Assembly (NCBI GenBank): GCA_019747685.1
Contig: JAIEQN010000147.1
Span: 1-34,796 of the forward strand
Origin: Gemmataceae bacterium
GTDB taxonomy: Bacteria > Planctomycetota > Planctomycetia > Gemmatales > Gemmataceae
DNA length: 34,796 nucleotides
Reading direction: 5' to 3'
Shown one piece after another: positions 1-34,796 of the stretch (the stretch's first letter is position 1; every line of letters begins with the position of its first letter). Both the position numbers and the translations under genes were made by a program. The notes under the pieces are model-generated. The model did no database searches. It was not told the origin of the DNA and was given only the letters and a program-made list of their open reading frames with translations.

Positions 1-336
1 GCCCCGGCGGTCGAGCCGGCGGCCCGCCCGGGGTGGGTGCCGTCGCCCCAACCGGCCGGGGCCTTCGCCACGCACCCGGCCCGGCCGGCGGCCGACCGGC
101 CGCTGTTCGAGGCCGACGACCTGGACGCCATCCTCGGGGTCAAACCGGAGTCCCGGCCGTTCGACCTGGACGACGGGTCCGGGCCGGTGCCGGTGTCCGG
201 GCCGGACGCCGCCACCCTGTCCGACGACGGCTACTTGACCCTCAGCCGGCACCGGGCCACGGTCCTCGGGGCCGTGATGGCGGCGCTGCTGCTGGTGGCG
301 TTCGCCCTCGGGGTAGTGGTCGGAGCCAAGTTTTAG
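1..336 (+). CDS. C-terminally membrane-anchored protein, 5' end outside window (partial)
   Basis: The reading frame is open from the first base of the window to a TAG at 334-336, so this is probably the 3' end of a longer gene; a GTG at 37 could also be a start. The visible part is rich in Pro, Ala and Asp, looks disordered, and ends in one hydrophobic helix (about 23 residues, from ATVLGAV to GVVVGAKF) with only Lys-Phe after it. That layout suggests a tail-anchored protein or the last helix of a membrane protein, with most of the chain on one side of the membrane. No catalytic motif is visible and I do not recognise the family. The first palindromic repeat of the window begins directly after the stop codon. 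Confidence 0.6.
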   Translation, partial: APAVEPAARPGWVPSPQPAGAFATHPARPAADRPLFEADDLDAILGVKPESRPFDLDDGSGPVPVSGPDAATLSDDGYLTLSRHRATVLGAVMAALLLVAFALGVVVGAKF

Positions 337-437
337 GTGGCACAGGCAGGAATGCCTGTGCTGTTGGACTGAACACAGGCCGGGAGGCCTGTGCCACCAG
401 GAATCATGCCTGGTGGCACAGGCCTCCCGGCCTGTGC
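337..437. repeat. Three copies of the 25-bp GTGGCACAGGC palindromic repeat
   Basis: Copies lie at 337-361 (plus orientation, with a variant centre AGGAAT), 373-398 (minus) and 413-437 (plus). The unit has the form GTGGCACAGGC, a short centre, then GCCTGTGC, so each copy can fold by itself. The first two copies face each other and can form one longer hairpin. The cluster fills the gap between the stop of the left-edge gene and the stop of the NHL gene, which makes it a candidate bidirectional terminator for convergent genes. No transposase is nearby, so it resembles a REP or MITE-like dispersed element. Confidence 0.9.
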
Positions 438-440
438 CGT

Positions 441-1505
441 TCACTTCACCCGGCGGATGCGGTGGCTGTTGGTGTCGGCGATGTAGAGTGTCCCGTCCGG
501 GCCGACCGCCACCCCGTGCGGCCGGCCGAGGGTCGCGGCGACCGCCGGCCCGCCGTCGCCCAGCCCGGGTGTCTTCGTCCGCCCCTTCCCCGCTACCGTG
601 GCGATGACGCCCGTCTTGGCGTCGATCCGGCGGATCGCCTCGTTCTCGGTATCGACCACGAAGACGTTGCCGTCCCGGCCGATGTCGATCTCCTTCGGGC
701 CGTCGAAAGTCGCGTCCTTCGCCGGGCCGCCGTCCCCGGTGTAGCCCCTCTTCCCGGTGCCGGCGAAGCGGTCGATGGTAGACCTCTGCGGGTCGATCAC
801 CCGGACGCAGTTTCCTTCCCGTTCGACGACGTAGACGCGACCGTCCGGCCCGACGTGGACCGCCCGCGGTCCGGCAAAGGTGGCGTCTTTGAGCGGCCCG
901 CCGTCGCCGGCCGACTTCTTCGCCCCGTTCCCGGCGAAGGTCGAGATGACCCCGGTCCGCAGGTCGAGCACACGGACCCGTTGGTCGGCCACGTCGGCGA
1001 TGTACAGCTTGCCCCGGGGGTCGAGGGCGACGCCGTTCGGCTCGCGGAGCCGGGCCTGGTGCCCCCGCCCGCCGTCACCATCGAACCCCGGCTTACCGCC
1101 GGTCCCCGCGACAGTGATGATGACTCCGGTCCGGAGGTCGACCCGGCGGACGCAGGCGTTCAGGCGGTCGGCGACAGAGACGGCCAAGTCCGCATCGACG
1201 GCCAAGCCGTACGGCTCGTTCAGCATGGCCTCGGTCGCCGGGCCGCCGTCCCCGCCGAACCCCTTCTTCCCGTTCCCGGCGACCGTGGTGATGACGCCGG
1301 TCTTGGCGTCGATCTTCCGGATGCGGTGGTTGAAGGTGTCGGAGAAGTACAGGTGGCCGGCCTTGTCGAAGGCCACGTCGAACGGCTGGTCGAGCTTGGC
1401 CATCGTCGCCGGGCCGCCGTCACCGGCGATGCCCTGCTCCCCCGTGCCGGCGACGGCGGTAATGGTCGGGTCGGCCGAGAGCAGGAGGAGCGCGAGGAGA
1501 GGCAT
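441..1505 (-). CDS. Secreted NHL-repeat beta-propeller protein
   Basis: The 354-residue product starts with a short hydrophobic leader (MPLLALLLLSA) and then consists of about six NHL-type repeats. Each repeat carries a GDGGPA-like turn followed by a pattern such as PFDVAFDKAGHLYFSD and HRIRKID. NHL repeats fold as a six-bladed beta-propeller, usually a binding scaffold outside the cytoplasm or within larger enzymes. No catalytic domain is fused here, so a binding or structural role is inferred. The ATG at 1503-1505 directly precedes the hydrophobic leader. The stop codon lies only 3 bases past a palindromic repeat copy. The next gene upstream on this strand is pyruvate carboxylase, with two more repeat copies between them, so co-transcription is possible but not shown. 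Confidence 0.85.
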   Translation of the reverse strand: MPLLALLLLSADPTITAVAGTGEQGIAGDGGPATMAKLDQPFDVAFDKAGHLYFSDTFNHRIRKIDAKTGVITTVAGNGKKGFGGDGGPATEAMLNEPYGLAVDADLAVSVADRLNACVRRVDLRTGVIITVAGTGGKPGFDGDGGRGHQARLREPNGVALDPRGKLYIADVADQRVRVLDLRTGVISTFAGNGAKKSAGDGGPLKDATFAGPRAVHVGPDGRVYVVEREGNCVRVIDPQRSTIDRFAGTGKRGYTGDGGPAKDATFDGPKEIDIGRDGNVFVVDTENEAIRRIDAKTGVIATVAGKGRTKTPGLGDGGPAVAATLGRPHGVAVGPDGTLYIADTNSHRIRRVK

Positions 1506-1523
1506 GGGTGCCGCACCTGCTTG

Positions 1524-1584
1524 GTGGCACAGGCCTCCCGGCCTGTGCGATTGCCGAGCGCACAGGCCGGGAGGCCTGTGCCAC
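1524..1584. repeat. Inverted pair of the 25-bp GTGGCACAGGC repeat
   Basis: Copies at 1524-1548 (plus) and 1560-1584 (minus) are perfect inverted copies separated by 11 bp, able to form a long GC-rich hairpin. The pair fills the gap between the start of the NHL gene and the end of the pyruvate carboxylase gene. The carboxylase stop codon is only 8 bp from the second copy. Confidence 0.9.
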
Positions 1585-1592
1585 CGGGGCAG

Positions 1593-4500
1593 TTATTCGT
1601 ACCGGATCAGGAGGTCGCCGCCGTCCACCTGGGTGCCGGGCGTCACCAGCACCTCGGCCACCTTGGCCGCACGGTCGGCGTAGACGGTGGACTCCATCTT
1701 CATCGCCTCCATCGTCAGCAGCTTCTGACCGGCCGCGACCTCCTCCCCGGGGGCGACCGACACCGCGATCACCGCCCCGGGCATCGGGGCCCCGACCTGC
1801 TTCGGGTTCCCGGACTCGGCCTTCGGCCGGGCCTTCACCGCCCCGCCGCCGAGCGACCGGTCGGCGACCACCACCTCCCGCGGCTGGCCGTTCAGCTCGA
1901 AGTAGACCACCCGGTTGCCGTCGGGGTGGGCCTCGCCGACCGTCAGGAACTTGACGAACAGCGTCTTCCCCGGCTCGATGTCGATGCTCAGCTCCTCCCC
2001 CGGCTCCATCCCGTAGAAGAACACCGGTGTCGGGAGGACCGAGAGGTCGGAGTACCTGGCTTCTGCGGCCGCGAACTCGGGGAAGACCTTCGGGTAGAGG
2101 AGGTACGAGACGACATCCGCTTCCGACGCCGGCCGGCCGAGCTTCCTTTCCAACTCGGCCTTCGCCCCGCCGAAGTCGGCCGGCGGCAGGAGCGCCCCGG
2201 GCCGGTCGGTCAGCGGCTTCCGGCCCCGCAGGATGCGCTTCTGGAGTTCGGGCGGGAATCCGCCCGGCGGCTGGCCCAGCTTCCCCTCGAAGAACTCGAC
2301 CACCGACTCGGGGAAGGCGACTTCCTTCTTCGGGTCGAGCAGGTCGGCCGGGGCGAGGTTGTTGGCCATCATGAACAGGGTCATGTCGCCGACGACCTTC
2401 GAGGTCGGCGTGACCTTGACGATGTCGCCGAACAGCTTGTTCACCTCGGCGTAGGCCCGGCCGACCTCGTGCCACCGGTCGCCCAGCCCGAGCGACTGCG
2501 CCTGCTGGTACAGGTTCGCGTACTGCCCGCCGGGCATCTCGTGCAGGTAGACTTCGGCCGAGCTGGCGAGCTGGCCGGTCTCGAACGCGGCGTAGTAGCT
2601 GCGGATGTCTTCCCAGTAGGTCGCCGTGTCCTGGAGGGCGTCGAAGTCCAGCCCGGTGTCCCGGTCGGTGAACCGGACGGCCTCGGCCAGGGCGTTCAGG
2701 CTCGGCTGGGCGGTGTTCCCGCTGAGCGGGGCGAAGGCGCAATCGACGATGTCCACCCCCTCGCCGGCGGCCAGCAGGTACGAGGCGACCTGCCCGCCGG
2801 CGGAGTCGTGGGTGTGGAAGTGGATCGGCACCCCGACCGCCTCGCGGAGGGCCTTCACCAGCTTCCGGGCGGCGAACGGCTTGAGCAGCCCGGCCATGTC
2901 CTTGACGGCGAGGAAGTGCGCCCCCAGCTTCTCCAACTGCTTCGCCAGATCGACGTAGTAGTTCAGCGAATACTTGTCCCGCTTCGGGTCGAGGATGTCG
3001 CCGGTGTAGCAGACGGCCGCCTCGCACAGGGCGCCCGTCTTCAGGACGGCTTCCACCCCAACCCGCAGGTTCGGCAGCCAGTTGTTGGCGTCGAACACCC
3101 GGAACAGGTCCATCCCGTGCCCGGCCGACAGGCGGACGAACTCGTCCACCACGTTGTCCGGGTAGTTCGAGTAGCCGACCGCGTTGGCCGCCCGCAGCAG
3201 CATCTGGAAGAGGATGTTCGGGATACGTTCCCGCAGCCGGGCCAGCCGGTCCCAGGGCGACTCCTTGAGGAACCGCATGCTAGTGTCGAACGTCGCCCCG
3301 CCCCACATTTCGAGCGAGAACAGCCCGGCGTGTTCCCGGGCGTAGCGGTCGGCCACGGCCAGCATGTCGGCCGTCCGCATCCGGGTCGCCAAGAGCGACT
3401 GGTGGGCGTCCCGCATCGTGGTGTCGGTGACGAGCAACCGCTCCTGGTCGCGGACCCAGCCGGCGAACTTCGCCGCCCCGAGCTTCTTGAACAGGTCGCG
3501 CGTCCCCTCGGGGAGCGGGGCCGGCTTGCCGGCCGGGGCCGGCGGGAGGGTGGCCGGGACGGTCACCGGCGGCCGGCGGCGGTCCTTCACCTCCGGGTGG
3601 CCGTTGACGATCACGTCGGCGATGTAGCCCAGGAGCTTCGTCGCCCGGTCCCGGCGGGTCGGGAGCTTGAACAGGTCGGGCGTCTCGTCCAGGAAGCGCG
3701 TCGTCACCTCGCCGGCCAGGAACTGCGGGTGCTCGATCAGGTTGAGGAGGAACGGGATGTTCGTCTTCACCCCGCGGATGCGGAACTCCTGGAGGCACCG
3801 CTCCATCCGGGTGGCGGCGGCTGCGAACTGCCGGCCGCTGGCCGTTACCTTCACGAGGAGGGAGTCGTAGAAGGGGGTGACGACGGCCCCCGGGTTGGCC
3901 GTCCCGGCGTCCAGCCGGACGCCCGGGCCGCCGCTGGACCGGTAGGCCGAGAGCCGGCCGTAGTCCGGGACGAAGCCGTTGGCCGGGTCCTCGGTCGTCA
4001 CCCGGCACTGGATGGCGTAGCCGCGGGTGGTGATGGCGGACTGCTCCAGCCCGACCTCGGGGTCGTCGAGTTTCAGTCCGGAGGCGACCAGGATTTGCGA
4101 CGCGACGATGTCGTACCCGGTGACGACTTCCGTGACCGTGTGTTCGACCTGGATGCGTGGGTTGACCTCGATGAAGTAGAGCTTCTTGGCGTCGGTGTCG
4201 TACAGGAACTCGACGGTCCCGGCGTTGTCGATCCCGACCGCCCGGCCGACCTTCAGGGCGGCGTCCAGGATGGCGTCGCGGATGTCGGCCGGCAGGTTCG
4301 GGGCCGGGGCCAGCTCCACCACCTTCTGGTGCCGCCGCTGGATCGAACAGTCGCGTTCGTACAGGTGGACCAGCCCGCCGTGCCGGTCGCCGAGCAGTTG
4401 CACCTCGATGTGCTTGGCCCGCTCGACGAACTTTTCCAGGAACACGTCCGGGACGCCGAAGGCGGTGCCGGCCTCCCGGCTGGCCGCGGCCAGGGACTCT

Positions 4501-5045
4501 TCGAGCTTGTCGGCCGCCCGGACGACCCGCATCCCCCGGCCGCCGCCCCCCATCGACGCCTTGACGATGACCGGGTAGCCGAGCTTGTCCGCGAGGGCCT
4601 TCGCCTCGCCGCCGGACACCGGGTTGTCACTGCCGGAGAGGACCGGCACCCCGGCCTGCCGGGCGATCTTCCGGGCGGCCACCTTGTCGCCGAGCTGGTC
4701 GAGGATGTCCGGCTTCGGGCCGACGAAGGTGATGCCGGCCTCGGCACAGGCCCGGGCGAAGCCGGCGTTCTCGGACAGGAACCCGTACCCGGGGTGGACG
4801 GCGTCGACGCCGACCTCCTTGGCCAGGGCGACGATGCCCGGGATGTCGAGGTAGGCCCGGATCGGCTCGCCCGGCTTGCCGACCCGGTACGCCTCGTCGG
4901 CCTTGAACCGGTGGAGGGCGAACCGGTCCTCGTGGGAGTAGACGGCGACCGTCCGGATGCCGAGCTCGTGGGCCGACCGGAACACCCGGATGGCGATCTC
5001 GCTCCGGTTGGCGACGAGCAGCTTGCGGAACGGCGGGGCCGGCAT
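1593..5045 (-). CDS. pyc: Pyruvate carboxylase
   Basis: The product (1150 residues, the usual single-chain length) carboxylates pyruvate to oxaloacetate using ATP and bicarbonate, feeding the TCA cycle and gluconeogenesis in the cytoplasm. The biotin carboxylase domain spans about 1-450 (KLLVANRSEIAIRVFR, glycine-rich ATP-grasp loop SMGGGGRGMRV, substrate loop RDCSIQRRHQK). The carboxyltransferase domain starts near 535 with DTTMRDAHQSLLATRMRT and includes the metal-binding HFHTHD segment. The biotinyl domain is at the C-terminus, with EAMKMES and biotinyl-Lys near 1116. I chose the ATG at 5043-5045 because family proteins begin just before this LLVANRSEIA segment. An in-frame extension to 5192 exists but is largely encoded by a palindromic repeat. 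No clear Shine-Dalgarno sequence precedes the start. Confidence 0.96.
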   Translation of the reverse strand: MPAPPFRKLLVANRSEIAIRVFRSAHELGIRTVAVYSHEDRFALHRFKADEAYRVGKPGEPIRAYLDIPGIVALAKEVGVDAVHPGYGFLSENAGFARACAEAGITFVGPKPDILDQLGDKVAARKIARQAGVPVLSGSDNPVSGGEAKALADKLGYPVIVKASMGGGGRGMRVVRAADKLEESLAAASREAGTAFGVPDVFLEKFVERAKHIEVQLLGDRHGGLVHLYERDCSIQRRHQKVVELAPAPNLPADIRDAILDAALKVGRAVGIDNAGTVEFLYDTDAKKLYFIEVNPRIQVEHTVTEVVTGYDIVASQILVASGLKLDDPEVGLEQSAITTRGYAIQCRVTTEDPANGFVPDYGRLSAYRSSGGPGVRLDAGTANPGAVVTPFYDSLLVKVTASGRQFAAAATRMERCLQEFRIRGVKTNIPFLLNLIEHPQFLAGEVTTRFLDETPDLFKLPTRRDRATKLLGYIADVIVNGHPEVKDRRRPPVTVPATLPPAPAGKPAPLPEGTRDLFKKLGAAKFAGWVRDQERLLVTDTTMRDAHQSLLATRMRTADMLAVADRYAREHAGLFSLEMWGGATFDTSMRFLKESPWDRLARLRERIPNILFQMLLRAANAVGYSNYPDNVVDEFVRLSAGHGMDLFRVFDANNWLPNLRVGVEAVLKTGALCEAAVCYTGDILDPKRDKYSLNYYVDLAKQLEKLGAHFLAVKDMAGLLKPFAARKLVKALREAVGVPIHFHTHDSAGGQVASYLLAAGEGVDIVDCAFAPLSGNTAQPSLNALAEAVRFTDRDTGLDFDALQDTATYWEDIRSYYAAFETGQLASSAEVYLHEMPGGQYANLYQQAQSLGLGDRWHEVGRAYAEVNKLFGDIVKVTPTSKVVGDMTLFMMANNLAPADLLDPKKEVAFPESVVEFFEGKLGQPPGGFPPELQKRILRGRKPLTDRPGALLPPADFGGAKAELERKLGRPASEADVVSYLLYPKVFPEFAAAEARYSDLSVLPTPVFFYGMEPGEELSIDIEPGKTLFVKFLTVGEAHPDGNRVVYFELNGQPREVVVADRSLGGGAVKARPKAESGNPKQVGAPMPGAVIAVSVAPGEEVAAGQKLLTMEAMKMESTVYADRAAKVAEVLVTPGTQVDGGDLLIRYE

Positions 5046-5144
5046 GGAGTGGCGGTCCGGGGGCGGGAGAGTGCGGACTTGATACGGAACCGGGCGGGCG
5101 ACGCACAGCCGCACACGCCCCCGACCTCGGCCGACAAAGAAACA

Positions 5145-5210
5145 GCACAGGCCGGGAGGCCTGTGCCACCAGAAATCGGGCTCCGGGGGCACAGGCCTCC
5201 CGGCCTGTGC
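5145..5210. repeat. Outward-facing pair of the 25-bp GTGGCACAGGC repeat
   Basis: Copies at 5145-5169 (minus) and 5186-5210 (plus, with GTGGCAC changed to GGGGCAC) are separated by 16 bp. The orientation is opposite to the pair at 1524-1584. They sit upstream of pyruvate carboxylase and just past the stop of the DUF1573 gene. The copy at 5145-5169 is open in the same frame as the carboxylase and artificially lengthens that reading frame. Confidence 0.9.
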
Positions 5211-5223
5211 GGGCCGACCCGCC

Positions 5224-6228
5224 TTATTTCCCCCCGGTCACCTTCGCCGCGACCGGGATGACGACCTTCGGCTGGTCCTTGTTGTCGGTCACGATCTCGA
5301 CCGACCGGACGAACCCGCCGGCGGCCTTCGGGCTGGCCGACAGGGTGATGACGTGCTCGGCCTTGGCCTCGTCCTTGTCCGCCACCTTCACCCCGAGCTG
5401 GTCGTCGGCCCCCTTGATCTCCAGGATTTTGAACGGGCTGCCGCCCTTGAGCACCACCCGCTTCTCGGCCGGGGTGCCCATCGGCACGTCCCCGAACTGG
5501 ACCGCCTCGGGGGTGGCCGCGACCGAGGCCGCCGCCGCCACCGTCACCGTCACCGTCACCGGGACCCGCAGGCTGGCCACCGCCGGGTTCGAGGTCTTCA
5601 GGACGATGTCGGCCGTCCAGTTCCCGGCCGGGCAGTCCTTGTCCAGGGTGGCGGTGACGGCGTAGGTGACGACCGCCCCGGCCCGGCTCTCCTCCTTCAC
5701 CTCGGCCTTGACGTACCCGCCGGTGCTGGCCGCCTCCGTCACCTTCCAGTTCGGGTCGCTGGTGAACGTCACCTTGGTGGTGGCGGTCCCGCCCTGCCCC
5801 TTCCGGACCGTCCCGAACGCCAGGGTGTCCGGGGCCATGACCAGGTCGTCCCGGCAGACCGTCTGGACCCGGAGGGAGACCTCCTCGTGGGCCGGGGCCA
5901 GGAACGGGACGTAGATGGTGACCGACTTGGTGGTGTTCGGGGTCTGGATGCGGCGGGTGTCCATGTGGGCGATGACGGCGGCCGTCTCGCCCGGGGCGAC
6001 CTGGTTCTTGGACACCGCCGCCGACACGCACCCGCACGACACCCGCGGCTGGCCGAGGGTGAGCGGCTGGCCGGTGGTGTTGGTGAACCGGAAGTAGTGG
6101 ACCAGGACCGGCCCCCGCGGGGTGGTGCCGAAGTCCTTGACCTTCTCGGCGAACAGGTCGGCCGGTCCGGCCCACGCCGGCACCACCGTGAGCAACACCC
6201 CCGCCGCCGCGACCGCGCTCCGGAACAT
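5224..6228 (-). CDS. Secreted DUF1573-domain protein
   Basis: The 334-residue product has an N-terminal signal peptide (MFRSAVAAAGVLLTVVPAWAG). A DUF1573-like Ig-fold module follows, recognisable by FGTTPRGPVLVHYFRFTN and the SCGCVSA motif, with a Pro-Gly-Glu-Thr turn. A second and probably third beta-rich module continues to the end (TLAFGTVRKGQGGTATTKV, AVQFGDVPMGTPAEKRVVL). DUF1573 domains are related to ASPM/SPD-2/Hydin folds and are common in secreted planctomycete and Bacteroidetes proteins; no enzymatic activity is established. It is probably an exported binding or structural protein. The start ATG has a GGGGGAG-like site about 9-10 bases upstream. A 13-bp-stem hairpin at 6251-6280 lies in its leader. 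Confidence 0.85.
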   Translation of the reverse strand: MFRSAVAAAGVLLTVVPAWAGPADLFAEKVKDFGTTPRGPVLVHYFRFTNTTGQPLTLGQPRVSCGCVSAAVSKNQVAPGETAAVIAHMDTRRIQTPNTTKSVTIYVPFLAPAHEEVSLRVQTVCRDDLVMAPDTLAFGTVRKGQGGTATTKVTFTSDPNWKVTEAASTGGYVKAEVKEESRAGAVVTYAVTATLDKDCPAGNWTADIVLKTSNPAVASLRVPVTVTVTVAAAASVAATPEAVQFGDVPMGTPAEKRVVLKGGSPFKILEIKGADDQLGVKVADKDEAKAEHVITLSASPKAAGGFVRSVEIVTDNKDQPKVVIPVAAKVTGGK

Positions 6229-6250
6229 GACTCTGTTCTCCCCCGGGTGC

Positions 6251-6280
6251 CGGCCGGCCGTTCCCCCGAACGGCCGGCCG
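6251..6280. terminator. Perfect GC-rich hairpin between comF-like and DUF1573 genes
   Basis: Thirteen bases at 6251-6263 pair perfectly with 6268-6280 around a four-base CCCC loop. It lies downstream of the comF-like gene and upstream of DUF1573 on the minus strand. No T-run follows on either side, so a classical intrinsic terminator is not shown. It could be a Rho-assisted stop, an mRNA stabiliser or a repeat copy. Confidence 0.5.
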
Positions 6281-6402
6281 GATTAACTCCATACCTATCA
6301 GGCCGACCCTACCCCCCGCACCACCAGTTCGGCCGGGGCGGGGTCGGGAGGTCCGGCAATCGGCCGGCCCGGTCGGGGCAACCGCTGCCCCCGGCCCGAC
6401 CG

Positions 6403-7143
6403 CTACGCCCGGGCCAGGACCGCGACGTTCACCGACCCGGACCCGGCCTGCCGGACGACCCGGGCCGCCTCGTCCAGGGTGGCCCCGGTGGTCATTACGT
6501 CGTCCACCAGGAGAACCGCCCGGCCGGCGAACCTTGCACCCCGGGCGGCCCGGAACGCACCCCGGATGTTCTCCCGCCGGGCCGCGGCCGACGGTTGTGA
6601 CGCCTGGGTGACCGCCTTCACCCGCCGCAGCCCGCCGGGCCGGCATTCGATCCCGAGGCCGATGGCCACCTCGCGGGCGACGGCCTCCGCTTGGTTGTAC
6701 CCCCGGGCCCACCGTCGTCGCCAATGGAGCGGCACGGGTACCACAAGGTCGGCGGCCGCCGCTTTCAGGGCTGACCCGCGGGCTTCGACGAATACCCGGC
6801 CCATCAGCTCGGCCAGACCTTCCCCGGCGGCGTGCTTCATCCGCAGGACCGCGTCCTTCAATCGTCCATCATACGGGCCGAGCCGGACCGCCCGGGCGAA
6901 GGCGAACCCCCGCCCACGGCAGGACGGGCAACCGTCGGCCGTCTCGGCGTGCGGCCCGACGGTGGCGGCACACTTCGGGCATTGGGCGTGGGGGTCGGCC
7001 GTGACCGCGGTGAGACAATCGCTGCACAGCCCGTGCCGGTACGGCTCCCGGCCGGCCTCCGGGGCATCGCAGATCAGACAGGCGTTCGGGTAGAGGAGGT
7101 GCAGGGCACCGCGGGCGACCTCGGCCAGCCGCCGCAGGCTCAT
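6403..7143 (-). CDS. ComF-family phosphoribosyltransferase-like protein
   Basis: The 246-residue product has an N-terminal zinc-ribbon region with Cys pairs (C22/C25, C40/C43, C55/C58 and a later CPSC) followed by a type I phosphoribosyltransferase fold. The PRPP-binding loop is VLLVDDVMTTGAT near the C-terminus, and the ComF signature RGYNQAEAVAREVA is present mid-protein. ComF proteins take part in DNA uptake during natural transformation in some bacteria; in others the role is unknown and they are often misnamed amidophosphoribosyltransferases. The ATG at 7141-7143 lies 20 bases after the histidine kinase stop codon on the same strand. It is therefore probably the last gene of an operon with the two-component genes. 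No other competence gene is visible here. Confidence 0.85.
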   Translation of the reverse strand: MSLRRLAEVARGALHLLYPNACLICDAPEAGREPYRHGLCSDCLTAVTADPHAQCPKCAATVGPHAETADGCPSCRGRGFAFARAVRLGPYDGRLKDAVLRMKHAAGEGLAELMGRVFVEARGSALKAAAADLVVPVPLHWRRRWARGYNQAEAVAREVAIGLGIECRPGGLRRVKAVTQASQPSAAARRENIRGAFRAARGARFAGRAVLLVDDVMTTGATLDEAARVVRQAGSGSVNVAVLARA

Positions 7144-7163
7144 GGGGGTGAACCGACAAGGAG

Positions 7164-8750
7164 TTACGCGGCGACCCGCTCAGCGGGGGCGGCCGGCAGT
7201 GTTACGACGAACCGGGTGACGCCGGAGGGCGACGGCTCGTGCCGCACGTCGCCGCCGTTTTGCCGGGCCAGCCGCCAGGCGGTCGGCAACCCGAGTCCAC
7301 GACCCCGGCCGGCCGACCGGCCCGAATAGAACGGGTCGAAGGCGTGTTCGGCGGCGGCCGCCGACAGCCCCGGGCCGCTGTCGTCCACCACCACCCGCAG
7401 CCGGTCGCCAGCCGGTTCGCAGCGGACCCCGACCCACCCGCCGGCCCCGGCCGCCTCGACGGCGTTCCGGACGACGGCCCCGACCGCCCGCCGCAACTGC
7501 CCGGGGTCGCCGGCGACGGCTGCAACGGGGACCGTTACCGGCCGGTCGAGCCGGACGCCCCGCTCGTCGGCCAGCGGCAAGACATCGGCCCAGACGCCGG
7601 CCAACAGGTCGGCAACGGCCACCGCCTGCCGGGCCGGCTCGGGCGGCTTGGCGAACAGGAATAGGTCGCGCAGAAGGTCCGCAATCCGCCGGGTCTGCCG
7701 GACGATCGACTGGAGGGCGTCGGCCTGGTCGGGGTCGATCTCGGTCCGCAACAGCCGCTGGGCCTGCCCGGAGATGACGGCCAGCGGGTTGTTGATCTCG
7801 TGCCCGGCCCCGGCCGCCAGCTCGGCCAGCCCAGCCAGTTTGGCATCGCGGCGATGGCCCGCGTCGGCCCGTCCGACCGCGGCGAGGGCCGCGTGTAGTT
7901 CGTCGATCCGATCTTCCAGCCGGGCGACCTGCCGCGCCCCGGACCGCTGCCGGTCCTCCGCTGCCATCCGCAAGAGGTTGCGGACGAGCGAGACGTTGTG
8001 CGGGTTCGGGTCGAGGCCGGACCCGGCCGGCGCAGCTTCTGTCGGCGGAGCAGCGAATAGCGCCGGCAGGTCGGCTTCGGTCAGGCCGAGGTGATGAACC
8101 AACTCGTCCCGGTCGGAGGAATCGGTCAGTCCGAGTGAGGGGCCGTGCCGCTCGGCCTCGATCACCGCGAGCCGGACGACGGCGAACGGGTCGGGGTCGG
8201 CGACCGCCGGGCGGGCGACCGGCCAAGGCAGTCCGAGCGCCCCGAGGGCTGTTGCGGCCCATGCCGGGAACCGCCACCGACTCACCAGCCGGCGGACGAT
8301 GGCCTCATGGTCGAGGGCGGTCGGGTCGGCGGTCGGGTCGGCGGCCGCGACGGCGTACCAGCCGAGCGGGGCGAGCCGGGCCACGGCCGCCGCGGCGTCG
8401 GGGTTCGTCCGGTTCGTCTGCTCGGCCAGTCGCCGGGCGAAAGTCGATGTGAGCGAGCCGAGTTCGTCGGCCCGCCGGACGGCCGGGTGATCGGGCGGCA
8501 CCCACCCGGCCCGGGTGGCGCCGAGGAAGTGGGCGGCGTAGTAAGGCGGGCCGGCCCCGGTGAGCCCGTCGAAGGTGAACGCGGCGGCCGACGCGGGGGC
8601 GAAGCGGAGGAGGAACGCGAGCAGGGCCGGGTCGGCGAGCGCCGCCCGGGCCATCCCGGCCGGCCGCTCGGCCAGCCGGATCAGGCCGTCGGTGTTCGGG
8701 CAGAGCCACGGCAACCCGGCCGCGGCCCGGCCCACCCCCTGCCCTGCCAC
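7164..8750 (-). CDS. Soluble sensor histidine kinase with HDOD-like N-terminus
   Basis: The protein (528 residues from the GTG at 8750) ends in a complete kinase core. The H-box GHEINNPLAVISGQ puts the phospho-His near 317, followed by the N-box RNAVEAAG and the ATP-binding VDDSGPGLS and GRGLGLPTAWRLARQNGG segments. No transmembrane helix is visible, so it should act in the cytoplasm. Residues about 1-230 resemble a degenerate HDOD domain (alpha-helical, WRFPAWAATALGALGLP), which is an inference. A short coiled segment (DRQRSGARQVARLEDRIDELHAALA) precedes the kinase. I chose GTG at 8748-8750 because GGGAG lies six bases upstream; the longer frame from TTG 8843 is encoded by a repeat. The response regulator gene lies just upstream and is the likely partner. 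Confidence 0.85.
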   Translation of the reverse strand: MAGQGVGRAAAGLPWLCPNTDGLIRLAERPAGMARAALADPALLAFLLRFAPASAAAFTFDGLTGAGPPYYAAHFLGATRAGWVPPDHPAVRRADELGSLTSTFARRLAEQTNRTNPDAAAAVARLAPLGWYAVAAADPTADPTALDHEAIVRRLVSRWRFPAWAATALGALGLPWPVARPAVADPDPFAVVRLAVIEAERHGPSLGLTDSSDRDELVHHLGLTEADLPALFAAPPTEAAPAGSGLDPNPHNVSLVRNLLRMAAEDRQRSGARQVARLEDRIDELHAALAAVGRADAGHRRDAKLAGLAELAAGAGHEINNPLAVISGQAQRLLRTEIDPDQADALQSIVRQTRRIADLLRDLFLFAKPPEPARQAVAVADLLAGVWADVLPLADERGVRLDRPVTVPVAAVAGDPGQLRRAVGAVVRNAVEAAGAGGWVGVRCEPAGDRLRVVVDDSGPGLSAAAAEHAFDPFYSGRSAGRGRGLGLPTAWRLARQNGGDVRHEPSPSGVTRFVVTLPAAPAERVAA

Positions 8751-8761
8751 CGGAAACTCCC

Positions 8762-8863
8762 GATTGCGGAATGCGGATTTCGGAATGCGGATTACGGACA
8801 GAACCACGGCGGCTGTGTCGTCCGCCGGGCTCGTGATCCGCAATCCGAAATCCGCAATTCCCA
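8762..8863. repeat. Inverted repeat of GCGGATTTCGGA type between kinase and regulator genes
   Basis: The left arm (about 8762-8798) and right arm (about 8832-8863) both carry tandem GAATGCGGAT/TTCGGA-like words in inverted orientation, around a 33-bp GC-rich centre. The arms are markedly more AT-rich than the surroundings. They match only imperfectly, consistent with an old dispersed element. The element occupies nearly the whole gap between the response regulator and kinase genes and lies upstream of the kinase GTG start. Confidence 0.75.
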
Positions 8864-8865
8864 GG

Positions 8866-9447
8866 TCACGCCAGCGCCGTCGACTCCATCTCCAGTTGGG
8901 CGCACATCTTGTCGATCAGCACGTCCAGGTCGAACGGCTTGGCCAGGAAGTCGTCGGCCCCGGCCAGCTTCAGCTCGTGGACCTTGTCGTCCTCGATCAT
9001 CCCGCTGATGCAGACGATCCGCACGTCCTCCATCGCCGGGTCGGCCCGGACCCGGTGGCAGACCTCCCGGCCGTTGATGTCCGGCAGCATCACGTCCAGG
9101 ACCAGCAGGTCCGGCCGGTACTCCTTGACCATCATCCCGGCGTCGAACCCGTTGGACGCGATCCGGACCTCGAACCGGCCGTCCTCCTGGAGGGCCCGGT
9201 TGATCGTGTCGACCAGTTCCGGGTCGTCGTCCACCAGGAGGACCTTCCGCCGCCCGCTCTCCAGGGCGTCGGTCGGGATGTTGTTGTCCTTCATGAACCG
9301 GAACAGGCTCTCCCGGGGGATCCGCCGGAACTTCGACCCGGGGACCCGGAAGCCCTTGAGCTGGCCGTTGTCGAAGCAGCGGATGATGGTCTGCTGGCTG
9401 ACCTTGCAGACCTTGGCCGCCTCGCCGGTCGTGAACACCGTCTTCAT
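8866..9447 (-). CDS. Response regulator with N-terminal MerR/excisionase-type HTH and receiver domain
   Basis: The 193-residue protein has a small winged-helix DNA-binding domain at residues 1-50 (TTGEAAKVCKVSQQTIIRCFDNGQLKGFRVPGSKFRRI, the excisionase/BldC pattern). A receiver domain spans about 66-190. Receiver residues are all present: acidic D73-D75, phospho-acceptor D118 in LLVLDVMLPD, S148 and K170 in FLAKPFD. The usual order is receiver then DNA-binding domain, so this is the reverse arrangement. The ATG at 9445-9447 is chosen because the HTH begins directly after it; an upstream extension to 9579 has no homology-like content. The histidine kinase gene follows 115 bp downstream on the same strand, so phosphorylation by that kinase is likely but inferred. 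Confidence 0.9.
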   Translation of the reverse strand: MKTVFTTGEAAKVCKVSQQTIIRCFDNGQLKGFRVPGSKFRRIPRESLFRFMKDNNIPTDALESGRRKVLLVDDDPELVDTINRALQEDGRFEVRIASNGFDAGMMVKEYRPDLLVLDVMLPDINGREVCHRVRADPAMEDVRIVCISGMIEDDKVHELKLAGADDFLAKPFDLDVLIDKMCAQLEMESTALA

Positions 9448-10021
9448 CCGGACACCACCCCGCCGGCTCGGCCGGCTCGTCTGGAGGAAGTCCGCGCGCG
9501 ACCGCTCGACCGAGCCGGCGCCGGACCGGTTACCGCCCGTGAAGAATTCACGCGAACCTAGGCCCCGGGGTTGCCCCAAGACGCGGGCAGACCCGGGGGA
9601 GGGGGAAGGTGGCCGCGGGCGGTGAAGCCCGGTGACTCCGGATGACGGGGCAAGCTGGGGTGTCGGCCACCGCTTCCCATCATACCGGGGCCGGGCGGCC
9701 GGTCAACGCGGCCCCCGGCCCTTCCGTCCGGCGGTCGGTGCGGTGAGGCGGGGCCTGACCCCGACAACCCACCGCCCTTACCCGACCGGCTGACCTTCCC
9801 CACCTGTACGACTCCGGCGCCGTCGCCGACTCGGTCACACCTTCCATCGGCCGCCCAGTCGCCGCAGGTTACTCCGCCCTGCCAGATTCCCCGGTCGGAC
9901 CGGAGTGCTGGCCGGTACGACCGGCGGCCGTGTTGCCGGCGGCCGGTCGCACCGTGCCGCCATCCCGTCGGGGTCCGCCGGTTGCCCGGCTTCCCCCCGC
10001 GGGCCGGCCCCGCATACCGAC
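9448..10021. other. 574-bp non-coding gap between mnmG and the response regulator
   Basis: No convincing gene is visible in either strand. It contains the upstream region of the response regulator and the 3' flank of mnmG. Within the mnmG 3' flank, CGACCGGC at 9918-9925 pairs with GCCGGTCG at 9942-9949, and a GC palindrome lies at about 9998-10013. Neither has a T-run. I see no clear promoter match. Confidence 0.5.
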
Positions 10022-11854
10022 TCAGTCGAGATAAAACAACAGGACTGCGAGGTCGGCCGGGGTGATGCCGCTGATGCGGCCCGCCTGCCCCAGGCTGGTC
10101 GGCCGGACCCGGGCCAACTTCTCCCGGGCCTCGTGGCGGAGTTGGGGGACGGCGGCGTAGTCGAAGGCCGGGGGGATGCGCTTCCCCTCCAGCTTCCGGA
10201 ACCGCTCGACCTCGGCGGCTTGGCGGCCGACGTAGCCGCTGTACTTCGCCTCGATGACCACCTGCTCGACCACCTCGGGCCGGTCGTCCCAGGCCCGCAA
10301 CGGCGGGTGACGCTGGCACAGGTCGGCCCACTCGGTCCCGGTCCGCCGCAGCCACGTCTCCAGCGTGTCGTCGTCGCTCCGGTGGGACTTCAGGTACGCC
10401 GATAGTTCGGCGATGCCGGCCTCCTTCGACTCATACCGGTCCCAGGCCTCAGCCCCGACCGAGCCGATCCGCCGGCCCAGTGGGGTCAGCCGGCGGTCGG
10501 CGTTGTCGTGCCGCAGGAGGAGCCGGTACTCGGCCCGGGAGGTGAACATCCGGTACGGCTCGTCCACCCCCTTCGTGACGAGGTCGTCGATCAGCACGCC
10601 GATGTACGCCTGCCCGCGGTCGAGGACGAACGGCCCCTCGCCCTTGAGCTTGAGGGCGGCGTTCAGCCCGGCCACCAGCCCCTGGGCGGCCGCCTCCTCG
10701 TACCCGGTAGTGCCGTTGATCTGGCCGGCGAAGTATAGACCGGCGACCGGCTTGGTTTCGAGCGTCAGGCGAAGCTGGGTGGGCGGGGCGTAGTCGTACT
10801 CGACGGCATAGCCCCACCGCATGACCTCGGCGTGCTCCAGCCCGGGGATGAGCCGGAGCATCCCCTGCTGCACGTCCTTGGGCAGGCTGGTGCTGATGCC
10901 GTTGCAGTAGTACTCGCGGGTGTTCAGCCCCTCCGGTTCCAGGAAGATGAGGTGCGAGTCCTTCTCGGCGAAGCGGACCACCTTGTCCTCGATGCTCGGG
11001 CAGTACCGGGGGCCGCGGCCTTCGATCTGGCCGCAGTACATGGGGGCACGGTCGAGGTTGGCCCGGATCAGGTCGTGGACGGCCGGGTTCGTCTCGGTCG
11101 AGTGGCAGACCACCTGCGGGACGGTGATCCGGGCGGTGGAGAAGGAGAACGGCCGAGGCGGGTCGTCGCCGGGCTGGACCTGGCACCGGGCGAAGTCGAT
11201 GGTCCGGCTGTTGAGCCGGCAGGGGGTGCCGGTCTTGAAGCGGGCCAGCTCGAACCCGGCGGCGGCCAAGCTGTCGCTCATCCCCTCGGCCGAGGCGTCC
11301 CCGGCCCGTCCGCCGCGGGTCTGGGCCTCGCCGGTGTGCATCACCGCCTTGAGGAACGTGCCGGTCGTGAGGATCACGGCCGGGGCCAGGTAGCGGGTGT
11401 CGCCGCGGGCCACGACGCCGACGACCCGGCGGGTGGCGGGGGAGGCCGAGTCGGCGAACGGTTCCAGCAGCAGGCCTTCGACCAACTCCTGCCGGAGGGT
11501 CAGGTTGTCCTGCTCCTCGACCCAGCGCTTCATGGTGAACTGGTAAAGCTTCTTGTCGCACTGGGCCCGGGGCGAGTGCATCGCCGGCCCCTTCGACGCG
11601 TTCAGCATCCGGAACTGGATGCCGCTGCTGTCGGTACACCGGCCCATGACCCCGCCGAGGGCGTCGACCTCGCGGACGATCTGCCCCTTGGCCACCCCGC
11701 CGATGGCCGGGTTGCAGGACATCTGGGCGACGGCGTCGGCGTTGAGGGTCAGCAGGCAGGTCCGCAGCCCGAGCCGGGCGGCGGCCATGGCGGCTTCCAC
11801 GCCGGCGTGCCCGGCCCCGACCACCACCACGTCGAACGAAAACGACAGCGACAT
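10022..11854 (-). CDS. mnmG: tRNA uridine-5-carboxymethylaminomethyl modification enzyme MnmG (GidA)
   Basis: The 610-residue product is the FAD-binding subunit of the MnmE-MnmG complex, which installs the (carboxymethyl)aminomethyl group at U34 of certain tRNAs. The dinucleotide-binding motif [14 protein letters not shown] lies at residues 8-21. Other family blocks are [51 protein letters not shown], and [21 protein letters not shown]. The C-terminal helical tRNA/MnmE-binding domain is complete (KYSGYVGRQ and the final [16 protein letters not shown]). Length is normal. The ATG at 11852-11854 is chosen because the GAGHAG motif is then at the usual distance; an in-frame ATG at 11884 adds ten atypical residues. 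mnmE is not adjacent here. The gene is divergent from the cytochrome gene. Confidence 0.97.
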
Positions 11855-11997
11855 TGGACCAGACCGGGGGTGACCGAGGAGCAACCGGGACGGCTATTCT
11901 AGGTCCGAGGTCCGACCGCCTCCGGCCCACCGACCGACACCCGGCCGGCACCGGCGGTTCGTGGACGGCCTCCGCGGCGGGTGGTATCGTGGGTCAC

Positions 11998-13944
11998 ATG
12001 GCCCGCCCCGCAATCCGCCGGTTCGCCGCCCTCGCGCTGGCCGTCGCCGGCGGCGTGGTGGTGACGGGCTGCTCCCCGCCGCGCCCCGGCGATCTGCCCG
12101 CCCCGGCGGCCGGGGAGCCCCTGCCGCCGGACCCCCGCGAGGCGTTCGACACGCCGTTCCGGAACGTCCGGCCCGGCGTCCGGTACGTCGGCGACGCGGC
12201 CTGCGCCGGCTGCCACCCGTCGATTGACAAGACGTACCACCGGCACCCGATGGGCCGGTCGGCCGCGGCCGTCGGGCAGGCCGGCCCGCTCGAACGGTAC
12301 GACCCCGAGACCGGCAACCCGTTCCGGGTCGGCGACTTCGAGCTGGAGGTCGTCCGCACGCCAGCCGGCGAGACCCACCGGCAGCGGTGTACCGCCCCGG
12401 CCGCCGCCGGCGTCGCCGCCTACGCCGTCCGGGTCGAGGTCGCCATCGGGTCCGGGGTGCGGGGCCGGTCGTACCTGAGCGTGGACGGCGGGGCCGTCTG
12501 GCAGTCGCCGGTCAGTTGGTACAGCGGGGACGGCCGGTGGAACGTCTCGCCGGGGTTCGCGCTGGGCGAGCGGGAGCGGTGGCCGGCCGGCGGGGACTGC
12601 CTGTTCTGCCACGTCGGCCGGGTCGAGCCGGTCCCCGGGTCGCTGAACCGGTACGCCGAGCCGCTGCTGCGGGACCAGCCGAATGTCGGCTGCGAGCGGT
12701 GCCACGGGCCGGGCGAGCTGCATGTCGCCGAGCAGGCCGCGGGCGGGCCGCCGACCATCCCGGACCACAGCATCGTCAACCCCAAGCACCTGCCGGCGGA
12801 CCTGCGGGAGGATGTCTGCCGGCAGTGCCACCTGGGCGGCCTGGAGCGGGTCGACCGGCCCGGCCGGACGGCCTTCGAGTACCGGCCGGGGCTGCCACTG
12901 GAGCTGTTCCGCAGCGTGTTCGTCCTCGACCCGGACCGGGACGCCCGGAACGCCTCGGTCGGGCAGTTCGAGCAACTGGAGCAGAGCCGGTGCCACGCCG
13001 GGTCGGCCGGCCGTCTGGGCTGCACGTCCTGTCACGACCCGCACGCGGTCCCGGAGCCGGCCGACCGGGCGGCGTTCTACCGCGGGCGGTGCGCGGCTTG
13101 CCACCCGCCGGCCGCCTGCACGGCCCCGGAGCCGGCCCGGGCCGCAGCGGCGAACGATTGCACCGGGTGTCACATGCCGAAGGCGGCCAGCACGAACATC
13201 GCCCACGCCTCGGTGACCAACCACCGGATCCCCCGCCGGCCGGGTCCCGACGGACGACCGACCGCCCCGCGGCCGCCCGCCGGGAGCCCGGCCGGCGTAC
13301 CGCTGGTCGCCTACTTTCGCTCGTCCGGCCGGACGACCGAGGCCGACCGGGAGCGGGACCTCGGGGTGGCGCTGGCCGCCGGGGTCTACGCCCGGCGGGA
13401 GAGGGGCTTGGGTCCGGCGGCCGTCCGGGCGGCCGCCGAACAGGCGATCGGCCGGCTCCGGGCGGCGGTCGAACGGCATCCCGGGGACGCCGGGGCCTGG
13501 CTCGGGCTGGCCCGGGCCTACGCCGGCACCGGTGAGGACGCGGCGCGGCTCGAGGCCGCGGCGGCCGCGAGCCGGCTGGAACCGGAGGGGGAAATCGTTC
13601 TGGCTGAACTGGCCGAGGCCGCGGCGGCCGCCGGCGACCGGGACGGGGCCGAGCGGGCCTACGACCGGCTGCTCGGGATGAACCCGACCGCCGTCACCCA
13701 CCACGTCGGCCGGGCCGGCCTGTTGCTCGACCTGGGGCGGTGGGACCGGGCCGCGGCGGCCGCCCGTGCCGGGCTGGCCGTCCAGCCGACCCACGCCCAG
13801 CTCCGGCTGTACCTGGCCGTCGCCCTGTCCCGCCTGGGCGACCCGGCGGCCGCCCGGCGGGAGGCCGAGGCCGGCCTGGCGCTCCAACCGGACGCCCAAC
13901 TCCGCGACGCCTACCGGCAGTGGTACGCCCGCCGCACCCGCTGA
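11998..13944 (+). CDS. Seven-haem c-type cytochrome lipoprotein with C-terminal TPRs
   Basis: The 648-residue product starts with a lipoprotein signal peptide; the lipobox ends VVVTGC with Cys25, so it should be exported and lipid-anchored. Seven CXXCH haem-attachment motifs start near residues 69, 201, 232, 274, 342, 365 and 388, giving a multihaem cytochrome half. From about residue 465 to the end lie helical repeats of the TPR kind (AWLGLARAYAGTGEDAARLE, AERAYDRLLGMNPTAV, AAAAARAGLAVQPTHAQLRL). The multihaem-plus-TPR layout is common in Planctomycetes and probably links electron transfer to protein assembly, but the donor and acceptor are unknown. The phosphohexomutase gene follows 28 bp downstream on the same strand. 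Haem ligation assumes that a cytochrome c maturation system is encoded elsewhere. Confidence 0.88.
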   Translation: MARPAIRRFAALALAVAGGVVVTGCSPPRPGDLPAPAAGEPLPPDPREAFDTPFRNVRPGVRYVGDAACAGCHPSIDKTYHRHPMGRSAAAVGQAGPLERYDPETGNPFRVGDFELEVVRTPAGETHRQRCTAPAAAGVAAYAVRVEVAIGSGVRGRSYLSVDGGAVWQSPVSWYSGDGRWNVSPGFALGERERWPAGGDCLFCHVGRVEPVPGSLNRYAEPLLRDQPNVGCERCHGPGELHVAEQAAGGPPTIPDHSIVNPKHLPADLREDVCRQCHLGGLERVDRPGRTAFEYRPGLPLELFRSVFVLDPDRDARNASVGQFEQLEQSRCHAGSAGRLGCTSCHDPHAVPEPADRAAFYRGRCAACHPPAACTAPEPARAAAANDCTGCHMPKAASTNIAHASVTNHRIPRRPGPDGRPTAPRPPAGSPAGVPLVAYFRSSGRTTEADRERDLGVALAAGVYARRERGLGPAAVRAAAEQAIGRLRAAVERHPGDAGAWLGLARAYAGTGEDAARLEAAAAASRLEPEGEIVLAELAEAAAAAGDRDGAERAYDRLLGMNPTAVTHHVGRAGLLLDLGRWDRAAAAARAGLAVQPTHAQLRLYLAVALSRLGDPAAARREAEAGLALQPDAQLRDAYRQWYARRTR

Positions 13945-13972
13945 CCCGTACCCCGACCCACCGAAGCCGCAC

Positions 13973-15943
13973 ATGGACGCGACCGCCGCCCGCCAGGGGT
14001 TCGCCGGCATCGACGCCGACCCGGCCCTGAAGGACAAGGCCCTCGCCAACCTCGGCGACTGGCTGACCAAGCCCGACTTCGCCGGCTACCGGCCGCAACT
14101 CGAATGGATGATCGGGGCCGGTAAGTGGTCGGTACTACTCGATTCCTTCTACCAACTGATGCCGTTCGGCACCGGCGGCCGTCGGGGGGCGGTCGGGATC
14201 GGCCCGAACCGGATGAACCTGTGGACCCTCGGGGCCAGCGTTCAGGGCCACTGCCTCTACCTCCGCGAGCGGTTCCCGGGCGTCGAGCCGGTGTCGGTCG
14301 TCTTGGCCTACGACGTGCGGCAGTTCGAGGACCGGCGGGGCGTCTACAACCCGGCCCTGCCGAACCCGGTCCTCCACCTCTCCAGCAAGGCGTTCTGCCA
14401 CTATGCGGCCGGCGTCTACGCGGCCAACGGCATCCACGCCCACATCCTGCCGGCGGACAGCCCGCGGTATACCCCGACCCCGGAGTTGTCGTTCACCATC
14501 CGCCACCTCCGGGCCCACGGCGGGCTGAACATGACCGCCAGCCACAACCCGCCGGACGACAACGGGAGCAAGTTCTACGACGAGCGGGGCGCCCAGCCGG
14601 TGCCGCCCGAAGACCAGATCATGAGCGAGTTCGTGGACCAGGTCACAACGGTGAAACACCTGCCGTGGGCCGACGCCGTCCGGTCGGGGAAGGTCCACTT
14701 CCTCGATGACGCCCCGCACCGGGCCTACGTTGAGTTGTGCCGCAAGGAGAGCCTGGTCCCGCCGCCGAAGTTCGACGAGTTCCGGGTCGTCTTCACCCCC
14801 CTGCACGGGGTCGGCGGGATGTGCGCCGGGGAGGTCCTGGAGGCCCAGGGGTTCCGGCCGATCCCGGTTCCCGAACAGGCCACGCCCGACGGCCAGTTCC
14901 CCCACGTGACCGGGACGCCCAACCCGGAAGTTCCGGCGTGCATGGACCGGGCCGAGGCCAAGGCCCGCGAAACGCAAGCCGATCTGGTTCTGGCCACCGA
15001 CCCGGACGCCGACCGGCTCGGCGGGCTGGCCTGCACCTCGCCCGACGGCAAGTGCGACTACCGCGCCATCACCGGGAACGAGATCGCCGCCCTCCTGACC
15101 CACTTCAAGCTGAGCCAGCTCGCCCGCCGGGGGTCGCTACCGGACTCGCCGATCGTCATCACCACCGAGGTCACGACCGGCCAGATCACCCGGATCGGCC
15201 GGCACTTCGGCTGCCAGGTGGTGAACGACCTGCTGGTCGGCTTCAAGTACCACGCGGATGTCCTCTGGCAGCTCGAATCGACCGGCCAGTATGGCGAGGT
15301 CCGAGGCGCCCCGGCCGACTTCGTCATCGCCACCGAGGAGAGCCACGGCGTCCTGACCACCGCCGACCTGCGGGACAAGGACTCGGCCTGCGCCGCCCTG
15401 CTCCTGGCCGAGGCCGCCCTCGACCAGAAGCGGCAGGGCCGCACCCTGCCCGACTACCTCGACTCCCTGAGCCGGCAATTCGGGTATTACCGGAATGAGC
15501 TGCTGAACCTGGTCATGACCGGGCTGGAGGGGAAGCAGGACATGGCCCGGATGATGGACGCCCTGCGGACGGACCCGCCGGCCGAGGTCGGCGGGCTGCC
15601 GGTGGTCCGGTTCGAGGACCTGCGGGACGAGGCCGGCCGGCTCGGGCCGTTCAAGGGCGACACCGACCGGGCCGCCCGGAACTTCCTCGTCTTCCGGCTC
15701 GGCGGCGGTGACGGCCTGACCGCCAAGGTCAGCCTCCGGCCGAGCGGGACCGAGCCGAAGGCGAAAGCCTATCTCGAAGTCGCGTCCGACCCCCGGCCGG
15801 CGACCGTGCCGGAGGCCGACTGGGAGGCGGTCAAGGCCGCCGTGGACCGGCAGGTCCGGCGGATCGCTACCGACTTCCTGACGAAGGCCCTGGCGACCGT
15901 CGGCCAGTCCCCCGCACCCGGGGCCGACAAGCTCAGCCGGTAG
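13973..15943 (+). CDS. Phosphohexomutase (phosphoglucomutase/phosphomannomutase family)
   Basis: The 656-residue product belongs to the alpha-D-phosphohexomutase superfamily, which moves a phosphate between C1 and C6 of a hexose phosphate. The catalytic phosphoserine loop is TASHNPPDDNGSKFY with Ser near 190. The metal-binding loop is DPDADR near 343, a variant of the common DGDGDR. The sugar-binding loop is EESHGV and the C-terminal phosphate-binding loop is RPSGTEPK. The chain is longer than typical 450-580-residue members, and its N-terminal 90 residues are less familiar. The ATG at 13973 lies 28 bp after the cytochrome gene, so the two are probably co-transcribed. Substrate (glucose versus mannose phosphate) cannot be decided from sequence reading; phosphoglucomutase is the more likely. 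Confidence 0.92.
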   Translation: MDATAARQGFAGIDADPALKDKALANLGDWLTKPDFAGYRPQLEWMIGAGKWSVLLDSFYQLMPFGTGGRRGAVGIGPNRMNLWTLGASVQGHCLYLRERFPGVEPVSVVLAYDVRQFEDRRGVYNPALPNPVLHLSSKAFCHYAAGVYAANGIHAHILPADSPRYTPTPELSFTIRHLRAHGGLNMTASHNPPDDNGSKFYDERGAQPVPPEDQIMSEFVDQVTTVKHLPWADAVRSGKVHFLDDAPHRAYVELCRKESLVPPPKFDEFRVVFTPLHGVGGMCAGEVLEAQGFRPIPVPEQATPDGQFPHVTGTPNPEVPACMDRAEAKARETQADLVLATDPDADRLGGLACTSPDGKCDYRAITGNEIAALLTHFKLSQLARRGSLPDSPIVITTEVTTGQITRIGRHFGCQVVNDLLVGFKYHADVLWQLESTGQYGEVRGAPADFVIATEESHGVLTTADLRDKDSACAALLLAEAALDQKRQGRTLPDYLDSLSRQFGYYRNELLNLVMTGLEGKQDMARMMDALRTDPPAEVGGLPVVRFEDLRDEAGRLGPFKGDTDRAARNFLVFRLGGGDGLTAKVSLRPSGTEPKAKAYLEVASDPRPATVPEADWEAVKAAVDRQVRRIATDFLTKALATVGQSPAPGADKLSR

Positions 15944-15981
15944 CCCACGCCGGATGGTTCCAGGCCGGGCGCACCCCCCGC

Positions 15982-16021
15982 GGCTGACGAATCGGTTTGC
16001 AGGCTGACGAATCCGTTCGCG
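15982..16021. repeat. 20-bp tandem duplication upstream of the Rad52-like gene
   Basis: Two adjacent 20-bp units, 15982-16001 and 16002-16021, share GGCTGACGAATC and then diverge slightly (GGTTTGCA versus CGTTCGCG). They lie about 55 bp upstream of the predicted -35 box, so a pair of activator- or repressor-binding sites is possible. Confidence 0.7.
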
Positions 16022-16076
16022 GCCGAACAAATCTTGGCTTGACCGATTGCCGGCCGCCGCCACCCGCCTACCGAGG

Positions 16077-16106
16077 TTGTTTCCGGCCCTTCCACGGGTG
16101 TACACT
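16077..16106 (+). promoter_or_regulatory. Predicted sigma70-type promoter of the Rad52-like gene
   Basis: TTGTTT at 16077-16082, an 18-bp spacer and TACACT at 16101-16106 match a housekeeping promoter. Transcription would begin near 16113. That start makes the ATG at 16114 nearly leaderless, but gives the GTG at 16141 a normal 28-base leader containing AGAGAGG. Confidence 0.5.
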
Positions 16107-16140
16107 ACACCACATGACCGCCACACAGAGAGGTGTCACC

Positions 16141-16986
16141 GTGGTAGCCCCCGCATCCGACAAGCCGACCCCCCGCGACCCGGCCGTCCGGGCGATCACC
16201 CTCGCCCTGTCCGACCCGTTCGAGCCGCGGGAGATCAAGTTCAAGCCGCAGGCCGTCAAGAACAACCGGGCCCTGGCCATCGCCTACGTCGACGTCCGGC
16301 TCATCCAGGACCGGCTGGACGAGGTCCTCGGGGCCGAGAACTGGCAGGACGACTACGAGCTCCTCCAGGACGGGTCGGTCGTCTGCCGGCTCCGGCTCAA
16401 CCTCGGCGGCGACTGGGTCACGAAGACCGATGTCGGGTCGCCGAGCGAGCAGCCGGACGGCGGCGACCGGCTCAAGGCGGCGTTCAGCGACGCCCTGAAG
16501 CGGGCGGCCGTCAAATTCGGCATCGGCCGGTATCTCTACCGGCTTCCGGCCCAGTGGGTCGAGTACGACCCGGCCAAGAAGCAGATCGCCCAGGTGCCGC
16601 AACTGCCGGCCTTCGCCCTGCCCCGCCAGGCGACCCCGAGGCCGGCCAAGCCGGCTCCCCAGTCGCTCGCCACGGTCGCCGACGCTCCCGGCTCGCCGGC
16701 GGTCACGGACTCGAAGCCTCTGCCGGAGCCGAAGCCGACCGGGCTACCGACCGACGGCAAGGAGCTGCACCGCCGGCTTCGGGAATACGACGCCAAGCTG
16801 GCCGCCCAGAAGTTGATCCAGCCCGGGGCGCTGTTGGCCCACGTCACCCAGGCGGGGGTGAAGGCCGGGTACTCGGCCAACATGACCGAGTGGAGCGGCC
16901 CGGCCATCCCGTTCGCCGTCGACGCCGTCAAGGCGTTCGACCAGGCGGCCCGGGCGCCGAAGGCCGAGGCCCGACCGGCGGCGTAA
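16141..16986 (+). CDS. Rad52/Rad22-like single-strand annealing protein
   Basis: The 281-residue product resembles the Rad52/Rad22 family. The N-terminal half carries a pattern typical of the annealing core (YVDVRLIQDRLDEVLGAENWQDDYELL, then DGGDRLKAAFSDALKRAAVKFGIGRYLYRLP). These proteins bind single-stranded DNA as rings and anneal complementary strands in repair or phage-type recombination. The C-terminal half is Pro/Lys/Ala-rich, probably disordered, followed by a helical end. I prefer the GTG at 16141 because AGAGAGG lies seven bases upstream and a predicted promoter places transcription start at about 16113. An ATG at 16114 is the alternative and adds nine residues. No phage genes are adjacent, so it looks like a resident repair protein. 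Confidence 0.8.
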   Translation: MVAPASDKPTPRDPAVRAITLALSDPFEPREIKFKPQAVKNNRALAIAYVDVRLIQDRLDEVLGAENWQDDYELLQDGSVVCRLRLNLGGDWVTKTDVGSPSEQPDGGDRLKAAFSDALKRAAVKFGIGRYLYRLPAQWVEYDPAKKQIAQVPQLPAFALPRQATPRPAKPAPQSLATVADAPGSPAVTDSKPLPEPKPTGLPTDGKELHRRLREYDAKLAAQKLIQPGALLAHVTQAGVKAGYSANMTEWSGPAIPFAVDAVKAFDQAARAPKAEARPAA

Positions 16987-16991
16987 GTCCC

Positions 16992-17089
16992 GTAGGGTGT
17001 GTCGAGCCGGCCGGGGGCCGGCGATGACGCACCGGGGGTGCGGTGGTGCGTCGTCGCGGACCGCGGACGGTCCGCTCGACACACCCTAC
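16992..17089. repeat. Nested inverted-repeat element (GTAGGGTGTGTCGAGC arms)
   Basis: The outer arms are a perfect 16-bp inverted repeat: GTAGGGTGTGTCGAGC at 16992-17007 and its complement at 17074-17089. A 13-bp inner arm at 17021-17033 pairs with 17045-17057 with one G-T-type mismatch, and GGACCGCGGACGGTCC at about 17058-17073 is a further palindrome. The 98-bp element has no coding capacity and lies right after the Rad52-like stop codon. It resembles a non-autonomous MITE or REP-type element. Confidence 0.85.
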
Positions 17090-17229
17090 ACCTGACGGAC
17101 CAAGATCGCCGAACGGGTTGCTCGCGCAAGCCTATTAGCCGCCAGCGTTCCCCGGGTAGCGGCCGGATCGTCCCCGGCCGCTAGTTCCGGCGTCGCCCGC
17201 CGGAAGTCGGCCCGCCGGGTGGACTTGCG

Positions 17230-17607
17230 ATGGCCTTCACCGTCTCCCGCCGGCTCCTGCCCCTCCTCGCCGCCTTCTTCGTCCTGACCGGCACGACCGG
17301 GGCCGCCGACGCCGGCTGGGTCACGCTCAAGAACGACACCCAGCGGGTCGTCGTGATCCAGGAGACGGTGGACTCCCACGGCCAGCCGAAGCGGTGCAAG
17401 CCCGTCCGGCTGTTGCCCGGCGAGAGCGTCCGGGAGTTCCAGCCGGCCGGGACGGTCAAGGTCGAGGTGTTCGACGCCCAGAACCCGGGCCAGCCGCTCT
17501 ACGCCGGCGAACTGGCCGTCAAGGGCGACCGGCAGGCGTTCGCGGTCGGCCTCGACGGCAAGCAGAAGGTCGTCGTCGCCCCGGTCGCCCGGCGGGTGGA
17601 TCGGTGA
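17230..17607 (+). CDS. Small secreted protein of unknown function
   Basis: The 125-residue product has a clear signal peptide (SRRLLPLLAAFFVLTGTTGAADA). A short beta-rich domain of about 95 residues follows, with strands such as GWVTLKNDTQRVVVIQETV and SVREFQPAGTVKVEVFD. No Cys, metal site or catalytic motif is visible. The fold could be a small beta-sandwich exported to the periplasm. I do not recognise a named family, though similar small exported proteins occur in Gemmata-like genomes by my recollection. The ATG at 17230 directly precedes the signal peptide. It is flanked by the nested inverted repeat upstream and a strong hairpin immediately downstream, so it may form its own transcription unit. 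Confidence 0.75.
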   Translation: MAFTVSRRLLPLLAAFFVLTGTTGAADAGWVTLKNDTQRVVVIQETVDSHGQPKRCKPVRLLPGESVREFQPAGTVKVEVFDAQNPGQPLYAGELAVKGDRQAFAVGLDGKQKVVVAPVARRVDR

Positions 17608-17608
17608 T

Positions 17609-17638
17609 GTGGGCCCAGGCCGAAAGGCCTGGGCCCGC
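17609..17638 (+). terminator. Strong GAAA-loop hairpin after the small secreted protein gene
   Basis: GTGGGCCCAGGCC at 17609-17621 pairs with GGCCTGGGCCCGC at 17626-17638, 13 pairs including one G-U, around a GAAA loop. It starts 2 bases after the stop codon. No T-run follows, so termination efficiency is uncertain; in such a GC-rich genome it may still act as a 3' end stabiliser. Confidence 0.55.
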
Positions 17639-17713
17639 ATACGCCCCGCTCGCCGTACCGGCCGCCGGTGGCTAGAGTGTGGGGGTTTCACCCTCCCCCG
17701 CCGCGGCCCCCTC

Positions 17714-19168
17714 ATGACCCCGAACGGCCCCACGTCCGGACCGCCCACCCGCGTCCGCGCCTCGATCCTGGCCCTGCTCTGCGCCCTGGCCATGATCACC
17801 TACCTCGACCGGGCCATGTACGGCAGCGCCAAGGGCGACCTGATGGCCGCCGTCGGCCAGCCGGAGAAGAACTTCTACCTCGTCCTCGTCTTCTTCCAGC
17901 TCGCCTACGCCCTGTTCGAGATCCCGGCCGGGTGGATGGGCGACACCTTCGGCCCCCGGATCACCCTGATCCGGATCGTCGTCTGGTGGTCCCTGTTCGT
18001 CGCCCTGACCGGGTTCGCCGGGATGCCGCTGCCCGGGACGGAGGTGGTCGTCATCGGGTTCGCGGTCCTGGTGGGCATGCAGTTCCTGTTCGGGATGGGG
18101 GAGGCCGGGGCGTTCCCGAACATCGCCAAGGCGATCTACAACTGGTTCCCGGAGACCAGCCGCGGGTCGGCCAAGGGGGCGGTGTGGATGTCGGCCCGGC
18201 TGATGGGCGGGCTGACGCCGGTCATCTGGGTACTCCTCACCGCCGTCGCCGGGCTGTCCTGGCGGCAGGCCCTGTGGCTGTTCGCCGGGGTGGCGGCGGT
18301 GTGGGTGGGGGTGTTCGCCTGGTGGTTCCGGAACGCCCCGGCCGAGCACCCGGCGGCCAACGACGCCGAGGTGGCCCTGGTGAACGCCGGCAAGCCGGCC
18401 GGGGGTGGGCACGACGGGGTGCCGTGGCGGGCGATCTTCGGCAGCCGGAACGTCTGGGCCCTGTGCCTGATGTACACGGTGACCAACTTCAACTGGTACT
18501 TCCTGATGTACTACCTGCCGAAGACCTTGAAGGACCAGTTCAAGGACCAGGTCTCCGGCACCGAGGGGCTGATCCTCCTGGCCCTGCTCGGCGGGGCGCC
18601 GCTGTTGGTCGGCATGGCCGGGTGCCTGCTCGGCGGGCTGTTGACCGACGACTACATCCGCCGGACCGGGGACCGGAAGTGGGGCCGGCGGCTGTACGGG
18701 ATGCTCGGGTACGGGCTGGCCGGGGTGTGCTACCTGGCCGCGTCGTTCTTCACCGGCAACCTGTGGGTGTTCGCCGGCTGCCTGATCCTGGTCGGGCTGA
18801 CCAACGACCTGATCATGGGGCCGTCCTGGGCGGCCGCCCAGGACATCGGCCGGCGGTACTCGGCGGTCGTGTCCGGGGCGATGAACATGGTCGGCAACCT
18901 CGGGGCCGCCCTCGGCAACCTGGTCACCGGCCTCATCCTGGCGGCGTACACGGTGACGCTGACCGGCGACGACGGGGCGACCCGGGAGCAGGTCGAGCCG
19001 GGCGGGTACGTCGCCTGCTTCACCCTGTACGCGGTGATCTACGGCCTCGGGGTGGGGTCGTGGCTGTTGATCGACCCGACCCGGCCGGTCGAGGCCGGGC
19101 GTCAGGCGAGCGCCGGGACCGGCGACGGGAACGGGACGAACGCCTCGTCCGGGACCGGGCCGTCGTAG
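17714..19168 (+). CDS. MFS transporter (anion:cation symporter-like)
   Basis: The 484-residue product has about twelve hydrophobic helices and the first-helix pattern ALAMITYLDRAMYGSAKGDL. The loop-2 motif is GWMGDTFGPRITL, a variant of the MFS GX3D(R/K)XGR(R/K) signature. The long helix run GMQFLFGMGEAGAFPNIAKAIYNWFPETSRGSAKG is characteristic of the anion:cation symporter group, whose members carry hexuronates, galactonate, phthalate or similar organic anions with protons or sodium. Substrate cannot be called. It acts in the cytoplasmic membrane. The ATG at 17714 is the only start that keeps the first helix at the normal place. Its last 67 bases overlap the 3' end of the convergent metallophosphoesterase gene. 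Confidence 0.9.
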   Translation: MTPNGPTSGPPTRVRASILALLCALAMITYLDRAMYGSAKGDLMAAVGQPEKNFYLVLVFFQLAYALFEIPAGWMGDTFGPRITLIRIVVWWSLFVALTGFAGMPLPGTEVVVIGFAVLVGMQFLFGMGEAGAFPNIAKAIYNWFPETSRGSAKGAVWMSARLMGGLTPVIWVLLTAVAGLSWRQALWLFAGVAAVWVGVFAWWFRNAPAEHPAANDAEVALVNAGKPAGGGHDGVPWRAIFGSRNVWALCLMYTVTNFNWYFLMYYLPKTLKDQFKDQVSGTEGLILLALLGGAPLLVGMAGCLLGGLLTDDYIRRTGDRKWGRRLYGMLGYGLAGVCYLAASFFTGNLWVFAGCLILVGLTNDLIMGPSWAAAQDIGRRYSAVVSGAMNMVGNLGAALGNLVTGLILAAYTVTLTGDDGATREQVEPGGYVACFTLYAVIYGLGVGSWLLIDPTRPVEAGRQASAGTGDGNGTNASSGTGPS

Positions 19169-19839
19169 GCGTGGACCTCGACCGCCCCGTCCTTGAGCGT
19201 CAGGTAGTGGCACGGCTTCTCGGTCCAGCAGCCGCTGTTGTAGTACCGGACCGGGCCGGCCTCGCTCGCGGCGGCGTGGTGGGTGTGGCCGCAGCAGACG
19301 GCGTCGTACCCCCGCTTGGCCGCGTACCGGACCGAGTCCGTCTCGATCTTGGCGGCGCAACGGAGGAACGTCTTGCTGTTCCGCTTGGCCAGCTTGGCGA
19401 ACGTGTGGGACGGGTCGAGCCGCTGGAGCAGGTGGTACACCCGGTCGGCCACCCAGGTCACGACCGGGTAGCGGCTGATGAACTCGTCGAACCGGTGGCC
19501 GTGGAGGAACAGCACCCGCCGGCCGCCCGACTCGACCACCAGTTCTTCGGACACCTCGACCCCGAGCAGGTGGGAGACGACGTCCGCCGGGCCGTCGTGG
19601 TTGCCGTTGATCCACGTCACCCCGGCCTCGTCGGACAGCTTCCGCAGCTCCGACAGGACGTTCCAGTGGTGCTTCTTCAGCCGGCGGAAGTCGATCGAGT
19701 CGAACACGTCGCCGTTGAGGATGAGCCGGCGGGTCCGGAGCGGCCCGCGGCGGACCTCCCCCAGGAACTGCACCAATGCCCGGGCCTGGCAGTTGGGGCT
19801 GCCGAGGTGGATGTCGGAAATGACGACGGCGTCGTACAC
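19102..19839 (-). CDS. Metallophosphoesterase, LpxH-like (UDP-2,3-diacylglucosamine hydrolase family)
   Basis: The 245-residue product carries the calcineurin-like metal-binding motifs in order: SDIHLG (D9, H11), GDVFD (D44), GNHD (N80, H81, D82), HGH (H113, H115) and GHTH (H185, H187). The layout and size fit the UDP-2,3-diacylglucosamine pyrophosphatase (LpxH) group, which makes lipid X during lipid A synthesis. Planctomycetes often carry lipid A pathway genes, so this is plausible, but other substrates are possible and no other lpx gene is adjacent. No signal peptide is visible, so it should be cytoplasmic or membrane-peripheral. It converges with the MFS gene and overlaps it by 67 bp. Confidence 0.85.
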   Translation of the reverse strand: MYDAVVISDIHLGSPNCQARALVQFLGEVRRGPLRTRRLILNGDVFDSIDFRRLKKHHWNVLSELRKLSDEAGVTWINGNHDGPADVVSHLLGVEVSEELVVESGGRRVLFLHGHRFDEFISRYPVVTWVADRVYHLLQRLDPSHTFAKLAKRNSKTFLRCAAKIETDSVRYAAKRGYDAVCCGHTHHAAASEAGPVRYYNSGCWTEKPCHYLTLKDGAVEVHAYDGPVPDEAFVPFPSPVPALA

Positions 19840-20145
19840 GGCGGGCCCCGGCGGGACGGGGCGACCCGCGGCGGCCGCCCCTCAGTGTGTGGTATCAAAC
19901 CGGCCGGGCGGAACGGGGTAGTTCGTGTGAAGGTGGGGGATCCGGCGACGAACACCGCCGGCCCGACCACGCCAGCCGTCCGAACCGGACGGTCGGGCAT
20001 GAGGGGTGTGATTGTGGTTCGTACCGTACCGGAGAATTCGGCCGGCGGTCGGAGCCGGTGAGACGGTTGGGGCTTTTATCAAGAGTTGAGTGTCCGGAAT
20101 TTCGACAACGGCAGGAAATTCGTCACGAAAAGTGGGCGCGCGGAG
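19840..20145. promoter_or_regulatory. AT-richer upstream region with operator-like inverted repeat
   Basis: No gene is visible. The part from 20070 to 20130 is notably more AT-rich than the genome background. It holds an inverted repeat GAATTTC (20097-20103) and GAAATTC (20115-20121) separated by 11 bp, centre about 20109. This is the size of a dimeric regulator site and lies about 25 bp upstream of the predicted -35 box at 20146. A role in controlling the McrBC-like operon is inferred. Confidence 0.4.
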
Positions 20146-20174
20146 TTGTTCGCCGCGGCGGGCCGGCTTAATAT
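20146..20174 (+). promoter_or_regulatory. Near-consensus sigma70-type promoter of the McrBC-like operon
   Basis: TTGTTC at 20146-20151 and TAATAT at 20169-20174 are separated by exactly 17 bp, the best promoter match in the window. Transcription would start near 20181, at the first bases of the hairpin that begins at 20179. The leader to the GTG start at 20324 would be about 143 bases. Confidence 0.6.
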
Positions 20175-20178
20175 GCTG

Positions 20179-20245
20179 GTGTCCCGCCGGGTGGTGATCG
20201 CGGTGAATGGGCGACGCCGCGAAAGCCTCCGGCGGGACACTTTTT
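20179..20245 (+). terminator. Leader hairpin with T-run: attenuator or small RNA candidate
   Basis: GTGTCCCGCCGG at 20179-20190 pairs perfectly over 12 bp with CCGGCGGGACAC at 20229-20240, directly followed by TTTTT at 20241-20245. The 38 bases in between can form further pairing (GCGG with CCGC). It lies between the predicted promoter and the McrB-like gene. Transcripts would either end here as a roughly 65-nt structured RNA or read through into the operon. Function as an attenuator, riboswitch-like leader or sRNA is inferred. Confidence 0.55.
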
Positions 20246-20323
20246 CACTTCCGCCGACCCCCCGCGTCGTAATTCCCGCCGATCCCCGGTGCCACCGGCC
20301 GGACTCTTTGTTACCATCGGTTC

Positions 20324-22915
20324 GTGACGCACTCCCGGCCGATCCCCCTCGACCCGCTCCTGGCCGTCTACCGGGCCGGTGATGTCCGCCCCGCCGCGAC
20401 GGTACTGGTGGCCGACTGGCTGCGGCCCGAGGTCCTCGACGCCGCCCCGGACGCGGGGCTGGCGGCCGCGGTCGCCCCGTTCTACTCGGCGGCGGTCCCG
20501 CTGGACCTCCACCCCGGGGCGGTCGGCGGCCGGGTCCGCTTCCTCCGCCACGCCCTCAACCACCTTGTTCACGGCCAGGACCCCCTGCCCGACCGGCTGG
20601 CCCGGTGCCTCGCCCCGGGCGAGGTCTACGCGGTCTGCGGCCTGGGGCGGACGTTCTGGGCGGCGGCCGTCAAGGCCCTCGACCCGGACCGGCACCCGCA
20701 CTGGTGCCCGGCGGCCGAGGCCGGGCTGGTCCGGCTCGGGCTGCTCGATCCCTCGCCGGCGGCGGTCGGGCCGCGGTTCGCGGCCGTCCTCCGGGGGTAC
20801 GACTCCGTCCGGGCCGCCGCCCCCGACCTGTCGGCGACCGCGGTCGACGACTTCCTCGCCCGGGTCGGGCGGATGACCGGCCGGGAACTGCCGGCCGACT
20901 CATTGACCGTCGGGACGGCCTGGGGGCCGGACGCCGACCGGGTCCGGGCCGCCCTGCGGGAGGTCCGGGTGCGGCGGCGGCTGCGGGGCCGGCTCCGGGA
21001 GGCGTCGGCCGAGACGATGGCCGCCCTGTCGTGGTTCCAGGCCGCGGCGGAGCGGGGAGACTGGGTCGCGGCGGGCGAGTCGTTGCGGGCCGCCTTCCCG
21101 GACGGCCGCTGGGAAGCGCTCCTGCCCCGCTTCGACGACGCCGACGACCCGGCGTTACCGTTCCCCGACCGGGCCAAGCTGTGGTGCGAGGTGGCCGCGG
21201 TGCTGCGGGACCGGTTCCGGGTCCACCCGCTCGAACTGGCCGATGTCGTGGCCGCGGCCGTCGAACCCGACGACCCGCCGGCGGGGCGCGAGGGCTTCGG
21301 CGGGTTCTGTGGCGACACCTTCCGGTTCCTCGGCGAGTTGGCCGACGCCAGCGGCAAGGGGTGGATGGCCGAGCGGCGGGGGCGGTATCAGTTCGTCCTG
21401 CGGGAGCCGCTGGTCGAGCTGTGCGAGGCACTGGCCGACCGGTACGTCCGGCCGGTGCTGGGCGGCGAGTACGGCTGGGACCTGGAGGCCGACGCCCGGC
21501 CCGGTCGGGCGCTGACGAGCATCTGCAAGAACGACTTCGGCCGGTCCGGGCCGTACCAGTCCGTTCAGTGGATCACCTTCTACCGCCGGCAGATGGCCAA
21601 CCGCCGGGCCGACGCCCAGTTCTTCGCCCGGGTCGCTCCCGATGGCGTGAAGTTCGGCGTCCACCTCGGGCGGTCGGCCCGGGAGGCCGGCAAGCAGTTC
21701 CGGCGGAACGTCCAGGACCACGCCGAGGCGTTGTTCGCGGCCCTGGCCGCCGGCCGGGCGTTCGTCGAGTGCCGGTTCTGGGCCGGCGACGACCTGAGCG
21801 AGGTGATCCGGGTCCGGACCCCGGCCGACCTGCGGGACTGGGCGGGGCACAAGACCGTGGCGGTCGGCCGGGAGCTGCCGCCGGCCGCCGACGTGCTCCG
21901 CCGCGACGAGCTGGTCGGCGAAGTCCTCCTGACCTTCGACCGGCTCGTGCCGGCGTTCGCCTGCGCGGCCGAGGCCGACCCGCTGCCCCTGCTCCGCCGC
22001 CGGGCCGGGTCGCCGGACGGCCGGCCGGCGTTCGACCGAGTTGCCTTCGGCCGCGAAACCTTCCTGTCGGACGTGTGGCTCGACCGGGTCTACGGCCTGC
22101 TCCGGCTCAAGAAGCAGCTCATCCTCCAGGGCGTCCCCGGTACGGGTAAGACCCACGTGGCCCGCTGCCTGGCCCGGCTGCTGACGGCCGACCGCCCGGA
22201 CGCCGTGCGGCTCGTGCAGTTCCACCCGGCCTACAGTTACGAAGAATTCGTGGAAGGGATTCGGGCGCGGAACGTCGAGATCGACGGCCGGTCGGGGGTG
22301 ACGTACCCGGTGGAGGACGGCGTCCTGTGCGCCTTCGCCGAGCAGGCGGCCCGCCGGCCGAGCGAAGCCCACGTCCTCCTGATCGACGAGATCAACCGGG
22401 GGAACCTGCCGCGGGTGTTCGGCGAACTGCTGTACCTGTTGGAGTACCGCGACCAGGCGGTGACGCTGCCGTACTCGAAGCGGGCGTTCCGGCTGCCGGA
22501 CAACCTCTTGGTGGTGGCGACCATGAACGCGGCCGACCGGTCGGCGGTGGCCCTGGACCAGGCCTTGAGGCGGCGGTTCTCGTTCGTCGAGATGCCGCCG
22601 GACGCGGCCCTCCTGGCCCACTGGCTGGAGCGGCACCCGCCGGCCGACGCCGACGAGGCGTTCGGTCCGCGGGTGGTGCGGGCGTTCGAGGAGCTGAACC
22701 GGCGGCTGGCCCGGGACCTCGGCCCGGACCGGCAGGTCGGGCACAGCTTCTTTATGGTGCCGGGGCTCGATGCCGGTAAACTCGGGGCGGTCTGGGACCA
22801 CCACGTCCGGCCGCTGTTGCTCGACGCGGTCGGCGGCCGGGCCGAGCGGCTGGCCGAGTACGAGTTCGCCCGGCTCCAGGACGGCCGGAAGCGGCGGGAC
22901 CGGCAGCGGGCCTGA
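20324..22915 (+). CDS. mcrB: McrB-like AAA+ NTPase of a restriction system
   Basis: The 863-residue product has an AAA+ motor in its C-terminal third: Walker A GVPGTGKTH near 603-611, Walker B VLLIDEINRGNLPRVFGELL near 684, and ATMNAADRS near 733. The last is the McrB-type variant of NTADRS, followed by LDQALRRRFSF. In McrBC, McrB recognises modified DNA through its N-terminal domain and uses GTP-driven translocation to activate the McrC nuclease. Here the N-terminal 540 residues are large; a module near 390-540 (TSICKNDFGRSGPYQSVQWITFYRRQMANRRADAQFF and following) may be the sensor but I cannot name it firmly. The GTG at 20324 has no clear ribosome site; it is chosen because it is the first start after the leader. 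Two membrane-protein genes separate it from mcrC. Confidence 0.8.
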   Translation: MTHSRPIPLDPLLAVYRAGDVRPAATVLVADWLRPEVLDAAPDAGLAAAVAPFYSAAVPLDLHPGAVGGRVRFLRHALNHLVHGQDPLPDRLARCLAPGEVYAVCGLGRTFWAAAVKALDPDRHPHWCPAAEAGLVRLGLLDPSPAAVGPRFAAVLRGYDSVRAAAPDLSATAVDDFLARVGRMTGRELPADSLTVGTAWGPDADRVRAALREVRVRRRLRGRLREASAETMAALSWFQAAAERGDWVAAGESLRAAFPDGRWEALLPRFDDADDPALPFPDRAKLWCEVAAVLRDRFRVHPLELADVVAAAVEPDDPPAGREGFGGFCGDTFRFLGELADASGKGWMAERRGRYQFVLREPLVELCEALADRYVRPVLGGEYGWDLEADARPGRALTSICKNDFGRSGPYQSVQWITFYRRQMANRRADAQFFARVAPDGVKFGVHLGRSAREAGKQFRRNVQDHAEALFAALAAGRAFVECRFWAGDDLSEVIRVRTPADLRDWAGHKTVAVGRELPPAADVLRRDELVGEVLLTFDRLVPAFACAAEADPLPLLRRRAGSPDGRPAFDRVAFGRETFLSDVWLDRVYGLLRLKKQLILQGVPGTGKTHVARCLARLLTADRPDAVRLVQFHPAYSYEEFVEGIRARNVEIDGRSGVTYPVEDGVLCAFAEQAARRPSEAHVLLIDEINRGNLPRVFGELLYLLEYRDQAVTLPYSKRAFRLPDNLLVVATMNAADRSAVALDQALRRRFSFVEMPPDAALLAHWLERHPPADADEAFGPRVVRAFEELNRRLARDLGPDRQVGHSFFMVPGLDAGKLGAVWDHHVRPLLLDAVGGRAERLAEYEFARLQDGRKRRDRQRA

Positions 22916-22928
22916 CGGGAGGACGCCC

Positions 22929-24413
22929 TTGCGCAGATGGCTGAAGCGGACGGCGGCCGGCGGGCTCCTGGTCGTCGCCGCCCTCGTCGCCGTCGGATTC
23001 ATCGCCCGGGCGGCCTTCCGCCGGGCCGGCGACCGGGAGGTGGCCGCCGTCACGGCCGCACTCGACGCCGAGGAGCCGGGCTGGCGGATCGACGCCATCC
23101 AGGCCGCCCGGGCCAAGGCCGCCCCGCCGGACGCCGACAACCCGATGGCCATCGTCCTGTCGCTCCACGGCCGGCTCCCGCCCGTCTGGGACGACCTCAT
23201 GAAGGCCCGGGACGGGGGCGGGGCGGTCGTCAACGCCCACCCCGTCTTCTCCGAGCTGCTTTGGCTGCTCCAGGGCCGGGCGGCGACGGGCGACCTCGCG
23301 GCGACGGCCCAGGACGAGCTGCTGCGGCCCGGGGTGCTGGCCCGGCCGAACGGCTACCACCCGGTCGAGATCGCCGACAACCCGTGGGACACTCTCCTGC
23401 CGCACGTGCAGAACTCCCGCGCCATCTTCGCCCTGCTCGACGCCGACGGCCGGCTGGCGGCGGTCGAAGGCGACCCCGACCGGGCCGTCCGGGACGCCCG
23501 GGCCGGCCTGGTCGCCGCCCGCGGCCCCGGCGACGAGCCGTTCATGATCTCCCAGCTCGTCCGGCTGGCCGGGGCCAACGTCGCCGTCCGGACGGCCCTG
23601 CAGGCCCTGGCCTGGGGGGAGCCGGCGGCCGGGCTGGCGGAGCTGCAGGCCGAGCTGCTGGCCGAGGCCGACCAGCCCGGGTTCCTGGTCGGCCTGCGGG
23701 GCGAGCGGGCGGTCATGGACCGGGTCTTCGACGGGCTGGACGCCGGCCGGATCGACTTGAGGAACATGGGCGGCGGCCGCGGTGAGTCGTCCACCTTCGA
23801 CGACCTGGCGTTCGCGGCTTACCGCGGGTTCCTGCCGGGCGACCGGGCGATGGGCCTGCGGACGTTGAACGCGGTCATCGAGGCGGCCAAGCTCCCGACC
23901 CACGAGCAGCGGGACGCCGTCGCCGCCGTCCCGCTCCCGCCGGGGCCGAAGGAGGACAGCTACCGGTACATCGTCTCACGGCTCATGCTGCCGGCCTACG
24001 AGAAGGTCCACGAGGCCCACCTGCGGACGATGGCCGACCTGCGTGCGGCGGCCGCGGCGATCGCCTGCGAGCGGTTCCGACAGAAGATCGGCCGCTGGCC
24101 GGAGTCGCTGGACGAACTCCCGAAGGACATTCTCCCGGCCGTGCCGGCCGACCCGTACACCGGCCGGCCGGTCTTGTTCCACCGGTTCGACGACGGGGTC
24201 GGGGTGTACGTCGTCCCGCCGGCCGACGCCCGCCCGCCGGCCTTCCGGCCGCCCGTCGAGTTCGAGGACCCGGACCCGCTGGAGGGCCGGGGCCGGGGGT
24301 GGCGGGTGTGGGACCCGGCGGCCCGCGGGACCACCCGCCCGGCACCCGACCGGGAGTTCATCCCCGAAGAACCGGCCGAGGACGGCCCGCCCCCCGCCCC
24401 GGAGGAGCCGTGA
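22929..24413 (+). CDS. Membrane-anchored protein A of the McrBC-like operon (tandem paralogue)
   Basis: The 494-residue product has one N-terminal transmembrane helix (about residues 9-27, TAAGGLLVVAALVAVGFIA) and a large, mostly helical exterior domain. Landmarks are LDAEEPGWRIDAIQAARAKA, DEPFMISQLVRLAG, LVGLRGERAVMDRVFDGL, and a C-terminal segment ERFRQKIGRWPESLDELPKDI with VPADPYTGRPVL, reminiscent of pseudopilin ends. I start it at TTG 22929 because GGGAGG lies six bases upstream and the helix follows; no ATG or GTG fits. It begins 13 bp after the McrB stop and ends in a 4-base overlap with its paralogue. Similar proteins are a multicopy hypothetical family in Gemmata-like genomes (from memory), so a specific restriction role is unproven. 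Confidence 0.75.
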   Translation: MRRWLKRTAAGGLLVVAALVAVGFIARAAFRRAGDREVAAVTAALDAEEPGWRIDAIQAARAKAAPPDADNPMAIVLSLHGRLPPVWDDLMKARDGGGAVVNAHPVFSELLWLLQGRAATGDLAATAQDELLRPGVLARPNGYHPVEIADNPWDTLLPHVQNSRAIFALLDADGRLAAVEGDPDRAVRDARAGLVAARGPGDEPFMISQLVRLAGANVAVRTALQALAWGEPAAGLAELQAELLAEADQPGFLVGLRGERAVMDRVFDGLDAGRIDLRNMGGGRGESSTFDDLAFAAYRGFLPGDRAMGLRTLNAVIEAAKLPTHEQRDAVAAVPLPPGPKEDSYRYIVSRLMLPAYEKVHEAHLRTMADLRAAAAAIACERFRQKIGRWPESLDELPKDILPAVPADPYTGRPVLFHRFDDGVGVYVVPPADARPPAFRPPVEFEDPDPLEGRGRGWRVWDPAARGTTRPAPDREFIPEEPAEDGPPPAPEEP

Positions 24414-25921
24414 GGAAGCCGCGGGGCAAGCTGAAGGGCTGCGGGGTCGCGGCACTCGTCGCCGTCGGGGGGCTGGCCCTGGTGGTGTTCGTCGGCCGGG
24501 CGTCGTTCCGCAAGGCCGGCGACCGGCAGCTCGCCGAGGTGACGACGAAGCTCGACGCCGACGACCCCGGCTGGCGGTTCGAGGCGATCGAGGCCGCCCG
24601 GGTCGAGGCCGCCCCGCCGGACGAGGTCAACGCCGCGCGGGTGGTCGTCTCCGTCCACGACCGGCTGCCCGGGGGGTGGGACCAGCCGCTCACGAACGAC
24701 TCCGGGGTCGGCGGCCCGGTCTGGAACACCCGCCCGGGGTTCTGGCAGTTCGTCGCCCTGGCCCAGGCGTTGGCCGCCGCCGGGGACGTGCCGGCCGCCG
24801 CCCGGGACGACCTGCTCCGACCGGATGTCCTTCGCCGGCCCGGCGGTTACATCCGGCTCACGTTCAAGGACAACCCGTTCACCATCCTCCTCCCCGAGGT
24901 GCAGAAGTTGCGGTCGGCGTACGCCCTGCTGGACGCCGACGCCGGGATGGCGGCCCTCGCGGGCGACCCGAACCGCGGCGTCCGGGACGCCCGGGCGCTC
25001 CTCGTGGCCGCCCGGGCGGTCGGCGACGAGCCGATCCTCATCTCCCAGCTCGTGCGGATGGCCGGGGCGAAGGCCGCCGGCCGGACGGCGGTGCAGGTAC
25101 TCGCCTGGGGCGAGCCGACCGACGGGCTGGCCGACCTCCAGGCCGAGCTGCTGGCCGAGGCCGCCCACCCGGGCTACCTGATCGGCCTCCGCGGCGAGCG
25201 GGCGCTGATGGACAAGTTCTTCGAGGGGCTGGCGGCCGGCAAGGTCGGGGTGAAGGACCTGAAGGACCTCCAGGTGCTCGGCACCCAGTACCCGCCCCCG
25301 GACGCGGTGCTGGGGGCCGGGTTCCTGCTCTACCAGGGGTTCCTGCCGGGCGACCGGGCCGAGTGCCTCCGGCTGTTCGGCGACCACATCGCGGCGGCCC
25401 GGCTCCCGCCCCACGAGCAGGCGGCGGCCATCGCGGCGGTCCCCCTCCCGCCCCGGCCACCCGAGAGCTACCGCTACCTCGTCACCAGCCACCTGCTGCC
25501 GTTCGTCGGGAAGGCCCACGCCGGCTACCTGCGGACCCGGACCGACCTGCGGACGGCGGCCGTGGCGATCGCCTGCGAGCGGTTCCGGCGAAAGACGGGT
25601 CGGTGGCCGGAGTCGCTGGCCGGACTCCCTAAGGACATCCTGCCCGAGCTGCCGGCCGACCCGGTGACCGGCGGCCCGCTCGGGTACTCGCGGACCGCCG
25701 ACGGGGTGGCCGTCTTCGGCACCTACACCGAAGAGGAGAGGCCGAAGACGGGCCACCCGAGGGCAGACGACCCGCTGGGCGGGCTCGGCCGGGGCTGGCG
25801 GCTGTGGGACCCGAAGTTCCGCGGGGTAATGGCCTCCCTGCCGAAGTCGATGGCCGAACTCCTCCGGGAGGAGCAACCCGGCGTGCCCCCAGACCCCCCG
25901 GGCAAGGACGACGAGCCGTGA
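24410..25921 (+). CDS. Membrane-anchored protein B of the McrBC-like operon (tandem paralogue)
   Basis: The 503-residue product is a clear paralogue of the preceding protein: N-terminal helix (VAALVAVGGLALVVFVGRA), then LDADDPGWRFEAIEAARVEAA, LLRPDVLRRPGGYIRL, GDEPILISQLVRMAG, LIGLRGERALMDKFFEGL and the ending ERFRRKTGRWPESLAGLPKDI with LPADPVTGGPLGY. No catalytic motif is visible. The start is GTG 24410, overlapping the upstream TGA by 4 bases, with GGAGGAG just upstream. Its own stop overlaps the mcrC GTG in the same way, so translational coupling along the operon is expected. Most of the protein should lie outside the cytoplasm or be anchored facing inward; topology is not resolved. Divergence from its twin argues against a recent duplication. 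Confidence 0.75.
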   Translation: MRKPRGKLKGCGVAALVAVGGLALVVFVGRASFRKAGDRQLAEVTTKLDADDPGWRFEAIEAARVEAAPPDEVNAARVVVSVHDRLPGGWDQPLTNDSGVGGPVWNTRPGFWQFVALAQALAAAGDVPAAARDDLLRPDVLRRPGGYIRLTFKDNPFTILLPEVQKLRSAYALLDADAGMAALAGDPNRGVRDARALLVAARAVGDEPILISQLVRMAGAKAAGRTAVQVLAWGEPTDGLADLQAELLAEAAHPGYLIGLRGERALMDKFFEGLAAGKVGVKDLKDLQVLGTQYPPPDAVLGAGFLLYQGFLPGDRAECLRLFGDHIAAARLPPHEQAAAIAAVPLPPRPPESYRYLVTSHLLPFVGKAHAGYLRTRTDLRTAAVAIACERFRRKTGRWPESLAGLPKDILPELPADPVTGGPLGYSRTADGVAVFGTYTEEERPKTGHPRADDPLGGLGRGWRLWDPKFRGVMASLPKSMAELLREEQPGVPPDPPGKDDEP

Positions 25922-27093
25922 CCCGGCGAACGGTCCGGCTGGTCGAGCGGCGGACCCGCGCGGTCCGGCTGCCGCGGGCGGAGGCCGACTTCCTGGTCGG
26001 CCCCGGCCGCACCCTCGTCGACCTCGTTCCCCTCCCCTCGCTCACGCTCGGGGCTCGCCAGTACCGGCTCACCCCGCGAGGCTTCGTCGGCGTCCTCGAC
26101 GGCCCGACCGTCCGGTACGACATCGGCTCGAAACTCCCCTGGGCCAACTTGCTCATGCTCCTCGGGCTGGCCGACCGGCCGTTCGGGGGAGGCGAGCCCG
26201 CCGCCGGGCTGCTCGACCTCCTCGCCCGGGAACTGGCGGACCGGATGCGGGAGGTGGCCCGGGCCGGGCTGGTCGGCGGGTACGGGGAGGCCGACCGGGC
26301 GTCGCCGTTCCTCCGCGGCCGGCTCCGGGCGGCCGACCAGCTCCGGGACACCGCCGCCCGGGCCTTCCCGGACCGGTTCCACGTCACCGAGGACGTGTAC
26401 GACCTCGACACCCCCTGGAACCGGGTCCCGAAGCGGGTCGCCCTCGACCTGCTCCGCCGCCCCGACCTGTCGCCCGCGGCCCGCGACGGTCTGACGGCGG
26501 CCCTCGTCCCGTTCGCCGACGTGCCCGACGGCCCGGCCACCGACGCGGAGTTCGACGCCGCCGGGCGTGAGCCGCGGGCCGCCGCGTACAATGGGTTGCT
26601 CACCTTGTGCCGGCTGCTCCGCGACGGGCTTTCGGCCGCCGACCCGACTTCGTCGGCCGGGGGCGGGTTCCTGATCGACCTCGGCCGGGCGTTCGAGCGG
26701 CACCTGGCCGCGACCGCCCGGGCCGCCGTCGGGGGCCGGCCGGGGTGGGCGGTCGAGGACCAGCCGCGGTTCGTGGCCGGGTCGGTCGAGTTCGTCCCGG
26801 ATGTCCTGGTCCGCCGGCGGGGCGACGCCCGGCTGGTCCTGGACGCCAAATGGAAGCGGGTCGGCCCCGACCCGGCGGACTTGCACCAGGTGCTGGCTTA
26901 CGCGGCCGTCACCGGGGCGGCCCACGTCGCCCTGGTTTACCCCGGCCGTAAGCCGGGCTGGCGGTCGCTGGCCGTCGGCCGGGTGACGGTGACGCTCGCC
27001 CGGCTGCCGGCGGTCGGCTCGGTGTCCGACTGCCAGGACGGCGGCCGCCGGCTCCTCGCCGCGGTCCTGCGGCACCGGCCCTGCGGCCGGTAG
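25918..27093 (+). CDS. mcrC: McrC-like restriction endonuclease subunit
   Basis: The 391-residue product matches the McrC family. The N-terminal half has the beta-rich FVGVLDGPTVRYDIGSKLPWANLLMLLGLA block; the C-terminal half is a PD-(D/E)xK nuclease fold. Its catalytic residues read P-D295 then D309-A-K311 (FVPDVLVRR, LVLDAKWKRV), followed by DLHQVLAYA, so the core is intact with Asp in the second acidic position. McrC cuts DNA when driven by McrB. The start is GTG 25918, which overlaps the stop of the previous gene by 4 bases; an upstream in-frame extension to 25804 runs through the paralogue gene and is rejected. This is the last gene of the tight operon that starts at 20324. Confidence 0.85.
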   Translation: MTRRTVRLVERRTRAVRLPRAEADFLVGPGRTLVDLVPLPSLTLGARQYRLTPRGFVGVLDGPTVRYDIGSKLPWANLLMLLGLADRPFGGGEPAAGLLDLLARELADRMREVARAGLVGGYGEADRASPFLRGRLRAADQLRDTAARAFPDRFHVTEDVYDLDTPWNRVPKRVALDLLRRPDLSPAARDGLTAALVPFADVPDGPATDAEFDAAGREPRAAAYNGLLTLCRLLRDGLSAADPTSSAGGGFLIDLGRAFERHLAATARAAVGGRPGWAVEDQPRFVAGSVEFVPDVLVRRRGDARLVLDAKWKRVGPDPADLHQVLAYAAVTGAAHVALVYPGRKPGWRSLAVGRVTVTLARLPAVGSVSDCQDGGRRLLAAVLRHRPCGR

Positions 27094-27156
27094 CGGTCGT
27101 GCGACGGGTGTGTGAAGGTCCGGCGAACCCGGGTCGGCCTTCGACCCGGCCGACCC

Positions 27157-27186
27157 TTGCGGGTGTACGATCCGCCCGGGTAAGAT
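27157..27186 (+). promoter_or_regulatory. Possible sigma70-type promoter of the HNH gene
   Basis: TTGCGG at 27157-27162, an 18-bp spacer and TAAGAT at 27181-27186. Transcription would start near 27193 and give a leader of about 104 bases. The match is moderate, so this is a weak call. Confidence 0.4.
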
Positions 27187-27296
27187 GGAGGGCGGTTGAA
27201 CCTCGCGGCCCTGGCGCGCCTCGTATCCTGACGACCGGCCGGCGGCCCACGGACGCCGCGGCCGGGGATTGTCCCAACGAGAAAGGCCGACCCGTT

Positions 27297-27932
27297 ATGA
27301 ATGTCGGGGCCGACTCGGCGCTGAACGCGAGCGTGCTGGTCCTGAACAAGACGTTCATGGCCGTGCATGTGATCTCCGTCCGCCGGGCGTTCTGCCTGCT
27401 CTGCAAGGAACTGGCCGAGGTGGTCAGTCTGGAGGACGGGGCGTTCGCCACCTACGACTTCCGGACCTGGGCCGACCTGAGCGAGTTCCGGGCGCGGAAC
27501 TTCCGGAAGGAAGACGACGACTGGGTGCGGACGCCGACCAGCGAGCTGCAGGCCCCGCGGGTGATCCGGCTGCTAGGGTACGACAAGATGCCCAAGCAGA
27601 CGGTGAAGTTCAACCGCCGGAACATCTTCGCCCGGGACCACAACCAGTGCCAGTACTGCGGTAAGCGGTTCCCGACGGCGGAATTGAGCCTGGACCACGT
27701 CGTCCCGCGGAGCCAGGGCGGGGCGACGACCTGGGAGAACATCGTCTGCGCCTGCGTCGACTGCAACGTCCGCAAGGGCGGGCGGACCCCCCGGCAGGCC
27801 CACATGACGCTGATCCGCAAGCCGGAGAAGCCGAAGCGGAGCCCGATGCTGAACCTCAAGTTGACCCAGAAGAAGTACCAGTCGTGGCAGTCGTTCATCG
27901 ACGCCGCGTACTGGTCGGTCGAGCTGAAGTAA
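27297..27932 (+). CDS. HNH endonuclease-family protein
   Basis: The 211-residue product has an N-terminal domain (ASVLVLNKTFMAVHVISVRRAFCLL) that usually precedes the HNH core in a broadly conserved bacterial family. The HNH core has zinc Cys C118/C121 and C153/C156, D133-H134 in LSLDHVVPRS, N148 in WENIV and the closing CNVRKGGRTP. All residues of an active beta-beta-alpha-metal nuclease are present. The C-terminus is basic. Family members are often housekeeping single genes of unknown biological role, so association with the McrBC-like operon 200 bp upstream is only by position. The ATG at 27297 is preceded by GAAAGG about 10 bases upstream. A palindromic terminator follows the stop codon. 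Confidence 0.88.
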   Translation: MNVGADSALNASVLVLNKTFMAVHVISVRRAFCLLCKELAEVVSLEDGAFATYDFRTWADLSEFRARNFRKEDDDWVRTPTSELQAPRVIRLLGYDKMPKQTVKFNRRNIFARDHNQCQYCGKRFPTAELSLDHVVPRSQGGATTWENIVCACVDCNVRKGGRTPRQAHMTLIRKPEKPKRSPMLNLKLTQKKYQSWQSFIDAAYWSVELK

Positions 27933-27944
27933 TAATAACACCAC

Positions 27945-27972
27945 AAGCCCGCCGGTCGCGACCGGCGGGCTT
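27945..27972. terminator. Perfect palindromic terminator between convergent genes
   Basis: The 28-bp sequence from AAGCCCGCCGG to CCGGCGGGCTT is a perfect palindrome (13-bp stem, minimal loop) between the HNH gene on plus and the trypsin/hydrolase fusion gene on minus. The AA and TT at its ends give a short U stretch in both directions, so it can serve both converging transcripts. Confidence 0.8.
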
Positions 27973-27981
27973 CGTGTACGT

Positions 27982-30096
27982 TCACATCCGGTCGAGCGAG
28001 TCGAGCCAGTTCAGCAGCACCTCGAACGCCTCCGCGTCCAGGTACTCCTTGCCCGCGTCCTTGACCTCCCGGTAGACGACCGGGAACCGGCGTTCGGCCA
28101 GGGCGTCCTTGCTCGCCTTCACCTCGTTCAAGAGCGGGTCCTTGTCGCCGGCGGCGACGAAGAAGGCCAGCGGCTGGTTGGCCACGTTCTCCTTCGGGGC
28201 GGTGCCCAGAGCCGACCCGACCGCGGCCACCCCGCGGAACAGGTCGCGGGCCTGGAACCCGAGGTAGAAGGCCATCTGCCCGCCGTTTCCCATCCCGTGG
28301 GCCACCACCCGGGCCGGGTCGATCGTATACCGGCCGAGGACCTTCCGCACGTCCTGCACCACAAGCTCCGTCTCGCTGGCCGCCCAGCCCTCGGGGTTAG
28401 CGGACTTCGGCCCCATCAGGATGTAGTGGTGGGTCTCGCAGAACTCCTTGAGCGCGGCCGCCATCCGCTCGCCGTCCTTGCCGCCCTGCCCGACCGGGTG
28501 GAACCAGACGATCAGCCCGTGCGACACGTTCGGGTCGTAGCTGTCCGGGACGTAGAGCCAGTGTTCCCGCCCGAGGGCCTCGTCGGTCCGCTTGATGTAG
28601 CCCGTCTCTTCTTTCTCGGTTTTCTTCTCCGGCTCCGGCTCCTTGCCGCCCTTCGGGAATAGCCCGCCCTTCTCCTTCGGCCGGCCTTCGAGCGCCTTCC
28701 CGGCCGACGACGGCATCGGCAGCTTGGCCGGCACGGCGTCGGGCACCGTGGTGAGCTTGGCCGTCAGCGTCTCGGTCTTGTCGCCCTCCTTCCGCTTCAC
28801 CTCGACCGTCACCTCGGACCCCGGCGGGAATTGGCTGAGCGCCGTGGCCAGTTCGGTCCGGTTGCGGACCGGGGCCAGGGTCTTGCCGGTGCCGACCTTC
28901 ATCACCCGGTCGCCCTCCTTGAGGCCCGCGGCCGCGGCCGGGCTGTCCGGGTAGACGAACCGGACCGGCACGCCCGGGGCCGGGTCATCGCGGAGCGGGA
29001 GCACCCCGAAGAACGGGTTGACGTAGGCGGTCTGCGTGCCCTGCAGCTCGATCTTGGCGAACTCCACCTCCTTGCCGTCGCGGAGGACCTGAACGGTGAC
29101 CGCGTCGCCCTCGTACTTCGGCCCGAGGGCGTGCTGGACCGACGAGAAGTTCGGGGTCGGCTTGCCGTCGATCGAGACGATGGTGTCGCCGACCTTGATG
29201 CCGGCCCGGGCGGCGGCCGAGTCCGGCCCGACCGCACCGATGACCGGCTTGGCCGTGTAGGCGTCGGCGTCCTTCGGGTTGATGCCCAGGAGGCCGCGGC
29301 GGAGGTCCTTCCCCCCCTTCAGGGCCGATAGCTTGGCTAGCACATCCTCAAGGGGGATGGCGAAGCCGATGCCGCTATCGTACCACTCGAACCCGGCCGT
29401 CTCCCCCTCCGACCGGACCGACGCCGGGACCAGGACGCCCAGCACCCGGCCGTCGATGGCCACCAGCGGCCCGCCGTAGTTGGCCGGCGACACCTTGGCG
29501 TCGGTCTGGAGGGCCTTCCCCAGGAGCCGGCCGGTGGCACTCACGATCCCTGCGCTGATCGAAGGGAGGTGGCCCACGTCCGGGTCGAGCGTCCGGCCCA
29601 AGGATAGCGCCCACTGCCCGACCCGCACCTCCTTCTTCGGGTAGGCCGCCGGGACCTGTAGCTCTTTGGCTTCCACTTTGAGCAGCGTGAGCATCCGGGT
29701 CTGGTCGGTGGCGACGACCTTGGCCACCAGCCGATTCGGTCGGCCGGGGACGGTGACGAAGATGTCGGTCGGCTTGTTGGCGAAGTTGAACGACGAGGTG
29801 ATGACGTACCCGTCCGGGTCGACGACGAGTCCGGTGGTCGGGCCGGTGCCGCGGGCCACCCCGGGGCCGCCCCCGCCGCCGGGCGGACCCCCCTTCTTGG
29901 CCGTGCCGACCACCTCCAGCCCGCCGGCCGTCTCGATCTTGACCACCGCCGGGGCGGCCGTCGCCGCAGCCGCCCGCATGGCCTCTTCGTTGGCCTCGTT
30001 CACGTCAAGCCGGTCTTGCCCGGACACGGGGGCGGTCAGGCACAACCCGAGACCGGCGGCGAGGATCGGGAATAGAAGGCGCATCGGCGGCAGCAT
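27982..30096 (-). CDS. Pseudo-protease/pseudo-hydrolase fusion: trypsin-like, PDZ, PDZ, alpha/beta-hydrolase
   Basis: The 704-residue product has a signal peptide (MRLLFPILAAGLGLCLTAPVSG), a Do-like trypsin domain (about 40-265), two PDZ domains (about 270-480), a Lys/Glu-rich linker and an esterase-like alpha/beta-hydrolase domain (about 520-704). The trypsin triad is lost: F103 sits where His is expected (VITSSFNFA), M135 where Asp is, and Y207 where Ser is (SPANYGGP versus NPGNSGGP). The hydrolase elbow reads HGMGNGG with G603 in place of the nucleophile Ser, and no catalytic His follows near the end. It probably acts as an exported binding or scaffold protein. The ATG at 30096 has a GGAGG-type site six bases upstream; ATG 30084 is the alternative. 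Confidence 0.85.
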   Translation of the reverse strand: MLPPMRLLFPILAAGLGLCLTAPVSGQDRLDVNEANEEAMRAAAATAAPAVVKIETAGGLEVVGTAKKGGPPGGGGGPGVARGTGPTTGLVVDPDGYVITSSFNFANKPTDIFVTVPGRPNRLVAKVVATDQTRMLTLLKVEAKELQVPAAYPKKEVRVGQWALSLGRTLDPDVGHLPSISAGIVSATGRLLGKALQTDAKVSPANYGGPLVAIDGRVLGVLVPASVRSEGETAGFEWYDSGIGFAIPLEDVLAKLSALKGGKDLRRGLLGINPKDADAYTAKPVIGAVGPDSAAARAGIKVGDTIVSIDGKPTPNFSSVQHALGPKYEGDAVTVQVLRDGKEVEFAKIELQGTQTAYVNPFFGVLPLRDDPAPGVPVRFVYPDSPAAAAGLKEGDRVMKVGTGKTLAPVRNRTELATALSQFPPGSEVTVEVKRKEGDKTETLTAKLTTVPDAVPAKLPMPSSAGKALEGRPKEKGGLFPKGGKEPEPEKKTEKEETGYIKRTDEALGREHWLYVPDSYDPNVSHGLIVWFHPVGQGGKDGERMAAALKEFCETHHYILMGPKSANPEGWAASETELVVQDVRKVLGRYTIDPARVVAHGMGNGGQMAFYLGFQARDLFRGVAAVGSALGTAPKENVANQPLAFFVAAGDKDPLLNEVKASKDALAERRFPVVYREVKDAGKEYLDAEAFEVLLNWLDSLDRM

Positions 30097-30171
30097 AACC
30101 CCCCTCCCCCCCCTCTTTTTTCGCGGCTCGAACCCGTCGGACGGAACCCGTTGATCGGCAACGACCTCGGA

Positions 30172-30299
30172 CCGAAAAATCGAGGCCCCGAGCACGACCG
30201 GGCGGTCATGCTCGCTCAGTTTTTCGGCCGCAACTCGCACGATCACCATGACTTCCGCCTCCGAGTGAGCATTGCCGTATCCGGTCATGCTCCGCTCAG
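30172..30299. repeat. Tandem hairpin-forming repeat in the leader of the trypsin/hydrolase fusion gene
   Basis: CGGTCATGCTCGCTCAG at 30203-30219 recurs as CGGTCATGCTCCGCTCAG at 30282-30299. The first copy forms a 10-bp hairpin with GAGCACGACC at 30190-30199, enclosed by CCGAAAAA (30172-30179) pairing with TTTTTCGG (30220-30227). The region is more AT-rich than its surroundings and non-coding by codon use. It would lie in the minus-strand leader upstream of 30096. Confidence 0.55.
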
Positions 30300-30413
30300 C
30301 CTCGCCGTGCGGCTCGAATCGCCGAGTCGCCAATAGTGAACAGATTACCACATAACCGCTGAGGAGGCGAGGTCCGTTGCCGGCCGGTCTTCCGCGGACC
30401 CGATCGAACCGGG

Positions 30414-30513
30414 CCCGGGGTTCCACCCCGGGCTACGCTGTGGCAGCCCTTCAGGCTGCCCGGCTCTTGACCCCGAAGGGGTCGCACACCGTAGCCCGGG
30501 GTGGAACCCCGGG
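30414..30513. repeat. 100-bp nested inverted-repeat element (GTAGCCCGGGGTGGAACC arms)
   Basis: Perfect 23-bp arms at 30414-30436 and 30491-30513 enclose two smaller hairpins: GCAGCC/GGCTGC at 30443-30459 and GACCCC-GAA-GGGGTC at 30469-30483. The whole can fold into a four-way, cruciform-like structure. It lies 20 bp past the stop of the trypsin-like gene at 30534 and may also act as its terminator. The composition from several palindromes looks like REP-type elements joined or nested. Confidence 0.85.
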
Positions 30514-30533
30514 CCGGCGAACCCGACCCGCTC

Positions 30534-31685
30534 CTACTTCTTCGCCGGCGGCGGGGCCGCGGCCGGCTTCGGCGGCGGGCTGCCGAGGGTCAGCTCGACC
30601 GACTGCAACCCCTCGCCCCGGCGGACCTCCAGCCGGATCGTGCCGCCCGGCCGGGTCCGTGTCCGCAGGAACTCGTGGAACGCGGCGATGCTGCCGACCG
30701 GCTCGCCGTCCACGAAGCTGACCAGGTCGTCCGGCCGCAGCCCGGCCTTGGCCGCCGGCGAGTCGGGCACCACGTCCTCGACATACGCCGGCGTCCGGGC
30801 CAGCACGTTCGGGACGAACACGATCCCGGTCCACCCACCCTCCCCCGCCGGCGGCCGCTCGCCCTTGACCGCCTTGTACTCGCCCTTCATCCCCTTGGCC
30901 ACGAACTCGGGCAGGCTCAGGGTCAGGGTCTTGTCCTCGTCCTTGCCGTTCTCCTTCACCCGGACGGTGACTTGCACCTTCGCCCAGACCGGGACGGCGT
31001 AGTTGATGTAGGTGTTGGTCTGGGCGTTCTTCAGCTCCCGGCCGACGACCCCGAGCAGGTTCCCGGCCCGGTCGGTCAATGCCCCGCCGGCCGACCCGGG
31101 GTTGTTCGACACGGCGTCGACCACGTACACGTCGCCGGTGTACGGGAAGTCGAACACCCCCTGCCGGCCGGACAGCCTGGTGATCGCCGAGAGCACCCCC
31201 CGCTGGGCGGTCAGCGGCTCGTCCCGCAGGGCGATCTCGAACTGGTTGGTGAACGCCAGCACCCAGTCGGCCGGCTTGGCCGGGGGGCGGGCGGCGGCCT
31301 GGGCGAAGTCGAAGTACGGGAGGTCGAGGCCGGTCGGCTCGCCGTTCTTCTTCCCCTCGACCTTGATCCGCAGGACGGCGGCGTCCAGGTCCGGCTCGAC
31401 GGCCAGCACCTCGGCCTTCATCCGCCGGCCGTCGTACAGGTGGACGACCAGGTCGGGGGTGTCGAGGAGCTGGCTGGCGACGGTCAGGACGTGGCCGTCG
31501 GGGGAGATGAGGATGCCGGTGCCGAAGTTGTTGAGCCGGGAGAACCCGCCGGCCCCGAACACCTTGACGAGCTTCGAGTTCACCTTCTCGCACACGTCGG
31601 CCAGCGGGTCGGCGGCCCGGACCGACACCGGCCCGAGGCCGAGTAACGCGAGGGCAGCAAGTGCGCGGATCAACATGGGTGACAT
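30534..31685 (-). CDS. Trypsin-like/PDZ protein with degraded catalytic triad
   Basis: The 383-residue product has a signal peptide (MLIRALAALALLGLGPVSVRA), a Do-like trypsin domain (about 28-270) and one C-terminal PDZ domain (about 285-365, VVPDSPAAKAGLRPDDLVSF). The His expected after VLT is missing (VLTVASQLL, S71 at that place). The Asp is kept as D101 (DLDAAVLRI), and the Ser loop reads NNPGSAGGA with A199 where Ser should be. It should therefore be non-proteolytic. A role in binding exported proteins through PDZ is inferred. Start ATG 31685 is chosen; ATG 31676 is nearly equivalent. It lies between another triad-less paralogue downstream and small genes upstream on the same strand. Confidence 0.85.
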   Translation of the reverse strand: MSPMLIRALAALALLGLGPVSVRAADPLADVCEKVNSKLVKVFGAGGFSRLNNFGTGILISPDGHVLTVASQLLDTPDLVVHLYDGRRMKAEVLAVEPDLDAAVLRIKVEGKKNGEPTGLDLPYFDFAQAAARPPAKPADWVLAFTNQFEIALRDEPLTAQRGVLSAITRLSGRQGVFDFPYTGDVYVVDAVSNNPGSAGGALTDRAGNLLGVVGRELKNAQTNTYINYAVPVWAKVQVTVRVKENGKDEDKTLTLSLPEFVAKGMKGEYKAVKGERPPAGEGGWTGIVFVPNVLARTPAYVEDVVPDSPAAKAGLRPDDLVSFVDGEPVGSIAAFHEFLRTRTRPGGTIRLEVRRGEGLQSVELTLGSPPPKPAAAPPPAKK

Positions 31686-31702
31686 CTCGGTTCGGATTCC
31701 GG

Positions 31703-31927
31703 TCACGCCCCGGCGACGGTGACATATCCCTCGGCCCACTGGTCGTGATCGACCCGGTACTCGTCGATGTGGAACCCGTCCGGGGCGTCCGCGAAGCCGG
31801 GCACACCGGCCAGGCGCGTCACCGCCTCCTGGGCCTTCTGGCGGCAGGAGTACACGCCGACGAACTTGACATCCTCGGCCCCGTCGGCCGCCGTGTGGAC
31901 GTGTTGGAGTACGAAGACGCTCGCCAT
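31703..31927 (-). CDS. Small conserved acidic protein (DUF7336-like)
   Basis: The 74-residue product (SVFVLQHVHTAADGAEDVKFVGVYSC at the start, GFHIDEYRVDHDQWAEGYVT near the end) has the pattern of a small alpha/beta domain that I recall as DUF7336, found in many soil and planctomycete bacteria. No signal peptide or catalytic residues are evident; it should be cytoplasmic. The ATG at 31925-31927 lies 20 bp after the stop of the 70-codon gene, so the two are probably co-transcribed. It ends 17 bp before the trypsin-like gene start. An immunity or antitoxin role beside its neighbour is possible but not shown. Confidence 0.75.
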   Translation of the reverse strand: MASVFVLQHVHTAADGAEDVKFVGVYSCRQKAQEAVTRLAGVPGFADAPDGFHIDEYRVDHDQWAEGYVTVAGA

Positions 31928-31947
31928 CGCGGCCCTCCCCCCGGGCG

Positions 31948-32160
31948 TTACTCGAACGCCCGGTCGCCCCACTTCTTGATCTTGCTGAACTCGCTGCCCG
32001 GCCCGGTCGGGTAGTTCCCGGCACCGTACTTGTCGTCGAGCAACCGCCTGGCGAACTCCTTCCCGCTCTCGGTCGTCAGCGGCCGCTCGCCTTCGGCCCA
32101 ACTCGGCACGTCGTCGGCCGCCGCCTTGCCGCTCAGCCCCGACTTCTTCTTCTTGTACAT
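31948..32160 (-). CDS. Small basic protein resembling a polymorphic-toxin C-terminal segment
   Basis: The 70-residue product begins MYKKKKSGLSGKAAADDV and contains SGKEFARRLLDDKYGAGNYP then TGPGSEFSKIKKWGDRAFE. The GNY-TGPGSE-KIKK-GDR pattern recalls the C-terminal tips of Rhs-type and other polymorphic toxin proteins; I rely on memory for this and it is not verified. Here it is a free-standing gene with no signal peptide or fused delivery domain. It precedes the 74-codon gene by 20 bp and follows the 54-codon gene by 33 bp, on the same strand. A toxin/immunity-type pair with the downstream gene is a hypothesis; the alternative is a small conserved housekeeping protein. Confidence 0.65.
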   Translation of the reverse strand: MYKKKKSGLSGKAAADDVPSWAEGERPLTTESGKEFARRLLDDKYGAGNYPTGPGSEFSKIKKWGDRAFE

Positions 32161-32193
32161 GGGCGTCCGTGGTGGCGGGCGGATCGGCCCCGG

Positions 32194-32358
32194 CTAGAGC
32201 CGGTCACGCTCCTCCGGCTCGATGTCCGCGACCTGACCTAGGGCGGCCTCGAACTTGGCCCGGTCGCCGCGGGCCGCCCGGGCCACCAGTAACCCCGGCC
32301 CGGCCATGGCGGACACCTGCTCGGCCAGCGCCGAGGCCACCAGTCGGCCCACCGTCAC
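32194..32358 (-). CDS. 54-residue small protein, translationally coupled to the PEP-CTERM gene
   Basis: Translation on the minus strand from GTG 32358 gives TVGRLVASALAEQVSAMAG, then PGLLVARAARGDRAKFEAAL and GQVADIEPEERDRL, ending in TAG at 32194-32196. The product has a hydrophobic, probably helical first half and an acidic C-terminus. The GTG overlaps the TGA of the upstream PEP-CTERM gene by 4 bases, the same coupling seen in the McrBC-like operon. Codons are GC-rich at the third position like neighbouring genes. No named family is recognised; it could be a small regulator or the remnant of a larger gene. Confidence 0.55.
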   Translation of the reverse strand: MTVGRLVASALAEQVSAMAGPGLLVARAARGDRAKFEAALGQVADIEPEERDRL

Positions 32359-32645
32359 GCCCGCCGCCGACGTTGCAGGGCCAGGCTAAGGCCGCCGAAC
32401 GTCAGGAGAAGGACGCTCGACGGTTCGGGCACCGCCTGCGGCACGACTTCCGGGGTGCCGGCCACATAGACTCCGCCGTCGAACCCGGGGAAGGCGAGGA
32501 ACGAGCGGACCTCCGCCCCGGTCGCCCCGTCGAACGCCTTCACGTGCCCGCCCGGCGCCCCCGGCCCGGCCCCGGTGATGATGTCGGCCTCCGCCGAGGA
32601 TGCCAGGATCACCACCGCGAGTGGTGCGATTCGAAAGCATCGCAT
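32355..32645 (-). CDS. Short PEP-CTERM protein, probably internally truncated
   Basis: The 96-residue product has a signal peptide (MRCFRIAPLAVVILASSAEA), a central stretch of about 50 residues (ITGAGPGAPGGHVKAFDGAT, then GAEVRSFLAFPGFDGGVYVAG), and a PEP-CTERM sorting signal (VPEPSSVLLLTFGG, then a Leu-rich helix and RRRRA). The central part resembles a single unit of the GGPHVKVFDGATG-type repeats found in many copies in large planctomycete surface proteins. PEP-CTERM proteins are processed by exosortase, which is not encoded here. The short length with one repeat suggests an internal deletion of a larger surface protein, or a minimal one. The ATG at 32643-32645 has a GGGGGA site upstream, and a promoter match lies at 32770-32798. 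Confidence 0.75.
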   Translation of the reverse strand: MRCFRIAPLAVVILASSAEADIITGAGPGAPGGHVKAFDGATGAEVRSFLAFPGFDGGVYVAGTPEVVPQAVPEPSSVLLLTFGGLSLALQRRRRA

Positions 32646-32769
32646 CGTCTTCCCCCTGAGTGTGGTAGGGCGTGGATCCGTGCCTCCGCCGGACGGAGTC
32701 GGACACCATCCCGCCGCGCGGTCCGACCCGGACCCGGCAGGGCGGTTCGACCCGGCGGGCGGCAAGTTA

Positions 32770-32798
32770 AATGTACCCACCCGGCTCAACCCATACAA
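32770..32798 (-). promoter_or_regulatory. Predicted sigma70-type promoter of the small-gene cluster
   Basis: On the minus strand TTGTAT (32798-32793) and TACATT (32775-32770) are separated by 17 bp. Transcription would start near 32762, giving a leader of about 117 bases before the PEP-CTERM gene and allowing transcription of the following small genes. Confidence 0.45.
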
Positions 32799-32895
32799 CA
32801 CGCGGGATGCCAACCTGGGGCCGAACGGGCGGCTCACGCCGCCGGGGTCGTCAGGCAGTGGGGCCGCGAACCACCAGACCAGACATGCGACGGGT

Positions 32896-34770
32896 TCACC
32901 CCGCCTTGAGGGTGTACTTGTTGACGGTCAGGACGGCGTACCGCTTGTCGCCGTACCGGACCTCCAGCCGGTGCGGGAGCTGCCGGCCGTCGACCGGCCG
33001 GTAGTCGCCCAGGTAGACCTCGCACGGGTCGCCGTCCTTGGTCAGGAAGACCTCGAACCCGGCCAGCCGGTGGTCCTTCCGGTCGTAGTACCACTTCGCC
33101 GACACCGGCCCGTGCCGGGTCCGCAGCACGTCGCAATCGACCCGCAGGGCGGCCAAGCCCTTCGGGGCCGACCCGTCGGCCGGCGGCGGGTAGAACGGCT
33201 CGGTCCCGCCGTGGGCGAACTCGCCCTCGAACCCGGCCGGCCCCACGGTTAGGAGCCGGTGGTAGTGGTACAGGGCCATCATCAGCCCGCCGCTGCCGAT
33301 CGGCTCGGCCTGCTCCCGCGGGTCGGTCTGCTTGAGCGGGTACAGGGTCTGCTCGATGTTCAGCTTGAGCGACACCCGCGGGTCGCCGCCGGCCTGCCCG
33401 GCGACCGCGAACCGGAAGTCGCCCTTCCGGTCGCCGGCGGCGTAGGTCCCCTCGGCCAGCCACTCGCCGGCCGCCCCGGCGAAGTCGCCCCCGGCCGCCT
33501 TCGCCGCGGCCAACAGCTTGTCCCGCTGCACCGTGTTGAAGTGCCAGTTGGCGTACCCCTTCTTCGGGGTGTACAGCTTGGCGGCGGGGGAATCCTTCTT
33601 CGGGGCCGGCGGGGTTTCGGGGCCGGGGAGCTTCGGCATCGGCCGGGCGGTCGGCGGGGCGTCCCGCTCCGGCGGCATGACGCTTTGCAGCCGGACCAGG
33701 ATTTCCTGGCTGGCGTTGTCGCGGCGGAAGGTCAGCGGCACCCGCCAGTCCTTCGGGAACGTGCCGAGGATGTTCTTGTACTGGTTGGCGCTGGTCATCG
33801 CCCGGCCGGCGAAGGTCAGGAGCTGGTCGCCGTCGCGGAGGCCCCGCCGGTAGGCGTCGCTCTCTTCGAGGATTTGCTTGACCACGATCTTGGCCAGGTC
33901 GGCGTCGTCGCTCTCGGTCCCGACGGCCGCCCCGAGGGAGGCGTGTTCGGTGTCGAGGCCGGCGTAGAACTGGCCGAGGAAGTTCTTGATCTGGTTGACC
34001 GAGATCGCGTAGCCGACCCCGACGTTCACCCGGATCCGCTTCTCGAAGTTGATCCGGCCGTTGATGCCGATCAGCTCGCCCTTCGTGTTGAACAGCGGGC
34101 CGCCCGAGTTGCCCGGGTTGATCGACGTGTCCACCTGGATGCAGTCGGTGTACTCGCTGATGCCCGGCATGCTGCCCATCGGCTCGTACCGGTTGGTGCC
34201 ACTGACCAGCCCGTAGGTGACGGTCGGGGTGAAGTCGAGGGCGACCGAGAACGGGTTGCCCATCGCCAGCGACCAGTCGCCGATGCGGACCTTGTCGCTG
34301 TCGCCGAGCGGGACGTAGGGGAACGGCTTGCCGGGTTCCTTCGGCAGGAGTTTGACCAGGGCCACGTCGCCGACCTTGTCCTGGCCGACCAGGACGGCGT
34401 CGTACAGGACGCCGTCGGCCAGCCCGCACTGCATGACCGGGCCGGTCGGGTCGATGACGTGGTGGTTGGTCAGGGCGTACCCTTCCGGGTCGATGACCAC
34501 GCCGGAGCCGACGGCCTGGCCGCCGAGCATGCAGACGGCGACCACGGCCGGGCTGATCTTGTTGATGACCGCCACCCGGTCGGCCTCGGCGGCCAGCACC
34601 CGCGGATCGACCTTCGGCGGGTCGGCGGCGGGGACGGCCCCGACGGCCAGGACGAGCGCGGCGAGGAGGCTTAGAAGGCCGGTGGCACAGGCCTCCCGGC
34701 CTGTGCAGCACAGGCCGGGAGGCCTGTGCCACCAAAGCAGAGCGGAAACACCGCCGGTGGGTCGCGTCAT
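32896..34770 (-). CDS. Active-site-intact trypsin-like (S1C/Do-type) serine protease with C-terminal extension
   Basis: The 624-residue product has a full catalytic triad: H104 in ALTNHHVI, D135 in GDVALVKL and S222 in INPGNSGGPL. A PDZ-like domain (about 300-370) follows, then a Pro-rich linker and a C-terminal domain of about 240 residues that I do not recognise (GYANWHFNTVQRDKLLAAAK onward). It should be an exported quality-control or processing protease. The N-terminus is unusual: between MTRPTGGVSALL and the hydrophobic core GLLSLLAALVLAVGAVPAA lies WWHRPPGLCCTGREACAT, encoded by a palindromic repeat pair. No other in-frame start exists between the repeat and the core, so ATG 34770 must be used or the true start lost. 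This is the only protease of three nearby paralogues that looks active. Confidence 0.85.
   Translation of the reverse strand: MTRPTGGVSALLWWHRPPGLCCTGREACATGLLSLLAALVLAVGAVPAADPPKVDPRVLAAEADRVAVINKISPAVVAVCMLGGQAVGSGVVIDPEGYALTNHHVIDPTGPVMQCGLADGVLYDAVLVGQDKVGDVALVKLLPKEPGKPFPYVPLGDSDKVRIGDWSLAMGNPFSVALDFTPTVTYGLVSGTNRYEPMGSMPGISEYTDCIQVDTSINPGNSGGPLFNTKGELIGINGRINFEKRIRVNVGVGYAISVNQIKNFLGQFYAGLDTEHASLGAAVGTESDDADLAKIVVKQILEESDAYRRGLRDGDQLLTFAGRAMTSANQYKNILGTFPKDWRVPLTFRRDNASQEILVRLQSVMPPERDAPPTARPMPKLPGPETPPAPKKDSPAAKLYTPKKGYANWHFNTVQRDKLLAAAKAAGGDFAGAAGEWLAEGTYAAGDRKGDFRFAVAGQAGGDPRVSLKLNIEQTLYPLKQTDPREQAEPIGSGGLMMALYHYHRLLTVGPAGFEGEFAHGGTEPFYPPPADGSAPKGLAALRVDCDVLRTRHGPVSAKWYYDRKDHRLAGFEVFLTKDGDPCEVYLGDYRPVDGRQLPHRLEVRYGDKRYAVLTVNKYTLKAG
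34682..34732. repeat. Back-to-back pair of the 25-bp GTGGCACAGGC repeat inside a coding region
   Basis: Copies at 34682-34706 (plus) and 34708-34732 (minus) are perfect inverted copies separated by one base. The total is 51 bp, exactly 17 codons, so the pair keeps the reading frame of the protease gene. It is the same family as the copies at 337-5210. It lies in the signal-peptide region of the gene. Confidence 0.9.
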
Positions 34771-34796
34771 GGGTGGACCGGAAGGTGCTACTTGAG

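What the first reader, a model, noticed from the sequence alone, without database searches (positions are those of the whole stretch)
20324..27093. McrBC-type operon with two membrane-anchored proteins between mcrB and mcrC
Seen: four genes packed as GTG/TTG/GTG/GTG starts with 13 bp, then 4-nt overlap, then 4-nt overlap. The first has McrB-type AAA+ motifs and the last a McrC nuclease core (P-D295, D309-A-K311). Known: McrB and McrC are normally adjacent and act together on modified DNA. The two middle proteins have no known link to restriction. Inference: a four-component, possibly membrane-tethered defence system in which DNA recognition or activation is coupled to the envelope.
Basis: partly seen in the sequence, partly recalled or inferred. 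Interest (0 to 1): 0.72.

Follow-up and report, generated by a model that had tools for sequence, protein, structure and literature searches.

The report
McrBC locus with embedded membrane proteins
In soil and water bacteria of the family Gemmataceae, a McrBC-type DNA-cutting pair (a restriction-like enzyme) usually has one to four membrane-anchored proteins encoded between its two genes; it has stayed at one chromosomal place for a whole genus and carries a new kind of front end, but the membrane proteins look like add-ons rather than parts of the cutting machine.

Summary
In detail: B, X1, X2 and C lie as described, with a 13-bp gap and two 4-nt overlaps. B has all McrB motifs (NxxD type) and C an invariant PD..DxK core. 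B-X(1-4)-C order is conserved in Gemmataceae (20 of 25 contiguous B..C loci), and X is under purifying selection about as strong as C's. But X is a planctomycete-wide family found mostly away from mcrBC, five B..C loci lack it, and the locus is no defence island: it is a fixed, syntenic site, present in 19 of 19 genomes of one genus. X has one N-terminal transmembrane helix (charge pattern N-in), a helical domain without a clear PDB match, and a C-terminal domain homologous to GspG pseudopilins (hhalign 96%). So nearly all of X should lie outside the cytoplasm and cannot directly hold B or C. New here: B's N-terminal 560 residues, an architecture found only in Gemmataceae, model as a DNA-glycosylase-like (HhH-GPD) domain (structural lead only) plus a DUF2461 domain. 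Most likely a vertically inherited McrBC variant with a new reader and accessory envelope genes. Whether X works with B and C or merely travels in the operon is not settled. New variant of a known kind.

The parts
20324..22915 (+). McrB-like protein (863 aa, GTG): residues ~5-196 HhH-GPD-glycosylase-like fold (lead), ~324-553 DUF2461/DUF1054 fold, ~590-820 AAA+ GTPase with NxxD signature (MNAADRS)
20324..20911 (+). codons for residues 1-196 of B: predicted HhH-GPD-like domain; hairpin-like G106-L-G108 ... R137-L-G-L; glycosylase Lys and Asp positions not conserved (T/G and C)
   Evidence: structure: (3knt_C Z 7.7, 3n0u_C Z 6.9, MutY/EndoIII Z 4-5); sequence tests not significant:
21293..21982 (+). 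codons for residues 324-553 of B: DUF2461 domain, DUF1054/YktB-like fold
   Evidence: E 6e-11; 2a8e Z 18.2, 3mqz Z 16.1
22929..24413 (+). X1 (494 aa, TTG): one N-terminal signal-anchor helix, helical domain, GspG-like C-terminal domain
24410..25921 (+). X2 (503 aa, GTG): paralogue of X1, overlaps X1 and C by 4 nt each; AF2 model pLDDT 93, pTM 0.90
25918..27093 (+). McrC-like nuclease (391 aa, GTG), PF10117, PD295..D309AK311 core intact
27297..27932 (+). HNH protein (211 aa), near-universal single-copy family core gene that marks the chromosomal site; not counted as part of the system

Best explanation
B-X1-X2-C is a lineage-specific McrBC-type system kept by vertical descent at one chromosomal site in Gemmataceae. 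Inferred mechanism: B forms the McrB-type GTP-driven AAA+ ring; its N-terminal glycosylase-like plus DUF2461 module reads DNA (probably an altered base, bound without excision); C docks on the ring, triggers GTP hydrolysis through the NxxD signature, and cuts DNA with its PD-DxK site. X1 and X2 are envelope proteins encoded in the same operon: one helix in the inner membrane, and a helical domain with a pseudopilin-like head outside the cytoplasm. They are accessory: they can be lost, duplicated or left behind without B and C losing their motifs, and by topology they cannot be built into the B-C machine. Shown here: gene order, intact motifs, conservation, topology signal, GspG homology, purifying selection. 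Inferred: DNA reading, cutting, and what X does.
For: Intact B and C motifs in all aligned relatives. B and C depend on each other: the two genomes with B but no detectable C (Limnoglobus, G068) have lost the NxxD signature. Conserved order and locus. One McrC in 19 of 19 genomes of genus g7, against patchy strong type I MTase hits, about 11 of 19. N-terminal fold matches. X topology and X-GspG homology, 96.4%, E 1.1e-9, with controls under 5%. dN/dS of X 0.16-0.22 against C 0.14-0.22 in three close pairs. Linked X cluster on the tree, 6 changes against 20 shuffled. No B or C at 41 orphan X loci.
Against: No biochemistry or phage test. The glycosylase-like assignment rests on a predicted model with Z under 8 for a helical domain, and the sequence tests did not support it. 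Fixed vertical inheritance is unusual for a defence system. The strong coupling of X to C could mean a closer functional tie than 'accessory'.
Confidence: 0.55

Rival explanations
1. X genes are passengers: members of an expanded planctomycete envelope family that landed between B and C in an ancestor and are retained because the operon is inherited intact; they have their own envelope function unrelated to B and C.
For: X is planctomycete-wide (130 of 392 genomes) and mostly unlinked to B or C, beside varied housekeeping genes; five contiguous B-C loci lack X; other envelope-type genes sit in the same gap elsewhere (haem-motif secreted protein in L108, lipoprotein-like in L097); X copy number varies 0-4.
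Against: X remained with C in G088 and with B in G004 when B and C parted; X genes from at least two X lineages occur in these operons (one clade rejected); 4-nt X-C coupling is common; X is as constrained as C.
Confidence: 0.35
2. The system is a housekeeping DNA-surveillance nuclease (altered or damaged host or incoming DNA) rather than an anti-phage system.
For: One copy in 19 of 19 genomes of genus g7, including ~4.8 Mb genomes; fixed synteny across genera with no defence genes around; glycosylase-like N-terminal fold; a Rad52-family gene lies in the syntenic block.
Against: Absent or partly lost in about half of the family, with B decaying when C is lost; PF10117 proteins are otherwise known as type IV restriction components; the Rad52 neighbour may be incidental.
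Confidence: 0.35
3. One reading: a four-component complex in which X tethers B and C to the membrane and couples DNA recognition to the envelope.
For: Conserved B-X(n)-C order, tight X-C coupling, one transmembrane helix in nearly all X.
Against: Predicted N-in/C-out topology in 69 of 78 X and GspG homology of the C-terminal domain put the folded part outside; the N-terminal tail before the hydrophobic core is short (median 19 residues); B-C loci without X keep all motifs.
Confidence: 0.1

Closest known systems
McrBC type IV restriction system (E. coli K-12 McrB/McrC; PF10117; NxxD branch of Bell et al. 2024, PMC11090510)
   Same: McrB-type AAA+ GTPase with Walker A, DE-N and MNxxDRS; McrC-family partner with PD-DxK; same operon
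   Different: N-terminal module is glycosylase-like + DUF2461 instead of the DUF3578 domain of the E. coli protein; 1-4 membrane-protein genes lie between B and C; vertically fixed locus outside defence islands
[quoted passage not shown]
   Same: A McrBC-type system linked to membrane and pilus-assembly themes
   Different: Those have NxD GTPases fused to FtsB-like coiled coils and signal-peptidase-type partners; this one has NxxD and no fused coiled coil, and the pilin-type homology is in separate X proteins
Type II secretion pseudopilin GspG (T2SSG, PF08334)
   Same: C-terminal domain of X is homologous; extracytoplasmic location expected
   Different: X has a K/R-rich N-terminal tail and anchor without a recognised prepilin site, a ~300-residue helical domain in between, and no secretion genes beside it
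HhH-GPD DNA glycosylases (Ogg of Methanocaldococcus and Thermotoga, MutY, EndoIII)
   Same: Predicted fold of B residues 5-196; a G-x-G hairpin and R-L-G-L at matching spacing by eye
   Different: Catalytic Lys and Asp positions not conserved; no significant sequence similarity found
Brig1/Brig3 anti-phage DNA glycosylases (PMC13160076)
   Same: Base-reading DNA glycosylase folds used in defence
   Different: Uracil-DNA-glycosylase superfamily enzymes that excise bases; not fused to McrB

Membership tests
McrBC family (type IV restriction) | McrB-type AAA+ GTPase with NxxD signature | tested here: met
   TMNAADRS, GVPGTGKT, LIDEINRG; invariant in 23 relatives
McrBC family (type IV restriction) | McrC partner with PF10117 domain and PD-(D/E)xK core | tested here: met
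   (E 7.6e-28); P294 D295 D309 K311 invariant in 27
McrBC family (type IV restriction) | Modification-dependent, GTP-dependent DNA cleavage | not testable with these tools
   needs purified proteins
McrBC family (type IV restriction) | B and C encoded adjacently | tested here: inconclusive
   5 contiguous loci adjacent, 20 with X between, several genomes with B and C far apart
CoCoNuT / CoCoPALM | NxD (shortened) GTPase signature | tested here: not met
   NxxD in all (definition)
CoCoNuT / CoCoPALM | Long coiled coils fused to McrB or McrC | tested here: not met
   AF2 model of B 1-560 is globular; C is 391 aa, mostly covered by PF10117
GspG-type pseudopilin (for X) | Homologous C-terminal domain | tested here: met
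   hhalign 96.4%, E 1.1e-9, 79 columns; controls under 5%
GspG-type pseudopilin (for X) | N-terminal prepilin signal directly followed by the domain | tested here: not met
   K/R tail, anchor, then ~300-residue helical domain; no N_methyl hit at E 0.1
HhH-GPD glycosylase fold (B 1-200) | Structural similarity to the superfamily | tested here: inconclusive
   about 26 of 31 N-terminal rows are HhH-GPD enzymes but best Z is 7.7
HhH-GPD glycosylase fold (B 1-200) | Significant sequence or profile similarity | tested here: not met
HhH-GPD glycosylase fold (B 1-200) | Catalytic Lys/Asp | tested here: not met
   T/G and C at the matching positions by spacing (alignments); depends on the fold assignment
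Mobile defence-island system | Patchy presence, defence neighbours | tested here: not met
   syntenic housekeeping neighbours, 19 of 19 genomes in one genus

The most novel reading that the evidence does not exclude
An envelope-coupled McrBC: X proteins carry pseudopilin-like heads outside the cytoplasm, at the place where DNA or phage enters, and act with a cytosolic McrBC whose new glycosylase-like reader recognises altered bases; X expression is translationally tied to McrC so that surveillance at entry and cutting are produced together.
Probability: 0.18. Interest if true: 0.78.

Novelty: new variant of a known kind. Interest (0 to 1): 0.52.

Why it matters
McrBC systems are usually seen as patchy defence genes. 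Here one is a fixed part of a genus's genome, with a front end not found fused outside the Gemmataceae and membrane proteins of an undescribed, pseudopilin-related family recurrently embedded in its operon. If X matters, it would link DNA restriction to the envelope in planctomycetes.

Tried and rejected
Own-genome paralogue expansion as a trivial explanation of X: only one weak further copy in this genome, so rejected. HNH as a fifth component: it is a near-universal single-copy core gene also present where B and C are absent, so it marks the site. Remnants of X in X-less B-C gaps: no convincing similarity. Intervening genes in L108 and L097 as divergent X: L108 is not; L097 reads as a lipoprotein-like protein. 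X fold in PDB: no Foldseek match with E under 0.6; VIA rows are mostly designed or armadillo-like helical proteins, so no family named from them. HhH-GPD by sequence: not supported, kept as a structural lead only. Literature on Gemmata McrBC, on DUF2461 in McrB, and on McrB with HhH-GPD: nothing relevant in the held library; this covers open-licence papers only. Monophyly of all mcrBC-linked X: rejected.

Full report
Observation. The four genes lie as described: B 20324-22915, X1 22929-24413, X2 24410-25921, C 25918-27093, with a 13-bp gap and two 4-nt overlaps. X1 and X2 match no family in Pfam, NCBIfam or PADLOC and are 55% identical to each other. Walker A, DE-NRG and MNxxDRS are invariant in 23 B relatives; P294-D295, D309 and K311 are invariant in 27 C relatives.

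Is the order conserved? In 95 genomes of the same family, X occurs in 64, McrC in 37 and B in 41. The loci were fetched and mapped. Of 25 loci with B and C contiguous on one contig, 20 have 1-4 X genes between them and 5 have none (L081, L093, L094, L099, L151). Contig breaks explain several apparent splits (G048, G038, G020, G021). Real separations: in G088, a single-contig genome, B lies about 10 kb from X-C in opposite orientation, consistent with an inversion between B and X; in G075, also a single contig, B and C are 2.3 Mb apart; in G094, G044 and G076 they lie inside different contigs; G004 has B-X on one contig and C at the end of another. Counts are by my own gene mapping and include MAGs.

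Where is it? The block Rad52-family gene, MFS, phosphoesterase, B, X(n), C, HNH, trypsin-PDZ gene, w30501 is shared between genera g1 and g7, and its right half with g21. The HNH gene is single-copy in nearly all genomes (64 of 66 good ones have it), so it marks the site. Window neighbours are housekeeping genes. PF10117 occurs exactly once in 19 of 19 genomes of genus g7, while strong type I methyltransferase hits (above about 80 bits) occur in about 11 of the 19 (my count). So this is a fixed, vertically inherited locus, not a mobile island. The B N-terminal architecture was found only in Gemmataceae: 26 loci in a pattern scan of 84,980 species genomes, and in 392 phylum genomes outside the family only the DUF2461 part matched, mostly in proteins of DUF2461 size. 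The scan is limited in sensitivity.

B and C as a pair. Two genomes with B but no detectable C, Limnoglobus roseus (L142) and G068 (L148), keep the P-loop but have lost MNxxDRS and DE-NRG. According to PMC11090510 this signature couples GTP hydrolysis to McrC, so the decay fits loss of the partner.

X. It is planctomycete-wide (130 of 392 genomes at E 1e-10). At 41 orphan loci neither B nor C is found by profile search; sampled neighbours are varied. Linked X cluster on the tree (6 changes against 20 in shuffles), but one clade is rejected, so at least two X lineages sit in these operons; sampling of orphans was selective. X is under purifying selection similar to C: dN/dS 0.16 against 0.14, 0.19 against 0.165, 0.22 against 0.22 in three close pairs; B is lower. 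For the window's own pair (G091) values are higher, 0.48-0.56 for X against 0.39 for C. The simple Nei-Gojobori method in high-GC DNA makes absolute values rough.

X topology and fold. Of 78 X, 69 carry more positive charge before than after the helix (mean +4.0 against +0.5), which by the positive-inside rule puts the domain outside. The AF2 model of X2 is confident (pLDDT 93, pTM 0.90) and has no clear PDB relative. Its C-terminal 355-470 is homologous to GspG pseudopilins (hhalign 96.4%, E 1.1e-9; five control segments and an unrelated target below 5%), although the GspG set was only four sequences. GspG domains are extracytoplasmic, which agrees with the charge pattern.

B front end. The AF2 model of residues 1-560 (pLDDT 89.5, pTM 0.83) gives a DUF1054/YktB-like fold at 324-553 (Z 18.2 and 16.1) and, at 5-196, mostly HhH-GPD DNA glycosylases: archaeal and Thermotoga Ogg (Z 6.7-7.7), MutY and EndoIII (Z 4-5). 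The Z values are below the level that is safe for helical domains, but about 26 of 31 rows for this region are from one superfamily. By eye, G106-L-G ... R137-L-G-L has the spacing of the EndoIII hairpin and following helix, with the Lys and Asp positions not conserved. Profile-profile and PSSM tests were not significant. It is a lead.

Mechanism and rivals. The best reading is a McrBC-type GTP-driven nuclease with a new DNA-reading module, plus accessory envelope proteins produced from the same operon. Passenger X genes and a housekeeping DNA-surveillance role remain serious rivals. A membrane tether is disfavoured by topology. No activity was measured. The confidences given to the rivals are not exclusive of each other: the housekeeping reading concerns what B and C do, the passenger reading what X does.

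Known systems. It belongs to the McrBC family by B and C motifs. It is not a CoCoNuT or CoCoPALM (NxxD, no fused coiled coils; definitions in PMC11090510), though CoCoPALM is a precedent for a link between McrBC and pilus-assembly proteins. That paper's main text does not mention planctomycetes or DUF2461; its supplements were not read. Novelty: new variant of a known kind.

Noticed in passing
window 15997-16986: Rad52/Rad22-family gene (PF04098, E 3.8e-13) in the syntenic block upstream of mcrB, conserved across two genera.
   Followed up: partly
window 27982-30426: Trypsin-like protease with two PDZ stretches and a long C-terminal part that reads like an alpha/beta hydrolase; conserved downstream of the HNH gene.
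   Followed up: no
L142 9109-11505 (Limnoglobus roseus): B-like gene directly upstream of HNH with C and X absent and the GTPase signature lost; B may have been kept for another role.
   Followed up: partly
L141 / L084 (G088): B and X-C are split about 10 kb apart in opposite orientation, as by an inversion with a breakpoint between B and X.
   Followed up: yes
L108 5092-6345; L097 6376-7011: Other envelope-type genes in the B..C gap of distant loci: a secreted protein with CxxCH-like motifs and a lipoprotein-like protein.
   Followed up: partly
L125 6671-13753: Tandem array of five X-family genes with no mcrBC nearby.
   Followed up: partly
L072 10710-11620: About 0.9 kb between two X genes with no X similarity; possibly a decayed or spurious reading frame.
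   Followed up: partly
L124 8374-9303: Weak match to the MADS defence component mad2 (E 6e-10) beside an orphan X gene; one further orphan-X neighbour matched mad3 (E 2e-54, locus not identified).
   Followed up: no
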